NCBI RefSeq assembly: GCF_900215535.1
Contig: NZ_OCND01000001.1
Span: 124,001 to 188,000, forward strand
Length of the DNA stretch: 64,000 bases
Origin: Pseudoxanthomonas wuyuanensis
GTDB taxonomy: Bacteria; Pseudomonadota; Gammaproteobacteria; Xanthomonadales; Xanthomonadaceae
Direction of reading: 5' to 3'
Under the pieces are notes generated by a model. That model worked only from the letters and a program-made list of their open reading frames with translations, was not told the origin of the DNA and ran no database searches. Numbering within the stretch: the stretch's first letter is position 1; every line of letters starts with the position of its first letter. The position numbers and the translations under genes were made by a program. This document shows, one piece after another, positions 1-64,000 of this stretch.

Positions 1-303
1 CGGCGCCGGCGGACGATGCTTCGAAGCGCGCCAGTGGTCGTTGAGGCGATTGTGGGCGATCCGGAACAGCCAGGTGGTGAAGGCGGCTTCAGGTTTCCAG
101 CCGCGCCGTGCCGCGATGACCCGTTGCCAGACGTCCTGGAAGAACTCGTCGGCCAGTGCCGAATCGCGCAGATTGCGCATCAGGAAACGGTACAACGCAC
201 CGCGGTGGCGGCCATAGAGCTGTTCGAACGCGCCTGCGTCGCCGGCCGCATAGGCCAGCATCAAGGTTTCGTCGGAGGGCTCGGCAAGGTCGTTCACCGC
301 CAT
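1..303 (-). CDS. ECF-type RNA polymerase sigma factor, N-terminal part (cut by window edge)
   Basis: The reverse strand reads a sigma-70 region 2 typical of extracytoplasmic-function factors. It starts MAVNDLAEPSDETLMLAYAA, and further on has LYGRHRGALYRFLMRNLRD and FFQDVWQRVIAARRGWKP, then TWLFRIAHNRLNDHWR, the region 2.4 type helix. The C-terminal region 4 lies outside the window. Such factors bind core RNA polymerase and redirect it to a small stress regulon. I chose the ATG ending at 303 because ECF proteins usually begin just before the DETLM-like segment. An in-frame ATG at 432 would add 43 Pro/Ala-rich residues and cannot be excluded. The gene is divergent from the GGDEF-EAL gene. In related genomes a VWA lipoprotein gene often lies near such a sigma factor; here it is 3 kb away. 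The class is certain; the regulon is unknown. Confidence 0.85.
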   Translation of the reverse strand, partial: MAVNDLAEPSDETLMLAYAAGDAGAFEQLYGRHRGALYRFLMRNLRDSALADEFFQDVWQRVIAARRGWKPEAAFTTWLFRIAHNRLNDHWRASKHRPPAP

Positions 304-562
304 CAGCGTAAGCGGTTCGCGTGCGCTCGGGAAGCCGGTCGCCGGAGTGCCGGCGCGCCTGTTCAGCCAGAAAGCCGGCAGTGCGGCGGCGGCGGGCGAG
401 GGCAGGGTTGGCAGGTAGGCAAGATTGGCCATGGCAGTGGTAACGGACCAGCGCCGGGTCCGGGGTTGGCCGCAGATTGCCGTCCCGGACGTCGCTGAGG
501 GTATGCTCATCCGTCATGGGCTGCATCAACCCGAAACCCGACTTCAGGCCAGACCAACCCGA

Positions 563-3460
563 ATGCCCACCCGAACCGTCATTGCCGACAAGCCGGCCGC
601 TGCGGCGCCATCGCCGGCGGAAAGGATCCTGGCGGTCCTGGGGACGCGGCTGCCTGCAGGCGCCGAGTTGGCGGTGTGCTGGCGCGACTGGGCGCTGGGC
701 TCGGGCGGTGCGGCCTCGTCGGGGGCGCCGCCGATGCTGCGTCGCCGCGCCGAGCAGGCGCTGTCCGAGCGCCATGGCCATGATCCCGGGAATCTGTTGC
801 TGCACGTCTGGGACAACGCCGACGGCAACGCGCGGATGGCGGTGGCGGCCGCATTGCCGGCGCCGTTGAGCGCGCAGGAGCAGCGGTCCTGGCTGGCCCT
901 GGCGCAGGCCTTCATCGATACGACGCTGGATGCGGAGCGGGCGCAGGCGCGGATCGTCTCGCTGGAAAAATCCAAGCGCCTGCAGCAGGCCCTGTACGAA
1001 ATCGCAGACCTGGCCGGCGCGGATCTGGAAATGCCGGAAATGCTGCGCCGGATCCATGCCGTGGTCGGTTCGCTGATGTATGCCGAGAACTGCTACATCG
1101 TGCTTTACGACGACCAGCGGCGCAGCGTGCGGTTCCTTTATTTCGCCGACCAGAAGGACACCTACGTCGCCGAGCCGGAGCGCGAGTTCAGCGAAGAGGA
1201 GATGGCCAACAGCATGACCTTCGCGCTGCTGCGCCATGGCCAGCCGCTGCGCGGACCTTCGGCGGTGATCCGGCAGAAACTGGGGGTGATGCGGGATCCC
1301 TCGCACGGCCCGGACAGCCTGGACTGGCTGGGCGTGCCGATGCGCCGCGACGACCGCGTCTGTGGCGCGATCGTCGTGCAGAGCTACGACACCCCGGCCA
1401 GCTATGCCGACGAGGACCGCGCGCTGCTGGGCTATGTGGCCCAGCACATCCTGACCGCGCTGGACCGCAAGCACGCGCATGTGGAACTGGAGCGGCGGGT
1501 GGAGGCCCGTACGCACGAACTGCAACGCGCCAACCGCGAACTGCAGGCGGAGATCATCGAGCGCAAGCGCGCCGAGAAGCTGCAGGGCGCACTGTTCCGC
1601 ATCACCGATCTGGCGATCACTTCGGAAAACCTGGAACGCTTCTATGCCGACGTGCATGCGGTGGTGGACGAGCTGATCAATGCGCGCAATTTCTATATCG
1701 CGCTGGTTTCCGACGACGGCCAGACCCTGCAGTTTCCGTATTCCATCGACGAGCACGACCATGTGCGCAAGTCGCGCCGGCTGGCCAAGGGGCTGACCGA
1801 ATACGTGCTGGAAACCGGCAAGCCGCTGCTGGCCGACCGCGCGGTCACCCGCAGTCTGACCGAGCAGGGCAAGGTGATCCAGCATGGTCCGCCGGCGTAC
1901 AGCTGGCTGGGCGTGCCGCTGTTCCGCGGCGAAGAGGTGGTCGGTGCCGCGGTGGTGCAGAGCTACGCGGAAGAGGTGACATTCACGCCGCACGATCAGA
2001 ACCTGCTGATGTTCATCGCGCACAACATCGGCAACGGTCTGGGGCAGCAGCGTGCGCAGGAGAGCCTGCGCGCCGCCCACGCCGAACTGGAGCAGCGGGT
2101 CGAGGAACGCACCCGCGAGCTGGCCGAAGCGAACATGCAACTGCGCGCGCAGATAGGTGAGCGCCTGCGCGCCGAGCAGCGGCTGACCTACCAGGCCACT
2201 CATGATGCGCTGACCGGGCTGCCCAACCGTCCGCACCTGCTGGACCGGCTGTCGGCCGCCATCGAACGGGCCAGGCACGGCGATGGCCAGGCCTTCGCCG
2301 TGCTGTTCATGGATCTGGACCGCTTCAAGCTGGTCAACGACAGCATTGGCCACGCAGCCGGCGACGAACTGCTGGTCGAGGTCGCGCGCCGCATCAGCGG
2401 GGCCGTGCGCGGCAACGATGTGGTGTCGCGGCTGGGCGGGGACGAATTCGCCATCCTGATCGAGTACGCCGACGGCGAGGAGAACGTGCGCGATCTGGCC
2501 CAGCGCCTGCTGACGGTGCTGGGCGAGCCGATGTGGGTGGCCGGGCGGGAACTGTTTCCGTCGGCAAGCCTGGGCATTGCGGTCTGGCATCCGCGCTACC
2601 GCAACGGCGAAGAACTGCTGCGCGACGCCGATGCCGCCATGTACCGGGCCAAGGAAGAGGGGCGCGACCGCTGCGCGATGTTCGATGAGGCGATGCGCGA
2701 AGCGGCCATGCACAGCCTGGATCTGGAAGCGGACCTGCGCCGCGCCATCAACAGCGGCGACTTCGAGCCGTTCTATCAACCGATCTCCCGGATCGTCGAT
2801 GGCACGGTGATCGGTTATGAGGCGCTGCTGCGCTGGCGGCACGAGCGCCGCGGCCTGTTGTCGCCCGCCGAATTCATCAGCCTGGGCGAAGACAGCGGCT
2901 TGATCGAGCAGGTGGACTGGCTGTTGTACGAGCAAGTGGTCAACCGGATCGCCCGCGGCGTGGAAGGTTACGTATCGGTCAACGTCTCGCCGCGGCATTT
3001 CCGTTCGCCGGACTTCGCCGACCGCCTGCTGGCGATGTTCGAGGCGGCGGGCGCGGATCCGGCGCAGATGCGGGTGGAGATCACCGAGGTGGCATTGCTG
3101 GACGACGCGCCGCGGACCCTGCGTACGCTCAGCCTGTTGCGCCAGCGCGGCATCCTGGCGCAGCTGGACGATTTCGGCACCGGTTTCTCCGCATTGTCGT
3201 ACCTGCACCGTTTTCCCATCTCGGTGCTGAAGATCGATCGCAGCTTCATCGCCGGCATCGGTGGGAGTGGGCGGCCGGAGAGCCTGGCGCTGGTGCGCGC
3301 GATCCTGGCGCTGGCCGGTACGTTGGGGATCGAGACCATTGCCGAGGGCGTGGAAACCGAAACCCAGCGCGAGGCGCTGCTGGAACTGGGCTGCAGTTAC
3401 GGCCAGGGCTATCTGTTCGGCCGGCCGACCGCGCAGATAGGCCGGATGGCGACCGCGTAG
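563..3460 (+). CDS. GAF-GAF-GGDEF-EAL cyclic-di-GMP signalling protein
   Basis: A cytosolic protein of about 965 residues with no membrane segment. There are two GAF-like sensor domains (roughly residues 130-300 and 330-480), each followed by a coiled-coil helix rich in Glu/Arg (LERRVEARTHELQRANREL and EQRVEERTRELAEAN). Next come a GGDEF domain with intact LGGDEF near residue 625 and an EAL domain to about 980. The cyclase has an RxxD inhibitory site (RGND) five residues before GGDEF. The EAL half keeps EALLRW, VNVSPRHF, VEITEVAL, DDFGTGFS, LKIDRSFI and AEGVET, so both synthesis and hydrolysis of c-di-GMP look possible. The GAF ligand is not readable from sequence. The start is uncertain: ATG 563 (MPTRTVIADK) fits best because the sequence before it looks non-coding, but ATGs at 503 and 425 are in frame. 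Confidence 0.9.
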   Translation: MPTRTVIADKPAAAAPSPAERILAVLGTRLPAGAELAVCWRDWALGSGGAASSGAPPMLRRRAEQALSERHGHDPGNLLLHVWDNADGNARMAVAAALPAPLSAQEQRSWLALAQAFIDTTLDAERAQARIVSLEKSKRLQQALYEIADLAGADLEMPEMLRRIHAVVGSLMYAENCYIVLYDDQRRSVRFLYFADQKDTYVAEPEREFSEEEMANSMTFALLRHGQPLRGPSAVIRQKLGVMRDPSHGPDSLDWLGVPMRRDDRVCGAIVVQSYDTPASYADEDRALLGYVAQHILTALDRKHAHVELERRVEARTHELQRANRELQAEIIERKRAEKLQGALFRITDLAITSENLERFYADVHAVVDELINARNFYIALVSDDGQTLQFPYSIDEHDHVRKSRRLAKGLTEYVLETGKPLLADRAVTRSLTEQGKVIQHGPPAYSWLGVPLFRGEEVVGAAVVQSYAEEVTFTPHDQNLLMFIAHNIGNGLGQQRAQESLRAAHAELEQRVEERTRELAEANMQLRAQIGERLRAEQRLTYQATHDALTGLPNRPHLLDRLSAAIERARHGDGQAFAVLFMDLDRFKLVNDSIGHAAGDELLVEVARRISGAVRGNDVVSRLGGDEFAILIEYADGEENVRDLAQRLLTVLGEPMWVAGRELFPSASLGIAVWHPRYRNGEELLRDADAAMYRAKEEGRDRCAMFDEAMREAAMHSLDLEADLRRAINSGDFEPFYQPISRIVDGTVIGYEALLRWRHERRGLLSPAEFISLGEDSGLIEQVDWLLYEQVVNRIARGVEGYVSVNVSPRHFRSPDFADRLLAMFEAAGADPAQMRVEITEVALLDDAPRTLRTLSLLRQRGILAQLDDFGTGFSALSYLHRFPISVLKIDRSFIAGIGGSGRPESLALVRAILALAGTLGIETIAEGVETETQREALLELGCSYGQGYLFGRPTAQIGRMATA

Positions 3461-3536
3461 CCCGGGTTCTGCGTCCGGTGCAGGCTGGCGCGGCCGCCCG
3501 CACCTCCCTGTGCGGACCCATGGCCGTTGCTTCCCG

Positions 3537-5306
3537 CTATTCTCCGGCGATGGCCGGCGCCGCGCTGTCGCGCGCCACCATCTGCCGTCCCTGTTCCATC
3601 AGTTCGACGAATTCGCGACGCAGGCCGAAACGATCGCTGCCTTGCGCACGCCTTGCGGTATCGATCACCTCGTCCCAGGACCACTGATCGATGTGGCTGC
3701 CTCCGCGCAGCAGATCCGCGTAGGCGGCCACCGCGCTGGCGAAACGCAACGCCTCGCCCGGATTGCGGGTCAGCGACGAGCGCAGGATCGGCGTCTGGAT
3801 CAGTTTGCTGGTGTCCTGGCCGGGCAGCTTGTAGCGCAGACGCAGGTGCGCCAGTTCATCCTTGTTGCCGCTGCCGGCGGCCGCCTTGCCATCGCCATAG
3901 CGCAACGGCGGCAGGCGGTCGGCGCCGGAACCGACCGGAGTGATTTCATACAGCGCGGTGACTTCGTGGCCTGCGCCGATGTCGCCGGCATCGACCTTGT
4001 CGTTGGCGAAATCCTCGCGCCTGAGCAGGCGGTTTTCGTAGCCGATCAGCCGGTATTCGGACACCGCTGCCGGATTGAACTCGATCTGGATCTTGACGTC
4101 CTGGGCAATGGTCAACAGCGTTGACTGCATTTCATCGACCAGCACCTTGCGCGCTTCCTGCAGCGTATCGATGTAGGCGTGGTTGCCGTCGCCGACGTCG
4201 GCCAGCCGTTCGGCCAACTGGTCGTTGTAGTTGCCCTGGCCGAATCCCAGCGTGGTCAGCGCAATGCCCGACTTGCGCTGGTCGGCGACCAGCGTTTCCA
4301 GAGCGTCCTGGCCGATGGTGCCGACGTTGAAATCGCCGTCGGTGGCCAGGATCACGCGGTTGACGCCGTCTTTTGCGAAGGCCTGGTTGGCCATCGAGTA
4401 CGCCAGGCGGATGCCGTCGCCGCCATTGGTGCTGCCGCCGGCCTGCAGGCGATCCAGCGCGGCCAGAATGTCGTCATGGCGATTGCCGGGCGTGGGCGGC
4501 AGCACCAGTCCGGCCGAACCGGCATAGACGACGATGGACACGCGGTCCTGCTCGCGCAGCTGCGGTACCAGCAGCGAGAACGCCTGCTTCAGCAGCGGCA
4601 GCTTGTCCGGCGAGTCCATCGAACCGGAGGTGTCGATCAGGAACACCAGATTGGCCGGCGGCAGCGTCGGCTTGGGCACGTCGTAACCCTTGATGCCGAT
4701 CATCAGCAGTTGGCGCTGCGCATTCCACGGTGCCGGCGCAAGCTCGGTGGTGACGCGGAACGGCTGTTTGCGGTCCAGTGGTTGCGGATGCCGGTAGTCG
4801 AAGTAATTGATGAACTCCTCGGCACGCACCGCATCGGCCGGCGGCCGCACGCCTTGGCGCAGCATCCGCCGCACATTGCTGTAGCTGCCGGTATCGACAT
4901 CGATGGAGAAGGTAGACAGCGGCTGCTCGCTGGCGCGGTGGACCGGATTGTCGTCGTGGGCGGCGTATTTCTCGGTATTGGCGGGGGCGCCCCAGTGCGA
5001 TGCCGGTGCGGTTGCGGCCGAAGGCTGCGCCAGCCGGTAGGCCATCGATGCCGGAGGTGGGGCGGGTGCCGGCAATGTGTAGCCTTGCTGGACATCGGCC
5101 AGCATCTTCTGTTCCGCGCGCGTCCGTGAGGCGGTGACCTCGATGCGCTGCAAGCCCGCCGCCTCGGCTTCGACGGCCGCTGCCGCTTCGGCAGCCGCAG
5201 CCGCAGAATCTGCTTCGGCTGGAGACTCGTAGGCGGTGGGACTGGAATGGCAGCCGGCGATGACGGCGACGGTCAACAGACTCAAACACAGATGGCGGCG
5301 TTGCAT
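3537..5306 (-). CDS. VWA domain lipoprotein with DUF3520 C-terminus (YfbK family)
   Basis: 589 residues. The N-terminus is a lipoprotein signal with lipobox VIAGC (Cys19), so the product should be lipid-anchored in the envelope. A low-complexity Ala/Glu segment follows, then a von Willebrand N-terminal region (FSIDVDTGSYSNVRRMLRQG). The VWA domain has a complete MIDAS metal site (FLIDTSGSMDSPDKL, then GGSTNGGDGI and LATDGDFNVG). The C-terminal DUF3520 region runs to the end (DELAHLRLRYKLPG ... SWDEVIDTARRAQGSDRFGLR). Length and order match the YfbK/YfbK-like family, whose role is unsettled; metal-dependent protein binding is the general VWA function. It reads toward the end of the GGDEF-EAL gene (convergent). 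Confidence 0.9.
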   Translation of the reverse strand: MQRRHLCLSLLTVAVIAGCHSSPTAYESPAEADSAAAAAEAAAAVEAEAAGLQRIEVTASRTRAEQKMLADVQQGYTLPAPAPPPASMAYRLAQPSAATAPASHWGAPANTEKYAAHDDNPVHRASEQPLSTFSIDVDTGSYSNVRRMLRQGVRPPADAVRAEEFINYFDYRHPQPLDRKQPFRVTTELAPAPWNAQRQLLMIGIKGYDVPKPTLPPANLVFLIDTSGSMDSPDKLPLLKQAFSLLVPQLREQDRVSIVVYAGSAGLVLPPTPGNRHDDILAALDRLQAGGSTNGGDGIRLAYSMANQAFAKDGVNRVILATDGDFNVGTIGQDALETLVADQRKSGIALTTLGFGQGNYNDQLAERLADVGDGNHAYIDTLQEARKVLVDEMQSTLLTIAQDVKIQIEFNPAAVSEYRLIGYENRLLRREDFANDKVDAGDIGAGHEVTALYEITPVGSGADRLPPLRYGDGKAAAGSGNKDELAHLRLRYKLPGQDTSKLIQTPILRSSLTRNPGEALRFASAVAAYADLLRGGSHIDQWSWDEVIDTARRAQGSDRFGLRREFVELMEQGRQMVARDSAAPAIAGE

Positions 5307-5422
5307 GGCATGACTCCCGTGATGGACAGGAGGTTGAACGCCCGGGCCGCGGGAGTGGGGTTAGCGGCCGTGGAGCCGTGGGGGCTGTTGGAAGCCGTCG
5401 CTCCTGCAAGGGAAGGTGTGCC

Positions 5423-6751
5423 TCACTCCACCCGCAACCGCAGCTTGCCGTCGCTCAGCTGCGCCTGGACCGCGTCGCCGCTGGCGACCTGGGCGACTGA
5501 ACGCACCAATGTGCCGTCTTCGCGGGTCACCAGCGCGTAGCCGCGGGCGACGGTAGCCAACGGGCTCACCGCTTCCAGCGAACGCGCCAGCGCACGCAGC
5601 CGCAGCGCGTCGCGCTGCAGCTGCCGCGCCACTGCCGCCTGCGGCCGCGGTGCCAGCGCCGCCAGCCGCTCGCGCAATGCCGATAGCCGGCGCTGCGGCT
5701 GGCTTGCGCGCAGCACCGCCGCGGCATGCCGGAGCGCGGCCTGGCGTCGTTGCTGCCGCTCGCGCCAGGCCGCATGCAAGCGGCGGATGGCCTCCTGCTG
5801 GCGCCGCCGCAGCATGTCCAGCCGCGCCTGCGGCCGTAGCGCGTGCAGCCGCAGCGCGGCGCGGTCGGCACGCTGCATGCGCTGGCGCAGTTGCTGGGCA
5901 TGCTGGTTCAACAGTTGCCGGTGCAGCGTGCGCAAGCGGTTGAGCAGATCGCGCTGCTCGGGCACCAGCAGTTCCGCCGCCACCGATGGCGTGGGTGCGC
6001 GCAGATCGGCGGCGAACTCGGCCAGGCTGAAGTCGGTTTCGTGGCCGACCGCGCAGACCACCGGCACCGGCGAGGCGGCGACCGCGCGCACCAGCCCTTC
6101 ATCATTGAACGCCCACAGGTCTTCCAGCGAACCGCCGCCGCGGGTCAGCAGCAGCGCGTCGTAGCGCCCGGACGCGGCGGCACGCCGCAGCATGGCGACG
6201 ATCTGCGCCGGCGCGGCTTCGCCCTGTACCTGTACCGGCAGCACATCGACCTCCAGCAGCGGGAAACGGCGACCCAGCACGCTCAGCACGTCGCGCACGG
6301 CCGCGCCGCTGGGCGAAGTGATGACGCCCAGCCGGCGGACATGCGCCGGCAGCGGCCGCTTGCGTGCGGCCTCGAACAGGCCCTCGGCGCCCAGTTTGGC
6401 CTTCAGCGCCTCGAACGCGCGCCGCAGCGCGCCTTCGCCGGCTTCTTCCAGATGATCGATGACCAGTTGGTAGTCGCCGCGCGCCTCGTACAGCGTCAAC
6501 CGCCCGCGCGCCAGCACGCGCAGGCCCTCGCGCGGAACGAAGTTCAGCCACTGGCTCTTGGGCTTGAACATCGCGCAGCGCACCTGCGCGCGCGCGTCCT
6601 TCAGGGTGAAGTAAAGATGCCCGGAGGCGGGCCGGGTGACATTGCCCAGTTCGCCTTCCACCCAGATCAGCGGGAACGCGCTTTCCAGCAGATCGCGGGC
6701 CAGGGTGTTGAGCTGGCTGGGAGTCAGTATGTCGCGGGCGATGTCGGTCAT
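5423..6751 (-). CDS. xseA: Exodeoxyribonuclease VII large subunit
   Basis: 442 residues. Catalytic large subunit of ExoVII, which with XseB degrades single-stranded DNA to oligonucleotides. The N-terminal OB fold is evident ([40 protein letters not shown]). Conserved core motifs follow: [65 protein letters not shown] long Arg/Gln-rich coiled coil and the ending [16 protein letters not shown] complete it. Homologues begin just before LTPSQLN, so the ATG at 6751 ([13 protein letters not shown]) is preferred. An in-frame ATG at 6793 overlaps the regA stop codon and could allow translational coupling. It follows the redox two-component genes on the same strand, but its function is DNA repair and it is probably only co-transcribed. 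Confidence 0.96.
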
Positions 6752-6789
6752 GCGGCGGATTCCAGGTGGGTCAGGGGGCAGTCTGGCCA

Positions 6790-7332
6790 TCATTCATCGA
6801 TGCGGCGCCGCTCCGGCCCCGGCCGCTTGGCCAGTTTGCGCTGCAGCGAGCGGCGGTGCATGCCGAGCAGGCGCGCGGCGGCGGAGATGTTGCCGTCGGT
6901 TTCGGCCAGCGCCTGCTGGATGTGCTCCCATTCCAGGCGGTGCAGCGGGGTCATGGTGTCGTCGGATTCTTCCTGCGCGGCGGAGGTTTCCAGGCCCAGC
7001 GCGCGCAGGATCATCGATGTCGAGGCGGGCTTGGGCAGATAGTCGTCGGCGCCGCGCTTGATCGATTCCACCGCGGTGGCGACGCTGGCGTAGCCGGTCA
7101 CCAGCAGGATGCGCATGTCCGCGCGCAGCGCACGCAGCGGCTGGATCAGGCCCAGGCCGGAATCCTCGCCGAGTTTCAGGTCCACCAGCGCAAAATCCGG
7201 CGGATCGGTGCGCGCCTGCGCCAGCGCGCTGGCCGCATCCAGCGCAATGGCGGTCTCGATGCCCTTGCGCGCCAGGCTGCGCTGCAGCGTGCGCGCGTAC
7301 AGTTCGTCGTCGTCTATCAGCAGGCCCTTCAC
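6790..7332 (-). CDS. regA: RegA/PrrA/ActR-type response regulator
   Basis: 180 residues. A receiver domain with acidic pocket DDD at residues 7-9, phosphoacceptor Asp51 in [20 protein letters not shown] and the KP pair in DDYLPKPAS. After a short linker comes a Fis-type helix-turn-helix ([40 protein letters not shown]). This is the compact architecture of RegA/PrrA, global regulators of respiration and redox metabolism. The start is GTG at 7332, sharing GTGA with the stop codon of the sensor kinase, so the two are translationally coupled. The HTH sequence [14 protein letters not shown] is close to that of RegA homologues, so it should bind similar sites. Its targets here are unknown. Confidence 0.93.
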
Positions 7333-8567
7333 TCGTTCTCCTCGTCTGCGATGTCCAGCGGCAGGCGGAACCGCATGCGCACGCCGGGATCGGCCGCCTG
7401 CATGGTCAGGCTGCCGCCCAGGCGTTCGACCGTGGCATGCGACAGCGCCAGCCCCACGCCCAGTCCGTCGGGTTTGCTGCTGCGGAACAACGCCTCGGGA
7501 TTGAATGGCATGTCGTCGTGGAAACCGCTGCCGTAGTCGCGCACCTCGCCGAGCAGTTCGTCGCCTTCGCAGCGCAGGTCCAGATCCACCCGCTGCGAAT
7601 CCGCGCGCAGGCTGGCGTCGGCGGCATTGTTGAGCAGCGCCTGCAGCAGGTGGCCGACGGCGGGAGTCACCTGCAGCCAGGGCGGCAGGCTGCCGCTGCG
7701 GTGCAGCTCGACGGTCGGGCGCACCAGCTTCCAGCGCTGGATGACCCGGTCCAGGTCGACCCCCGCGTGGGCGCCCATGTCGGCCGACGCCGCCAGCGCA
7801 CGCACGCGGTCGCGGCACAAGTCGATCAACTGGCGCATGGTTGCGGCGTCTTCGCGGATGTCGGGGCTGGCGGCGTGGTCGCCGATATCCTCGGCCAGCA
7901 GCGTCATCGTCGCCAGCGGCGTGTTCAGTTCATGCGCCACCGCCGCCGCGTGGGTGGCCAGCGCCACGATGCCTTCGTCGCGGGCGAAGCGTTCGCGCAG
8001 CGCCGCCAGTTCGCGTTCGCGCTGGCGCAATGCGGCGACCAGGCGGGTCGCGAAGTACAGCACCACGCCGGCCGACAGCACGAAATTGACCCCCATGCCC
8101 CACAGGTGCAGGTTGAAGCTGTCGCCATGGACATGCGGCAGCGGGCGCCCGAATGCGGCGGTCAGCGCATAAGCCAGCAGGCAGGCCAACGCCGTGACCA
8201 GAACCCAGCGCAGCGGCAGCGCCAGCGCCGCAACCACGATCAACAGCAGGAACATCGAACTGAACGGGTTGCCGACGCCGCCGCTCCAGCTGACCAGCCA
8301 GGCCAGCACCGCCACGTCCACCAGCATGTGCGCAAACGCTTCCCGCGGCGAATCGTCCGGCCGGTAGCGGCTGCGCCAGCTGGCATACAGGTTGAACGCC
8401 GCCAGCAACGCGATGCCGCCCCACAACGGCGCCTGCGGCAATGGAATCCGCATCAGCTGGACCGCCACCAGCACGGTGACCGCCTGCCCGACGATGGCGA
8501 CCCAACGCAGATTGCACAGCGTGCGCAGGAACGAGGGAGAGGTGCCGGGGACGATGGGCATCCGCAT
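7329..8567 (-). CDS. regB: RegB/PrrB-type redox sensor histidine kinase
   Basis: 412 residues. Six hydrophobic segments occupy residues 20-175, followed by a cytosolic kinase. Two features identify RegB specifically. The quinone-binding heptapeptide GGxxNPF is present as GGVGNPF (residues 96-102). A cysteine (Cys251 in LIDLCRDRV) lies 39 residues after the phosphorylated His212 (AAVAHELNTPLAT), in the place of the redox-active Cys265 of Rhodobacter RegB. ATP-binding boxes are intact: LLNNAADAS (N), DYGSGF (G1), KPDGLGVGLALS (G2). In characterised systems oxidised quinone or the cysteine state turns the kinase off, so it should phosphorylate RegA when the respiratory chain is reduced. It overlaps regA by four bases. 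An ATG two codons in (8561) is an alternative start. Confidence 0.92.
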   Translation of the reverse strand: MRMPIVPGTSPSFLRTLCNLRWVAIVGQAVTVLVAVQLMRIPLPQAPLWGGIALLAAFNLYASWRSRYRPDDSPREAFAHMLVDVAVLAWLVSWSGGVGNPFSSMFLLLIVVAALALPLRWVLVTALACLLAYALTAAFGRPLPHVHGDSFNLHLWGMGVNFVLSAGVVLYFATRLVAALRQRERELAALRERFARDEGIVALATHAAAVAHELNTPLATMTLLAEDIGDHAASPDIREDAATMRQLIDLCRDRVRALAASADMGAHAGVDLDRVIQRWKLVRPTVELHRSGSLPPWLQVTPAVGHLLQALLNNAADASLRADSQRVDLDLRCEGDELLGEVRDYGSGFHDDMPFNPEALFRSSKPDGLGVGLALSHATVERLGGSLTMQAADPGVRMRFRLPLDIADEENE

Positions 8568-8650
8568 ATTTTACCGGTTGCGGCCCCGCAGCGATGGCCG
8601 GGCGCGGTTACGGCCCGCGCCGGCACGGTGGATTCGCTGCGGCCGACGCC

Positions 8651-10087
8651 CTAGCCGGTACTGTGCCTGATCACCATCAGCCGCAGTTCGCTCATGTCCT
8701 CGATGGCGAACTTGACGCCCTCGCGGCCCAGGCCCGAATCCTTGACTCCGCCGTAGGGCATGTTGTCGACGCGGAAGCTGGGCACGTCGCCGACGATCAC
8801 GCCGCCCACCTCCAGCCGGTCCCAGGCCTGCATCGCATGCGCCAGGCTGTCGCTGAAAACGCCGGCCTGCAGGCCGAAATCCGAATCGTTGACCGCGGCG
8901 ATGGCGGCATCGAAATCCTCGAAGCGCTCCAGCAGCGCGACCGGCGCAAAGGCTTCCTGGCGCTGCAGCTCGCAGTCGTGCGGCACGTTTTCCAGCAGCG
9001 CGGCCTGCAGCATGTTGCCGTTGCGCTTGCCGCCGACCAGCAGGTTGGCGCCGGCCAGCTGCGCCTTGCCGATCCAGCCTTCTATCTTCTTGGCCGCCGC
9101 CTCGTCGATCATCGGGCCGATGAACGTGTCTTCCTGTTTCGGGTCGCCCATCACCAGCGCGCCAATCCTTTTCACCAGCTTGTCGCGCAGCGCATCGTAG
9201 ATGTCGGCATGGGCCAGGATGCGCTGCACGCTGATGCAGCTCTGCCCGGACTGGTAGTAGGCGCCGAACACCAGCCGCTCGACCACCGCATCCAGCTTGC
9301 CGGCCTGGTCGCCATCGACGATGCAGGCGGCGTTGCCGCCCAGCTCCAAGGTGACCTTCTTGCGCCCGGCGCGCGCCTTGAACTCCCATCCGATCAGGCC
9401 GCCGGTGAACGACAGCAGCTTGATGCGGTCGTCCTCGATCAGCGGCGCGGCATCCTCGTTGGAACAGCAGAAGATCGAAAACGCGCCCTTGGGCAGATCG
9501 GTCTCGGCCAGGATTTCGCCGATGATCAGCGCGCCGACCGGCGTCTTGCCGGCCGGCTTGAGCACGAACGGGCAGCCGGCGGCGATGGCCGGGGCGACCT
9601 TGTGCGCGACCAGGTTGAGCGGAAAGTTGAACGGCGTGATCAGGCTGCACACGCCTATCGGCACCCGCTTGCAGATGCCGCGGTAGCCGCGCGTGCGTTC
9701 GGAGATTTCCAGGTTCTGGACCTGGCCGTCGATGCGCACCGATTCCTCGGCGGCGATGCGGAAAGTGTCGATCAGCCGCGACACTTCGCCGCGCGCGTCC
9801 TTGATCGGCTTGCCGGCCTCGACGCACAGCGCCAGCGCCAGTTCCTCGGCGCGTTCGCGGAAGCGGCTGACGCAGTGCTCCAGCACGGCCTGCCGCTTGT
9901 ACGGCGGAAACGCGGCCATCGCCGGGGCGGCGTCCACCGCCGCGGCAATGGCTTTTTCGATGATTGCCGCATCGGCCATCGCCACGCGGGTGGCGACTTC
10001 GCCGGAATACTTGTCCAGTACGTCGAGATCGGCGTTGGCGGCGACTGCGGTGTTGGCCAGGTATAGCGGGTAGCTCGGTTTCAGCAT
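8651..10087 (-). CDS. Aldehyde dehydrogenase family protein
   Basis: 478 residues, standard length for the NAD(P)-dependent ALDH superfamily. Visible landmarks: VPIGVCSLITPFNFPLNL and the cofactor-binding lysine region FVLKPAGKTP; the glycine motif SFTGG with the general base Glu in VTLELGGNAA; the catalytic Cys in YQSGQSCISVQR; and PVALLERFED plus PYGGVKDSGLGREG near the end. The sequence falls near lactaldehyde, succinate-semialdehyde and non-phosphorylating glyceraldehyde-3-phosphate dehydrogenases, so the substrate cannot be assigned. It sits 24 bp downstream of the ThDP enzyme gene on the same strand. A two-gene operon handling a decarboxylation or condensation product is likely, for example an aldehyde released by the upstream enzyme. 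Confidence 0.9.
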   Translation of the reverse strand: MLKPSYPLYLANTAVAANADLDVLDKYSGEVATRVAMADAAIIEKAIAAAVDAAPAMAAFPPYKRQAVLEHCVSRFRERAEELALALCVEAGKPIKDARGEVSRLIDTFRIAAEESVRIDGQVQNLEISERTRGYRGICKRVPIGVCSLITPFNFPLNLVAHKVAPAIAAGCPFVLKPAGKTPVGALIIGEILAETDLPKGAFSIFCCSNEDAAPLIEDDRIKLLSFTGGLIGWEFKARAGRKKVTLELGGNAACIVDGDQAGKLDAVVERLVFGAYYQSGQSCISVQRILAHADIYDALRDKLVKRIGALVMGDPKQEDTFIGPMIDEAAAKKIEGWIGKAQLAGANLLVGGKRNGNMLQAALLENVPHDCELQRQEAFAPVALLERFEDFDAAIAAVNDSDFGLQAGVFSDSLAHAMQAWDRLEVGGVIVGDVPSFRVDNMPYGGVKDSGLGREGVKFAIEDMSELRLMVIRHSTG

Positions 10088-10111
10088 CGGGAGTCTCCAA
10101 GGCGTGGCGCG

Positions 10112-11752
10112 TCAGAGCGCATCGGCGCGCTCGCGCAGTTCGTGATTGAGGATGCGGACGTTCTGCGAATAGTCCACCGGCAGATCGATCAGGTGCACGC
10201 CGTCCTCGGCCAGGCAGCGCGCCAGCAGCGGCGCGAAAGCGTCGGCCGAACCCGGGCGGTGGCCGTGGGCGCCGTAGCTTTCGGCGTATTTGACGAAATC
10301 CGGATTGCCCAGCGTCATGGCGTAGTCGCCGAAGCCCATCTCTTCCTGCTTCCAGCGGATCATGCCCAGCGCATCGTCGCGCAGCACCAGCACGGTCAGG
10401 TTCAGGCCAAGCCGCACGCAGGTTTCCAGTTCCTGCGAATTCATCATGAAGCCGCCATCGCCGCACACCGCCAGCACCTTGCGTTCGGGGTGCAGCAGCG
10501 CGGCGGCCATCGCCGACGGCAGGCCGGCGCCCATCGTCGCCAGCGCGTTGTCCAGCAGCAGCGTATTGGGCCGGGCGGCGCGGTAGTTGCGGGCGAACCA
10601 CAGCTTGTAGATGCCGTTGTCCAGGCAGACGAAATCCTGTTCGCCCATGCAGCGGCGGATGTCGGCCACCACCCGCTGCGGCAGCATCGGGAAGCGTGGG
10701 TCGTCGCCGCCTTCGCGGACCTGGTCGCACAGCGCCTGGCGGACGCGGTCGAAGAACGAGAAATCCCAGTGCGGCGAAGGTTCCAGTTCGTTCTGCAGCC
10801 GCCACATCGTGTTGGCGATGTCGCCGACCAGTTCGATCTGCGGGAAGTAGACGCTGTCGACCTCGGCGCTGACGTAGTTGATGTGGATGACGGTGCGGCG
10901 GCCTTCGCGCATGAAGAACGGCGGCTTCTCGACCACGTCGTGGCCGACCATCAGGATCAGGTCCGCCGCGGCGATGGCGCGGTGCACATAGTCGCCATCG
11001 GACAGCGCGGCGCAGCCCAGCCAGAGCGGGTGGTTCTCGTCGACCACGCCCTTGCCCATCTGGGTGGCGCAGAACGGCACGCCCAGCGTGTCGACGAAGC
11101 GCTGCAGCATGCGCGAGGAGGTCTTGCGGTTGGCGCCGGCGCCGATCAGCAGCAGCGGATGCTTCGCTTTTTCCAGCGCGCGCCGGGCCATCACGATGGC
11201 CTTCTGGTCTGCGACCGGACGGCGCGAATGGCTGGCCGGCAGCAGCAGCGCGTCGCAGTCTTCGCGGGCGATGTCTTCCGGCAGTTCCAGGTGGGTGGCG
11301 CCGGGGCGCTCCTCGGCGGCGCGGCGGAACGCTTCGCGCACCTTGGCCGGGATGCCGGCGGCGGCGACGATCTGGCGGGTGTACTTGGTGATCGGCCGCA
11401 TCATGTCGACCACGTCGATGATCTGGAACGCGCCCTGCTTGCTGCTGCGGATAGGCTTTTGCCCGGTCAGCATCAGCATCGGCATGGCGCCCAGTTGGGC
11501 GTAGGCCGCGGCGGTGACCAGGTTGGTCGCGCCCGGGCCCAGGGTGGACAGGCAGACGCCGGGTTTGCCGGTCAGCCGGCCCAGGGTGGCGGCCATGAAG
11601 CCGGCGGCCTGTTCGTGGCGGGTCACCACCATGCGGATGGGGGAGTGGCGCAGGGATTCCAGCAGGTCCAGGTTTTCCTCGCCGGGCACGCCGAAAATGT
11701 ACTCGACGCCCTCGGCTTCCAACGCGCGGACGAACAAATCGGAGGCTTTCAT
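10112..11752 (-). CDS. Acetolactate-synthase-like thiamine diphosphate enzyme
   Basis: 546 residues. A three-domain ThDP enzyme: N-terminal PYR domain with the catalytic Glu in VVTRHEQAAGFMA, the central domain, and a C-terminal PP domain with the ThDP/Mg motif GDGGFMMNSQELETCVRLG. The segment MLTGQKPIRSSKQGAFQIID and RPITKYTRQI resemble the catabolic AlsS / large-subunit acetolactate synthases. No small regulatory subunit gene lies next to it, which fits a catabolic or divergent enzyme rather than IlvB. The likely reaction is condensation of two pyruvates to acetolactate plus CO2. A pyruvate-decarboxylase-like activity feeding the adjacent aldehyde dehydrogenase cannot be excluded. I chose ATG 11752 (MKASDLFVRA), where homologues begin; ATG 11761 is also in frame. 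Confidence 0.85.
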   Translation of the reverse strand: MKASDLFVRALEAEGVEYIFGVPGEENLDLLESLRHSPIRMVVTRHEQAAGFMAATLGRLTGKPGVCLSTLGPGATNLVTAAAYAQLGAMPMLMLTGQKPIRSSKQGAFQIIDVVDMMRPITKYTRQIVAAAGIPAKVREAFRRAAEERPGATHLELPEDIAREDCDALLLPASHSRRPVADQKAIVMARRALEKAKHPLLLIGAGANRKTSSRMLQRFVDTLGVPFCATQMGKGVVDENHPLWLGCAALSDGDYVHRAIAAADLILMVGHDVVEKPPFFMREGRRTVIHINYVSAEVDSVYFPQIELVGDIANTMWRLQNELEPSPHWDFSFFDRVRQALCDQVREGGDDPRFPMLPQRVVADIRRCMGEQDFVCLDNGIYKLWFARNYRAARPNTLLLDNALATMGAGLPSAMAAALLHPERKVLAVCGDGGFMMNSQELETCVRLGLNLTVLVLRDDALGMIRWKQEEMGFGDYAMTLGNPDFVKYAESYGAHGHRPGSADAFAPLLARCLAEDGVHLIDLPVDYSQNVRILNHELRERADAL

Positions 11753-11889
11753 GCGGGGCATGGTCCGGTGCGGGTTCAGCCGACAGTATGCCGGCGCGGC
11801 CGCAACACCGTGTTAGGGATGGATGCAGAGCCGTCGCAGGATTTGCTTCCGCGTGCGGGAAGTGGCGGAGAACGGTCTAAAATAGCCGC

Positions 11890-13155
11890 ATGAACGACGC
11901 CGTCAGCTCCCCCCCGTCTCCCGCCAGCGCCGCCGCCTCGCCGCGCCGGATTACCCAGGCCGTCTCCATCGGAGAGATCAAGGTCGGCGGCGGCCATCCG
12001 GTGGTCGTGCAGTCGATGACCAACACCGATACCGCCGATATCGCCTCCAGCGTCAGGCAGGTGGCCGAACTGTGGCGCGCCGGTTCGGAACTGGTGCGGC
12101 TGACGGTCAACAACCCCGAGTCGGCCGCCGCCATTCCGCGCATCCGCGAAAAGCTGGACATGATGGGCGTGCCGGTGCCGCTGATTGGCGACTTCCATTA
12201 CAACGGCCATCAGCTGCTGGCCGGCGAACCGGCCTGCGCGCAGGCGCTGGCCAAGTACCGCATCAACCCGGGCAACGTCGGTTTCGGCAAGAAGCGCGAT
12301 ACCCAGTTCGCGCAACTGATCGAATTCGCCATCCAGTACGGCAAGCCGGTGCGCATCGGCGCCAACTGGGGCTCGCTGGACCAGTCGCTGGCCGCGCAGC
12401 TGATGGACGAGAACGCCAAGCGCGCCGATCCGTGGGACGCCGGCCATGTGCTGCGCGAGGCGCTGATCAGATCCGCGCTGGATTCGGCCGAACGCGCGGT
12501 CGAGATCGGCCTGCCGCGCGACCGCATCGTGCTGTCGGCCAAGGTCAGCGGCGTGCAGGAGCTGATCGCGGTCTATCGCGACCTTGCGCAGCGTTCGGAT
12601 TTCGCCCTGCACCTGGGGCTGACCGAAGCAGGTATCGGCAGCAAGGGCATCGTGGCCTCGTCGGCGGCACTGGCGGTGCTGCTGCAGGAAGGCATCGGCG
12701 ACACCATCCGCATTTCGCTGACGCCCGAGCCGGGCCAGTCGCGCACGCAGGAGGTGATCGTCGCACAGGAACTGCTGCAGACCACGGGCCAGCGCGCGTT
12801 CACCCCCATGGTCACCGCCTGCCCGGGTTGCGGGCGCACCACGTCCGAGTTCTTCCAGGAACTGGCCAAGGTGGTGCAGGAGCATGTGCGCGGCAGGATG
12901 CCGGAATGGAAGATCAGCCACCCCGGCGCGGAGAACATGACGCTGGCGGTGATGGGCTGCGTGGTCAACGGCCCAGGCGAATCGCGCCATGCCAATATCG
13001 GCATCTCGCTGCCGGGCACCGGCGAGGCGCCGGCGGCGCCGGTATTCGTCGATGGCGAAAAGAGCGTGACGCTGCGCGGAGAAAATATCGCGCAGGAATT
13101 CGTCGCCCTGATCGACAACTACGTCGAAACCCGGTATGCGCGTAGCGCCGGCTGA
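11890..13155 (+). CDS. ispG: 4-hydroxy-3-methylbut-2-en-1-yl diphosphate synthase (GcpE)
   Basis: 421 residues. Penultimate step of the non-mevalonate (MEP) isoprenoid pathway, a reductive dehydration of MEcPP to HMBPP using a [4Fe-4S] cluster. Seen: [14 protein letters not shown] near the start, the TIM-barrel segment [22 protein letters not shown] and [16 protein letters not shown]. The C-terminal cluster-binding cysteines are in [13 protein letters not shown] and [20 protein letters not shown]. Length and motifs are those of the short bacterial form. The first 18 residues are Ser/Pro/Ala-rich. It is divergent from the acetolactate-synthase-like gene, with a 137-bp promoter-bearing gap. The next gene overlaps its 3' end by 20 bases. 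Confidence 0.97.
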
Positions 13156-13861
13156 GGCCGTGGCGCAGGGCAGGCGGATCATCGCGGCGATTTTCCGCGA
13201 CCACGGCTTGCGCATTGCGCTTCTGTTCTTCGGATTGCTGGTGCCGCTGTGGGTGTTCGTTGAACTGGCCGACGAGATCCACGAACTGGAGACGTTCTAT
13301 TTCGACGAACCACTGCTGTGGGGCGCCAATGGCATGGCCGCACCGTTGCTGGACCGAACTGCCGTGGCGGTGTCGGCGATAGGCTATCAGTACGGCGTGG
13401 TTCCGCTGGACAGCCTGATCGTGCTGGCGCTGCTGTACGCGCGACGTTGGCGCGAGGCGGTGTTCGCCGGCGTTTCGTTCGCCGGTTCGGCACTGCTGAA
13501 TCTGGCCACCAAGCAGTTCTTCCAGCGCGACCGGCCTTCGCTGTGGGAGTCGATTGCTCCGGAAACCACCTTCAGTTTCCCCAGCGGCCACGCGATGGGG
13601 TCGATGAGCCTGGCGATGGTGGCCATCCTGCTGGCCGCCCCTACGCGCTGGCGCTGGCCGGCGTTGCTGCTGGCCGGCCTGTTCGTCCTGGCGGTCGGCG
13701 CCTCGCGCGTCTACCTGGGCGTGCATTACCCGTCCGACATCCTTGGCGGCTGGGCGGCGGGCATGGCCTGGGTGGCGGGCGTCTACCTGCTGCTGTACGG
13801 CGTGCATCGGCGCCCCTGGCATCCGCTGCCCCGCCGCAGTGGCGGCGACCGGTTGCGCTAG
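13136..13861 (+). CDS. PAP2-family phosphatase, integral membrane
   Basis: 241 residues with about six transmembrane helices. The three-part PAP2 (type 2 phosphatidic acid phosphatase) signature is complete: KQFFQRDRP (motif 1), [11 protein letters not shown] (motif 2, catalytic His) and [16 protein letters not shown] (motif 3). Family members remove phosphate from lipid phosphates such as phosphatidic acid, PGP or undecaprenyl diphosphate, with the active site on the periplasmic face. Which lipid is used here cannot be told. The start overlaps the ispG 3' end by 20 bp, so it is probably translated from the same message. A link to undecaprenyl diphosphate recycling would be a reasonable but unproven guess. 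Confidence 0.9.
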
Positions 13862-13890
13862 CGGCAGCGCATCGCTGTTTGAGCGGGTTC

Positions 13891-14526
13891 TCAGGGCGTG
13901 TACGCGCGCTCGCGTTCCTGCTGCAGGCGCTGGCGCAGGTACTGGTCGCGGGTAAGCCCGGCAGGCATCGCCGTCATCGCCATCACCTCGGCAACAATCT
14001 GGCGTTCGCGCGATTTGTAGGACTGGAAGCTCGGGTCGGCCTGTTGCCTGGCCAGGTGATCGGCCATGCCGCGTTCGGCGCGCAGGCGGTAGCGCTCCAT
14101 CAGATCGGCGATCCGCATGGCCTGTTCCTCGCCATCGGCAATGGTGGCCTTGATCAGCCCGGTGCGCAGCAGCAGCGCTTCGCCGGCGGACAGTCCGCCG
14201 CTTTGCTCGTAGCGATCGATGTCCGCCGACAGTTCGCGTGCGCGTTCGGAGCGCTGCACGGCTCCCAACGTGCCGGCCGTGCGCAGGAACTCGCGCGCCT
14301 GCCGTTCGAAACGCTGCCGCTGCCGGTAGCGGCGCGCCGGCTCCGATTCGGCGATCCCGGCAAGCGCGGCGGCTGGCGGCGCTGCCGATGGCGGTTGCGC
14401 GGCGGCGGTTACCGGCGCCGCGTTGGCCGTGGCGGCGCTCGCCGGCGCGTGCCGCGGCATCCATACCGCCGCCACGATCAGCAGCCATCCCAGCACAACG
14501 ATAAGAACGGATGCGAACTTCTTCAT
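13891..14526 (-). CDS. Membrane-anchored helical protein, lipase-chaperone-like layout (unknown function)
   Basis: 211 residues. One N-terminal transmembrane segment (FASVLIVVLGWLLIVAAVW, residues 4-22) is followed by an Ala/Pro-rich linker to about residue 55. A charged, strongly helical domain then runs to the end (RRYRQRQRFERQAREFL ... SYKSRERQIVAEVM ... DQYLRQRLQQERERAY). I do not recognise a named family. The layout of single anchor, flexible Ala/Pro linker and extended helical periplasmic domain is that of lipase-specific foldases (Lif), and the closing RDQYLRQRLQQ-type segment is reminiscent of them. It lies 64 bp downstream of a secreted hydrolase on the same strand. A dedicated chaperone for that enzyme is therefore an inference worth testing. 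Confidence 0.7.
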   Translation of the reverse strand: MKKFASVLIVVLGWLLIVAAVWMPRHAPASAATANAAPVTAAAQPPSAAPPAAALAGIAESEPARRYRQRQRFERQAREFLRTAGTLGAVQRSERARELSADIDRYEQSGGLSAGEALLLRTGLIKATIADGEEQAMRIADLMERYRLRAERGMADHLARQQADPSFQSYKSRERQIVAEVMAMTAMPAGLTRDQYLRQRLQQERERAYTP

Positions 14527-14550
14527 GCAGGCGTTTCCGCAGGCGGCGGG

Positions 14551-14578
14551 TGCCCGAACCGCGCCGGCGATTCGGGCA
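14551..14578 (-). terminator. GC-rich hairpin between esterase gene and its downstream partner
   Basis: Perfect 8-bp inverted repeat TGCCCGAA (14551-14558) and TTCGGGCA (14571-14578) with a 12-base loop, 12 bases after the stop codon of the pectinacetylesterase-like gene. No T-run follows on either strand. It could act as a partial terminator or a processing hairpin that lowers expression of the following gene. Confidence 0.4.
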
Positions 14579-14589
14579 GGCCGCTTCTA

Positions 14590-15996
14590 TCAACCCAGCA
14601 GCTGATCCACCAGCCAGTACAGCAGGTTGAACGGTTTGGCGCGGTCGGCGGCATCGTCTTCCTCGCTGGCGTCCAGCACCTTGCCCTGGCCGTCGAGTAC
14701 GTTGTCGATGAAGTGCTTCAGCTGCAGATTCTGCGCCTGAATGTCGGCGTTCTTGAAGTCGACAATCGTCGTGCAATGGCTTTCGTTCAGGGCGCGGTAC
14801 TGCGGAAAATAGCCGCCGAAGTTGTCCAGCCCGTTCAGCCGCTGCGCCAGCCGCGCGGTATCGATGTCCCAGCGCGCATGGATCAGCGCCTCCTTGGCCT
14901 GCTGGCTGGGCGTATCGCCGATTTCGGGATAGAAACGCTCGTACGAATACGAGGAATAGTTCAGATCCTTCCAGAAGTGGGTATGGCCCAGGCGGTCGGC
15001 CGGGTACTTGGCCGACAGCGCGGTGTACAGGGAGCCCAGTTCGCCCAGATCGAACTGCGGCATGCCGCTGGCCAGGTACGGCAACGGGCCGCCCGGCGCA
15101 TCCAGGCCCCAGGCGTTGCGTATCAGCGCCATCAGCGGCTGCGAGGGAAACTGCGCCGGATCGCCGTTTGCCGGGGTCGGGAAAATCGGGCCGGAATCGT
15201 CGATCAGATAGCCGCGCGTCGGTGCGATGTCGCGGCGGGTCGGGTGGTAGCTGGTCAGGCTGCCGGCGCCGCCGGCGCTGCAGCCGGTGGACAGCATCTG
15301 GGTGGGACGCGGCAGGTTGTCCTTCAGCCAACCGGTCACCGCACGCACGTTGCGAAGGCCGTTGTGATGCCAGATCAGCGGGGCGTTCTGGCCACTGGGG
15401 TCGTCATAGACCGCAACCCGGTCGCCGCTGTAGATGTCGCCGGTGCAGTACGGCACATAGACCATGTTCCAGCCCTGGGTCTTGACCGCATCGAACGGAC
15501 TGACCCGGGTGACGAACGGACTGACCAGGCTGGAGCCGGGGTTGAGCAGGCTCATGTAGTCGTCGGGGATGCCGTTGGGATTGCGCGCGCCGCGGATACC
15601 GCTCTGGCCGCTGCAACTGGCGTAATCCCAGCAGGCGCCGCCGCCTTCCATGTAGATGATGGTGTTGCGGGTGTCGGCCACGCGGTTGACGAAGAACTTG
15701 TACGGCGAGCCGTCGCCGCAGACCGCACCGGTTTCCGGCGCCAACTGCACGGTCTGCCACTGGCTGTAGGCGCCGGGACTGAAACCATCGGAAAAACCGC
15801 TGGGATTGGCCAGCAGCGGGTAAGGCCCCTGGCGCTGGGCCGCGGTCACCTTGTTGTCCGCCTTCGGCGGCGACACCAGGTTGACCAGGGTCTGCCAGAA
15901 ACCGTAGTCGCCTTCCTCGGCTTTCAGCGGCAGTGCGACGAGCAGCGTCACCGCGGCGGCGGTCAGCGCTACCGGGATGCGTCCGGATACGGCCAT
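14590..15996 (-). CDS. Secreted pectinacetylesterase-family hydrolase (vtpJ-like)
   Basis: 468 residues with a Sec signal peptide (MAVSGRIPVALTAAAVTLLV, cleavage near ALPLKA-EE). The mature part has pectinacetylesterase/Notum landmarks: YMEGGGACWD early (oxyanion-hole region), the nucleophile motif STGCSAGGAGS, LIDDSGP, and an acid/base His candidate in NESHCTTIVDF. This family hydrolyses acyl esters on polysaccharides or lipidated proteins. Bacterial members of this subtype, annotated vtpJ-therm, have no firm substrate. I chose ATG 15996 because GGAGG lies 8 bases upstream; an in-frame ATG at 16011 (MEGSIM) has no such site. The roughly 270 bp upstream (15997-16270) contains no gene I can see and should hold its promoter. 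Confidence 0.82.
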   Translation of the reverse strand: MAVSGRIPVALTAAAVTLLVALPLKAEEGDYGFWQTLVNLVSPPKADNKVTAAQRQGPYPLLANPSGFSDGFSPGAYSQWQTVQLAPETGAVCGDGSPYKFFVNRVADTRNTIIYMEGGGACWDYASCSGQSGIRGARNPNGIPDDYMSLLNPGSSLVSPFVTRVSPFDAVKTQGWNMVYVPYCTGDIYSGDRVAVYDDPSGQNAPLIWHHNGLRNVRAVTGWLKDNLPRPTQMLSTGCSAGGAGSLTSYHPTRRDIAPTRGYLIDDSGPIFPTPANGDPAQFPSQPLMALIRNAWGLDAPGGPLPYLASGMPQFDLGELGSLYTALSAKYPADRLGHTHFWKDLNYSSYSYERFYPEIGDTPSQQAKEALIHARWDIDTARLAQRLNGLDNFGGYFPQYRALNESHCTTIVDFKNADIQAQNLQLKHFIDNVLDGQGKVLDASEEDDAADRAKPFNLLYWLVDQLLG

Positions 15997-16270
15997 GATC
16001 GAACCCTCCATGAAAGATGATGGAAAGACTTCGGAAACAGGTGGGCAGCGATGCTCCCCGGCACCATACAGCGGCGCATGGATAGCACCGCGGCGGGACG
16101 GTTGCGGTGAAGGGCGCGTGATGGCGCCGAATTTGGCCGCTTACGCCCTGCCTGTGGCCGCTATTGCCCCGCCAATGCCGGCCGAGTCGGGCAGTGATCC
16201 TGCGTTGCAGCACGGCCGCCGCCGCGGCGGGTGTCCGCGGACTGTCGTAGCGGTGCGGGCGGCTGCGGCT

Positions 16271-16966
16271 TCAATCGGAAGCCAGGCTATGCAGCGCCGC
16301 GGCGCGGGCGTGCAGGGCGGTGGTATCGAACAACGGTACCGGCGCATCGTCCGCGCCGATCAGCAGGGTGATTTCGGTGCAGCCGAGGATCACCGCTTCG
16401 GCGCCGCTTTCGACCAGGCTGGCAATGACTTGCCGGTAGCGTTGGCGGGAGCTGTCGAGGATGCGGCCCTGGCACAACTCTTCGTAGATGATCCGGTGCA
16501 CGTCGTCGCGGCCGGCGGCATCGGGCACCAGCACATCGATGCCCTGCGCGCGCATCCGCTGCCGGTAGAAGTCCTGCTCCATCGTGAAGCGCGTGCCGAG
16601 CAACCCGACCCGGCTCAGGCCTGCCTGATGGATCGCGGCGGCGGTGGCATCGGCGATATGCAACAGCGGGATCGGTACGGCGGCTTCGATGCTTTCGGCC
16701 ACCTTGTGCATGGTATTGGTGCACAGGATCAGGAAGTCGGCGCCGGCCGCCTGCAGCGCCCGTGCGGCCTGCGCCATCGCCTCGCCGGCAAGTGGCCAGT
16801 CGCCGCGCCGTTGCAGTTGTTCGATGTCATGGAAGTCCACGCTGTACAGCACCAGCCTGGCCGAATGCAGCCCGCCCAACTGGTCGCGGATGGTCTGGTT
16901 GATCAGGCGGTAGTAGGGCAGGGTGGACTCCCAGCTCATGCCGCCGATCATGCCGATGGTCTTCAT
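16271..16966 (-). CDS. Aspartate/glutamate racemase family protein (YgeA-like)
   Basis: 231 residues, the usual length of YgeA-type broad-specificity amino acid racemases. These are cofactor-independent enzymes that use two thiols to interconvert L- and D-amino acids. Both catalytic cysteine motifs are present: LILCTNTMHK in the first half and VILGCTEITLLI in the second. The start MKTIGMIGGMSWEST is the family N-terminus, so ATG 16966 was chosen over ATG 16993 and the ORF start at 17101. It is divergent from the DedA-rhodanese gene, whose start is 134 bp away. The exact amino acid is not predictable; D-amino acid supply or turnover is the likely role. Confidence 0.88.
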   Translation of the reverse strand: MKTIGMIGGMSWESTLPYYRLINQTIRDQLGGLHSARLVLYSVDFHDIEQLQRRGDWPLAGEAMAQAARALQAAGADFLILCTNTMHKVAESIEAAVPIPLLHIADATAAAIHQAGLSRVGLLGTRFTMEQDFYRQRMRAQGIDVLVPDAAGRDDVHRIIYEELCQGRILDSSRQRYRQVIASLVESGAEAVILGCTEITLLIGADDAPVPLFDTTALHARAAALHSLASD

Positions 16967-17099
16967 CGATTGCGTCGCCTGCGGTTGATCCATCGCCAGC
17001 TTGCGGCGGCGTGGCGGCTTCTGTCCAGGGCGAGCGGTGCGTTGCGGCAATGCATCGTTGCGCGCGCCGCACTTGCCGCAAGCCAGGTGCGGCCGCACC

Positions 17100-18095
17100 A
17101 TGACGCAGCCGGCGCTGGACCGGCGGGTAGCCGCGAAACGGGAGGCGGACGTGCAGGAACTGGTCGAACGTTACGGCATGCTGCTGGTGTTCGCCAATGT
17201 GCTGGCGTTGTCGCTGGGACTGCCGGTGCCGGCCATGCCCACGCTGGTCCTGGTCGGTGCCAGCGTGGCGTTGCATGCCGATCCGCTGTGGCTTCCGCTG
17301 GCGGCCGTGCTGCTGGTTTCGGTAACGGCCAGCCTGATTGGCGATACCGCCTGGTACTACGCCGGACGCCGCTACGGCAACCGTACGCTGCAGTCGCTGT
17401 GCCGGCTGTCGCTGTCGCGCGACAGCTGTCTCAAGCAGACCGAACGCTTCTACGGCAGATTCGGCGTGCGGGTGCTGTCGGTGGCCAAGTTCGTGCCGGG
17501 CCTGTCGATGGTGTCGGTGCCGCTGGCCGGCGCGATGCAGGCGCGGCTGCCGCTGTTCCTGCGCTACGACGGCCTGGGCGCGGCATTGTGGGCCGGCCTG
17601 GGACTGGCGCTGGGGGCGATCTTCGCGCCGCAGGTCGAGGCCGTGCTGGAGACGCTGAGCCAGCTGGGCACCGGTGCCGGGGTCCTGGTCGGGCTGGCGC
17701 TGGCGGCCTACGTCGGGTACCGCTGGCAGCGGCGGCGCGCGCTGCTCAAGGCACTGGAATCGGCCCGGATCGAAGCCGGCGATCTGCATGGCCTGATCCA
17801 GGCCGGGCAGGCGCCGGTGGTGTTCGACATCCGCGCGCCCGGATTCCGCGACATCGATCCGTACATCATCCCGGGCGCGGTGTTCGCCGACGAGCGCAAG
17901 CTCGAAGGCATCCTGCAGACCTATCCGCGGCAGCAGAAGATCGTCATCTACTGCGCCTGTCCGGATGAAGTGTCCGCCGCATGGATGGCGGCGCGGCTGC
18001 GCGAACACCGGTTCACCGACGTGCTGCCGCTGCGCGGAGGCATCGACGCCTGGCGCGCGGCGGGGTTGCAGGTGGAACCCATCCCGGGCGGCTGA
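17100..18095 (+). CDS. DedA-family membrane protein fused to a rhodanese domain
   Basis: 331 residues. The N-terminal part is a DedA/SNARE-associated (VTT) membrane domain: GLPVPAMPTLVLVGA, then SLIGDTAWYYAGRRYG and RFGVRVLSVAKFVPGLSMVS, the two conserved DedA segments. After a helix at about residue 220 comes a cytosolic rhodanese domain of about 95 residues: VVFDIRAPGFRDIDPYIIPG, with the active-site loop starting at Cys in YCACPDEVSAAWMA. DedA proteins are lipid scramblases or transporters, for example of undecaprenyl phosphate and phosphatidylethanolamine. Rhodaneses carry sulfane sulfur. This fusion is recurrent in Proteobacteria, but its role is not established. The start is ATG 17100 (MTQPALDRR); the upstream in-frame sequence looks non-coding. 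Confidence 0.9.
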   Translation: MTQPALDRRVAAKREADVQELVERYGMLLVFANVLALSLGLPVPAMPTLVLVGASVALHADPLWLPLAAVLLVSVTASLIGDTAWYYAGRRYGNRTLQSLCRLSLSRDSCLKQTERFYGRFGVRVLSVAKFVPGLSMVSVPLAGAMQARLPLFLRYDGLGAALWAGLGLALGAIFAPQVEAVLETLSQLGTGAGVLVGLALAAYVGYRWQRRRALLKALESARIEAGDLHGLIQAGQAPVVFDIRAPGFRDIDPYIIPGAVFADERKLEGILQTYPRQQKIVIYCACPDEVSAAWMAARLREHRFTDVLPLRGGIDAWRAAGLQVEPIPGG

Positions 18096-18119
18096 AAGCC
18101 GGCGCGCGCGCCGCCCCGG

Positions 18120-19016
18120 TCAGTCCTGGATGCAGACCCGGTTGCGGCCCTGGCTCTTGGCGCGGTACAGGGCGGCATCGGCGGCGGCCATCATGCGGCT
18201 GCAGGTGTCGCGTTCGGCGGTCATCGCGGCAATGCCGATGCTGACGGTGATGTGCTGCGGTTCGCCGCCGGGCTTGAAGACGACGTCGGCCACCGCCGCG
18301 CGCAGGCGCTCGGCGAAGCCGTAGGCCGCTTCCGGCCCGCATTCGGGCAGCAGCACCGCGAACTCCTCGCCGCCGATGCGCGCAGCGGCATCGTCGTTGC
18401 GCACATGCCGGTGCACCAGCGCGGCAATCTGGCGCAGCACGTTGTCGCCGGAGATATGCCCGTAGCGGTCGTTGACAGGTTTGAACAGATCCACGTCGAT
18501 GATGCACATCGTCAACGGCCGCCGGTGGCGCATCGCACGGGCGATCTCCTTCTCGACCGTCTCGATGAAGTGGCGGCGGTTGTACAGGTCGGTCAGCGGA
18601 TCGTTGATCGCCAACTGGTAGATCTCTTCGTGGTACTGCGCTTCCACGCTGGAGTGGCTGATGAACTTGAGGATGCTCTCGCCCAGGGTCAGGTGATCGC
18701 CATCATGCAGTACCGTTTCCTGCACCGCGATTTCGTTGACGCGGGTCGGGTTGGTCGCACCCAGGTCGCGCAGCCGGTATTCGTCGCCGTCGCGCCAGAT
18801 CTCGCAATGCTGGCGCGAAACGCTCTTGTGCGGGATATGCAGGTCCGCTTCCTGGGATCTGCCGATGACGATGCGGCGCTCGTCGATATCGGCGCGTCGG
18901 CCCAGTCCCTCGCCGTGAATCACCACCACGCAGGCCGAACGTGGCGAATGCTCGCGCGGACCGTCGCTGAGTACGGTCCGCTGGGTGGTGTGGGGGTCGC
19001 GGTCGCTGGAGGCCAT
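18120..19016 (-). CDS. FHA-domain diguanylate cyclase (FHA-GGDEF)
   Basis: 298 residues, soluble. An FHA domain (about residues 28-125) keeps its phosphothreonine-binding signature: IVIGRSQEADLHIPHKSVSR followed by QHCEI, and later LRDLGATNPTRVN. The GGDEF domain (about 135-296) carries an active-type GGEEF (215-219) and an RxxD inhibitory site RNDD (206-209) five residues before it. DVDLFKPVNDRYGH is the substrate/metal site. It should make c-di-GMP, with activity or location set by binding a phosphothreonine partner. The divergently transcribed gene 112 bp away is a Ser/Thr kinase, which makes that kinase or one of its substrates an obvious candidate partner. Confidence 0.92.
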   Translation of the reverse strand: MASSDRDPHTTQRTVLSDGPREHSPRSACVVVIHGEGLGRRADIDERRIVIGRSQEADLHIPHKSVSRQHCEIWRDGDEYRLRDLGATNPTRVNEIAVQETVLHDGDHLTLGESILKFISHSSVEAQYHEEIYQLAINDPLTDLYNRRHFIETVEKEIARAMRHRRPLTMCIIDVDLFKPVNDRYGHISGDNVLRQIAALVHRHVRNDDAAARIGGEEFAVLLPECGPEAAYGFAERLRAAVADVVFKPGGEPQHITVSIGIAAMTAERDTCSRMMAAADAALYRAKSQGRNRVCIQD

Positions 19017-19128
19017 GCGCCAGGAGGGGAAGGGGGACAGACGAACAGCAGCAGTGTATCCGGAATGGCCTTGAGCCGCTGGCGCTTCCAGTAAGATGGC
19101 GCCTGTCCACCGGGGAAGTGGCGGTTAG

Positions 19129-21846
<2,718 letters not shown>

Positions 21847-22006
21847 TGGCGAAACATGGCGGGCAGGGAAACGTTGAACGTGCGAGCAACGAGGCCTGGC
21901 GGACACTCAGTGGATTTCCGGCGTTGTTTCCTCGAGCGAAGAAGCGTGCTTTCATAAGGTAAATTCCCCGCGACAATGCTCGTGGACTGATATGGAGAAA
22001 GGGAAT

Positions 22007-23764
22007 ATGGATGGAAAGTGGATAGGAAGTATTCTAGGGGTCACATTGCTCGTCATGCAGGGGGCGGCGCTTTCCCAGGAGTCATATGGACTGAACGAGC
22101 GCCATACCGAGCGTTTGGCGGAGGCAGCCAAGATTTCGCCTGTGACTGTCGAAACTGCTTTTGGGGAGAATCTGAGCCTCTACAACGGTGGCGTGAGATT
22201 CTCAAACATCGACGCTTCTATTCCAGGCGTCGGTCCTGCCGTTGAATTTAGGCGAACATTTCATGTTCGCGACCGTCGTGAAGAGGTCGGTGGCAATGGA
22301 GACTTGCGCGGCCTTGGAGATTGGAGTATCGATCTGCCGAGCATATCTGGTGTCTATGCCCGCGATTTGGGTTGGCAACTCGCTGGCAGCAATCCTTATG
22401 CACGTTGCAGTTCACATAATCAGTTGCGTGCACTCAACGGATTTGTGCCGAGTGAATACTGGGATGGTCATCGGCTCTATGTGCCAGGGCAGGTTGACGA
22501 AGATCTTCTCGCCAACACCATTGCGGGGCGCCCCAGCCCTACAGATGGGCTGTCATATCCGTGGGTCACCAAGAGCCGTTGGGTGATTACCTGCAAGTCA
22601 GCTACCAAGAATGGCTACCCTGGGGAGGCATTCATGGCTGTCTCGCCAGGTGGCGTTAAGTATCATCTGGATTGGGTAGTGAAGAAATTCTATCCAAGCC
22701 TAGTGGGATATCAGGTAAGAGAACTCACTAGCGGGAATCATTTGAATCTCCGCCTGGCACGAGAAAGAATCTATTTCCTAGTGTCTAGGGTCGAAGACAG
22801 GTTCGGCAATTTTGTTGACTACACATACAGTGGGGAAAAGCTAATAAGCATAGTCGGTAGTGATGGAAGGTCAATCACGCTTTCGTATGCGGGGAACAAT
22901 GTTTCCTCGGTAAGTTCGTCGTTGGGTACCGTACATTACGGCTATGGCACGGGAACTCCCACTCCGTTGTCGAGTGTCACACTGCCGGATGCCAGTCGCT
23001 GGAGCTACGCCAGTTCCGGCGACCTAAAGGTAGAGCACGATGCTTTGCTGGAGCTGCAGATGCCGCAATGTCGGCACGATGCGCACGGTGGTGTGGCGTT
23101 CAATTACGAGATATCAAGTCCATCGGGAGCAAAGGCGAGCTACCGTTTTGAAGTTGTTAGACATTGGCGTCAGAATGTCCCCGAAGATTGCGTTGGGTGG
23201 AATGAGGGCAGTTTCTCAGACCCTTCTTCCATCAGATACATCAGGTACTGGCAGATTCCGCTGCATAGCGACTCCTATAGTCTTGCTCAGAAGACAATTA
23301 CGGGTCCGGGCCTGCCTAGCGGGACATGGCAGTATTCCTATCCAAGTTCTGCTCACCCAAGGGGTTTTCAGCAGCTATGTGCGCAAACGCCCGCATCATG
23401 TCCGCTATTCAAGCAAGTGCTTGTAAATGGCCCTGAGGCTTCATTGACAAGGTACAAGTTCGGTACATGGTGGGGGCTTAACGATGGTCAGCTTCTGTCG
23501 ATAGAGCGGGGGTCGGACACAGGCACACCACTGAGGCGTATCGAAAATTCCTATGTCACTTCCCAGGAAGCGCAGGCTTCGCCGTTCGGGGATATTGTCG
23601 GTAGCGATTTACATTACTTCAAAGACCCGTTATCCATATCAATTCGGCCACTGAAGAAAACTGAAATTGTCCAAGATGGTGTCATTTTTAGAATGATCGT
23701 CAATAGTTTTGATGCATTTGGGCGACCGGTTAATGTGACGAAGAACAGCTCGTCGGTGCCATAG
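22007..23764 (+). CDS. Exported Rhs-associated protein, N-terminal half of a two-part Rhs system
   Basis: 585 residues. A Sec signal peptide (MDGKWIGSILGVTLLVMQGA, cleavage around ALSQE) precedes a beta-rich region: FGENLSLYNGGVRF, VEFRRTFHVRDR, RVEDRFGNFVDYTY, SDGRSITLSYAGN, NSFDAFGRPVNVTKN. The last segments are Rhs/YD-type strands of the kind found in the N-terminal part of single-chain Rhs and WapA-like proteins. No enzymatic motif is visible. The start at 22007 has GGAG 9 bases upstream; ATG 21992 is in frame. G+C is clearly below that of the flanking genes, suggesting transfer. The following Rhs gene starts 11 bases after the stop with its own ribosome site and signal peptide, so the two are probably co-exported and assemble together. 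Confidence 0.78.
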   Translation: MDGKWIGSILGVTLLVMQGAALSQESYGLNERHTERLAEAAKISPVTVETAFGENLSLYNGGVRFSNIDASIPGVGPAVEFRRTFHVRDRREEVGGNGDLRGLGDWSIDLPSISGVYARDLGWQLAGSNPYARCSSHNQLRALNGFVPSEYWDGHRLYVPGQVDEDLLANTIAGRPSPTDGLSYPWVTKSRWVITCKSATKNGYPGEAFMAVSPGGVKYHLDWVVKKFYPSLVGYQVRELTSGNHLNLRLARERIYFLVSRVEDRFGNFVDYTYSGEKLISIVGSDGRSITLSYAGNNVSSVSSSLGTVHYGYGTGTPTPLSSVTLPDASRWSYASSGDLKVEHDALLELQMPQCRHDAHGGVAFNYEISSPSGAKASYRFEVVRHWRQNVPEDCVGWNEGSFSDPSSIRYIRYWQIPLHSDSYSLAQKTITGPGLPSGTWQYSYPSSAHPRGFQQLCAQTPASCPLFKQVLVNGPEASLTRYKFGTWWGLNDGQLLSIERGSDTGTPLRRIENSYVTSQEAQASPFGDIVGSDLHYFKDPLSISIRPLKKTEIVQDGVIFRMIVNSFDAFGRPVNVTKNSSSVP

Positions 23765-23775
23765 GGAGAGGCATG

Positions 23776-26700
23776 ATGAAGGCAAGGGTAGAAGCATGGT
23801 GGCTATTGTTGTGGGCGTTGGGGATGTCTTCGATTGCGCATGCCCAAACTTATACCAAAACTGAAACAATCGAGTACCACGATGATCTGTCACTGTGGGT
23901 GTTGGGCCAAGTAAAGCGCACCACCACCAACGGCATCGAGTCTTCGCGGACGGAGTATGCTTGGAAAGCGAGTCCAACCAAGACATATGCCTTCGGCAAG
24001 CTTCAGCAGACGATTGGATACAACACCAGCAATGGCACCGTATCGCACGTCGTGGACGGAAAGAACAATCTCACGATATTTCGCAGTTGGATGCGCGGCA
24101 TCCCACAGCAAATCGAGTACGCGGATGGATATTCCCAGTATGCGACCGTCAACGATTCCGGCTGGATAACCTCGATTACCGACGAGAACGGCTACAAGAC
24201 CTGCTACGGCTACGACACGATGGGGCGATTGAGCAGCATCACCTATCCGTCGGAAACCGCGGCCGGCGTCTGCGATACCTCCAAATGGACGGCCACGACA
24301 TTCACCTGGGAGTACCGGAACCTGGTCGAGCATGGCCTGCCGGCCGGTCATTGGCTACGTCGCAACCATACCGGGAACCACCGTCGTAACACGTTCTACG
24401 ATGCGCTTTGGCGACCTGTGCTGGAGCACTACTACGATGGCGCCAATGTGGATGCCACGCTACAGACCCGAGCCTGGTCCTACGACACCGAAGGCCGGGT
24501 GACGTTTGCGTCCTATCCGGTCGGGACCACCACCGGTGGCACCACAGGTACCTGGACGGAGTACGATGCCTTAGGCCGCGTAACCTCAGTCTCGCAGGAC
24601 AGCGAGCAAGGCCTGCTGACTACTACCACGGCCTATCTAGCTGGCTTGCAGACCCGTGTAACAACCCCCAAGGGCTTGCAGACCACCACGGCCTATCAAG
24701 CCTACGACCAACCGACCTACGACTGGCCCAGGATAATCATCCACCCGGAGGGTACCTACACCCACATCACCCGCGATGTCTTCGGCAAACCCACTGCCCT
24801 GCGCCGCAGCAACAGCAGCAGCGCTACCGGCGGTACCGGGGTGAATCGCAGCTACACCTACAACAGCTACCAGGAATTGTGCCGCTCGGTGGAGCCGGAG
24901 ACTGGCGCCACCTTGATGGGCTACGACGGTGCCGGCAACCTGGCCTGGTCGGCCACTGGCCTGCCTGCGGCCACCGCCTGTGACGCGACAGGCACCAGCG
25001 CCGCTGTAGTGGCGCGCAAGGCCAGCCGTACCTATGACACCCGCAACCGCGTCAAGTCCCTGACTTTCCCCGATGGCAAGGGCGACCAAGCCTGGACTTA
25101 CACGCCGGACGGCCTGCCCGCGAGCATTGCGGTCACCAACCCGAATGTGTCCACGCCCATCACCAACACCTACAGCTATAACCGGCGCCGGCTTCTGGCT
25201 TCGGAGGCGACCAAGATTTCCACGCCGACGTACACGCTGAGCTATGGCTACAACGCCTACGGCCACCTGAGCAGTGTGACCTACCCCAACACCACCGTGG
25301 TGGGGTTGGCCCCCAACGGGCTGGGCCAGCCCACCCAGGCCGGCAGCTACGCCACCGGCGCGCAGTACTATCCCAACGGCGCCCTTAAGCAGTTCACCTA
25401 CGGCAACGGCATCGTTCACACGATGACGCAGAACGCCCGCCAGTTGCCAGCGCGCAGCACCGATAGCAACGGCACGTTGGACCTGGGCTACGCCTACGAC
25501 AAGCAGGCCAACGTCAGCAGCATCACCGACTACACCAGCGGGGCTCGGCAAAGTCGGAGCATGACGTACGACAATCTGGAGCGGCTGACCCAGGCCACCG
25601 GCGCCAGCTTCGGCACGGCCAGCTACACCTATGACGTATTGGACAACCTGAAGACGCTGAACGTCACCGGCGGCAACCACGTCCGCAACTACGGTTATGT
25701 CTATGACAGTAGCAACCGGCTGACCAACCTCACCAACGGCGTAGGCGGGGCCAGCATTATTGGCCTGGGCTATGACCCCCAGGGCAATGTCGTCAACAAG
25801 AACGGGCAGACCTACGAGTTCGACTACGGCAACCGGCTGCGGCGGGCAACCAACAAGGAATGGTATGCCTATGACGGCCATGGCCGGCGGGTACTGAGCT
25901 GCACGCCCACGGCCTGCGACTACCAGCAATACGCCGCCGACGGGAAGCTGTACTTCCATCAGGACAACCGCAATGGACTGAATTACGTCAATGTCTATTT
26001 GGGCGGCAGCCTGGTGGCCATCCGGGAGCAACCAACGGCCGGCGGCAGCGCCACCATCAAGTACCAGCACACCGATGCGCTGGGCACGCCGATTGCCGAG
26101 ACCGATGCCAACAAAACCATCCTCCGCAAAAGCGAGTACGAACCCTACGGCCTGCTGACCAACCGCACCCTGACCGATGGCCCCGGCTTCACCGGCCATG
26201 TGCAGGATGCGGCCACCGGGCTGGCGTATATGCAGCAGCGCTATTACGACCCGCTGCTGGGTCGATTTTTGAGTGTCGATCCAGTGGGTGCATTAAGCAA
26301 TCCGGTAGGATATTTTCATCGCTACAAGTATGCGAACAATAGTCCGTATAAGTTTACAGATCCCGATGGGCGCGGATGGTTTGACGAGTTTCTTCCCCCG
26401 AATCTGGAGGGGAGAACTAACCCTTATGCACCCATCGATGGCGCAAGTAGAGGTGACGTCGCATTTTTGAAGGTCGCTTCAGCGGGGCCGATTATAGGGG
26501 TATCTGCAGCCTTATGTGGGCCTGGTTGCGCTACGAGATCTGCGCAGAGAATTGTTGAAGAAACCATTACTGAGATTAGTATTCCTGCAGGCCGCTATCC
26601 CGAATCCGCAACGCATATTAAGGATGCACAGGAGGCTGGACAGCCGTCCGTGCTGACAGTAAACCGACAAGGTGCTGCCGCCAATAGACGTGAGGCACTA

Positions 26701-26898
26701 AGAGGAACTCCAACACGGGCAAATAAAGATCGCGACGAGTACCCGCCTGCAATGTTTAAAGAGGGGGGCGAGGGTTCGAGTGTTCGACATATTGGGCCGT
26801 CAGATAATCGCGGATCTGGCGCTTGCATTGGAGCGCAATGCCGCGGACTCCCGGATGGCGCGAAGGTCAGAATAAAAGTGGAGGACGCTATAAAATGA
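23776..26898 (+). CDS. Exported Rhs/YD-repeat protein with C-terminal NucA/NucB-type DNase toxin
   Basis: 1040 residues. A Sec signal peptide (MKARVEAWWLLLWALGMSSI, cleavage near AHAQT) is followed by many YD repeats (YGYDTMGRLSSITYP, YDALGRVTSVSQD, YDGAGNLAWS, YNAYGHLSSVTYPN). The Rhs core ends YYDPLLGRFLSVDPVG ... YANNSPYKFTDPDGRG. The tip changes abruptly in composition, with G+C falling from about 26.27 kb. The last 100 residues (941-1040) match the NucA/NucB nuclease fold: PESATHIKDAQEAG, GAAANRREALRG, KDRDEYPPAMFKEGG, PSDNRGSGA, LPDGAKVRIKV. DRDEYP and SDNRGSG hold the acidic and Asn residues of that active site. This is a polymorphic toxin delivered outside the cell, probably by contact. 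SD GGGAG lies 7 bases before ATG 23776; ATG 23773 is the alternative. Confidence 0.93.
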   Translation: MKARVEAWWLLLWALGMSSIAHAQTYTKTETIEYHDDLSLWVLGQVKRTTTNGIESSRTEYAWKASPTKTYAFGKLQQTIGYNTSNGTVSHVVDGKNNLTIFRSWMRGIPQQIEYADGYSQYATVNDSGWITSITDENGYKTCYGYDTMGRLSSITYPSETAAGVCDTSKWTATTFTWEYRNLVEHGLPAGHWLRRNHTGNHRRNTFYDALWRPVLEHYYDGANVDATLQTRAWSYDTEGRVTFASYPVGTTTGGTTGTWTEYDALGRVTSVSQDSEQGLLTTTTAYLAGLQTRVTTPKGLQTTTAYQAYDQPTYDWPRIIIHPEGTYTHITRDVFGKPTALRRSNSSSATGGTGVNRSYTYNSYQELCRSVEPETGATLMGYDGAGNLAWSATGLPAATACDATGTSAAVVARKASRTYDTRNRVKSLTFPDGKGDQAWTYTPDGLPASIAVTNPNVSTPITNTYSYNRRRLLASEATKISTPTYTLSYGYNAYGHLSSVTYPNTTVVGLAPNGLGQPTQAGSYATGAQYYPNGALKQFTYGNGIVHTMTQNARQLPARSTDSNGTLDLGYAYDKQANVSSITDYTSGARQSRSMTYDNLERLTQATGASFGTASYTYDVLDNLKTLNVTGGNHVRNYGYVYDSSNRLTNLTNGVGGASIIGLGYDPQGNVVNKNGQTYEFDYGNRLRRATNKEWYAYDGHGRRVLSCTPTACDYQQYAADGKLYFHQDNRNGLNYVNVYLGGSLVAIREQPTAGGSATIKYQHTDALGTPIAETDANKTILRKSEYEPYGLLTNRTLTDGPGFTGHVQDAATGLAYMQQRYYDPLLGRFLSVDPVGALSNPVGYFHRYKYANNSPYKFTDPDGRGWFDEFLPPNLEGRTNPYAPIDGASRGDVAFLKVASAGPIIGVSAALCGPGCATRSAQRIVEETITEISIPAGRYPESATHIKDAQEAGQPSVLTVNRQGAAANRREALRGTPTRANKDRDEYPPAMFKEGGEGSSVRHIGPSDNRGSGACIGAQCRGLPDGAKVRIKVEDAIK

Positions 26899-27539
26899 CA
26901 ATCGGTCCTTGGATTGCAAAACTTCTGGCGTTGGGATCAGCTTCTTTGAATCAATCGAAAGCGAAAATTGATGTCAATGTACTCAGGTCTGCGGGAACCC
27001 TTGGCGATGAACTAGCCCAAGTTCTTGACGCAAAGAATGGCTTTGACGCTTTTGAGTCAGCTCTCCACTTCTTTCCTGCGCAGACATCACTATTAAGTGT
27101 GGGGATTGATGAATGGAACGACCCGGATGGGTGGACAAAAGAATACGGTGATTTGGCTGCGGGGTGTCTTTTTTTTGCGGAAGATATTTTTGGTGGGCAG
27201 TTCTGCATTGCATCCAGCTGCGTTTGGCAATTTGATCCCGAAACTGGAGAGAAGAACCTAATGGCGGCATCGTTAGATGAATGGGCGAAGAAGGTGCTAG
27301 ATGACTATGAAGTTCTGACCGGTCATCCGCTAGCGCACGCTTGGCAGAAGAAAAATGGACCGCTTCCAGAAGGAATGAGGCTGGTGCCTCGCATTCCCTT
27401 TGTGTGTAATGGTGAGTTTGCGCTATCGAACTTGATACTGATGGAGTCAGAGAAAGGTATGCGTATTCGTGGGAGCCTTGCTCGCCAGATTCATGATCTG
27501 CCAGATGGCGCTCAGATTAGTTTTCGGATCGATTCATAG
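26895..27539 (+). CDS. Probable SUKH (SMI1/KNR4-like) immunity protein for the Rhs DNase
   Basis: 214 residues, no signal peptide, low G+C like the toxin tip. The start ATG overlaps the toxin stop codon (ATGA), the usual coupling of toxin and immunity genes. The segment WTKEYGDLAAGCLFFAEDIF followed by GGQFCI, then WQFDPETGE and ASLDEWAKKVLDDYEVLTGH resembles SMI1/KNR4 (SUKH) proteins. These are small cytosolic immunity proteins often found next to nuclease toxins, including NucA/NucB types. It should bind and block the DNase to protect the producer and its kin. The position is compelling; the family call is from local resemblance and less certain. Confidence 0.78.
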   Translation: MTIGPWIAKLLALGSASLNQSKAKIDVNVLRSAGTLGDELAQVLDAKNGFDAFESALHFFPAQTSLLSVGIDEWNDPDGWTKEYGDLAAGCLFFAEDIFGGQFCIASSCVWQFDPETGEKNLMAASLDEWAKKVLDDYEVLTGHPLAHAWQKKNGPLPEGMRLVPRIPFVCNGEFALSNLILMESEKGMRIRGSLARQIHDLPDGAQISFRIDS

Positions 27540-27664
27540 GTTCCAACAAGACGTCGGTAACGGGGTTGGGTTTACTTACCAATAAAGACTTGTTTGTTCG
27601 GGCGATGCGCCGAACGACGACTCTGCCGGGGCCAGCCGTATGGTTTTGTGTCTGTCGCATTCCG

Positions 27665-28573
27665 TCACTCCCCCGGCTTCGCCGCCGAAGTCGGCGACTC
27701 GGTTGCAGCGCGTTTGGCCAGGGTGGCTTCGCGATGGGCGATATAGGCGTTGGCGGCGAAGATGATGCCGGCGCCGAGCAGGGTCCAGCGGTCCAGGCTT
27801 TCGTCGAACAGCCACCAGCCGAACACCGCCACGATGGGCAGTTGCATGAAGCTGATCGGGGTCAGTGCGGAGACTTCGCCCAGCTTCAGTGCTCGCGTCC
27901 ACAGCATGTGGCCGCCGGTGCCCATCACGCCGGCGGCGACGACCCATAGCCAGGTGATGCCCTGTGGCCATTGCCACACGCTCAGCGCCGGCAGCAGCGA
28001 CATCGGCACCCACAGCAGCGTGGTGTAGATGACGATACGGTCGGCCGGCTCGGTCTGCGAGAGCTGCTTGATCTGGATGGCGACGATGCTGCTCAGCACC
28101 GCCGCCAGCACCGCGACAATCGCGCCCATGCTGAACTCGGCGGTACCCGGGCGCACGATGATCAGCACGCCGATGAAGCCCAGCAGTACCGCGGTCCAGC
28201 GGCGCGCGCGCACCTGTTCGTTCAACATCGCGGCGGCGGCGATGGTGACGAACAGCGGTGTCGAATAGGACAGCGATACCGCCTGCGCCAGCGGCAGGTG
28301 GCCGATGGCCCAGAAGCCGGCCAGCATCGAGCAGATGCCGATCACGCAGCGGAACAGGTAGCGCGGGAACTGGGTGGTCCTGAGGAAACCGGGGCCATGC
28401 CGCAGCAGCAGCGGCAGCGCGACGATCAGGCCGAAGAAGTTGCGGAAGAACGCGATTTCGAACGTATGCAGCGTGGCCGATGCCAGTCGGATGGAGACCA
28501 CCATCAGTCCGAAGAACATCGTGCTGCCCAGCATCAACGCAGCGGCGCGGAAATGGTGGGGAATGGCGGGCAT
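27665..28573 (-). CDS. EamA/DMT-family transporter
   Basis: 302 residues with ten predicted transmembrane helices in two EamA repeats (roughly residues 10-140 and 155-285). Conserved features: the first helix GSTMFFGLMVVSIRLAS, the loop FEIAFFRNFFGLIVALP, the end of repeat one LLGFIGVLIIVRPG, and in repeat two PISFMQLPIVAVFGWWLFDE. This superfamily exports amino acids, metabolites or drugs; the substrate cannot be predicted. It reads toward the Rhs island, so its 3' end marks the return to typical base composition. The 54 bp between it and murB suggest they might be co-transcribed. Confidence 0.88.
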   Translation of the reverse strand: MPAIPHHFRAAALMLGSTMFFGLMVVSIRLASATLHTFEIAFFRNFFGLIVALPLLLRHGPGFLRTTQFPRYLFRCVIGICSMLAGFWAIGHLPLAQAVSLSYSTPLFVTIAAAAMLNEQVRARRWTAVLLGFIGVLIIVRPGTAEFSMGAIVAVLAAVLSSIVAIQIKQLSQTEPADRIVIYTTLLWVPMSLLPALSVWQWPQGITWLWVVAAGVMGTGGHMLWTRALKLGEVSALTPISFMQLPIVAVFGWWLFDESLDRWTLLGAGIIFAANAYIAHREATLAKRAATESPTSAAKPGE

Positions 28574-28627
28574 CAGCGGCGAAGGATGAGGGCGGAATCG
28601 GGGAAGGATGCGTGTCTCATTCTGCGA

Positions 28628-29668
28628 CTACCAACGCGCGCCAATAAGCTTCGGTTCCGGCTCTATCATCACGCCGAAGCGCTGTTGCACCGATTCGGCG
28701 ATCCGCCGCGCCAGCGCCAGCAACTGCGCGCCGCTGGCCTGTCCGTGGTTGACCAGTACCAGCGCATGCGATTGCGCCACGCCGGCATCGCCATCGCGGA
28801 AACCGCGCCAGCCGCAGGTTTCGATCATCCATGCCGCCGAAAGTTTGCGGCTGCCGTCGTCGTTGCCGCGGAAGGTCGGCAGCGCCGGGTGCTGCTGCGT
28901 CAGCGCCTGGGCTTGCGCCGCCGGCACGATGGGATTCTTGAAGAAGCTGCCGGCGTTCCCCAGCACCGCCGGGTCCGGCAGCTTGCGGCGGCGGATGCGA
29001 ATCACCGCTTCGGCCACCTGCGTTGCGCTTGGCGAAGAGATGCCCATTGCCGCCAGCTCGTCGCCGATGCCGGCGTAGTCCAGCCGCAGTGATGGCCTGC
29101 GCGGTAGCAGGAATTCCACCGCGGTGACGATGCGGCGATCGGGTTCGCGCTTGAACAGGCTATCGCGGTAGCCGAAGGCGCAGGAGGCGCGGTCCAGCCA
29201 GTGCAGGTTGCCGTCGGCCAGATCGAAGGCCTCGACGCTCTGCACGAACTCGCCGACTTCGGTGCCGTAGGCGCCGATGTTCTGGATGGGCGCGGCGCCG
29301 ACCGTGCCGGGAATCAGCGCCAGGTTCTCCAGCCCGCAGAATCCCTGTTGCAGGGTCCACATCACCAGCGCATGCCAGGAAACCCCGGCATCGGCGCGGA
29401 TCAGCCCGCGCGCGTCGTCCTGGCCAAGGATGCGGATGGCGCGGCTGGTCAGCGCCAGCACCGCCGATTCCGGATCTCCGGCGAACAGCAGGTTGCTGCC
29501 GCCGCCCAGCAGCAGCGGCGGGCTGGCCGAAACCGCAGGCAGCGCCAATGCCTCGGGCAAGGCCTCGCCGGCGGAAATTTCGACCAGCAACGGCGCGTTG
29601 GCGTCGATGCCGAAGGTGTTGCGTTGGCGCAGGGCGGCATTGGGGATCAGCCGCAGCGAGGGATTCAT
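28628..29668 (-). CDS. murB: UDP-N-acetylenolpyruvoylglucosamine reductase
   Basis: 346 residues, type I MurB. A flavoenzyme that reduces UDP-GlcNAc-enolpyruvate with NADPH to make UDP-MurNAc, the second committed step of peptidoglycan synthesis. FAD-binding motifs are visible: [32 protein letters not shown] with GAYG following, and the catalytic segments [22 protein letters not shown] (proton-donor Ser) and the C-terminal Glu region [10 protein letters not shown]. Start ATG 29668 shares ATGA with the pyrD stop codon, so the two are translationally coupled; the ORF extends further upstream only as non-coding frame. The pairing with pyrD has no obvious metabolic logic. Confidence 0.96.
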
Positions 29669-30720
29669 TCCGGCGCTACCGGTCCGCGGCTGGGCGCGTC
29701 GCGGCGGCGGCGGATGGCCTCCACGCATTCGCCGATCAGTTCCGGCCCGCGGTAGATCAGGCCGGTGTAGCACTGCACCAGCGAGGCGCCGGCCGACATC
29801 TTGGCCACCGCATCGGCACCGGACAGGATGCCGCCGACGCCGACCAGCGGAATATCGTGCGGCAATCGCGCACGCAGCCGGCGCAGCACGGTAGTGGACT
29901 GGCCCATCAGCGGCGCGCCGGACAGCCCGCCGGTTTCATGGGCGTGGCGATGACCCTGCACGCTGATCCGCGAGACCGTGGTGTTGGTGGCGATGACGCC
30001 ATCCACCGACAGGTCGCCCAGCACGCGCGCCACCGCATCGATATCGTCCTCGGAGAGATCCGGCGCCACCTTCACCAGCATCGGCACGCGTTTGCCGTGC
30101 TGGGCGCCCAGTTCTTCCTGCGCCTCGCGCAGCGTGCCGATCAACTGCCGCAGCGCCTGTTCTTCCTGCAGTTCGCGCAGGCCGGCGGTATTGGGCGAGG
30201 AAATGTTGACGGTGATGTAGTCGGCAAGCGCGTAGACGCGCTCCAGGCAGTACAGGTAATCGGACGCGGCACGCTCGTTGGAGGTGTCCTTGTTCTTGCC
30301 GATGTTGATGCCCAGCAGCCCGTTCTTGCGGCGGGCGCGCTCGACATTGCGCACCAGCGCGTCGACGCCTTCGTTGTTGAAGCCCAGGCGGTTGATGATG
30401 GCGTTGTGTTCCGGCAGCCGGAACATGCGCGGCTTGGGATTGCCCGGCTGCGGCCGCGGCGTCACCGTGCCCACTTCGACGAATCCGAAACCCAGCGCGA
30501 ACAGCGCATCGATATGCGCGCCGTTCTTGTCCAGGCCCGCGGCCAGCCCCACCGGGTTGGGGAATTGCAACCCCAGCGCCTTGACCGGCATCGGCGCGAC
30601 CGCCCGCGCCAGCAGCGGGCTGGTGCCGGTGCGGTAGGCCAGTTCCAGCGCGCGCAGGCCCAGGCCATGCGCGCGCTCGGCGTCGAAACCGAAAAGAAAA
30701 GGGCGGGCGAGCGAATACAT
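29665..30720 (-). CDS. pyrD: Dihydroorotate dehydrogenase (quinone), class 2
   Basis: 351 residues. Class 2, membrane-associated DHODH that oxidises dihydroorotate to orotate, passing electrons to quinone, in pyrimidine synthesis. The N-terminal helices for quinone and membrane binding ([20 protein letters not shown]) distinguish it from class 1. FMN and substrate motifs: [55 protein letters not shown] (catalytic Ser), [21 protein letters not shown] and [12 protein letters not shown]. It is 3 bp downstream of the DUF4190 gene and overlaps murB by four bases, so the order DUF4190-pyrD-murB reads as one operon. Confidence 0.97.
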
Positions 30721-30723
30721 CGA

Positions 30724-31017
30724 TCAGCGGGTGCTCAGCCAGGCCAGTCCGCCGAAGAACAGCAGGAACGCCACCACCGCCAGCACCCACAGCACCACCG
30801 AGGCCCAGCCCAGGATCAGACCGCCGACCGCCATGCCGTCGCCGCCCAGTTGCGGATTGCGGCGAATCTCGCCGCGCGCCATGTGGCCGGTGATGATGGC
30901 GCACACGCTGCCCAGGAAAGGCATCAGCGTCCAGCCGAGAATGCCGGCGATCAGGCTGACGATGGCCAACGTGCTGTTCTGTCTTGCTTGTGCGTTCACG
31001 GGTGCTGTTCCTTGCAT
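30724..31017 (-). CDS. Small DUF4190-type membrane protein
   Basis: 97 residues. A short polar N-terminus is followed by two or three hydrophobic helices: LAIVSLIAGILGWTLMPFLG, SVCAIITGHMARGEIRRNP, and GMAVGGLILGWASVVLWVLA. The pattern helix - GHxARxEIRR - GxGxAxxGLILGW is the DUF4190 signature. Function is unknown in the family. It lies immediately upstream of pyrD (3-bp gap) on the same strand and is probably co-transcribed with it. Confidence 0.85.
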   Translation of the reverse strand: MQGTAPVNAQARQNSTLAIVSLIAGILGWTLMPFLGSVCAIITGHMARGEIRRNPQLGGDGMAVGGLILGWASVVLWVLAVVAFLLFFGGLAWLSTR

Positions 31018-31045
31018 TGCAGTGATGGAAACGAGTGCGTGCCGA

Positions 31046-32578
31046 TTACAGATCGAACTTGATGCCCTGGGCCAGCGGCAGCGAGTCGGAGTAGTTGATG
31101 GTGTTGGTCTGCCGGCGCATGTAGACCTTCCACGCGTCCGAACCGGACTCGCGGCCGCCGCCGGTTTCCTTCTCGCCGCCGAACGCGCCGCCGATCTCGG
31201 CGCCGCTGGTGCCGATGTTGACGTTGGCGATGCCGCAGTCGCTGCCGGCCGCCGACAGGAACTGCTCGGCCGCCTTCAGGTTCTGGGTGAAGATGGACGA
31301 GGACAGGCCCTGCGGCACGGCGTTCTGCATGTCGATGGCTTCGTCCAGGGTGGCGTACTTCATCACGTACAGGATCGGCGCGAAGGTTTCGTGCTGCACC
31401 ACCTCGTCGGAATTCTTCAGGCCGGTGATGATGGTCGGCAGCACGAAGTTGCCGGGGCGGTCGATGGCGGTGCCGCCGGTCTCGACGGTGCCGCCGCTGG
31501 CCTTGGCCTTTTCGATGGAGGCCAGGAACTGCTGCACCGCGCCCTGGCTGTTGAGCGGGCCCATCAGGTTGGCCGGATCGGTGGGATCGCCGATCTTGCC
31601 TTCGACCTGCTTGTACGCCTTGACCAGCGTGGCCAGCACGTTGTCGTAGATGGATTCGTGCACGATCAGCCGGCGCGTGGTGGTGCAGCGCTGGCCGGCG
31701 GTGCCGACGGCGCCGAACACGATGCCGGGAATGGCCAGTTTCAGGTCGGCGGTTTCATCCAGGATGATGGCGTTGTTGCCGCCCAGTTCCAGCAGGCTGC
31801 GGCCCATGCGACGGGCGACGCGCTCGCCGACGGTGCGGCCGACCTGGGTGGAGCCGGTGAAGCTGATCAGCGGAATGCGCTTGTCGTCGACGAACTGCTG
31901 CGCCAGCTCGACGCCGGCATCGTTGATCAGGAAGAAGATGTCCGGGAAACCGCCGGCCTTCAGCGCGTCGTTGCAGATCTTCATCGACGCGATGGCGGTG
32001 AGCGGGGTCTTGTTGGACGGCTTCCAGATGCAGATGTCGCCGCAGATGGCGGCCAGGAACGAGTTCCACGCCCACACCGCAACCGGGAAGTTGAACGCGC
32101 TGATGATGCCGACCAGGCCCAGCGGGTGGTACTGCTCGTACATGCGGTGGCCGGGGCGCTCGGAGTGCATGGTGTAGCCGTACAGCATGCGCGACTGGCC
32201 AACGGCGAAGTCGGCGATGTCGATCATTTCCTGCACCTCGCCGTCGCCCTCGGGCTTGCTCTTGCCCATCTCCAGCGCCACCAGCGAGCCCAGCGCGTCC
32301 TTGTGTCTGCGCAACGCGTCGCCGCACAGGCGCACGGCTTCGCCGCGGCGCGGCGCCGGCGTGGTGCGCCACACCTTGAAGGCGGCCTGCGCGCGCGCAA
32401 CGACGGTTTCGTAGTCGGCCTGGCTGGTGGCGTGGACTTCGCCGATCACCTGGTTGGTGGTGGGATTGATCGACTGCAGCAGGCCGGCGTCGGTGGTGGT
32501 CGACCATTCGCCGCTGCCGAGGTAGGTGCCGGAATTGGTTTTGCCAAGGCCGAGCGCCTTGAAGATGTCTGCGGGCAT
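31046..32578 (-). CDS. ALDH7-type aldehyde dehydrogenase (aminoadipate-semialdehyde type)
   Basis: 510 residues. Closest in pattern to ALDH7 (antiquitin / AmaB / Pcd), which oxidises alpha-aminoadipate semialdehyde in lysine catabolism and also betaine or lipid aldehydes. Landmarks: [43 protein letters not shown], the catalytic Glu in [12 protein letters not shown], catalytic Cys in [17 protein letters not shown], and [20 protein letters not shown] near the end, the last being characteristic of ALDH7. ATG 32578 with GGAG-like spacing upstream was chosen; the upstream in-frame stretch is non-coding. No other lysine-degradation gene is adjacent, so the physiological substrate is open. Confidence 0.9.
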
Positions 32579-32696
32579 GAAAAGCTCCAGAAAGCGGGGA
32601 AACAGGCCGTCAGCGGGGGATGGGCCCGAAAAGTCGGACAATTTTAGCAGAGCGGCGGTTTTTCCTGACTGCTTATTGCACCGGCCCGGCAACGGT

Positions 32697-32812
32697 TCCT
32701 GTGGGAGCGGCTGTTTGCGGCCTGGTCAATAGGGCCGGCAGGGCGAGCGGCTTGCGGCCGGCCGTGCCAACCGTCCATCGCGACTCACGCCGCTCCCGCG
32801 CCATCGGCACTG
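32697..32812. repeat. REP-type inverted repeat supplying the Mur ligase stop codon
   Basis: A unit beginning CCTGTGGGAGCGGC (from 32697) is matched in inverse by CGACTCACGCCGCTCCCGCG (near 32792-32811). The intervening part is GC-rich. The same core family recurs at 45186-45386 and 58272-58297. The stop codon of the Mur ligase gene (32785-32787) lies inside the unit. It probably folds into a hairpin in both transcripts and may act as a bidirectional terminator. Confidence 0.6.
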
Positions 32813-35130
32813 GGCAGCGGGTCGCCGGCCTGCCAGCCGATGGCCTGCATCCGGTCCAGCAAGGCCGTGACCCGGTCGCGCGCATCCATCTCGTGGATCG
32901 GCAGCACCAGCAGATCGCCGTCCCTGGCCCAGGCCAGTGGGATGCGGGCGGCTTCCACTTCGTCCAGGCAGGTGGCAATGGCGGCATCGGCCACGCCGTC
33001 GGCCAGCAACTGCGCGCGCATGATCGCCGCCACCTCGCCGGCGGCGCGGCCGCGTTCGTAGCCGGCGATGTCCTTCAGCACCACCTGCTCCGGCCTGGCG
33101 CTGGCGGCAACCGACGCCACCGCGCGCAGGTCGGCGTCCTCGCGATTGCCGGCATGTCCCAGCATGATGGCCATCCGGCCCGGCCGTCCCGATGCATCCA
33201 CCGCGCGCAGCAATCCGCGCAGGCCGTCGGGGTTGTGCGCGTAGTCGACATACACCTGCAGCGCGCCGAATCGCCAGTGCTGCAGCCGTCCGGGATTGTC
33301 CGCACCGCTTGCGCCGAACCGCATCAGCGTGGCGGCCAGGGTGCCCGGTGCGATTCCCAGCGCGTAACCGGCCAGTGCGGCGGCGGCGATGTTGGCGATG
33401 TTGTAGCCGGCGCGTCCGCCCAGGGCTATCGGCATGGCGGCCGCTTGGCCCAGCGCGAAGGTGCTGCCATTGGCATGCAGGCAAAGCGTTCCATCGCGTA
33501 CGCCGCAGGCGGCGCCGCCGCTGTCGCGCTGCGAGCGCAGCAGCGGATGGTCGAAATCCAGCGCAAACCAGCCGATGGGGCAGGCCAGCGTTGGCGCCTG
33601 TTCGCGCAACACCGCGTCATCGGCGTTGAGCACCAGCAGTCCGCCGGCATCAATGGCGCGTGCCACGGTCAGCTTGACCCGGGCCAGGTCCTGCAGGGTA
33701 TGCACGCCGTATTCGCCGAAATGATCGACCGCGATATTGGTCACCACCGCCACATTGGCGCGGCATACCGCCAGCCCGCGCCGCAGCAGTCCGCCGCGCG
33801 CGGTTTCCAGTACCGCCGCCTGCGCCTGCGGATGGCGCAACGCGGTGCGCGCGCCGGTGGGGCCGGAAAAATCCCCGGCTTCCAGCGGCTGGCCTTCGAA
33901 ATACACCCCATCGGTGCAGCTATGCGCGGTGCGCCAGCCATGCGCCCGCGCCATTGCCGCAAGCAGCCGCACGGTGGTGGTCTTGCCATTGGAGCCGGTG
34001 ACCAGCGCGGTGGGAATATCGTGCAGATCGCGCCATGGCACCGATGACGGCGCAGGAAGACCGTCGATGAACCAGCTGCGGCTGCCGACGCCTTCGCCGA
34101 GCGAGAGCTCGTCGTCGTCGGCAAGGAAGGCGACCTGATGCGTCGCGGCCTGTTGCTGCAATGCGATCAGTTGCGGCAGCGCTTCCGCTGCGGCGGCCAG
34201 GCGCAGCGTGCGCAGGGCGCAGTCGGTATCCCACACCGCGGCGTGGCCAGGGGCGTGGTAGAGCATTTGTTCTTCCCTTCTCCCTTTGGGAGAAGGTGCC
34301 CAAACTGCGGATGAGGGAATGGGCTCTCCGGTTGCAGCATCGCCCTTCACAAGCGCAAGCACCCGATGGGAAATGTCGAACAGAACATCTTCCGTACGAG
34401 CGAGTACATCATGATTCCAGTACCGCAGCGTCATGACGCCCTGGCTGGCGACGAAAGCGTCGCGCTTGGCGTCGTTCACCAGTGGCTGCGGTTCGTTGTG
34501 CTGTCCGCCATCCAGTTCTATCGCTAGTTTCAACTCATGGCAGTAGAAATCGAGAACATACGGTCCCAGCGATTCTTGACGGCAGAATTTCTGGTCATGC
34601 AGGCGGCGGTCGCGCAGGAAGGACCAGAGGAGTTGTTCGGGTTGGGTGGAGTTCTCTCTCAGTTGGCGGATGAAATCTTTGGTTTCTTGGTCGAAAGGCA
34701 GCTTCTTTCGGAAAGTTGCGTTGGAGCTTTGGGCTTCCTCCCTCATCCGGCCTTCGGCCACCTTCTCCCAGTGGGAGAAGGGAACAACAGACGCACTTAT
34801 CTCTCCTGCGCTGACTTGAGAATCAGGGTTGGCATCAGAATCCAGGCTCGCCGACCACCATGCCCATTCGTTGACTTCGGTGGCGGTGTACAGCTGATCC
34901 AGCGGTGCGGCGAAGGCCAGCGAGGCGCCGCTGGCGTGTCGGCGGATGACGGTGTCGGTCTCCGGCCAGCCCAGCGCCGCCCGAACGGCCGCGATATTGG
35001 CCTGCCAGCGGGCGAGCGCATCGTCGCCGAACGCCAGTCCGCGCGCGGTCTCCAGCGCCGCGCCGGTGCCGGCGAAATAGACGTTGCAGCCGGTCAGCCG
35101 GCGCGAGTCGGTAAAGGGTTCCGGCGCCAC
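32785..35130 (-). CDS. CphA-related Mur ligase interrupted in frame by a DUF559 nuclease module
   Basis: 781 residues, GTG start, 6 bp downstream of cphA. Residues 1-95 and about 289-781 form a Mur-ligase-family protein like the C-terminal half of cyanophycin synthetase: P-loop ALVTGSNGKTTTVRLLAAMA (near 375-393), TDGVYFEGQPLEAGDFSGPT, ETARGGLLRRGLAV, GYNIANIAAAALAGYAL, VDYAHNPDGL. Such genes sit beside cphA in several Proteobacteria. Residues about 96-288 are foreign: a DUF559 domain (FIRQLRENSTQPEQLLWSFL ... VLDFYCHELKLAIELDGGQH), a PD-(D/E)XK fold related to VSR endonucleases. Both of its ends are encoded by inverted palindromic repeats. The whole reads as one uninterrupted frame. Whether the ligase still folds, and whether the nuclease is active, is unknown. 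No intein splicing residues are visible. Confidence 0.85.
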   Translation of the reverse strand: MAPEPFTDSRRLTGCNVYFAGTGAALETARGLAFGDDALARWQANIAAVRAALGWPETDTVIRRHASGASLAFAAPLDQLYTATEVNEWAWWSASLDSDANPDSQVSAGEISASVVPFSHWEKVAEGRMREEAQSSNATFRKKLPFDQETKDFIRQLRENSTQPEQLLWSFLRDRRLHDQKFCRQESLGPYVLDFYCHELKLAIELDGGQHNEPQPLVNDAKRDAFVASQGVMTLRYWNHDVLARTEDVLFDISHRVLALVKGDAATGEPIPSSAVWAPSPKGRREEQMLYHAPGHAAVWDTDCALRTLRLAAAAEALPQLIALQQQAATHQVAFLADDDELSLGEGVGSRSWFIDGLPAPSSVPWRDLHDIPTALVTGSNGKTTTVRLLAAMARAHGWRTAHSCTDGVYFEGQPLEAGDFSGPTGARTALRHPQAQAAVLETARGGLLRRGLAVCRANVAVVTNIAVDHFGEYGVHTLQDLARVKLTVARAIDAGGLLVLNADDAVLREQAPTLACPIGWFALDFDHPLLRSQRDSGGAACGVRDGTLCLHANGSTFALGQAAAMPIALGGRAGYNIANIAAAALAGYALGIAPGTLAATLMRFGASGADNPGRLQHWRFGALQVYVDYAHNPDGLRGLLRAVDASGRPGRMAIMLGHAGNREDADLRAVASVAASARPEQVVLKDIAGYERGRAAGEVAAIMRAQLLADGVADAAIATCLDEVEAARIPLAWARDGDLLVLPIHEMDARDRVTALLDRMQAIGWQAGDPLPSADGAGAA
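34273..34783 (-). mobile_element. REP-flanked DUF559 (VSR-like nuclease) insertion
   Basis: About 511 bp bounded by inverted repeats at 34273-34318 and 34739-34783. Each arm contains its own palindrome (CCTTCTCCC, two bases, GGGAGAAGG) plus CTCATCCG and ACCTTCTCCC boxes. Aligned as reverse complements the arms agree over most of about 45 bp, differing mainly in a central variable patch. The interior encodes the DUF559 domain on the minus strand, in the same frame as the host gene, and has clearly lower G+C than the surrounding Mur ligase. A possible independent start is ATG 34746 (MREEAQSSN), inside the right-hand repeat. No transposase is encoded, and I see no target-site duplication. At protein level the extra sequence is about 34266-34845. 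Confidence 0.75.
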
Positions 35131-35136
35131 GGCGGT

Positions 35137-37926
35137 TCAGTCGCTGGCTTCGCGTTCGAACACCAGGCCGCGCTCGTCGCGGATCACGCCCTCCAGATTG
35201 TTCAGCGTGGCCTCGTCCAGCAGCGAGTGGGCGACCGGGATTTCGGTCCTGGGCAGGGGGCTGGGCGCTTCGCCGGCCGGCTGGAACTTGATGATCTGTT
35301 TCCAGGTGCGGGTCAGCGCGTCGGCGAACACCATCAGCAGGTCTCCCGGCTGGCCCATCCGCAACGCGGCATCGACGGCCTGCTGTTCGTCCGGAATGAC
35401 GGTGATGGCGTCTTCACCGATCCCGCCGGCCTGCAGGGCCTTGGCGATGATGCGCGGCACCTCGTCGCCGTCGCGGCCGCGCAGCGCATCGTCGCGGCGC
35501 ACCACATAGTGGTCGAATTTGCCTGCTACCGCATCGGCGATCGCACGCAGATCGTCGTCGCGGCGGTCGCCGGGACCGGCGACCACCACGATGCGACGGC
35601 CGCTCACGTCCAGCCGCTGCGCCAGATCCGCCATCATGCCTACCGCATGCGCATTGTGCGCGTAGTCCATCAGCACCTTGAACGGGTGCTCGCCGAACAC
35701 GTTCATCCGCCCCGGCGCCTGGAAGAACGTGGTGTCGAACGTGCGCAGGCCCTGCCGGATCGCGTCGAGCTTGATGCCCAGCGAGAACGCGATAGACGCG
35801 GCGAACATCGCGTTCTGCACGTTGTGCAGGGCGCGGCCTTCCATCGTGGCCGGGATCAGGTGGGTCCACATCAGCGGGATATGGCTGCCCTTGTCGTACA
35901 GCGTGATCATGTGGCCGTTGATGCCGGCTTCCAGCGCGCAGGCGCGGCCGCCGGCGCGGATGTGCTCGCGCACCAGCCCGTGCGAGGGGTTCATCGTCAC
36001 ATAGCAGATGGTCCGGGCATCGGTATAGGCCGACATCTTCAGCACATTGCCGTCATCGGCGTTGAGCACGGCGCAATCGCGCGCCACTTCCACCACGATG
36101 CGCTTGATCTCGGCCAGTTGCTCCAGCGTGTCGATGCCTTTCAGGCCCAGGTGGTCGGCCTGCACGTTCAGGACCGCGCCGACGTTGACCTCCGGTACGC
36201 CCATGCCGCTGCGCAGCAGGCCGCCGCGCGCGGTTTCCAGCACGGCGATGTCGATCTGCGGATCGCTGAGCACCATCCGCGCCGACACCGGCCCGGTCAT
36301 GTCGCCTTCCACCGTGCGCTGGCCGTCGATATAGACCCCGTCGGTGGTGGTCAGCCCCGGGGTGTAGCCGGCCATCTTGGTGATATGCGCCAGCATCCGC
36401 GCGGTGGTGGTCTTGCCGTTGGTGCCGGTGACGGCGGCAATCGGCACCCGCGACGGCGTGCCCGGCGGGAACAGCATGTCGATGACCGGGCCGGCGGCAT
36501 CGCGCGGCGTGCCTTCGCTGGGCGCCACATGCATGCGGAAGCCGGGCGCGGCGTTGACTTCGCAGATGCCGCCGCCGATGGCCTTGTAGCTTTCGGCGAT
36601 ATTGGTGGAAATGAAATCGACCCCGCCCACGTCCAGGCCGATCGCGCGCACCGCGCGCACGGCCATGTCGCGGTTGTCGGGGTGGATGATGTCGGTGACG
36701 TCGGTGGCGGTACCGCCGGTGGACAGGTTGGCGGTCGAGCGCAGGTAGACCACTTCGCCTTCGGCCGGCACCGAGAAGTGGTTGTAGCCGACGCGTTCGA
36801 GCATCAGATCCGCCTGCGCATCCAGTTCCAGCCGGGTCAGCACTTTTTCGTGACCCACGCCGCGGCGCGGGTCCGAGTTGACGATGTCGACCAGTTCGGC
36901 GATGTCGTGCCTGCCGTCGCCGATCACATGGCCGGGCGTGCGGCGGGTGGCGGCGACCAGTTCGCCGTTGACGACCAACAGCCGGTGATCGTCGCCGCCA
37001 ACGAAATTTTCGACGATGACCGAGCGCGAATGCTCGCGTGCGGCCGCGAAGGCTTCGCGGATTTCGTCGTCGCCGCTGATGTTGATGGTGATGCCGCGGC
37101 CATGGTTGCCGTTGTAGGGTTTCAGCACCACCGGGCCGCCGAGCCGCTTGGCTGCGCGCAGCGCGCCGGTGGCATCGGTGACCAGTTCCTGGCGCGGTAC
37201 CGGCAGGCCCAGCGAGGCGAGGATCTTGTTGGTTTCCTCCTTGTCGCTGGCCAGTTCCACCGCGATGTGCGGCGTCTTGCCGGTGATCGTGGCCTGGATG
37301 CGCTGCTGGTATTTGCCGTGGCCGAACTGCACCAGCGACTGGTTGTTGAGGCGGAACCAGGGGATGTTGCGCTCTTCGGCCGCGCGCACCAGCGAGGCGG
37401 TCGATGGCCCCAGTGCGCGCCGCTGCGCGTAGCGGATGAAATCGTCGCGCGCGCTTTCCCAGTCCCAGTCCTCGGGCACGCTGCCCTTGGGCCGCAGTTC
37501 GACCGGCAGCAGCGAGGCCAGCAGCTTCAGCGCCAGTTCGCCGGCGGCGATGCCTTCTTCCTTCTGCGCGTATTCGTAGACCACCGAATAGACGCCGGGC
37601 CGGTCCGAACCGATGCTGCGGGTACGGCCGAAGCTGACATCTTCGCCGGCGACGTTCTGCAGTTCGATGGCGACGTGTTCCAGCACATGCCCCAGCCAGG
37701 TGCCTTCGTCCTCGCGCATGCGGCGGATGAAGCCGCCGGGTTCGCGGTAGGAACAGCCGTGCTCGGCCAGGCCGGGCAGGGCGGCGACCAGGCCGTCGAC
37801 GAAAGCCGCGCCGAGCCTGCCGGTGGGCCAGGCTTCCAGCGCCTGCAGGTCCAGTTCCAGGCGGATGACCGGGAAGTGGGCGTACTGGGAGGGGCCGACG
37901 TAGACCGAGCGTTCCAGGATGCGCAT
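35137..37926 (-). CDS. cphA: Cyanophycin synthetase
   Basis: 929 residues. Makes cyanophycin-like polymer, multi-L-arginyl-poly-aspartate, by ATP-dependent addition of Asp and Arg. The order is canonical: an N-terminal domain (ERSVYVGPSQYAHFPVIRLE), an ATP-grasp domain with GGPVVLKPYNGNHGRGI, ENFVGGDDHRLLVV and GICEVNAAPGFRMH, then a Mur-ligase domain with P-loop VTGTNGKTTTARML, LTTTDGVYIDGQRT, ETARGGLLRSGMG and MDYAHNAHAVGMM. Start ATG 37926 is preceded by GAGG at suitable spacing. It is followed 6 bp later by the Mur ligase gene and preceded by cyanophycinase in the same direction, so this is a storage-polymer locus for nitrogen and carbon. Confidence 0.95.
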   Translation of the reverse strand: MRILERSVYVGPSQYAHFPVIRLELDLQALEAWPTGRLGAAFVDGLVAALPGLAEHGCSYREPGGFIRRMREDEGTWLGHVLEHVAIELQNVAGEDVSFGRTRSIGSDRPGVYSVVYEYAQKEEGIAAGELALKLLASLLPVELRPKGSVPEDWDWESARDDFIRYAQRRALGPSTASLVRAAEERNIPWFRLNNQSLVQFGHGKYQQRIQATITGKTPHIAVELASDKEETNKILASLGLPVPRQELVTDATGALRAAKRLGGPVVLKPYNGNHGRGITINISGDDEIREAFAAAREHSRSVIVENFVGGDDHRLLVVNGELVAATRRTPGHVIGDGRHDIAELVDIVNSDPRRGVGHEKVLTRLELDAQADLMLERVGYNHFSVPAEGEVVYLRSTANLSTGGTATDVTDIIHPDNRDMAVRAVRAIGLDVGGVDFISTNIAESYKAIGGGICEVNAAPGFRMHVAPSEGTPRDAAGPVIDMLFPPGTPSRVPIAAVTGTNGKTTTARMLAHITKMAGYTPGLTTTDGVYIDGQRTVEGDMTGPVSARMVLSDPQIDIAVLETARGGLLRSGMGVPEVNVGAVLNVQADHLGLKGIDTLEQLAEIKRIVVEVARDCAVLNADDGNVLKMSAYTDARTICYVTMNPSHGLVREHIRAGGRACALEAGINGHMITLYDKGSHIPLMWTHLIPATMEGRALHNVQNAMFAASIAFSLGIKLDAIRQGLRTFDTTFFQAPGRMNVFGEHPFKVLMDYAHNAHAVGMMADLAQRLDVSGRRIVVVAGPGDRRDDDLRAIADAVAGKFDHYVVRRDDALRGRDGDEVPRIIAKALQAGGIGEDAITVIPDEQQAVDAALRMGQPGDLLMVFADALTRTWKQIIKFQPAGEAPSPLPRTEIPVAHSLLDEATLNNLEGVIRDERGLVFEREASD

Positions 37927-38294
37927 GCTTTGCCTCTGTGTTGTGTTGGTCGGCCCGGCGGTTGCCGGAATGGGATTTGCCGGTTTCTTTGGCGACAGCC
38001 AAAGGCCAAAGCTTTCGCGCTGCGCGCGAGTTCCTTTTGTTACGGCAAAAGGAACCAAAACCATTGCGCCCGACAGCCGCCGCCTGCGGCGGTTCCCTGC
38101 GCTTCTCGCGACCAGCGGGCCGGCCCGGACTCGGGCCTTGCTCCCACTGGCCGCTGCGATGCTCGGCGGCCTTTAGGGCTGGGTGAAGCTGGTACGGCAA
38201 CAGCAACAACAACAGCAACAACAAAAAAACAACCGCAACCACAACCACCTAGAAAGCCATGGTCATGGCCCTGGGTGAAGGTGTGGCCAATGCA
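37927..38294. repeat. cphB-cphA gap with composite palindromic element and CAACAG tract
   Basis: No gene. From about 37980 it holds nested hairpins: TTCTTTGGCGACAGCCAAAG, CTTTCGCGCTGCGCGCGAG, TTCCTTTTGTTACGGCAAAA (followed by GGAA) and CCGCCGCCTGCGGCGG. Then comes a run of CAACAG/CAACAA units near 38196-38230. Read on the minus strand the order (GTTGCTGTT tract, GC-rich part, CTTTTGxxAC hairpin, GCGCGCAGCGCGAAAG) parallels the two copies between thrB and thrC. It separates cphB from cphA and could end or weaken the upstream transcript. Confidence 0.6.
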
Positions 38295-39140
38295 TCAACC
38301 GGTCCGCTTCCGGTCCAGGCTGCCGGCCGACGCCTGGCGGGTGTGCAGGTTGAAGGTAGCGCCGGCGGTCAGGATGTGGACGGTCAGGCCCAGCAGGCAG
38401 ACCGGCTCGTCTTCGCTGACCTGGGCCATCGACGAGAACTCCAGCGCGCCGGCGTCGACCACGGTGACCGCGCCGCTGCCTTCGACTTCCACGGTGTTGT
38501 CCGGGCCGATGAAGGCGGCGGTGTCCTCGTCCAGGCCGATGCCGATGGCGAACGGGTTGTAGGCCAGCGCGGCCACCAGCCGGCCCAGCCGGTCGCGCTG
38601 GCGGAAGTGCTGGTCGATGATGAAACGGTTGGTCAGTCCCAGTCCCGGCGCCAGCCGCACGCTGCCGGCGTGCGGCGACGAACCTTCCTCGCCGAAGGCG
38701 ATCATGTGTTCGCTGAGGATGCTGGCGCCGGCGCTGGTGCCGCCGACGGCGATGCCGCGCGCGTTCTGCTGGCGGATCAGCTTGGCCGCTTCGGTGCCAC
38801 CCAGGATGGTGGAGATGCGCAACTGGTTGCCGCCGGTGAAGAAGATGCCGCTGGCCTGCTCGATGCGGCGCAGCCACTGCTCGCGTTCGCCGTCGTCGCG
38901 GCTGTCGAATTCCAGCGACTCGGCGCGGCCGGCACCCAGGCGGCCGAACACGGTTTCGTAGCGCGCGCCGGTGTCGGCCAGCCGGCTGGCGGTGGGGATC
39001 ACCACGATGTCGGCGTCGCGGCCGCCGCAGAGTCTGACGAAACGCTCGAGGATCCTGGCGCTGTTTTCCTTTTCCTCGGCACCGCCGATGGGGACGATCC
39101 AGCCCCGCTCATCTCCGGCGGAGACCTTGCTTGGACACAT
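38295..39140 (-). CDS. cphB: Cyanophycinase
   Basis: 281 residues. Serine exopeptidase (S51 family) that cuts cyanophycin to beta-Asp-Arg dipeptides in the cytosol. Seen: GWIVPIGGAEEKENSARILE near the start, FFTGGNQLRISTIL, the nucleophile motif GGTSAGASILSEHM, LGLTNRFIIDQHFRQRDRLG (catalytic His region) and GIGLDEDTAAF. The start at 39140 has GGAG nine bases upstream; ATG 39155, five codons further out, is possible. No secretion signal is visible, which fits the intracellular form. It lies upstream of cphA on the same strand, separated by a repeat-filled gap. The downstream isoaspartyl dipeptidase (IadA or IaaA) is not in the window. Confidence 0.93.
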   Translation of the reverse strand: MCPSKVSAGDERGWIVPIGGAEEKENSARILERFVRLCGGRDADIVVIPTASRLADTGARYETVFGRLGAGRAESLEFDSRDDGEREQWLRRIEQASGIFFTGGNQLRISTILGGTEAAKLIRQQNARGIAVGGTSAGASILSEHMIAFGEEGSSPHAGSVRLAPGLGLTNRFIIDQHFRQRDRLGRLVAALAYNPFAIGIGLDEDTAAFIGPDNTVEVEGSGAVTVVDAGALEFSSMAQVSEDEPVCLLGLTVHILTAGATFNLHTRQASAGSLDRKRTG

Positions 39141-39366
39141 GCAACACAACTCCATCTAATGGGCATCGCGCAACGCCGCCGCGACGGAAGCCGGCCAGTA
39201 CGCTTCGCGCGCCCTGCGGCTCCCGATTTCCCCCCAAGCCCCCGGCGATCGGGGGCCGGAGCCCCGCGGTCCCGGCAAAGGTAGCACGCCGCGCGGCGCA
39301 GGGCCTGCCACGCTACCCGGATGGGGCAGGTTGCTTTGCGCCGGCCGTCAGGCGCCCGCGTGCGGC

Positions 39367-39394
39367 TTGAACAGGTGGCCAATCATGCGAGAAT
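39367..39394 (+). promoter_or_regulatory. Candidate sigma-70 promoter of tRNA-Arg
   Basis: TTGAAC (39367-39372) and GAGAAT (39389-39394) with a 16-base spacer. The predicted start falls a few bases before the mature tRNA end at 39404. The remaining 39141-39366 stretch holds the cphB promoter region and GC-rich inverted repeats (such as CCCCGGCGATCGGGG-like pairs) but no gene I can see. Confidence 0.5.
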
Positions 39395-39403
39395 GCCGGC
39401 CTT

Positions 39404-39480
39404 GGCCCCGTAGCTCAGCTGGATAGAGCGTCCCCCTCCTAAGGGGAAGGTCGTGCGTTCGAATCGCGCCGGGGCCGCCA
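39404..39480 (+). tRNA. tRNA-Arg (anticodon CCT)
   Basis: 77 bases with encoded CCA. Acceptor stem GGCCCCG pairs with CGGGGCC, discriminator G, then CCA at 39478-39480. The D arm contains AGCTCAGCTGGATAGAGC. The anticodon stem TCCCC/GGGGA closes the loop CTCCTAA, so the anticodon is CCT and it reads AGG. The T arm has GTTCGAATC. All invariant positions are in place. It lies directly upstream of the threonine operon leader and may share a transcript with it. Confidence 0.97.
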
Positions 39481-39553
39481 TTGCAAACCTCGATACCGAT
39501 TGCCGCGCCGCAGCACTTGACAGCGGGCCGCCTCATCGTGTCCTCTAACGCGT

Positions 39554-39703
39554 ATGCGCCGCGCCGCCCGCCATTGCCCGCAAGCCCGTCCCCAGGCCCT
39601 GCCGCCTGCGGAAGGCCGTGCCGCCAGCGGTCGCGCGTCGTCCATTACCACCATCACCATTACCACGACGATTAGTCGGGTGCGGCTGGTTGTGTTCGCG
39701 TAA
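39554..39703 (+). CDS. thrL: Threonine operon leader peptide
   Basis: A 49-codon reading frame whose codons 31-40 are ITTITITTTI: six Thr and four Ile in ten consecutive codons, followed by SRVRLVVFA and TAA. This is the same kind of Thr/Ile run as E. coli ThrL, and the gene downstream is thrA. ATG 39554 is the only upstream ATG in frame. No clear ribosome site precedes it, so the true start could differ (the frame stays open). Translation speed over the run would report charging of tRNA-Thr and tRNA-Ile, both end products of this pathway. Confidence 0.75.
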   Translation: MRRAARHCPQARPQALPPAEGRAASGRASSITTITITTTISRVRLVVFA

Positions 39704-39743
39704 TTCGCAAACCACGGCCCCGCACCCGAGTCAGGATGCGGGG
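39678..39743 (+). promoter_or_regulatory. Transcription attenuator of the thr operon (antiterminator / terminator)
   Basis: Two mutually exclusive hairpins follow the Thr/Ile codons. Segment GGGTGCGG (39678-39685) can pair with CCGCACCC (39720-39727), with inner support from GGTTGTG and CAAACC. Alternatively CCCCGCA (39718-39724) pairs with TGCGGGG (39737-39743). The leader stop codon (39701-39703) lies beyond the first segment. A ribosome that reads through masks it and frees the terminator, while a ribosome stalled at the Thr/Ile codons leaves it open to antiterminate. The terminator stem lacks a T-run. Confidence 0.65.
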
Positions 39744-39796
39744 CGACCCTCAGTCTGACGCGCGCGCGGGGCCTCACAACAGAGGTTCCAGGTTCC

Positions 39797-42289
39797 ATGC
39801 CGTCCATTGCCGCAGTTCAAGATCCGTCTTCCCTACGCACCGTCGTGCACAAGTTCGGTGGCACGTCGGTGGCCGACGCCGAACGTTACCGCCATGTCGC
39901 CCAGTTGCTGCTGGCCCGCGACGAAGACATACAGGTCACCGTCGTCTCGGCGATGAAGGGCGTCACCGATGCCCTGATCGGCCTGGCCGAACTGGCTTCC
40001 GGCAACCGCCCGGAGTGGCGCGAGCGCTGGCACGAACTGCGCGCCCGCCACCGCGGCGCGGCGGTGGCGCTGCTGGGCGAACACGCCGGGCCGGTGCTGG
40101 AGTGGCTGGACGAGCGCTTCGGGAAGCTGGAAGAGATTCTGGCCGCGCTGGCGGTGATCGGCGAGCTGCCGGCGGAAGTGCTGGACCGCGTGCAGGGGCT
40201 GGGCGAGGTCTGCTCGGCGCGGCTGCTGGGCGAACACCTGCGCGCCTGCGGCGAGGACTGCGCGGTGCTGGATGCGCGCGAAGTGCTGGTGGTGGAAACC
40301 AGCGATCTGGGCGTGGACGTGGACTGGACCATCAGCGCGCAGCGGCTGGCCGACTGGCGCCAGCGCCATCCGCAGCGGCGCGTGGTGGTGACCGGCTTCG
40401 TCGCGCGCGACCACGCCGACCGCATCACCACGCTGGGCCGCAACGGCAGCGACTACTCCGGCGCCATCTTCGCCGCGCTGTACGATGCGGCCGAACTGCA
40501 TATCTGGACCGACGTCGATGGCGTGCTGTCGGCCGATCCGCGGCTGGTGCCCGAAGCGGTGCAACTGGGCGCGCTGAGCTACGACGAGGCCTGCGAGCTG
40601 GCCTATTTCGGCGCCAAGGTCGTGCACCCGCAGACGATGGCCCCGGCCATCGAGCGCGGCCTGCCCATCATCATCCGCAACACCTTCCATCCCGAACATC
40701 CGGGCACCCGCATCACCGCCGAGCGCGAAACCGCCGGCCCGGTGAAAGGGCTGACGCTCAGCCCGGACCTGGCGGTGCTGAATCTGGAGGGCACCGGCCT
40801 GATCGGCGTGCCGGGCACCGCCGAGCGGGTGTTCGCGGCGTTGCGCACCGCGCGCGTTTCGGTGGTGATGATTTCGCAGGGCTCATCGGAGCACTCGATC
40901 TGCTGCGTGGTCAGGAGCGTGGAATCGCAGCGCGCACGCACCGCGCTGCTGACCGCGTTCGCGCACGAACTGGCGGTGGGCCAGGTGCAGCGCGTGCAGC
41001 TGACCGAAGGCGTCAGCGTGCTGGCCGCGGTCGGCGATGGCATGGCCGGCCAGCCGGGCGTGGCCGCGCGGCTGTTCGAATCGCTGGGGCGTGCGCGGGT
41101 CAACATCCTGGCCATCGCGCAGGGGTCGTCGGAGCGCAACATTTCCGTGGCCATCGACAGCGCGGACGCCAGCAAGGCGCTGCGCGCCGCCCATGCCGGC
41201 TTCTGGCTGTCGCCGCAGACGTTCTCGGTTGGCGTGATCGGGCCGGGCAATGTCGGCGGTGCGCTGATCGAACAACTGCGTGCCGCGCAACCGCAACTGC
41301 TGGGCAAGGCCAACCTGGATCTGCGTCTGCGCGCGATCGCGTCCAGCAGCCGTTTGCTGCTGGATGAGCGCGGCATCGGCGCGGACTGGCGCGAACGGCT
41401 GGCGGCCAGCCCCACGCCCGCCGATCTGGACAGGTTCACCGCGCATCTGACCTCCGCGCACCTGCCGCATGCGGTGATCGTCGACTGCAGCGCCAGTCCG
41501 CAGGTCGCCGAACGCTACGCGGACTGGCTGGCGGCCGGCATCCACGTGGTGACGCCCAACAAGCAGGCCGGCGCCGGGCCGATGCCGCGCCTGCAAGCCA
41601 TCCGCGCTGCCGCCGACGCCAGCGGCGCGCGCTTCCGTTACGAGGCCACCGTCGGCGCCGGCCTGCCGGTGATTTCCACGTTGCGCGATCTGCTGGATAC
41701 CGGCGATGCGGTGATCTCGGTGGAAGGCATCTTCTCGGGCACGTTGGCCTGGCTGTTCAACCGTTTCGATGGCAGCGTGCCGTTCTCGCAACTGGTGAGC
41801 GAGGCGCGCGGAATGGGGTATACCGAGCCGGATCCGCGCGATGACCTGTCCGGCACCGACGTGGCGCGCAAGCTGGTGATCCTGGCGCGCGAGGCTGGCC
41901 GCAATCTGAACCTGGAAGATGTCGAGGTGGAAAGCCTGGTGCCCGAGTCGCTGCGCCAGGCCAGCGTGGACGATTTCATGAGCCGCCTGCCGGAGGTGGA
42001 TGCGGCATTCGCCGAGCGCCTGCAGTGCGCCCATGCCGCCGGCAATGTGCTGCGTTATGTGGCACGGCTGGATGCGCAAGGCCGCGCCAGCGTGGGCCTG
42101 GTCGAACTGCCGCGCGCGCACGCCTTCGCCAACCTGCGCCTGACCGACAACATCGTGCAATTCACCACCCGCCGCTACTGCGATAACCCGTTGATCGTGC
42201 AGGGGCCGGGCGCGGGCCCGGAGGTCACCGCGGCCGGGGTATTCGCCGATGTATTGCGGGTGGCCGCGGGGCAGGGGGCGAAGCTGTGA
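39797..42289 (+). CDS. thrA: Bifunctional aspartokinase / homoserine dehydrogenase I
   Basis: 830 residues. First and third steps of threonine/methionine synthesis in one chain. The aspartokinase half (about 1-300) has [32 protein letters not shown] and [15 protein letters not shown]. Two ACT-like regulatory segments follow ([72 protein letters not shown]). The homoserine dehydrogenase half (about 475-830) has the NAD(P) fold [69 protein letters not shown] and [10 protein letters not shown]. As in enteric ThrA, threonine feedback is expected through the ACT region. It follows the leader/attenuator and is coupled to thrB by a GTGA overlap. Confidence 0.97.
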
Positions 42290-43206
42290 GCGAATGGGTC
42301 AAAGCGTTCTCGCCGGCATCGGTGGGCAATGTCGGCGTCGGTTTCGATATTCTGGGCCATGTGATCGAAGGCGCCGGCGATACGGTTGGCCTGCGCCGCA
42401 TCGAAACCCCGGAAGTACGCATTGCCGCGATCCGCGGCACCACCGTGGATCTGCCGCGGGAGGCGGCGGCCAATACCGCCGGCGCCGCGCTGATGGCGAT
42501 GCGCGAATCGCTGGCGCTGCCGTTCGGGTTCGAAGTGGAAATCGACAAGGGCATTCCGCTGGGCTCGGGCATGGGCGGTTCGGCCGCTTCCTGTGTGGCC
42601 GCGCTGGTGGCCGCCAACGCGTTGCTGGATGAGCCGTTGCCGGCGCAGGCGCTGTATCCGTTCGCGCTGGTCGGCGAAGCGGTCGCCAGCGGCGGCAGGC
42701 ACGGGGACAACCTGGGACCGATGCTGCTCGGCGGGCTGGTGCTGGCCACGGCCGAACATCTGGTCCGCATTCCGGTTCCCCGGGACTGGCACTGCGTGCT
42801 GGTGCACCCGGAGGCGATCCTGGAAACCCGCCGCGCCCGCGCTGCTTTGCTGGGCGAATACCAGTTGAAGGAGTTCGTCGCGCAGAGCGCCAACCTGGCG
42901 CTGGTGCTGGCCGGTTGCCACGCCGGCGACGCCGCGTTGGTGCGCGCGGGCCTGAACGATGTGCTGATCGAGCCGCGTCGTGCGCCGTTGATCGGCGGCT
43001 TTGCCGCTGCCAAGCAGGCGGCGCTGCAGGCCGGGGCGATGGGAGCCAGCATTTCCGGTGCAGGCCCCAGCGTGTTCGCGTGGTTCGAGAGCCGTGGCCA
43101 AGCCGATGCGGCGGCGCCGGCCATCCAGGCGGCGTTCGCGCAGGCCGGTTTCGACAGCCAGGCCTGGGTCTCGCCAATCAATGCGCCGGCCGCGCGATTG
43201 CTGTAA
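42286..43206 (+). CDS. thrB: Homoserine kinase
   Basis: 306 residues, GTG start overlapping the thrA stop (GTGA). GHMP-family kinase that phosphorylates homoserine using ATP. Seen: the N-terminal strand [20 protein letters not shown], the phosphate-binding loop [39 protein letters not shown] and the C-terminal [18 protein letters not shown]. Length is typical. Translation is coupled to thrA. The next gene, thrC, is separated by nearly 690 bp of repeat sequence instead of being tightly linked as in enteric bacteria. Confidence 0.96.
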
Positions 43207-43214
43207 CCGCTCCG

Positions 43215-43858
<644 letters not shown>

Positions 43859-43894
43859 ACCGAACTCGTTCGACTAACTTCCGATGGACACGCA

Positions 43895-45190
43895 ATGAAC
43901 TTCATCTCCACCCGCTCCAACGCCCCCGCCACCACCCTCAGCCAAGCCATCGCCGCCGGCCTGGCGCCCGATGGCGGGCTTTATGTTCCCGAAACGCTGC
44001 CGGCCAGGCGCGAGCTGCAGGCCGGCGCCGACCTGGCCGAAACCGCCGCGCAGTTGCTGGCGCCGTTCTTTGCCGGAGACGGGCTGGAAGCGGAACTGCC
44101 GGCGATCTGCCGCGAGGCCTTCGACTTCCCGGCACCGCTGCAACCGCTGGCCGCGCCCGGCGATCAGGTGTTGGAGCTGTTCCATGGGCCGACCGCGGCG
44201 TTCAAGGACTTCGGCGCGCGCTTCCTGGCCGCCTGCCTGGCCCGCTTGCGCGCGGGCAGCGAGCGGCCGTTGACGATCCTGGTGGCGACTTCCGGCGATA
44301 CCGGCGCGGCGGTGGCGGCGGCGTTCCATCGGCAACCGGGCCTGCGGGTGGTGGTGCTGTACCCGGACGGACGGGTGTCGCCGCGGCAGGCGCACCAGTT
44401 GGGATGTTTTGGCGACAACGTCACCGCGTTGCGGGTGGCCGGTTCGTTCGACGATTGCCAGGCCCTGGTCAAACGCGCGTTGAACGATGCGGCCTTGCAG
44501 GCCCAGGCGCCGCTGAGCTCTGCCAACAGCATCAGCCTGGGCCGGTTGCTGCCGCAGATGAGCTATTACGCCGACGCGGCATTGCGCCATCATGCCGCTA
44601 GCGGAGAAACGCTCAATTTCGTCATTCCCACCGGCAATCTGGGCAACGCGCTGGCCGCGATCCTGGCACGCGCGCTGGGCGTGCCGCTGGGCCGCATCGT
44701 GCTGGCGACCAATGCCAACCGGGTGTTGCCGGACTATTTTTCCGGCGGCGACTATGCGCCGCAGGCCAGCGTGGCGACCATCGCCAATGCGATGGACGTG
44801 GGCGCGCCGAGCAACTTCGAGCGCCTGCGCTGGTTGTACCGCGGCGATGACGCGGGGCTGCGCGAGGCGTTCACCTCGGCCAGCGTTGACGATGCCACCA
44901 TCCGCGAAGTCATTCGCCGCCGGTACGCGCATTTCGGCGAAGTGTTCTGCCCGCATACGGCCACGGCGGTCAAGTTGCTGGAGGATCTTCGCGCCGGTGG
45001 CCAGAGCGGTCACTGGGCGGTAGCCGCCACCGCGCACCCGGCCAAGTTCGAAAGCGTCGTCGAGCCGCTGATCGGACGGGAAGTGGAAGTGCCGCCGGCC
45101 TTGGCCGCGTTGCTGCAAAGGCCGGCGCAGGCGCAACCGATTCCCGCCCAGTACGAAGCCCTGCGCGAGCGGATCCTCGCTCCCTTGTAG
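43895..45190 (+). CDS. thrC: Threonine synthase
   Basis: 431 residues. PLP enzyme converting O-phosphohomoserine to threonine. Landmarks: SQAIAAGLAPDGGLYVPETL, the PLP lysine in FHGPTAAFKDFGARFLAACL, ILVATSGDTGAAVAAAFH (PLP phosphate loop), SANSISLGRLLPQMSYYADA, VIPTGNLGNALAAI and DVGAPSNFERL. The length fits the short class of bacterial ThrC. The stop codon lies within a REP-type repeat that starts at about 45186. Because of the repeat-filled gap before it, thrC may depend on its own promoter or on read-through from thrB. Confidence 0.96.
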   Translation: MNFISTRSNAPATTLSQAIAAGLAPDGGLYVPETLPARRELQAGADLAETAAQLLAPFFAGDGLEAELPAICREAFDFPAPLQPLAAPGDQVLELFHGPTAAFKDFGARFLAACLARLRAGSERPLTILVATSGDTGAAVAAAFHRQPGLRVVVLYPDGRVSPRQAHQLGCFGDNVTALRVAGSFDDCQALVKRALNDAALQAQAPLSSANSISLGRLLPQMSYYADAALRHHAASGETLNFVIPTGNLGNALAAILARALGVPLGRIVLATNANRVLPDYFSGGDYAPQASVATIANAMDVGAPSNFERLRWLYRGDDAGLREAFTSASVDDATIREVIRRRYAHFGEVFCPHTATAVKLLEDLRAGGQSGHWAVAATAHPAKFESVVEPLIGREVEVPPALAALLQRPAQAQPIPAQYEALRERILAPL

Positions 45191-45386
45191 GAGCGATGTG
45201 AGTCGCGACCGGAACAATGACTGGTTTTAGACGCAGATGGGAGCGAAGGCCGGATAGAGCTTTCTACCGTGTTTTTGCGTTGGCTGATCGAAGCTTTCGA
45301 GCTGTTCTTTCCTGCCGTAGAAGGCGCATTGATTGCCGGCAAAAAGAGCCATTCGCTTCCCGGTCGCGACTCACGTCGCTCCTGCA
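45186..45386. repeat. REP-type inverted pair after thrC
   Basis: GTAGGAGCGATGTGAGTCGC (from 45187, followed by GACCGG) is repeated inversely as CCGGTCGCGACTCACGTCGC (from 45360, followed by TCCTGCA). The two arms agree at nearly every position over 27 bp. About 150 bp of non-coding sequence separates them. The same unit family occurs near 32.7 and 58.3 kb. No RAYT transposase lies in the window. A bidirectional terminator function is plausible. Confidence 0.65.
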
Positions 45387-45448
45387 TGGCGATGGATGCG
45401 GGGCAGGGCAGATGCAGATGTCGAGATAGATCGGGTTAAGCTGAGGCC

Positions 45449-46474
45449 ATGGGCAAGCGCTGGATGAAAACCGCAAGCAACCGATGGGCCGTTGGGCTGT
45501 GCCTGGGCGGTCTGCTGGCCGTCTTTGCGGCGCTGGCGCAGACACGGACGCCGGATGCGGTCAACCTCAAGCCGGGCGAATACCTGTGGTATCCGCAGAT
45601 CGCGCCGGCCGGGCCCATCGTGCTGGTGGTCAGCCTGGACGAGCAGCGCGCCTATGTCTACCGCAACGGCATCGCCATCGGCGTGTCGACCATCAGTTCC
45701 GGCAAACAGGGCAAGGAAACCCCGACCGGGGTGTTCACCATCCTGCAGAAGAACAAGGATCACCGCTCCAACCTCTACAACGACGCGCCGATGCCTTATA
45801 TGCAGCGGCTGACCTGGGACGGCATTGCGCTGCACGGCGGCACGCTGCCGGGCTATCCGGCTTCGCACGGCTGCGTGCGCCTGCCGCATGAATTCGCCGA
45901 GAAGCTGTTCGCCATCACCCAGCGCGGCGATTCGGTGGTGGTGGCCAATGCGCAGGCCTCGCCGGCCAGCGTCGTGCATCCGGCGGTGCTGGCGCCGGTG
46001 ACCGCCAGCGGCGCGCCGGTGGCGTTTGCCGATTCGCCGTACCAGGTGTACTGGAACGAGAACGCGCCCAGCGAGGGACCGGTCAGCGTGCTGGTCAGCC
46101 TGTACGACCACCGCGTGTCGGTGCTGCGCGATGGCGTGTTGATGGGATCGGCGCCGTTGCAGATCGTCGACGACATCGGGCTCAACGGCACGGTGCTGTT
46201 TGTGATGACCACCGAGATGGAAGACATTCCCAGCCTGCTGGATCCGCAGCGCCGGCAGCATCGCTGGATCGCGCACCGGGTGCTGGGCGAAGACGCGGGC
46301 CCGATGCCGTCGCTGCGGACGCTGGCCGATTCGTTCTGGATTCCCGAGGATTTTTCGCGCCGCCTGTACGACATCCTGACCCCGGGCGCCACCGTGCTGC
46401 TGTCCGATTTGCCCGGCGTTCGCGCAACGCCGGCCGAACAGATGGAGCAGCCAGTCTTGGAATCGCTGCCGTGA
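45449..46474 (+). CDS. Exported L,D-transpeptidase (YkuD)
   Basis: 341 residues. The N-terminal signal/anchor (RWAVGLCLGGLLAVFAALAQ) directs it to the periplasm. The YkuD catalytic domain covers about residues 50-165. It begins IVLVVSLDEQRAYVYRNGIA and ends in the active-site signature HGGTLPGYPASHGCVRLPHE, with Cys as nucleophile and the first His nearby. These enzymes make 3-3 peptidoglycan cross-links or attach proteins to peptidoglycan. A second YkuD-like beta segment (GPVSVLVSLYDHRVSVLRDG, residues ~210-230) lacks the catalytic motif and looks like a degenerate duplicate. Another L,D-transpeptidase gene follows. Confidence 0.9.
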   Translation: MGKRWMKTASNRWAVGLCLGGLLAVFAALAQTRTPDAVNLKPGEYLWYPQIAPAGPIVLVVSLDEQRAYVYRNGIAIGVSTISSGKQGKETPTGVFTILQKNKDHRSNLYNDAPMPYMQRLTWDGIALHGGTLPGYPASHGCVRLPHEFAEKLFAITQRGDSVVVANAQASPASVVHPAVLAPVTASGAPVAFADSPYQVYWNENAPSEGPVSVLVSLYDHRVSVLRDGVLMGSAPLQIVDDIGLNGTVLFVMTTEMEDIPSLLDPQRRQHRWIAHRVLGEDAGPMPSLRTLADSFWIPEDFSRRLYDILTPGATVLLSDLPGVRATPAEQMEQPVLESLP

Positions 46475-46538
46475 GGCCCCAGTTCTGGCCTGCGGCGGTC
46501 CTGCCTGCTGCAATCTCCCGTATTTTCCGGTACCGCCG

Positions 46539-47300
46539 ATGACCGCCTTCACACGACCATCCCGATGGGGAATTGCCGCCTGCGCATTGCTGGGGCTGGC
46601 GCCGCTGGCCTCCGCCCAGCAACGGCCTTCCGAAGCGTTGACCGAGCGGCTGGCGCGCAGCGCGCCCGCGCTGGACCGCAAGGTGCTGGCGCTGGCCACC
46701 CGCGCGTTGTCCTGCGCCGCCGGCCGACCGGGCACGGCGCCGGCAACGCTCAGCGTCATCGATTACTCGCTGCCTTCGACCAAGCCGCGCCTGTGGGTGT
46801 TCGATCTGGCGCAGCAGAAGCTGTTGTTCGAGGAATGGGTGGCGCACGGCCGCAATACCGGCGATAACCTGGCCACGCGTTTTTCCAACGAATCCGGAAG
46901 CTACATGTCCAGCCTGGGCGCGTTCCGCACCGAAGAAGCGTACGTGGGGCAGAACGGCTATTCGCTGCGGTTGAAGGGACTGGAGCCTGGCATCAACGAC
47001 AAGGCGCGCGAGCGGGCCATCGTCATCCACGGCGCGCCCTACGTCAGCCAGGCGTTGATCAGCAGCCAGGGGCGGTTGGGGCGCAGCCTGGGCTGCCCGG
47101 CGGTGCGCAGTGCGGTGGCGCGGCCGCTGATCGACAGTATCCGCGATGGTTCGTTCGTGTTTGCCTATTACCCGGACCAGCGTTGGCTGAAACAGTCGCA
47201 ACTGCTCAACAGCGACTGCGGCAATGCCGTGGTTCCGCCGCAGGGTTCGCGGACCGCGGCGATGCCCAGCGCCGGCTCGGGAAACCTAAACAGCCCCTAG
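46539..47300 (+). CDS. Exported L,D-transpeptidase-like protein (YkuD_2 family)
   Basis: 253 residues with signal peptide (WGIAACALLGLAPLASAQQR). The core matches the murein L,D-transpeptidase catalytic-domain family (YkuD_2): VIDYSLPSTKPRLWVFDL, HGRNTGDNLATRFSNESGSY, MSSLGAFRTEEAY, IVIHGAPYVS and the active site GRLGRSLGCPAVR with the catalytic Cys. Its role in peptidoglycan modification is inferred from the family. It lies 64 bp after the first L,D-transpeptidase on the same strand. Its last codons overlap by four bases the 3' end of the oppositely oriented MBL gene. Confidence 0.88.
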   Translation: MTAFTRPSRWGIAACALLGLAPLASAQQRPSEALTERLARSAPALDRKVLALATRALSCAAGRPGTAPATLSVIDYSLPSTKPRLWVFDLAQQKLLFEEWVAHGRNTGDNLATRFSNESGSYMSSLGAFRTEEAYVGQNGYSLRLKGLEPGINDKARERAIVIHGAPYVSQALISSQGRLGRSLGCPAVRSAVARPLIDSIRDGSFVFAYYPDQRWLKQSQLLNSDCGNAVVPPQGSRTAAMPSAGSGNLNSP

Positions 47301-48160
47301 GGCGTGAGCGGTATCTTCAGGTAGCGGGTGCCGTTGTCTTCCGGCTCTGGCAGCCTGCCGGCGCGGATGTTCACCTGGACCGACGGCAGCAGCAGTACCG
47401 GCGCAGGCAGGGTGGCATCGCGCTGTTCGCGCATGGTCACGAAGTCCTGTTCGCCAACGCCGTTGCGCAGATGCACGTTGCGCGCGCGCTGGTCGGCCAC
47501 GGTGGTTTCCCAGGCGTAGTGATCCCGTTCCGGCGCCTTGTAGTCGTGGCACAGGAACAGGCGGGTGTCGTCCGGCAGCGACAGCAGCCGCTGGATGGAA
47601 CGGTAAAGCGTGGTCGCGCTGCCGCCGGGGAAGTCGGTGCGCGCGGTGCCGTAGTCGGGCATGAAGATCGTATCGCCGACGAAGACCGCATCGCCGATGC
47701 GGTAGGACACGCAGGCCGGCGTGTGTCCCGGCGTGTGCAGCACTTCAACCTGCAACCGGCCCAATGGAAAGCTCTCACCGTCGGCGAACAGGCGGTCGAA
47801 TTCGCGCCCGTCGCCGCTGATGTCGTCCAGGTTGAAGACGGGCGCGAAGATCCTCTGCACCTCGCGGATGTGTTCGCCGATGCCCACCTGCGCGCCGGTG
47901 CGGGATTTCAGGTATGGAGCGGCCGACAGGTGGTCGGCGTGGGCATGGGTTTCCAGAATCCAGGCGATTTTCAGGCCAGATTCGTCCGCTGCGGCCAGTA
48001 CGCGGTCGGCAGAGGCGTGGCTGGTCGCGCCCGAGCGATGATCGTAGTCGAGCACCGGGTCGATGACGGCGGCCTGGCCGGTCGCCGGATCGGACACCAG
48101 GTGGGTGATGGTGTAGGTGGCTTGGTCGAAGAAGGAGCGGATTTCCGGTTTTGCGTTCAT
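47297..48160 (-). CDS. MBL-fold persulfide dioxygenase-like protein (ETHE1/Blh type)
   Basis: 287 residues. Metallo-beta-lactamase fold with metal ligands in LETHAHADHLSAAPYLKSRT, HTPGHTPACVSY and VGDTIFM. The segments RSIQRLLSLPDDTRLFLCHD and ERDHYAWETTVADQRARNVH are those of Blh, the ETHE1-like enzyme of the BigR operon. Members oxidise glutathione persulfide to sulfite with O2 and a mononuclear iron. It is last in a four-gene unit with two rhodaneses and a BigR-like repressor, beside sulfide:quinone oxidoreductase. This matches a pathway H2S to persulfide (SQR) to sulfite (this enzyme) with rhodaneses shuttling sulfane sulfur. Confidence 0.9.
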   Translation of the reverse strand: MNAKPEIRSFFDQATYTITHLVSDPATGQAAVIDPVLDYDHRSGATSHASADRVLAAADESGLKIAWILETHAHADHLSAAPYLKSRTGAQVGIGEHIREVQRIFAPVFNLDDISGDGREFDRLFADGESFPLGRLQVEVLHTPGHTPACVSYRIGDAVFVGDTIFMPDYGTARTDFPGGSATTLYRSIQRLLSLPDDTRLFLCHDYKAPERDHYAWETTVADQRARNVHLRNGVGEQDFVTMREQRDATLPAPVLLLPSVQVNIRAGRLPEPEDNGTRYLKIPLTP

Positions 48161-48164
48161 CGCC

Positions 48165-48515
48165 TCATCTCCGCACCGGCAGGCCGGCTTTCACCCAGGC
48201 CTGCATGCCGCCGCCGACATTCAGATAGCGGCGCGAGCGATCCCGAAGCAGGATGCGCTGCGCCAGCCGCGAGCGCACGCCGCTCTGGCAGATCAACAGG
48301 TATTCGCCACCCGCGGGAAGCTTCAGGTCGTCGGCCGCCGAATGGCCGCCGGCACGCAGGCGGCTCAACGGCAGCGATATCGCACCGGGCGGGCCGCCGC
48401 CGCGCAGTTCGGCCGGTTCGCGTACGTCCAGCAGCATGGCGCCTTGCGCGATGCGCTGCGCGACGTCCTGCACCGGCACGCTTGGGCGCAGCAGCGAGGC
48501 AATCAGTTTCCACAT
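48165..48515 (-). CDS. Rhodanese-like sulfurtransferase
   Basis: 116 residues, single rhodanese domain. MLLDVREPAELRGGGPPGAI and the active-site loop CQSGVRS (catalytic Cys at LLICQSGVRSRLAQ), then YLNVGGGMQAWVKAGLPVRR. Rhodaneses take up a sulfane sulfur as cysteine persulfide and pass it to acceptors such as glutathione or cyanide. It sits between the persulfide dioxygenase-like gene (4 bp away) and the repressor gene (19 bp), so it belongs to the same transcript. Confidence 0.92.
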   Translation of the reverse strand: MWKLIASLLRPSVPVQDVAQRIAQGAMLLDVREPAELRGGGPPGAISLPLSRLRAGGHSAADDLKLPAGGEYLLICQSGVRSRLAQRILLRDRSRRYLNVGGGMQAWVKAGLPVRR

Positions 48516-48534
48516 GCGGATTCTCCTTGCGTGT

Positions 48535-48873
48535 TCATGGCTTGCCGCCGCGGGTGCCGGTGGCGCAGTAGATGCCGTGCAGGGTCTGGATCAGTTCGAA
48601 AGCCGGTCCGGGCACCAGCGAATAGAAGATGCTCTGCGCGTCGCGGCGGGTGGCCACCAGTCCTTCCTCGCGCAGCACCGCCAGGTGCTGCGACAGCGCC
48701 GACTGGCTCAGGTCCAGCAGCGCATTGAGGTCGCCGACCGAACGCTCGCCTTCGGCCAGCAGGCACAGCACCAGCAACCGTTTCTCGTTGGCCAGCGCCT
48801 TGAGCAACTGCGCGGCTTCGCCGGCGTGTTCGCGCATGGCCTGGGGATCGATATCGCGCAATGGGCTAGTCAT
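48535..48873 (-). CDS. bigR: ArsR-family sulfide/persulfide-responsive repressor (BigR/SqrR-like)
   Basis: 112 residues, winged-helix ArsR fold: LLKALANEKRLLVLCLLAEG, recognition helix LDLSQSALSQHLAVLREEGL, wing VATRRDAQSIFYSLV. It keeps the two cysteines of BigR/SqrR/YgaV (Cys37 in LLVLCLL and Cys103 in GIYCATG), 66 residues apart exactly as in BigR. In those proteins sulfane sulfur bridges them and releases DNA. It should repress this operon and the divergent SQR operon when sulfide is low. Its start overlaps the end of the upstream rhodanese gene by 8 bases. Confidence 0.93.
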   Translation of the reverse strand: MTSPLRDIDPQAMREHAGEAAQLLKALANEKRLLVLCLLAEGERSVGDLNALLDLSQSALSQHLAVLREEGLVATRRDAQSIFYSLVPGPAFELIQTLHGIYCATGTRGGKP

Positions 48874-49279
48874 CTGGTCCGGACGAATCTGTGGGGGTAT
48901 GAAGCGGCAACCCGGCTTCGCGCCAGGCGGTGATGCCGCCGGCCATCGACTTTACGCGCTCGAACCCCAGTTGCTGAAGACTGTCGGCCGCCAGGGCGGC
49001 GCGGCCGCCGGTCAGGCAGTACAGCACCAACGGCCGTTCGCGCAGCGACAGGGCCTCGCTGGCCTGGCAGGCCATGGCCGGGTGCGCCTGGATTTTGAAC
49101 TCCAGCACTCCGCGCGGCAGGTTGATGGCCTGCGGCAGATGCCCGACGGCGAATTCATCCGGCTCGCGCACGTCGATCAGCAGCGCGCCGTCGGCCCGCG
49201 CGGCGGTCACCTCCAGCGGCGAAATCTCCTGGATGCGCGCCAGGGCCTGCCGAACCAGCGAATTCACGTCGATTGTCAT
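48866..49279 (-). CDS. Rhodanese-domain protein, first gene of the BigR-type operon
   Basis: 137 residues. An N-terminal helix (NSLVRQALARIQEI) then one rhodanese domain: ALLIDVREPDEFAVGHLPQA, INLPRGVLEFKI, catalytic loop CLTGGRAALAA, and VKSMAGGITAWREAGLPL. The motif CxTGxRA is typical of persulfide-transfer rhodaneses of bigR loci. It is first in the leftward operon, immediately downstream of the AT-rich operator region, and overlaps bigR by 8 bases. Confidence 0.92.
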   Translation of the reverse strand: MTIDVNSLVRQALARIQEISPLEVTAARADGALLIDVREPDEFAVGHLPQAINLPRGVLEFKIQAHPAMACQASEALSLRERPLVLYCLTGGRAALAADSLQQLGFERVKSMAGGITAWREAGLPLHTPTDSSGPDD

Positions 49280-49280
49280 T

Positions 49281-49328
49281 TCGGTTCATCTAAATTAGTT
49301 GACACTAATATAAGATAAGTCTAATTTA
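49281..49328. promoter_or_regulatory. AT-rich divergent promoter/operator, likely BigR-type binding site
   Basis: A sharply AT-rich 48-bp stretch in otherwise GC-rich DNA, between the two divergent sulfide operons. ATTAG (49294-49298) and CTAAT (49305-49309) form a perfect inverted repeat around TTGACA. TAAATTAG, CTAATATAAG and GTCTAATTT are further half-site-like words. BigR-type repressors bind AT-rich imperfect palindromes of this kind, so shared control of both operons is likely. Confidence 0.65.
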
Positions 49329-49439
49329 ATGGCAAGCGGCCAGGTTGAGCCAGATCAAGGTCCCGGCCGCAGTACGGGCGCAGCCTGCCCAGACGGGCGG
49401 CTGACGGCCACGGCGCAGGTCTCTACTGGAGGGGTGGAC

Positions 49440-50711
49440 ATGGCAAGCATCGTGATTATTGGCGCGGGTATCGGCGGCATGAGTGCCGCTTACGAGATAC
49501 GGGCGCTGCTGGGACAGGAGCATCGGGTCACCGTGGTGGGCGAGGGGCCGTTGTTCTCGTTCACGCCATCCAATCCCTGGGTGGCGGTGGGCTGGCGCAA
49601 ACCGGCCGATGTGCAGATCGACGCGCCCAAGCACCTGGGCAGGAAGCACATCGCTTTCGAGGGATCCGGCGTGCAGCGCATCGAACCGGCCGCCAATCGC
49701 GTGCTGTTGGGCGACGGCCGCAGCCTGGACTACGACTACCTGGTGATCGCCACCGGCCCGCGGCTGGCGTTCGACGAAGTGCCCGGACTGGGGCCGGAGG
49801 GCGGCTACACGCAGTCGGTCTGTACCACGGCCCACGCGGCTTCGGCCTGGGATGCCTACCAGGCGTTCCTGAAGGACCCGGGCCCGATCGTCATCGGCGC
49901 CGCCGCCGGCGCCAGTTGCTTCGGTCCGGCCTATGAGTTCGCGATGATCCTCGATGCCGATCTGCGCAAGCGCAAGCTGCGCGACCGGGTGCCGATGACC
50001 TATGTCTCGCCGGAACCGTATATCGGCCACATGGGCCTGGGCGGGGTCGGCGATTCGAAGGGACTGATGGAATCGGAATTCCGCCAGCGGCATATCCAGT
50101 GGATCGTCAACGCGAGGATCGCCAGCGTCGCCGATGGCCAGATGACCGTGTCCGAACTGGACGCCGATGGCCAGCCAAAGAAGACCCATGTGCTGCCGTT
50201 CCGCTACTCGATGGTGCTGCCGGCGTTCACCGGCGTGGACGCGGTGCGCCAGGTCGAAGGCCTGGGCAATCCGCGCGGCTTCGTGCTGATCGATGAGCAC
50301 CAGCGCCACCCGGCGTTCGCCAACATCTACGGGATCGGCGTCTGCGTGGCGATACCGCCGGTCGAGGTCACGCCGGTGCCGACCGGCGCGCCCAAGACCG
50401 GTTTCATGATCGAATCGATGGTCACCGCGGTGGCCGAAAACATCAAAGCCGAACTGGAGGGGCGGGCCGCCGCCAGCAAGGCGACCTGGAACGCCATCTG
50501 CCTGGCCGACATGGGCGACACCGGCGTGGCATTCGTGGCGCTGCCGCAGATTCCGCCGCGCAACGTCACCTGGGCCAAGGCCGGCAAGTGGGTGCACCTG
50601 GCCAAGGTGGCCTTCGAAAAATACTTCCTGATGAAGATGAAGTCCGGCAATACCGAGCCGGTCTACGAAAAGTACGTGCTCAAGCTGCTGGGCATCCTGC
50701 GCACGCGCTGA
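49440..50711 (+). CDS. sqr: Sulfide:quinone oxidoreductase
   Basis: 423 residues. FAD-dependent membrane-bound enzyme that oxidises sulfide and reduces quinone. The dinucleotide fold starts IVIIGAGIGGMSAAYEI. Three cysteines needed for SQR chemistry are in place: Cys128 (TQSVCTTAHA), Cys160 (AGASCFGPAYEF) and Cys354 (WNAICLADMG). Their spacing matches Cys128/160/356 of the Acidithiobacillus enzyme. The C-terminus (KWVHLAKVAFEKYFLMKMKS) provides the amphipathic membrane helix. ATG 49440 follows GGAGGGG and is preferred; the frame is open upstream to 49329. It heads an operon with DUF2892, RND and thioredoxin genes. Confidence 0.93.
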   Translation: MASIVIIGAGIGGMSAAYEIRALLGQEHRVTVVGEGPLFSFTPSNPWVAVGWRKPADVQIDAPKHLGRKHIAFEGSGVQRIEPAANRVLLGDGRSLDYDYLVIATGPRLAFDEVPGLGPEGGYTQSVCTTAHAASAWDAYQAFLKDPGPIVIGAAAGASCFGPAYEFAMILDADLRKRKLRDRVPMTYVSPEPYIGHMGLGGVGDSKGLMESEFRQRHIQWIVNARIASVADGQMTVSELDADGQPKKTHVLPFRYSMVLPAFTGVDAVRQVEGLGNPRGFVLIDEHQRHPAFANIYGIGVCVAIPPVEVTPVPTGAPKTGFMIESMVTAVAENIKAELEGRAAASKATWNAICLADMGDTGVAFVALPQIPPRNVTWAKAGKWVHLAKVAFEKYFLMKMKSGNTEPVYEKYVLKLLGILRTR

Positions 50712-50737
50712 CAACCCAACCCCACTGGAGAAACCCC

Positions 50738-50941
50738 ATGAACCTCGACCGTGCCGTACTCGCCTTCGCCGGCGCCATGATTCTGCTCAGCGTGGCGCTG
50801 GTGTATTTCTTTTCGCCCTGGTGGCTGCTGTTCACCGCTTTCATCGGCCTGAACCTGCTGCAGTCCAGCGTGACCGGTTTCTGCCCGGCCGCGATCGTCT
50901 TCCGCAAGCTGGGCCTTTCCAGCGGTTGCGCCTTCAAGTGA
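50738..50941 (+). CDS. DUF2892 (YgaP-type) small membrane protein
   Basis: 67 residues with two hydrophobic helices: LDRAVLAFAGAMILLSVALV and WWLLFTAFIGLNLLQSSVTG, ending FCPAAIVFRKLGLSSGCAFK. This is the DUF2892 signature, also the membrane part of the YgaP rhodanese. The conserved Cys in TGFCP and SGC may handle sulfane sulfur, but no role is proven. It lies 26 bp after sqr; the next gene starts on its stop codon. ATG 50738 follows a GGAG site. Confidence 0.9.
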   Translation: MNLDRAVLAFAGAMILLSVALVYFFSPWWLLFTAFIGLNLLQSSVTGFCPAAIVFRKLGLSSGCAFK

Positions 50942-52026
50942 GCGCGGCGATGGCCCCGTTGCGACGATGGTGGGTACCGCTGGCATTGCCGGCGCTGCTG
51001 GCTGCCTGCGGCGACGGGCCGTCGCCGGCGGCGCCGGCGCCGCTGGAGGGCGTGCGGACGCAACTGGTCGGCAGCGGCCAGGACGGCGCCGGCCGTAGTT
51101 GGGACGGTGTGGTCGAGGCGGTGCAGCAGGCATCGCTGTCCGCGCAGACCAACGGCCGGGTCACCGAGGTGCGGTATGACGTCAACGACCGCGTCGCCGC
51201 CGGCGAGGTGCTGTTGCGCTTGACCGCGGTGGAGCAGCAGGCTGGCGTGGACAGCGCGCGTTCGCAACTGCGCGCGGCCGAAGCCGCGGCGGCCGAAGCC
51301 GAAAGCAGCTACCGGCGCTACGCAGCCCTGGCCGAAGGCCAGTACGTATCGCGGTTGCAACTGGACCAGGCCCGCGCCACCCGCGACGCCGCCGTGGCCG
51401 CCCGCGATGCCGCGCGCGCGCAACTGTCCGATGCCGGGCAGCAGACCGCCTATACGGTGGTGCGCGCGCCTTATGCCGGCATCGTGGCCGCGCGCGAAGT
51501 CGAGCCGGGCGAGGCGGTGGTCAACGGCCAGCGCCTGATGGTGGTGTACGCCCCGGGCGCGCTGCGCATCGAGGTGCAGGTGCCGCAGGCCGACGCGGAA
51601 CTGATCCGGCGCGATCCGACGGCCGCGGTGCGGCTGCCCGATGGCCGCCAGGTCGAGGCCGCGCAGGTGATCGTTTTTCCCAGCGCCGATCCGGCCAGCC
51701 ACAGCGTGACCGTGCGGGTGCAATTGCCGGCGCTGGAGCAGCCGGTCGCGCCGGGCACGACCGCCAAGGTGGTGTTTCCCATCGGCCAGGCCGGCGGGTT
51801 GCCGCGCATCCCGCGCTCGGCGGTGGTCAGCCGCGGCGAAGTCGCCGGCGTCTATGTACTGGCGGACGGCAGGCTGGGGCTGCGCCAGATCCGCCTGGGA
51901 GCGGTGCTCGGCGATGAAGTGGAAGTGGTTTCGGGGCTGAAGGCCGGCGAGCGCATCGCCAGCGATCCGCTGGCCGCGCTGCAGGCGCTGGCGCGGCAGC
52001 GCCAGGCGGGAGCCGGGCATGACTGA
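50938..52026 (+). CDS. RND efflux periplasmic adaptor lipoprotein
   Basis: 362 residues. Membrane-fusion protein with lipobox LLAACGDG. Order: biotinyl-lipoyl half (GRVTEVRYDVNDRVAAGEVL), alpha-helical hairpin rich in Ala/Glu/Gln (QQAGVDSARSQLRAAEAAAA ... QLDQARATRDAAVAARDAAR), second lipoyl half (YTVVRAPYAGIVAAREVEPG), beta barrel and membrane-proximal domain (PRSAVVSRGEVAGVYVLADG). The hairpin would contact an outer-membrane channel not encoded here. The start is probably GTG 50938, overlapping the DUF2892 stop; ATG 50950 is the alternative. The 3' end overlaps the pump gene by 8 bases. Confidence 0.9.
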   Translation: MSAAMAPLRRWWVPLALPALLAACGDGPSPAAPAPLEGVRTQLVGSGQDGAGRSWDGVVEAVQQASLSAQTNGRVTEVRYDVNDRVAAGEVLLRLTAVEQQAGVDSARSQLRAAEAAAAEAESSYRRYAALAEGQYVSRLQLDQARATRDAAVAARDAARAQLSDAGQQTAYTVVRAPYAGIVAAREVEPGEAVVNGQRLMVVYAPGALRIEVQVPQADAELIRRDPTAAVRLPDGRQVEAAQVIVFPSADPASHSVTVRVQLPALEQPVAPGTTAKVVFPIGQAGGLPRIPRSAVVSRGEVAGVYVLADGRLGLRQIRLGAVLGDEVEVVSGLKAGERIASDPLAALQALARQRQAGAGHD

Positions 52027-55000
52027 TGCATCGCCGCCACGCCTGGGATTCTCCGGCCGCATCGCGCGCACCTTCCAGCAGAACCCGTTGACGCCGATCA
52101 TCGCGATCCTGGGCCTGTTGCTGGGCCTGGTGGCGGTGCTGATCACCCCGCGCGAGGAAGAGCCGCAGATCGACGTGACGATGGCCAATGTCATCGTGCC
52201 GTTCCCCGGCGCCGATGCGCACCAGGTCGAGCAACTGGTCAGCTACCCGCTGGAGCAGGTGCTGCAGGAAATCGAGGGCATCAAGCATGTCTATTCGATC
52301 AGCCGTCCGGGCATGGTGGTGGCGACCGCCGAATTCACCGTCGGCGTGCCGCGGCAGGAGGCGCTGGTGCGGCTGTACAACCAGATCTGGTCGAACCAGG
52401 ACTGGATGCCGCAGGACGTCGGCGTCGGCCAGCCGGTGGTCAAGCCGATGGGCATCGACGATGTGCCGGTGATGACGCTGACGCTGTGGAGCGACGATCC
52501 GCAGCAGGGCGCCTTTGAACTGGCGCAGGTTGCGCATACGCTGGAAACCGAACTCAAGCGCGTGCCCGGCACCCGCGATGTCTATACCGTCGGCGCGCCG
52601 GATCGCGGCGTGGTCGTCACCCTGGACCCGGCACGGCTGTCCAGTCACGGCCTGGCGCTGGAGGATGTCGTCGCTTCGCTGCAGGCGGCCAACGTGGTCC
52701 GCCATGCCGGCGAGCGCACCGCCGGCGAAGGCGCAGTGCCGCTCACCGCGGGCCGGTTCCTGGCCGACAGCGAAGAAATCGCCGAACTGGTGCTGACCGT
52801 CGCCAGCGGGCGGCCGATCCGCCTGCGCGATGTCGCCGACATCCAATCCGGCGCCGATCTGCCCATCGCCTACGTCTGGCACGGCGCCCCCGCCGGCCGC
52901 GACGGCCCGGCCGCCGGCAGCGCGCCGGCGGTGACGCTGGCCATCGCCAAGAAGCCCGGCAGCAATGCCGCCGATATCACCGGCGCGGTGGCGCAACGGC
53001 TGCAGGGGTTGCGCGGGCAGACGATTCCCGACGGCGTCAACGTCGAGATCACCCGCGACTACGGCCTGACCGCCACCGACAAGGCGCAGACGCTGATCAA
53101 GAAACTGATCTTCGCCACCTTGTCGGTGGTGCTGCTGGTGCTGTTGGCGCTGGGCCGCCGCGAGGCGGTGGTGGTCGGCAGCGCAGTGGTGCTGACCCTG
53201 GCGATGACGCTGTTCGCCTCGTGGGCGATGAGCTTCACCCTCAACCGGGTGTCGCTGTTCGCGCTGATCTTCTCCATCGGCATCCTGGTCGACGACGCCA
53301 TCGTGGTGGTCGAGAACATCCATCGCCATATGGCGATGGGAGGCAAGACTCTACGCGAGGCGATCCCGGAGGCGGTCGACGAAGTCGGCGGGCCGACCAT
53401 CCTGGCCACCTTCACCGTGATCGCCGCCCTGCTGCCGATGGCGTTCGTCAGCGGGTTGATGGGGCCGTACATGCGGCCGATTCCGATCAACGCCTCGGTT
53501 GGCATGCTGTTGTCGTTGGGCGTGGCGCTGGTGGTGACGCCATGGCTGACCCTGAAACTGCTGGGGCGGCACCTGCACAGCGGCGGCGGCCACAGCGAGA
53601 GCCGCATGGCCGGGCGATTGCATTGGTTGTTCGAAAAGACCATGACGCCGTTCCTGCACCCGCAGTCCGGCGGGCGCCGGCGCCGGTGGCTGTTCGCCGG
53701 CATGGCGGGGCTGGTGCTGTTGGCGGCCAGCCTGGCGGTGCTGCAGCTGGTGGTGCTGAAGATGCTGCCGTTCGACAACAAGTCCGAGTTGCAGGTGGTG
53801 GTGGACCTGCCGGAAGGCCGCACGCTGGAAGACACCGCCGCGCTGCTGGCGGATCTGGCCGCGCTGCTGGACGACACGCCGGAAGTGGCCAACTACCAGG
53901 CCTATGCAGGTACTTCGGCGCCCATCAACTTCAACGGGCTGGTGCGCCAGTACTACCTGCGCAGCGGCGCCAATGTCGGCGATCTGCAGATCAATCTGGT
54001 CGACCGCCATGACCGTTCGCGCAAGAGCCATGACATCGCGCGCAGCCTGCGCCCGCGGATGGCGCAGCTGGGACAGCGCCATGGCGCGTCGGTCAAGGTG
54101 GTCGAGGTGCCGCCGGGGCCGCCGGTGCTGGCGCCTATCGTGGCCGAGATCTACGGGCCGGACTATGCGCGCAGCCGCCAGATTGCGCTGGAATTGCGCG
54201 ATCGTTTCGCCGCCACCGCCGGCATCGTCGATATCGACACCACGGTCGAGAGCGATGCGCCGCGCGAAGTGCTGGTGGTGGACCGGGCGCGTGCGGCGCG
54301 CCTGGGTGTGTCGCAGGCCGGCATCGCCGAGGCGCTGGCCGCCGCGGTCGGCGGCATGAACGCCAGCTACCTGATGGATGCGGCCAGCAAGTATCCATAT
54401 CCGATCCGGTTGCGGCTGTCGCCGGTGGATCAGGCGCAGCTGGCGCAGGTGCTGGATCTGCGCGTGCGCGGAAGCCAGGGCCAGCTGGTGCCGCTGTCGG
54501 AGCTGGTCAGCGTGCGGCGCGAGTCCTGGGATGGCGCGATCCACCACAAGGATCTGCTGCCGGTGGTGTACGTCACCGCCGACGAAGCCGGGGACCTGGA
54601 CAGCCCGCTGTACGGCATGTTCGACATCGTTTCGCAGGTATCGGCGAACGCTATTGCCGGGCAGCGCCTGCAGCAGACCTATATCGCGCAGTCGGCCGAC
54701 ACCGCGGGCTTTGCGATCAAGTGGGACGGCGAGTGGCAGATCACCTACGAAACCTTCCGCGACATGGGCATCGCCTATGCCGCCGGCATGGTGCTGATCT
54801 ACCTGCTGGTGGTGGCGCAGTTCCGCAGCTACACGGTGCCGCTGATCATCATGGCGCCGATTCCGCTGACGGTAATCGGGGTGATGCCGGGGCACGCGCT
54901 GCTGGGCATGCAGTTCACCGCCACCTCGATGATCGGCATGATCGCGCTGGCCGGGATCATCGTGCGCAATTCGATTCTGCTGGTGGATTTCATCAATCAT

Positions 55001-55261
55001 CTGATCGCGCGCGGCCATAGCCTGGAGCAGGCGGTCATCGACGCCTGCGCCGTGCGTGCGCAGCCGATCGCGCTGACCGCGTTGGCGGCGATGGCCGGCG
55101 CATTCTTCATCCTGGACGATCCGATCTTCAACGGCCTGGCGATCTCGCTGATCTTCGGCATCCTGGTTTCCACGGTGCTGACCCTGGTGGTGATACCGTT
55201 GCTGTACTACGCGCTGCTGTCCTGGCAGCGGCGCCGGGAGTCCGGCGAGGCGACTTCATGA
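52019..55261 (+). CDS. RND efflux pump permease
   Basis: 1080 residues, twelve helices, inner membrane, proton-driven. N-terminal PLTPIIAILGLLLGLVAVLI then TPREEEPQIDVTMANVIVPF is the arrangement of a divergent HAE/CzcA-related branch. TM4 carries the proton-relay Asp pair in GILVDDAIVVVENIHRHM. GPTILATFTVIAALLPMAFV precedes TM5/6. The second half starts after LVVLKMLPFDNKSELQVVVD and ends with LAGIIVRNSILLVDFINHLI and LTLVVIPLLYYALL. Substrate cannot be predicted. Its place between SQR and thioredoxin suggests export of a toxic sulfur or metal species, which is inference only. Confidence 0.92.
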   Translation: MTDASPPRLGFSGRIARTFQQNPLTPIIAILGLLLGLVAVLITPREEEPQIDVTMANVIVPFPGADAHQVEQLVSYPLEQVLQEIEGIKHVYSISRPGMVVATAEFTVGVPRQEALVRLYNQIWSNQDWMPQDVGVGQPVVKPMGIDDVPVMTLTLWSDDPQQGAFELAQVAHTLETELKRVPGTRDVYTVGAPDRGVVVTLDPARLSSHGLALEDVVASLQAANVVRHAGERTAGEGAVPLTAGRFLADSEEIAELVLTVASGRPIRLRDVADIQSGADLPIAYVWHGAPAGRDGPAAGSAPAVTLAIAKKPGSNAADITGAVAQRLQGLRGQTIPDGVNVEITRDYGLTATDKAQTLIKKLIFATLSVVLLVLLALGRREAVVVGSAVVLTLAMTLFASWAMSFTLNRVSLFALIFSIGILVDDAIVVVENIHRHMAMGGKTLREAIPEAVDEVGGPTILATFTVIAALLPMAFVSGLMGPYMRPIPINASVGMLLSLGVALVVTPWLTLKLLGRHLHSGGGHSESRMAGRLHWLFEKTMTPFLHPQSGGRRRRWLFAGMAGLVLLAASLAVLQLVVLKMLPFDNKSELQVVVDLPEGRTLEDTAALLADLAALLDDTPEVANYQAYAGTSAPINFNGLVRQYYLRSGANVGDLQINLVDRHDRSRKSHDIARSLRPRMAQLGQRHGASVKVVEVPPGPPVLAPIVAEIYGPDYARSRQIALELRDRFAATAGIVDIDTTVESDAPREVLVVDRARAARLGVSQAGIAEALAAAVGGMNASYLMDAASKYPYPIRLRLSPVDQAQLAQVLDLRVRGSQGQLVPLSELVSVRRESWDGAIHHKDLLPVVYVTADEAGDLDSPLYGMFDIVSQVSANAIAGQRLQQTYIAQSADTAGFAIKWDGEWQITYETFRDMGIAYAAGMVLIYLLVVAQFRSYTVPLIIMAPIPLTVIGVMPGHALLGMQFTATSMIGMIALAGIIVRNSILLVDFINHLIARGHSLEQAVIDACAVRAQPIALTALAAMAGAFFILDDPIFNGLAISLIFGILVSTVLTLVVIPLLYYALLSWQRRRESGEATS

Positions 55262-55713
55262 GCACAGCCAATACCGAATCGATGCAACTGGCCTGTCCGC
55301 ATTGCCATTCGCTCAACCGCGTGCCGGTGGCGCGGTTGGCCGAGGCGCCGGCGTGCGGGCGTTGCAAGCGGCCGCTGTTCGCAGGCGAACCGTTCGAGCT
55401 GGATGCGGCCACCTTCGACGCGCACGCGGTGCGCAGCGAACTGCCGTTGCTGGTGGACTTCTGGGCGCCCTGGTGCGGTCCGTGCCGGATGATGGCGCCG
55501 GCCTACCGGCAGGCCGCTAGTGTGCTGGAACCGCGCCTGCATCTGGCCAAGGTCGACACCCAGGCGCAACCGGAATTGGGCGCGCGCTACGGCATCCGCA
55601 GCATTCCCACCCTGGTGCTGTTGCACCGGGGCCGCGAAATCGCCCGCCAGTCCGGCGCCATGTCGCTGCCCGGCATCGTGCAATGGGTGGGGCAGCAACC
55701 GTCTGTCCATTGA
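55258..55713 (+). CDS. trxC: Thioredoxin 2 (zinc-ribbon thioredoxin)
   Basis: 151 residues. An N-terminal zinc ribbon with two Cys pairs, CPHC (13-16) and CGRC (33-36), is followed by a thioredoxin fold with active site WCGPC (72-76), DFWAPWCGPCRMMAPAYR and the cis-Pro in IRSIPTLVLL. It reduces protein disulfides and persulfides in the cytosol. The start overlaps the RND pump stop (ATGA), so it is translated with the sulfide operon, where reduction of persulfidated proteins would be useful. Confidence 0.94.
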   Translation: MSTANTESMQLACPHCHSLNRVPVARLAEAPACGRCKRPLFAGEPFELDAATFDAHAVRSELPLLVDFWAPWCGPCRMMAPAYRQAASVLEPRLHLAKVDTQAQPELGARYGIRSIPTLVLLHRGREIARQSGAMSLPGIVQWVGQQPSVH

Positions 55714-55762
55714 TTCGGAGTGCAGGTGCATGGTTTTTCTTCCGGTGAGTGAGGTCTACGTG

Positions 55763-55870
55763 GAAGCCGAAGGCCATGGCGCTGCGGGACACGCCGTAAA
55801 TACGTCCTTGTAGGCTCATACGCGGCGTCCCTGCCGCGTATGGTCCCGCAGCGCCATGGCCTCCGGCTTC
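55763..55870. repeat. Nested perfect hairpins (28-bp outer arms) after trxC
   Basis: Outer arms 55763-55790 and 55843-55870 are inverse copies over 28 bp with one mismatch (core GGCCATGGCGCTGCGGGAC). Inside, CATACGCGGC (55817-55826) pairs perfectly with GCCGCGTATG (55833-55842), directly abutting the right outer arm. The gap 55714-56003 has no gene. It may terminate the long sqr-trxC transcript or be a dispersed repeat unit; a strong RNA hairpin on either strand is certain. Confidence 0.7.
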
Positions 55871-56003
55871 TGCACGGATTGTCGGCGTTCGGGAAAGCGT
55901 CACCCGAAGCGGTGAACCCTTGCGCTTGCCAAAGGCGACTCACGCCTTGCAAAGTCGCCTTCGAAAGAACCCGGTATTTCCCCACAGTTACAAGGAGCCA
56001 TCG

Positions 56004-56480
56004 ATGAGCGACACCCAGGAGTTCTCCATCACGCTGGAACAGGAGTCGGACTACGTCTTCCGGATTTCTTTCGACGACACGCCGATTCCTTCGCTGGTCA
56101 CCGATGAGTCGCCGCCGCTGGGCGGGGATGCCGGGCCCAATCCGTCGCGCCTGTTGACAGCGGCGGTGGCCAATTGCCTGTCGGCCAGCCTGTTGTTTGC
56201 GCTGCGCAAGTTCAAGAATACGCCGGGGAAAATCGTCACGCGCGCCACCGCGCACATGGCGCGCAACGAGCACGGCCGGCTGCGGGTGGAATCGGTCGAT
56301 GCGACGATCACGCTGCCAGGGCTGGCGCAGGATTACCAGCAGCTGCCGCGGGTGCTGGCACAGTTCGAGGACTTCTGCATCGTCACCGAAAGCGTGCGTG
56401 CCGGGGTCGCCGTCAACGTCAGCGTGCAGGATCAGGACGGCACCCAGTTGCACGGCAGCCAGCCGCAGGCGCCGGCGTGA
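56004..56480 (+). CDS. OsmC-family protein
   Basis: 158 residues. OsmC/Ohr fold with the two redox cysteines in TAAVANCLSASLLFALRKF and FEDFCIVTESVRAGV. Family members are thiol peroxidases for organic hydroperoxides; this subtype (DUF-like YhfA branch) is less defined. The conserved GPNPSRLLTAAVANCL resembles the general OsmC helix start. SD AAGGAG lies seven bases before ATG 56004. Being next to a sulfide/persulfide operon and followed by a coupled gene, it may use persulfide or peroxide substrates; that is inference. Confidence 0.9.
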   Translation: MSDTQEFSITLEQESDYVFRISFDDTPIPSLVTDESPPLGGDAGPNPSRLLTAAVANCLSASLLFALRKFKNTPGKIVTRATAHMARNEHGRLRVESVDATITLPGLAQDYQQLPRVLAQFEDFCIVTESVRAGVAVNVSVQDQDGTQLHGSQPQAPA

Positions 56481-57121
56481 ATCGCGCATCGCGACGTGCC
56501 GGCGTAGCTGGCGTTTTCGCCGCGGCGTTTGCGCTAGGCGGCCTGGCCGGCTGCAGCAAGCCTGCTGCCGGCATCGGCGGCGAAAACAATGCGCCCGCCA
56601 TCGCTGTCGACACGGAGGCGGAGCGGATTGCCGCACAACGCGCCGAGGCGGCGGCAACCGATCTCGGCAAGGCGCTGCGCCTGGCCTTGCAGGCCAGGAT
56701 GGCCGAGGGCGGGCCGGTGGCGGCGGTGGATTTCTGCCAGGCGCAGGCGCCGGCGATTACCGCGGCAGTGGGCCGGCAGCATGGCGTGACGGTGGGACGC
56801 ACGTCGCTGCGCTGGCGCAATCCCGGCAACCGGCCTTCGCCGTGGCAACAGGCGGCGCTGGACGAATTCGCCGTGCGTGTGCAGGCCGGCGAGGCGCCGG
56901 AGCGGTTGCGCTATCAGCGGCTGCAGGGCGACCAACTGCACTATGCGCGGGGTATCCGCACCGAGGCAGGGTGCCTGTTGTGCCATGGAAGCACGGTGGC
57001 CGAACCGATTGCCGCCGCCATTGCCGCGCACTACCCGCAGGACGCGGCCACCGGCTTTGCCGAAGGCGATCTGCGCGGGTTGCTGTGGGTGGAGATACCG
57101 GTGGACATGCCGTCGCCGTGA
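56477..57121 (+). CDS. DUF3365 heme-binding lipoprotein
   Basis: 214 residues, GTG start overlapping the OsmC stop (GTGA). The signal sequence has lipobox GLAGCSKP. The mature part is a DUF3365 / Tll0287-like PAS-related heme domain: AVDFCQAQAPAITAAVGRQH, RTSLRWRNPGNRPSPWQQAA, LHYARGIRTEAGCLLCHGS (c-type heme CxxCH motif) and GFAEGDLRGLLWVEIPVDMP. Such periplasmic heme domains act as redox or gas sensors, or as electron carriers. Here no signalling domain is attached, so a small heme carrier is likely. Confidence 0.85.
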   Translation: MNRASRRAGVAGVFAAAFALGGLAGCSKPAAGIGGENNAPAIAVDTEAERIAAQRAEAAATDLGKALRLALQARMAEGGPVAAVDFCQAQAPAITAAVGRQHGVTVGRTSLRWRNPGNRPSPWQQAALDEFAVRVQAGEAPERLRYQRLQGDQLHYARGIRTEAGCLLCHGSTVAEPIAAAIAAHYPQDAATGFAEGDLRGLLWVEIPVDMPSP

Positions 57122-57202
57122 GCGCGACGGCAGTCCTGTGCATGCCCTGGACAGGAGCGGCGTGGCATCATCGCAGTCCGGACGTTCCGTTGTAGACGCA
57201 CT

Positions 57203-58240
57203 GTGACCGCACCCATCAAAGGCAAAGCCACCTCGCTGGACATCGCGCACCTGGCTGGGGTTTCCCAGCCCACGGTGTCGCGCGCGCTGCGCGGCAGTCC
57301 GATGGTCAACGAGGAAACGCGCAAGCGCATCCAGGCCATCGCCGAGCAGCTGAACTACAAGGTCGACAAGAACGCCTCCAACCTGCGCCGGCAGCATTCG
57401 GGCACCATTGCGCTGCTGTTTTTCGAGGACCCGACCCCGGACGATTCGCAGATCAATCCGTTCTTCCTGTCGATGCTGGGCAGCATCACCCGTGCCTGCG
57501 CGTTGCAGAGCTATGACCTGCTGATTTCATTCCAGCAACTGTCCACCAACTGGCAGGCCGACTACGAAGACAGCAACAAGGCCGACGGGTTGATCCTGCT
57601 GGGCTATGGCGACTACCTGCAGGCGCAGTCGCGGCTGGAGCAGCTGGTGCAGCAGGGCACCCATTTCGTCCGCTGGGGCGCGGTGCTGCCGGGGCAGCCG
57701 GGGGTGTCGATAGGCTGCGACAACTACCAGGGCGGGCGCGACATCACCGTGCACCTGTTGGAACAGGGCCGGCGGCAGATCGCCTTTCTTGGCGATGCCT
57801 CCAATCACTACCCGGAGTTCTTCGAGCGCTATCGCGGCTACGAGGCGGCGTTGCAGGGCATCGGCCAGGCGGCGCAACCCTCATTGCAGGTGGACGCCAT
57901 CACGTCCGAGCAGTCCGGTTACGAAGCGGCGATGGAACTGCTGCAACGAAAGGTCGGCTTCGACGCCATCTTCGCCGCCAGCGATCTGATCGCCATTGGC
58001 GCGTTGAAGGCGCTGCACGAGCAGGGCTTGCGGGTGCCGGCGGACGTGGCGGTGGTGGGCTTCGACGACATCCCGCTGGCCAGCTTCGTCAATCCTGGCC
58101 TGTCCACCGTGCAGCAGGACACCAAGCTGGCCGGCACCATCCTGGTCGAAAGCCTGCTGAAGCTGATCAACGGCGAACCGGTCGAAAGCCGGACCATCCC
58201 GGTCAAGCTGGCGTTGCGCGGATCGTCCCGCGCCGCTTGA
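57203..58240 (+). CDS. LacI-family transcriptional regulator
   Basis: 345 residues, GTG start. An N-terminal LacI helix-turn-helix (SLDIAHLAGVSQPTVSRALR) and hinge (KVDKNASNLRRQHSGTIALL) are followed by a periplasmic-binding-protein-like sugar domain: GLILLGYGDYLQAQ, VSIGCDNYQGGRDITVHLLE, GRRQIAFLGD, DAIFAASDLIAIGALKALHE, VPADVAVVGFDDIPLASFVN, STVQQDTKLAG. It is a repressor responding to a sugar. The alpha-amylase, sugar transporter and alpha-glucosidase genes 1-5 kb away make maltodextrin/isomaltose control the most likely role. The effector is not readable. Confidence 0.9.
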   Translation: MTAPIKGKATSLDIAHLAGVSQPTVSRALRGSPMVNEETRKRIQAIAEQLNYKVDKNASNLRRQHSGTIALLFFEDPTPDDSQINPFFLSMLGSITRACALQSYDLLISFQQLSTNWQADYEDSNKADGLILLGYGDYLQAQSRLEQLVQQGTHFVRWGAVLPGQPGVSIGCDNYQGGRDITVHLLEQGRRQIAFLGDASNHYPEFFERYRGYEAALQGIGQAAQPSLQVDAITSEQSGYEAAMELLQRKVGFDAIFAASDLIAIGALKALHEQGLRVPADVAVVGFDDIPLASFVNPGLSTVQQDTKLAGTILVESLLKLINGEPVESRTIPVKLALRGSSRAA

Positions 58241-59008
58241 ATCCCGCTTGGTGAATTGTGGGATGGTGGACTGTGGGAGCGACGTCAGTCGCGACAGACG
58301 ACAGGTAAAGCTTCATCGCGACTCACCGGTGCCGGCATGCCGGCACCACTCCTGCAGGGAAGGGCATCGGCTCACCTTGGGTCAGGCGATTTGCGCGCCA
58401 ACAGAAGCGTAGGGCGGGCCGGAGCCTGAGGTATCCCCACTTTTTTCCGAAGCCAGTCGTCCCCCAAGGCGGTTTGCGCGGCACTGCCGCGCGCCTTGGT
58501 GAACGCCCGGCGCGCTGCGCCGGGCCGGTTCGGCCGCGAAGCGGAACGAGCCCGCGGCCCGACGGAGAGCGTGTTATGGCCTTTGGGATGAGATGCGTTG
58601 CGCGCCAGCGCCGTTGCAGCAAGGCGGCCGGCGCCGTCCTTGGGTGGTGCCCAAGGCAAGCCGGGCAATGCGGCTGCGGCGGCGCTGGCACGCAACCCTT
58701 CGGGAAGGCCGCTGTCGCGGCGCCATGCCGCGTTGCACGCCTTGGCCAGGCCACCAGCCTGACCGGCGGCGTGCGCCTTGCCTGTCACCGCGACAGCAGC
58801 CTTCGCACTCACCCCAAAGGCCATAACACGCTCTTAAGACACGATACCGTCAGGAGGGCGGAGCACCCCCAGCCTGACGGCCGGCGACTCTCGCCGAAGC
58901 CGAGCTCCCCGAAAGTGGGCAGAGAAGAATCTGTGGGGATGCCTCGGGCCTTGGCGTGCCGCATGAGTCCATGCGGGTCCCAACAGGCGGGCCAAGGCCC
59001 GCCCTACG
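58241..59008. repeat. Gene-free region of nested inverted repeats
   Basis: 768 bp without a credible gene. A REP unit (TGTGGGAGCGACGTCAGTCG, 58272 onward) and a GTGCCGGCATGCCGGCAC palindrome open it. From about 58408 to 59006 lies a large inverted structure: CGTAGGGCGGGCC near 58409 against GGCCCGCCCTACG near 58994; CCTGAGGTATCCCCAC (58425-58440) against GTGGGGATGCCTCGGG; and a perfect 22-bp pair at 58566-58587 and 58813-58834. Inner GC-rich hairpins include CCCGGCGCGCTGCGCCGGG. Apparent ORFs here are products of the repeats. Confidence 0.7.
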
Positions 59009-60679
59009 TCAATCGGACTTCGGCGACTTGCGCACCATCAGTTCGGCCAGGCGCTGGCGGGTGTCTTCGCGGCTCAGGGCCTTGTCGAAAAAGAACACGC
59101 GCACGCCGTGGGCGGGCACGTCCGCACGCAACGCACCGCGCACGCGCAGCTTGCGGCCGCTGAACGCGTCGAGCCAAGTGCCGGCTTGCAGGTAGTCGCT
59201 GACCGCCATCCGCGCTGGCGAATCGCCCTTGTTCAACAGCACCAGCGCGGTCTGGTACTGGCCGTCTTTCTGGTAGACGCGGTAGAACGCCGCTTCATCG
59301 CCCTTCAGCCGCACATTGAGCTGCAGGCCGCGTTGCAGGGCAGGGGAGGACTGGCGCAGCCTGGCGATGCGTTGCAGCGGCCGGTAGATCGGGCTTTGCG
59401 GCGCGACGTCGATGCGTTCCTGGCCGAAGTAGTTGCGGTTGCCCGCGTGTTCGGCGCGGCCGCGCATGAACCCGGTTTCCGAGCCGTAGTAGATGACCGG
59501 AATGCCGCGCGCGGTGAACAGCCAGTTGTGCGCGTCGATGAAGCCTTCATCGGAGGCATTCATGCGCGGCATGTCGTGGTTGTCGTAGAAGGTCATCAGA
59601 TCGTAGGGATTGGCATACGGGCCGTCTTCCAGATACAGCGCCTGCTCCAGCGCGGCAAAGTCGCTGTCAGGCTTTTCGAACGTTTCCACCAGCTTGGCCC
59701 GCAGCGGGAAGTCCAGCACGCTGATGCTGCCGTTGCGTTTCCAGGTATGGGCGGCGATGGTGGCAGCGTCGTAGTCGAAGTTCTCGCCGAACATGAAGAA
59801 ATCCGGGTGCTTTTCGCGGATGCGGTCAGCAAATCGCTTCCAGAAGCTGTGCGGCATCCAGCCGATGGTGTCGATGCGGAACGCGTGGGCGCCCTGGTCT
59901 ATCCACTGTTCGTAGGCACCGGCCAGGTAGTCCAGCACTGCCGGATTGTCCTCGGCAAAATCGGACAGCTCGGCCACGCCCACCTTGCGGTTGTAGAAGC
60001 GGTGCAGGCGGTTCTTCGCCGGATCGAGTTTTTCCGGATGCAGATTCTGGTGGTCGGCCAGCAGCGCGCCGTCGCGGTCATAGATCTTGCCGAACTGGGG
60101 CTGGTCCTTGGGCATCGTATAGGCCGGCGAGCCATGGTTGCCGACGATATCCAGCACGATCTTCAGATCCTGCTCGCCCATCGCACGGGTGAACCCGGCA
60201 AAATCCAGCCCCGGGCTTGGCAGATGCTCGTCCAGCCGGTAGAAGTTGATGCCCCAGTAGCCGTGATAGCCGGTTTTGCCCTGGTCGGTCCAGAAGCTGC
60301 CCCAACTGACCGGCTTGCCGCCGCTGAAATGCTGGTCCGGATTGTCGACGATGGGCGTGATCCACACCGAGCTGAAACCCATCCCGCGGATATAGCCGGC
60401 GTTGTCCAGAACGCCTTTGAAATCCCCGCCCAGGTAACCGATGTTGGCGCTTTCGCCATCCGGGCCAGGGATGCGCCGGTCGAAGGTCGGGTAATCGCCG
60501 CCCTGGTCGCGATGATCGTTGGACGGGTCGCCATTGACGAAGCGGTCGGTCAGTACGAAATACACCGCTTCGCTGGCGAAGGGTTCGGTGGTGCCGTAGA
60601 ACGCTTCGCCAGCCGGTTCGGCGGCGAACGCCGATGCGGCGCACAGCGCGGCGGCAAGTACGGAGAAGGGTTTGATCAT
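59009..60679 (-). CDS. Exported GH13 alpha-amylase-family enzyme
   Basis: 556 residues with signal peptide (MIKPFSVLAAALCAASAFAA). GH13 regions: I DIVGNH (177-182), II AFRIDTIGW with nucleophile Asp270, III FMFGENF with acid/base Glu299, IV FYDNHD with Asp369. It hydrolyses alpha-1,4-glucans or cyclomaltodextrins in the periplasm or outside. The N-terminal VYFVLTDRFVNGDPSNDH is usual for secreted alpha-amylases and cyclomaltodextrinases. The start shares a base with the transporter stop (TGATG), so translation is coupled; the reading frame upstream of 60679 is only a shadow of the transporter gene. Confidence 0.92.
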   Translation of the reverse strand: MIKPFSVLAAALCAASAFAAEPAGEAFYGTTEPFASEAVYFVLTDRFVNGDPSNDHRDQGGDYPTFDRRIPGPDGESANIGYLGGDFKGVLDNAGYIRGMGFSSVWITPIVDNPDQHFSGGKPVSWGSFWTDQGKTGYHGYWGINFYRLDEHLPSPGLDFAGFTRAMGEQDLKIVLDIVGNHGSPAYTMPKDQPQFGKIYDRDGALLADHQNLHPEKLDPAKNRLHRFYNRKVGVAELSDFAEDNPAVLDYLAGAYEQWIDQGAHAFRIDTIGWMPHSFWKRFADRIREKHPDFFMFGENFDYDAATIAAHTWKRNGSISVLDFPLRAKLVETFEKPDSDFAALEQALYLEDGPYANPYDLMTFYDNHDMPRMNASDEGFIDAHNWLFTARGIPVIYYGSETGFMRGRAEHAGNRNYFGQERIDVAPQSPIYRPLQRIARLRQSSPALQRGLQLNVRLKGDEAAFYRVYQKDGQYQTALVLLNKGDSPARMAVSDYLQAGTWLDAFSGRKLRVRGALRADVPAHGVRVFFFDKALSREDTRQRLAELMVRKSPKSD

Positions 60680-62172
60680 CAGGCGGCCTGCGATGCGGAT
60701 GGGAGCGGAGATTCGCGGACCCGCAACACGCACAGGCCGGAGATCAGCAGGCTGACGCCGCCGATGGCCAATGCGTAGATGGGTTGCCCGCCGGCGAAGG
60801 TCTTCAACAGGAATCCCAGGATGCTGGCGGCCACCAGCTGCGGAATCACAATGAAGAAATTGAAGATGCCCATGTAGATGCCCATCTTCTGCGCCGGCAG
60901 GCTGTCCGACAGCAGCGCGTAAGGCAGCGACAGGATGGACGCCCAAGCGAAACCGACGCCGACCATCGACAGCAACAGCCACTGCGGATCGCGGACGAAC
61001 AGGAACGACAGAAGTCCCGCGCTGCCCAGGCAGACGTTGATCAGGTGGCTCACGCGCAGGCCCAGCATGCGCACCAGCAGCGGAATCACGATGGCGGCCA
61101 GCGCGGCGAATCCGTTGTAGGCGGCGAACAGCACGCCGACCCAGTTGGCGCCTTCGTTGTAGGCCGCCGATGAAGTGTCGGCGGCGCCGAAGTGGACCTG
61201 GGTGACTGCCGGCGTGGTGTAGATCCACATCGAGAACAAGGCGAACCAGGAAAAGAACTGCACCACGGCCAACTGGCGCATCGTGGCGGGCATGGCATGC
61301 AGGTCGGCGGCGATGGTGCTGAACATGTTGTGCGTGCGGCTCAGGCTGACCGCCAGCAGGATCAAGCCGTAGGCGGCAATGCCGCCGGCAAGCACGAACA
61401 ACTGCTTGTCCAGTTTCAACGCCAGGATTGCAGCGATGCCGGCCGCACCGATCAGCAGCGCGAAGCCGCCTTCGCGCCGGGCCCTGCCTGCATCCAGGCT
61501 GGCGTGGCTTTCGTCGACGACGCCGGCATCGTCGAAACCGGCCAGTTGCTCGGGCGAATACTCGCGCGTGCTCAGCACCGTCCACGCCACCGCCAGGAAC
61601 AGGATTGCGCCACCGGCATAGAACGCCCACTTGACCGTATCGGGAACGCCGCCATCGGCAGCCACATTGGCCACCCCCAGCCTGGTCAGCAGCCACGGCA
61701 GCAGACTGGCGACCACCGAGCCGATGCCGATGAAGAAACTCTGCATCGCATAGCCGGCCGGACGCTGCCGGGGTGCCAGTTGGTCGCCGACGAAAGCGCG
61801 AAACGGCTCCATCGAGATGTTGATGGACGCATCCAGCACCCACAACAGGCCGGCAGCGATCCACAGCGCCGGCGAGTTTGGCATGAAGAACAGCGCCAGC
61901 GTCGCCAGCAATGCGCCATACAGAAAGTACGGGCGGCGCCGGCCCAGCCGCGTCCAGGTGCGGTCGGAAAAATAGCCGACGATGGGTTGCACGATCAGGC
62001 CAGTCAGCGGTGCGGCCACCCACAGCATCGGGATGTCTTCGATATCCGCGCCCAGGGTCTGGAAGATCCGGCTGACGTTGGCGTTCTGCAGCGCAAAGCC
62101 GAACTGTATGCCCAGAAAGCCGAAGCACATGTTCCATATCTGCCAGAAGGACAGGCGCGGCTTTTCGGTCAT
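60679..62172 (-). CDS. MFS sugar transporter (maltose/maltodextrin type)
   Basis: 497 residues, about twelve membrane helices. The start MTEKPRLSFWQIWNMCFGFL and GIQFGFALQNANVSRIFQTL, GLIVQPIVGYFSDRTWTRLG and RRRPYF are hallmarks of the SLC45-like sugar/proton symporters found in Xanthomonadales and Bacteroidetes carbohydrate loci. Uptake of maltose or related disaccharides is inferred from neighbours: a secreted amylase downstream (coupled by TGATG) and a cytosolic alpha-glucosidase gene reading the other way. A central insertion (GFDDAGVVDESHASLDAGRA) forms the cytosolic loop. Confidence 0.9.
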   Translation of the reverse strand: MTEKPRLSFWQIWNMCFGFLGIQFGFALQNANVSRIFQTLGADIEDIPMLWVAAPLTGLIVQPIVGYFSDRTWTRLGRRRPYFLYGALLATLALFFMPNSPALWIAAGLLWVLDASINISMEPFRAFVGDQLAPRQRPAGYAMQSFFIGIGSVVASLLPWLLTRLGVANVAADGGVPDTVKWAFYAGGAILFLAVAWTVLSTREYSPEQLAGFDDAGVVDESHASLDAGRARREGGFALLIGAAGIAAILALKLDKQLFVLAGGIAAYGLILLAVSLSRTHNMFSTIAADLHAMPATMRQLAVVQFFSWFALFSMWIYTTPAVTQVHFGAADTSSAAYNEGANWVGVLFAAYNGFAALAAIVIPLLVRMLGLRVSHLINVCLGSAGLLSFLFVRDPQWLLLSMVGVGFAWASILSLPYALLSDSLPAQKMGIYMGIFNFFIVIPQLVAASILGFLLKTFAGGQPIYALAIGGVSLLISGLCVLRVRESPLPSASQAA

Positions 62173-62520
62173 GGGCGGGATTCCGGCGGAAGGCTAACGT
62201 GGGATGCGGCATCTTGCAGGCAACCGCTTCCAATTCCATGTTGCAGTGCAAACAGCGGCGGTTTCCGAGGCGGTGCAGAAAATGCTTCGCCGCAGCGCCG
62301 TAATCGGCCGCTAAACTATTGCCGTTGTTGGCGTTGCGGCGATCTGGTTGACGCGCAGCGGCATTCGGCGCGGCTTGCCGGTGCCGCGAAGGCGGTCCGG
62401 CTTGCATACGTATTCATCGGCTGTCTTGGCGGACGGCCCTCACCCCCAACGATGAGGCATGGAATAGTTGCGCCCGCTGAGCGCACCGAGGTCGGCGCGC
62501 GATTCAAGGATCGGGAAGCA
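62173..62520. promoter_or_regulatory. Divergent promoter region of the alpha-glucan genes
   Basis: 348 bp without a gene, between the transporter/amylase operon and the alpha-glucosidase gene. It should contain both promoters. CAACCGCTTCC near 62220 is an imperfect LacI-family-like half-site; I see no full palindrome and no convincing -35/-10 pair. Control by the LacI regulator at 57.2 kb is plausible but not shown by the sequence. Confidence 0.4.
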
Positions 62521-64000
62521 ATGACGAACAACAATTGGTGGCGCGGCGCGGTGATCTACCAGATCTACCCCCGCAGCTTCCTGGATACCAATGGCGATGG
62601 CGTCGGCGATCTGCCGGGCATCGTCGATCGGCTGGACTACGTTGCCAGCCTGGGCGTGGATGCGATCTGGATCTCGCCGTTCTTCAAGTCGCCGATGGCC
62701 GATTTCGGCTACGACATCGCCGATTACCGCGATGTCGACCCGTTGTTCGGGACGTTGGAGGATTTCGACCGGCTGCTGGGCAAGGCGCACTCGCTGGGCA
62801 TCAAGGTGATGATCGACCAGGTGCTGAGCCACTGCTCGGTGGAACATGCCTGGTTCAAGGAAAGCCGCGAGAGCCGCGACAATCCCAAGGCCGACTGGTA
62901 CGTGTGGGCCGACCCCAAGGAGGACGGCACCGCGCCCAACAACTGGATGTCGTTGTTCGGTGGCGTGGCCTGGCGTTGGGAACCGCGCCGCCAGCAGTAC
63001 TACCTGCACAACTTCCTGGCCATGCAGCCGGATCTGAATTTCCACAATCCGGACGTGCGCCAGGCCACGCTGGACAACGTGAAGTTCTGGCTGGACAAGG
63101 GCGTGGACGGCCTGCGCCTGGACGCGATCAACTTCTGTTTCCACGACAAGCAGTTGCGCGACAATCCGCCAAAACCCAAGGAAAAGCGCGTTGGCCGCGG
63201 CTTCAGTCCGGACAATCCCTACGCATTCCAGTACCACTACTACAACAACACGCAGCCGGAGAACATCGGTTTTCTGGAGGACCTGCGCCGGTTGATGGAC
63301 CAGTACCCGGATGCCGCGGCGCTGGGCGAAATCTCCTCGGAGGATTCGCTGGCAACCACCGCCGAATACGTCGGCGACCGGCGCCTGCACATGGGCTACA
63401 GCTTCGAATTGCTGACCGACGATTTCAGCGCGGCGTACATCCGCGGTACGGTCGAACGGCTGGAAGCGGCAATGACCGATGGCTGGCCGTGCTGGGCGGT
63501 GTCCAATCACGACGTGCAACGCGCGGTAACCCGCTGGGGCAACGGCGACAGTTCGCCGGCGCTGGCCGCGCAACTGGTGGCACTGGTGTGTTCGCTGCGC
63601 GGCTCGGTCTGCCTGTACCAGGGCGAGGAACTGGGACTGCCGGAGGCCGAAGTGCCGTTCGAGGCCATGCAGGATCCCTACGGCAAGGCGTTCTGGCCCA
63701 ACTTCAAGGGCCGCGACGGTTGTCGCACGCCCATGCCATGGAATGGCACGGACAAAGCCGGTTTCAGCGATGGCCAGCCGTGGCTGCCGATTCCGCTGAC
63801 CCACCAGACCATCAACGTGGCCGATCAGGAAGCCGATCCGCGGTCGGTACTCAACCAGGTCCGCGCCTTCCTGCGCTGGCGCAAAACCCAGCCGGCGTTG
63901 CAACACGGCAGCATCGATTTTATCGACGCGCCCGAGCCGGTGCTGGCATTCGTGCGCGAAACCCAAGGCCAGCGTGTGCTTGCCGTGTTCAACCTTTCGC
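62521..64000 (+). CDS. Cytosolic GH13 alpha-glucosidase, 3' end beyond window
   Basis: About 493 residues visible, no stop before the window ends. GH13 oligo-1,6-glucosidase / alpha-glucosidase type: WWRGAVIYQIYPRSFLDTNG, DGVGDLPGIVDRLDYVASLG, region I DQVLSH, region II GLRLDAINF (nucleophile Asp), region III ALGEIS (acid/base Glu), region IV VSNHD. QGEELGLPEAEVPFEAMQDP and RTPMPWNGTDKAGFS are characteristic of the alpha-glucosidase branch. No signal peptide, so it hydrolyses imported malto- or isomalto-oligosaccharides in the cytosol. It is divergent from the transporter/amylase pair. Confidence 0.93.
   Translation, partial: MTNNNWWRGAVIYQIYPRSFLDTNGDGVGDLPGIVDRLDYVASLGVDAIWISPFFKSPMADFGYDIADYRDVDPLFGTLEDFDRLLGKAHSLGIKVMIDQVLSHCSVEHAWFKESRESRDNPKADWYVWADPKEDGTAPNNWMSLFGGVAWRWEPRRQQYYLHNFLAMQPDLNFHNPDVRQATLDNVKFWLDKGVDGLRLDAINFCFHDKQLRDNPPKPKEKRVGRGFSPDNPYAFQYHYYNNTQPENIGFLEDLRRLMDQYPDAAALGEISSEDSLATTAEYVGDRRLHMGYSFELLTDDFSAAYIRGTVERLEAAMTDGWPCWAVSNHDVQRAVTRWGNGDSSPALAAQLVALVCSLRGSVCLYQGEELGLPEAEVPFEAMQDPYGKAFWPNFKGRDGCRTPMPWNGTDKAGFSDGQPWLPIPLTHQTINVADQEADPRSVLNQVRAFLRWRKTQPALQHGSIDFIDAPEPVLAFVRETQGQRVLAVFNLS

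Follow-up and report, generated by a model that had tools for sequence, protein, structure and literature searches.

In-frame DUF559 nuclease insertions bordered by REP palindromes in unrelated genes suggest a selfish, protein-invading element that does not splice itself

The interrupted Mur ligase gene

The window analysed here, a stretch of 64,000 nucleotides from Pseudoxanthomonas wuyuanensis, carries on its minus strand an ORF of 781 aa (32785..35130) that the ORF call, the domain scan and comparison with orthologues identify as a CphA-like Mur ligase with an in-frame insert. Its upstream neighbour is a cyanophycin-synthetase gene (35137-38064). In the alignment of Mur orthologues, the N-terminal host part (34842..35130, minus strand) ends at about NEWAWW, at the conserved insertion site, and the C-terminal host part (32785..34262, minus strand), comprising the middle and C-terminal domains of the Mur ligase, resumes near YHAPGHAA. 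Approximately 19 codons lie between NEWAWW and the REP in the window gene and are missing in nine other aligned fused genes. The insert contains a Vsr-like PD-(D/E)XK nuclease domain of the DUF559 family (PF04480; 34366..34683, minus strand), assigned by Pfam, conserved residues and a structure model, and this domain lies between two REP arms. On the sense strand, the 5' arm (34739..34797, minus strand) consists of the hairpin CCTTCTCCCACTGGGAGAAGG at 34761-34781 and the inward tail TGGCCGAAGGCCGGATGAGGG, and is translated as PFSHWEKVAEGRMR; the 3' arm (34260..34318, minus strand) consists of a hairpin at 34276-34296 and a tail, and is translated as APSPKGRREEQ.

The preliminary description of this DNA had proposed a DUF559 unit between REP-like palindromes that lies inside a coding region and keeps the frame, and this picture holds. 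The ORF is open throughout, across both insert borders, and DUF559 occupies residues 150-255 (E 1e-29; 103 bits vs a curated cut-off of 20.6), followed by Mur_ligase_M and Mur_ligase_C, which confirms the in-frame insertion within a Mur ligase. The coordinates given earlier agree with the ORF, the arms and the palindromes, and both repeats are indeed translated, as PFSHWEKVAEGRM and WAPSPKGRREEQ. The palindrome CCTTCTCCCnnnGGGAGAAGG at 34276-34296 and 34761-34781 has only these two matches in the window (with at most 3 mismatches), compared with a mean of 0.03 in shuffles, of which 1/100 also gave two. The larger inverted arms, 34260-34318 and 34739-34797, are 59 nt long and 81% complementary with 420 nt between them, in line with the inverted palindromic borders first described. 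The lower G+C content of the insert was likewise borne out, at 0.563 for 34276-34781 vs 0.719 and 0.705 for the two host parts (window, 0.662). Neither REP arm in the window contains the GTAG tag. A GAAGG stretch was also observed upstream of ATG 34746, a putative internal start.

Several familiar explanations of such an insert were rejected. No HINT domain was detected in scans of the window ORF or in the fused ORFs scanned from the genus and wide sets described below, and the junction residues, judged by eye, gave no sign of splicing, so the insert is not read as an intein, as had been noted from the sequence. A group I or II intron was rejected on the absence of any Rfam match at E 0.1 within 33500-35700 and on the open frame across the borders. 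The Pfam scan of the whole window ORF returned DUF559 and Mur domains only, with no HUH/Y1 transposase, and the Y1 loci examined have other repeats; thus a HUH transposon was also rejected. Chance repeats were rejected by the shuffles for CCTTCTCCCnnnGGGAGAAGG together with control placements in the genus set and the wide scan. The predicted fold of the full-length fused protein was poor (mean pLDDT 62.6) and was left out of the evidence.

Distribution, age and constraint at the Mur site

Some match to the Mur query occurs in 38/38 genomes of the genus, and a true orthologue (58-73% identity, or the query itself) in 19. The preliminary description had suggested a search for an uninterrupted version, and such genes exist: 12 of the 19 orthologues are empty, four (G000, G004, G030 and G037) carry the insert at one site and in frame, and three have a short linker of 25-26 residues. 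The linker of G010 retains a complete left hairpin and the start of a tail and is a clear REP remnant; among the other linker-type genes, that of G025 is degenerate and that of G015 doubtful. The same site is occupied in six more genomes, none named Pseudoxanthomonas: Luteimonas panaciterrae, L. mephitis, a Lysobacter MAG, two Proteobacteria MAGs and Chiayiivirga flava. An inverted repeat was not found at the Mur insert of Chiayiivirga (L229), the sole exception among the ten carriers. Thus the segment is neither universal among orthologues nor devoid of repeats, since empty orthologues exist and 9/10 carriers have inverted repeats.

On the Mur tree the fused genes are patchy, with G000 pairing with the empty G005 and G030 with the remnant G010. 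Both one old insertion followed by several losses and repeated homing fit this distribution. As the insert occupies one and the same site in ten genomes from several genera, it has not just landed there; it is old, and a fresh hop into the Mur gene was rejected. The earlier suggestion that a unit had landed in the gene therefore stands for the in-frame entry but not for a recent event. The DUF559 and Mur trees agree only roughly, which we count against the cassette explanation proposed below.

Purifying selection acts on the DUF559 nuclease: across the five closest fused genes its median dN/dS is 0.11 (6/10 pairs usable, the others saturated), and the medians of the two host parts are 0.28 and 0.24 (10/10 pairs). 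At the left REP, codons for the same residue were identical in 119/119 comparisons, a level matched by 0/639 other 14-codon windows; elsewhere such identity was 417/816 in the nuclease, 257/459 and 2018/3397 in the host parts and 105/128 in the right REP. These values indicate that the DNA sequence of the left REP is maintained or renewed beyond what the peptide needs. The right REP is moderately conserved, with 16/639 windows equally high, and this too counts against the cassette explanation.

Association of inverted repeats with DUF559 genes

A DUF559 search of the 38 genus genomes gave 85 matches in 34 genomes. With one locus left out for its short flank (L055), 66/84 loci have a flanking inverted repeat with a score of at least 34, vs 3/449 control placements at the same loci. 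The threshold was set from a top shuffle score of 33; a first pass, in which orientation was assigned by motif for 72/85 loci, had given 58/71. The wide contig scan, consisting of the best 80 of 144 relatives of the window nuclease rather than a random DUF559 sample, gave an inverted repeat at 58/78 loci (80 minus L261 and L285, with short flanks) vs 3/1262 control placements; three of its loci (L221-L223) are the same genes as three genus-set loci and are counted in both sets. The names of its records place them in Proteobacteria, Planctomycetota, Nitrospira, Chloroflexi and other groups.

Many of the genus arms are of REP type, with a hairpin and an inward tail, and they fall into several sequence families. 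The expectation that the window's repeats would surround other DUF559 genes was thus upheld in that 66/84 genus loci are flanked, but the flanks belong to several REP families and not to one. The threshold was not reached at 18/84 genus loci, at 20/78 wide-scan loci or in the E. coli and gonococcal records examined, which is counted against the cassette explanation. Many DUF559 loci are short stand-alone ORFs.

The 66 flanked genus loci represent only 13 genomic contexts, the largest spanning 19 genomes, indicating that most units in the genus are inherited and old; RAYT genes are likewise mostly inherited. No recent movement was seen among these loci and contexts, a further point against the cassette explanation. 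With one locus taken per context, the correlation of similarity between nucleases with similarity between their repeats was weaker (r 0.20-0.29, p 0.015-0.085 in three draws), which counts against it as well.

GIY-YIG genes had been intended as a negative control and failed as such, and the same-locus placements were used as the control. Other repeats flank 16/30 GIY-YIG loci, and a third GIY-YIG subgroup (mostly W..YL.EC; subgroups by eye) has flanking repeats at 0/11 loci. CGTC-type repeats were observed around one GIY-YIG subfamily.

In-frame insertions in other host genes

At 33/80 wide-scan loci, Mur genes included, an open frame of at least 120 residues lies on both sides of the nuclease. 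The preliminary description had called for a search for insertions into other genes, and DUF559 was found in frame inside LeuRS, ValRS, MetRS, MetH, HrpA, HsdM and MmeI. The host is matched by HMM on both sides of the nuclease for ValRS (L231), LeuRS (L238), MetRS (L247, L251, L252), MetH (L246, L269), HrpA (L237) and MmeI (L234, L068), and for HsdM at L273, the other HsdM loci (L230, L232, L233, L259) being matched on one side. One-sided matches also identify TlyA (L255), N6/N4 methylases (L235, L236, L258), Eco57I/PglX-type or weaker methyltransferase matches (L239, L241, L243, L250, L254), HsdS (L240, L245, L262, L265, L279), a glycogen debranching enzyme whose gene is cut at the contig end (L261) and LipB, which carries the nuclease C-terminally (L242). 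Two further hosts look HsdS-like by eye (L253, L257), only DUF559 being matched at the limit used, one resembles an N6/N4 methylase by eye (L249), and no host was assigned to L274 among the wide-scan insertions. In the genus set, where the host check covered the longer ORFs, 5 of the 85 loci were seen to be internal insertions (four Mur, one MmeI), and five others are N-terminal fusions to a protein named by eye as EpmA-like or TrmH-like.

The LeuRS insertion could be compared with uninterrupted genes. Residues 29-391 of the L238 protein align to residues 21-383 of solved LeuRS chains and its residues 550-1039 to 387-879, the cassette lying between the two aligned parts. In the relatives L312-L315 (91-95% identical upstream) the site is uninterrupted and reads AAAADGPAPDLS or similar, and in L238 it reads AAAG, the cassette and then RQAPDLS. 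From this comparison, which gives 6 of 12 loci (one of them, L311, with an unrelated longer loop), the host sequence lost or gained appears to be a few bases at most. The insertions are delimited only to within a few bases, and a target duplication could not be established; both points are counted against the cassette explanation. For the MetRS relatives, identity to the query piece does not exceed 52%. All plasmid and phage matches are below 60% identity. In a Sinorhizobium empty-site search the matches were dominated by an IS copy, and the record looks chromosomal.

LeuRS and MetRS are essential enzymes. The LeuRS piece has a single match in G038 (n=1), the interrupted gene itself, and the MetRS piece a single match in G039 (n=1), with L238 coming from a MAG that is possibly incomplete. 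Since these enzymes are essential, the interrupted proteins are probably functional. Assembly error is unlikely to be the general cause, because the records of Stagnimonas, Tepidimonas and Ferriphaselus carry no MAG label.

The nuclease and its tree

The model of the DUF559 domain has a pLDDT of 89. Its best structural match is 3hrl, an endonuclease-like gonococcal protein that matches DUF559 by sequence too, followed by I-Bth0305I and, more weakly, Vsr. Sixteen positions are invariant in 48 DUF559 sequences, including E26, D55, E66, D68, H72 and D81. According to the accessible part of a report on Caulobacter, the DUF559 protein VsrA is responsible for the SOS response in cells without a methyltransferase (PMC12907096), which by analogy would fit an active DUF559 nuclease. 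Matches in PADLOC, to DpdF and a type II enzyme, were weak and partial.

In the DUF559 tree, one clade (62/161) contains every gene labelled as an internal insertion, with hosts intermingled and several supports low; one label is wrong in that L261, marked HsdM, is the glycogen debranching enzyme. Within the tree a single clade unites the 10 Mur-site nucleases (support 0.84), and the three MetRS-site genes group together. The pattern resembles spread into new hosts and subsequent inheritance at the individual sites.

Repeat copy number and relation to RAYT genes

Copies of CCCCTCTCCCnnnGGGAGAGGGG (at most 1 mismatch) number 3-44 in the 19 genomes with a context-1 DUF559 gene, as against 0-8 in the remaining 19 (Mann-Whitney p 2e-7; 7e-7 after subtracting two copies for the gene's own flanks), for groups defined post hoc and with p values that ignore genome relatedness. 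G025 was scored as a context-1 non-carrier though its cut locus L055 groups with context-1 genes, and dropping it changes little. For the window-type hairpin the link is weaker: the four Mur-insert carriers have 18, 28, 51 and 43 copies and the others 0-72 (p 0.005). The numbers are high without a full insert in G005 (44, no insert) and G010 (72, remnant), and zero in G015, which speaks against the cassette explanation. G000 contains 22 palindromes of the window type (at most 2 mismatches), and four hairpin pairs, 113-115 bp apart, have similar inward tails.

A Y1 match is present in 35/38 genus genomes. The best 30 Y1 loci were examined. Inverted repeats flank 24 of them and were mostly judged by eye to be GTAG-like or of a GTGG variant; a DUF559-type hairpin was found within 400-500 bp of 0/30. 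The DUF559 repeats are thus separate from the Y1/RAYT repeats of the loci examined.

Proposed explanation and alternatives

Taken together, the in-frame cassettes in unrelated and even essential genes suggest an unrecognised type of selfish, protein-invading element that is not self-splicing. We favour, at a probability of roughly 0.6, the explanation that the insert is a selfish nuclease cassette bordered by REPs, which genes tolerate since its REP ends are read as flexible linkers. Such a cassette would comprise two inverted REP hairpins that face inward and, between them, a gene for a Vsr-like DUF559 endonuclease. The nuclease, itself the candidate mobility enzyme of a unit that the preliminary description had called transposase-less, might act at its own REP or at some target site; repair would then carry copies of the cassette, or of shorter derivatives made of REPs alone, into new locations. 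Where the orientation and phase of entry are tolerated, translation of the REP ends would give Gly/Pro/Ser/Arg-rich linkers, and the nuclease, co-translated with its host, would fold as a domain of its own within a loop or at a domain boundary; the host protein would keep working and splicing would be unnecessary. A typed consensus of the common-type REP is stop-free in 5/6 frames (three per end, sense direction), with Gly/Pro/Ser/Arg-rich peptides, and one of the window REP type is also stop-free in 5/6 frames. The analysis itself shows the tie between repeats and nuclease, the distinctness of these repeats from those of the Y1/RAYT loci examined, in-frame insertions across many hosts, uninterrupted sites among relatives, selective constraint on the nuclease and conservation of one REP at the DNA level; the CCCCTCTCCCnnnGGGAGAGGGG copy numbers, the likeness of the fold to I-Bth0305I and Vsr and the report on VsrA also speak for the cassette explanation. 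From these patterns we infer the action of the nuclease on REPs, the copying step, the tolerance by hosts and selfishness over host benefit.

Part of the evidence would also suit site-specific homing without splicing, in which the nuclease would recognise the empty host site and be copied there in relatives, the REPs being secondary. The single clade of the 10 Mur-site nucleases (0.84), patchy on the Mur tree at one site, and the likeness of the fold to the homing nuclease I-Bth0305I point in this direction; however, vertical inheritance with losses suits the Mur data too, the intermingling of related nucleases in many non-homologous hosts implies that spread was not only site-specific, and the paired end repeats and DNA-level conservation of the left REP are left unexplained, so that homing of this kind seems unlikely. 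We also think it rather doubtful that hosts such as restriction-modification proteins recruited the nuclease as a useful domain and kept it for their own benefit. The low dN/dS of the nuclease, and the many hosts that are DNA methyltransferases or specificity subunits, would be expected from such fusion, but the need for a nuclease is not evident in a Mur ligase, LeuRS, ValRS, MetRS or MetH, as far as can be inferred, and the inserts are bordered by repeats and relatives manage without them.

Two other explanations bear on the repeats themselves. If a RAYT tyrosine transposase moved the REPs and DUF559 were merely caught between two of them, the Y1 matches in most genomes would be accounted for, and GTAG REPs are linked to RAYTs in the accessible part of a REP survey (PMC3733652). 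Yet the best 30 Y1 loci lack the DUF559-type hairpin and 24 of them have other inverted repeats, and chance cargo would hardly be repeat-flanked in most copies of two sets, making a passenger role improbable. We hold it to be very improbable that DUF559 is a free-standing repair or defence nuclease beside terminator hairpins, with fusions arising as read-through accidents: many of the genes are short stand-alone ORFs and the hairpins could terminate transcription, but in the fused cases both hairpins lie within the reading frame, the two arms match in sequence, tails included, and the PADLOC matches are weak and partial.

Meaning and comparison with known systems

The accessible part of the REP survey describes one superfamily apparently without a dedicated transposase (PMC3733652). 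A second, unrelated repeat-associated enzyme family would provide a concrete candidate and a testable model for REP spread. The in-frame cassettes would in addition represent a non-splicing way for a nuclease gene to inhabit essential proteins, their ends may serve as natural domain-insertion linkers, and the DUF559 domain annotated in such fused proteins is probably a guest. At somewhat less than even odds, the cassettes would belong to a new class of mobile element, non-splicing and protein-invading, with REP ends that double as DNA recognition or recombination element and as translated linkers, in essential genes and many phyla; RAYT-REP, DUF559-REP and GIY-YIG-CGTC-REP would then be parallel systems. 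A literature search, mostly outside subscription papers and bioRxiv, found no account of REP-bordered DUF559 cassettes.

Like inteins and intron-borne homing endonucleases, the cassettes place a nuclease domain in conserved host genes, patchily at one site. They differ in that scans of the proteins revealed no splicing domain, that the window locus gave no match to an intron and that their ends are REPs read as linkers. I-Bth0305I and Vsr are, after 3hrl, among the solved folds nearest to the DUF559 model; to our knowledge, Vsr-like homing nucleases are not known as REP-bordered in-frame cassettes. For REPINs and MITEs, the point of comparison is the hairpin pairs of G000, 113-115 bp apart, which share similar inward tails.

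The CGTC-tagged REPs, including Neisseria dRS3 and Rickettsia RPE-4/6, are also palindromic, some of them lying in coding genes, and in the accessible part of the survey they show no association with transposase genes (PMC3733652). No nuclease is reported with them in that part of the source (PMC3733652), and the DUF559 repeats have other stems and tails. Rickettsia palindromic elements similarly place palindromic DNA within protein genes, but are described there as short repeat insertions, an encoded enzyme not being mentioned in that part (PMC3733652).

The closest comparison is with REPtrons and RAYT genes, which share one enzyme gene, sites that are here mostly old and inherited, inverted palindromic flanks, and many copies of the flanking repeat elsewhere in the genome, some of them paired. 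The differences are that the enzyme here is PD-(D/E)XK and Vsr-like rather than HUH/Y1, that the DUF559 genes have repeats unlike those found at the Y1 loci examined and that some units lie in frame inside genes. DUF559-REP can be placed as a new variant among repeat-plus-enzyme systems, and the mechanism would decide whether it stands as a separate class.

Inverted repeats around GIY-YIG genes

The GIY-YIG genes of the genus (loci L131-L160), originally intended as a control for the association of DUF559 with repeats, were divided by eye into subgroups. Within the subfamily characterized by VYILASxRNGTLYIGVTS, inverted repeats surrounded 13 of the 16 loci, and these repeats were assigned, also by eye, to the CGTC-type REPs, for which a dedicated transposase is reportedly absent (PMC3733652). 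A different inverted repeat flanked all three loci of a second subfamily, FWVYMLECADGSYYVG, and flanking inverted repeats were found at none of the 11 loci of the third type.

DUF559 in other protein contexts

In the genus, DUF559 was fused in frame to the N-terminus of proteins identified by eye as EpmA-like (L002, L045 and L061) and TrmH-like (L034 and L054), with inverted repeats at the flanks. The wide scan revealed a repeat-bordered DUF559 forming a C-terminal extension of LipB (L242), as well as a DNA methylase gene with two DUF559 stretches in a single open frame (L236). At about the position of the cassette in the interrupted LeuRS gene L238, a LeuRS relative (L311) carries a longer, unrelated loop, so this loop accepts length changes. 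Three records filed as plasmids (NZ_OL790696.1, NZ_CP119142.1 and CP090106.1) look like chromosomes, judging from their sizes of 2.2-4.8 Mb.

Hairpin pairs in the host genome

The Pseudoxanthomonas genome G000, one of those with the Mur-ligase insert, contains four hairpin pairs (contigs C19, C20 and C30; loci L007, L012, L014 and L017), in which the hairpin is the same as that of the DUF559 nuclease unit and the inward tails are similar. The two hairpins of a pair lie 113-115 bp apart, and these pairs resemble REPINs.
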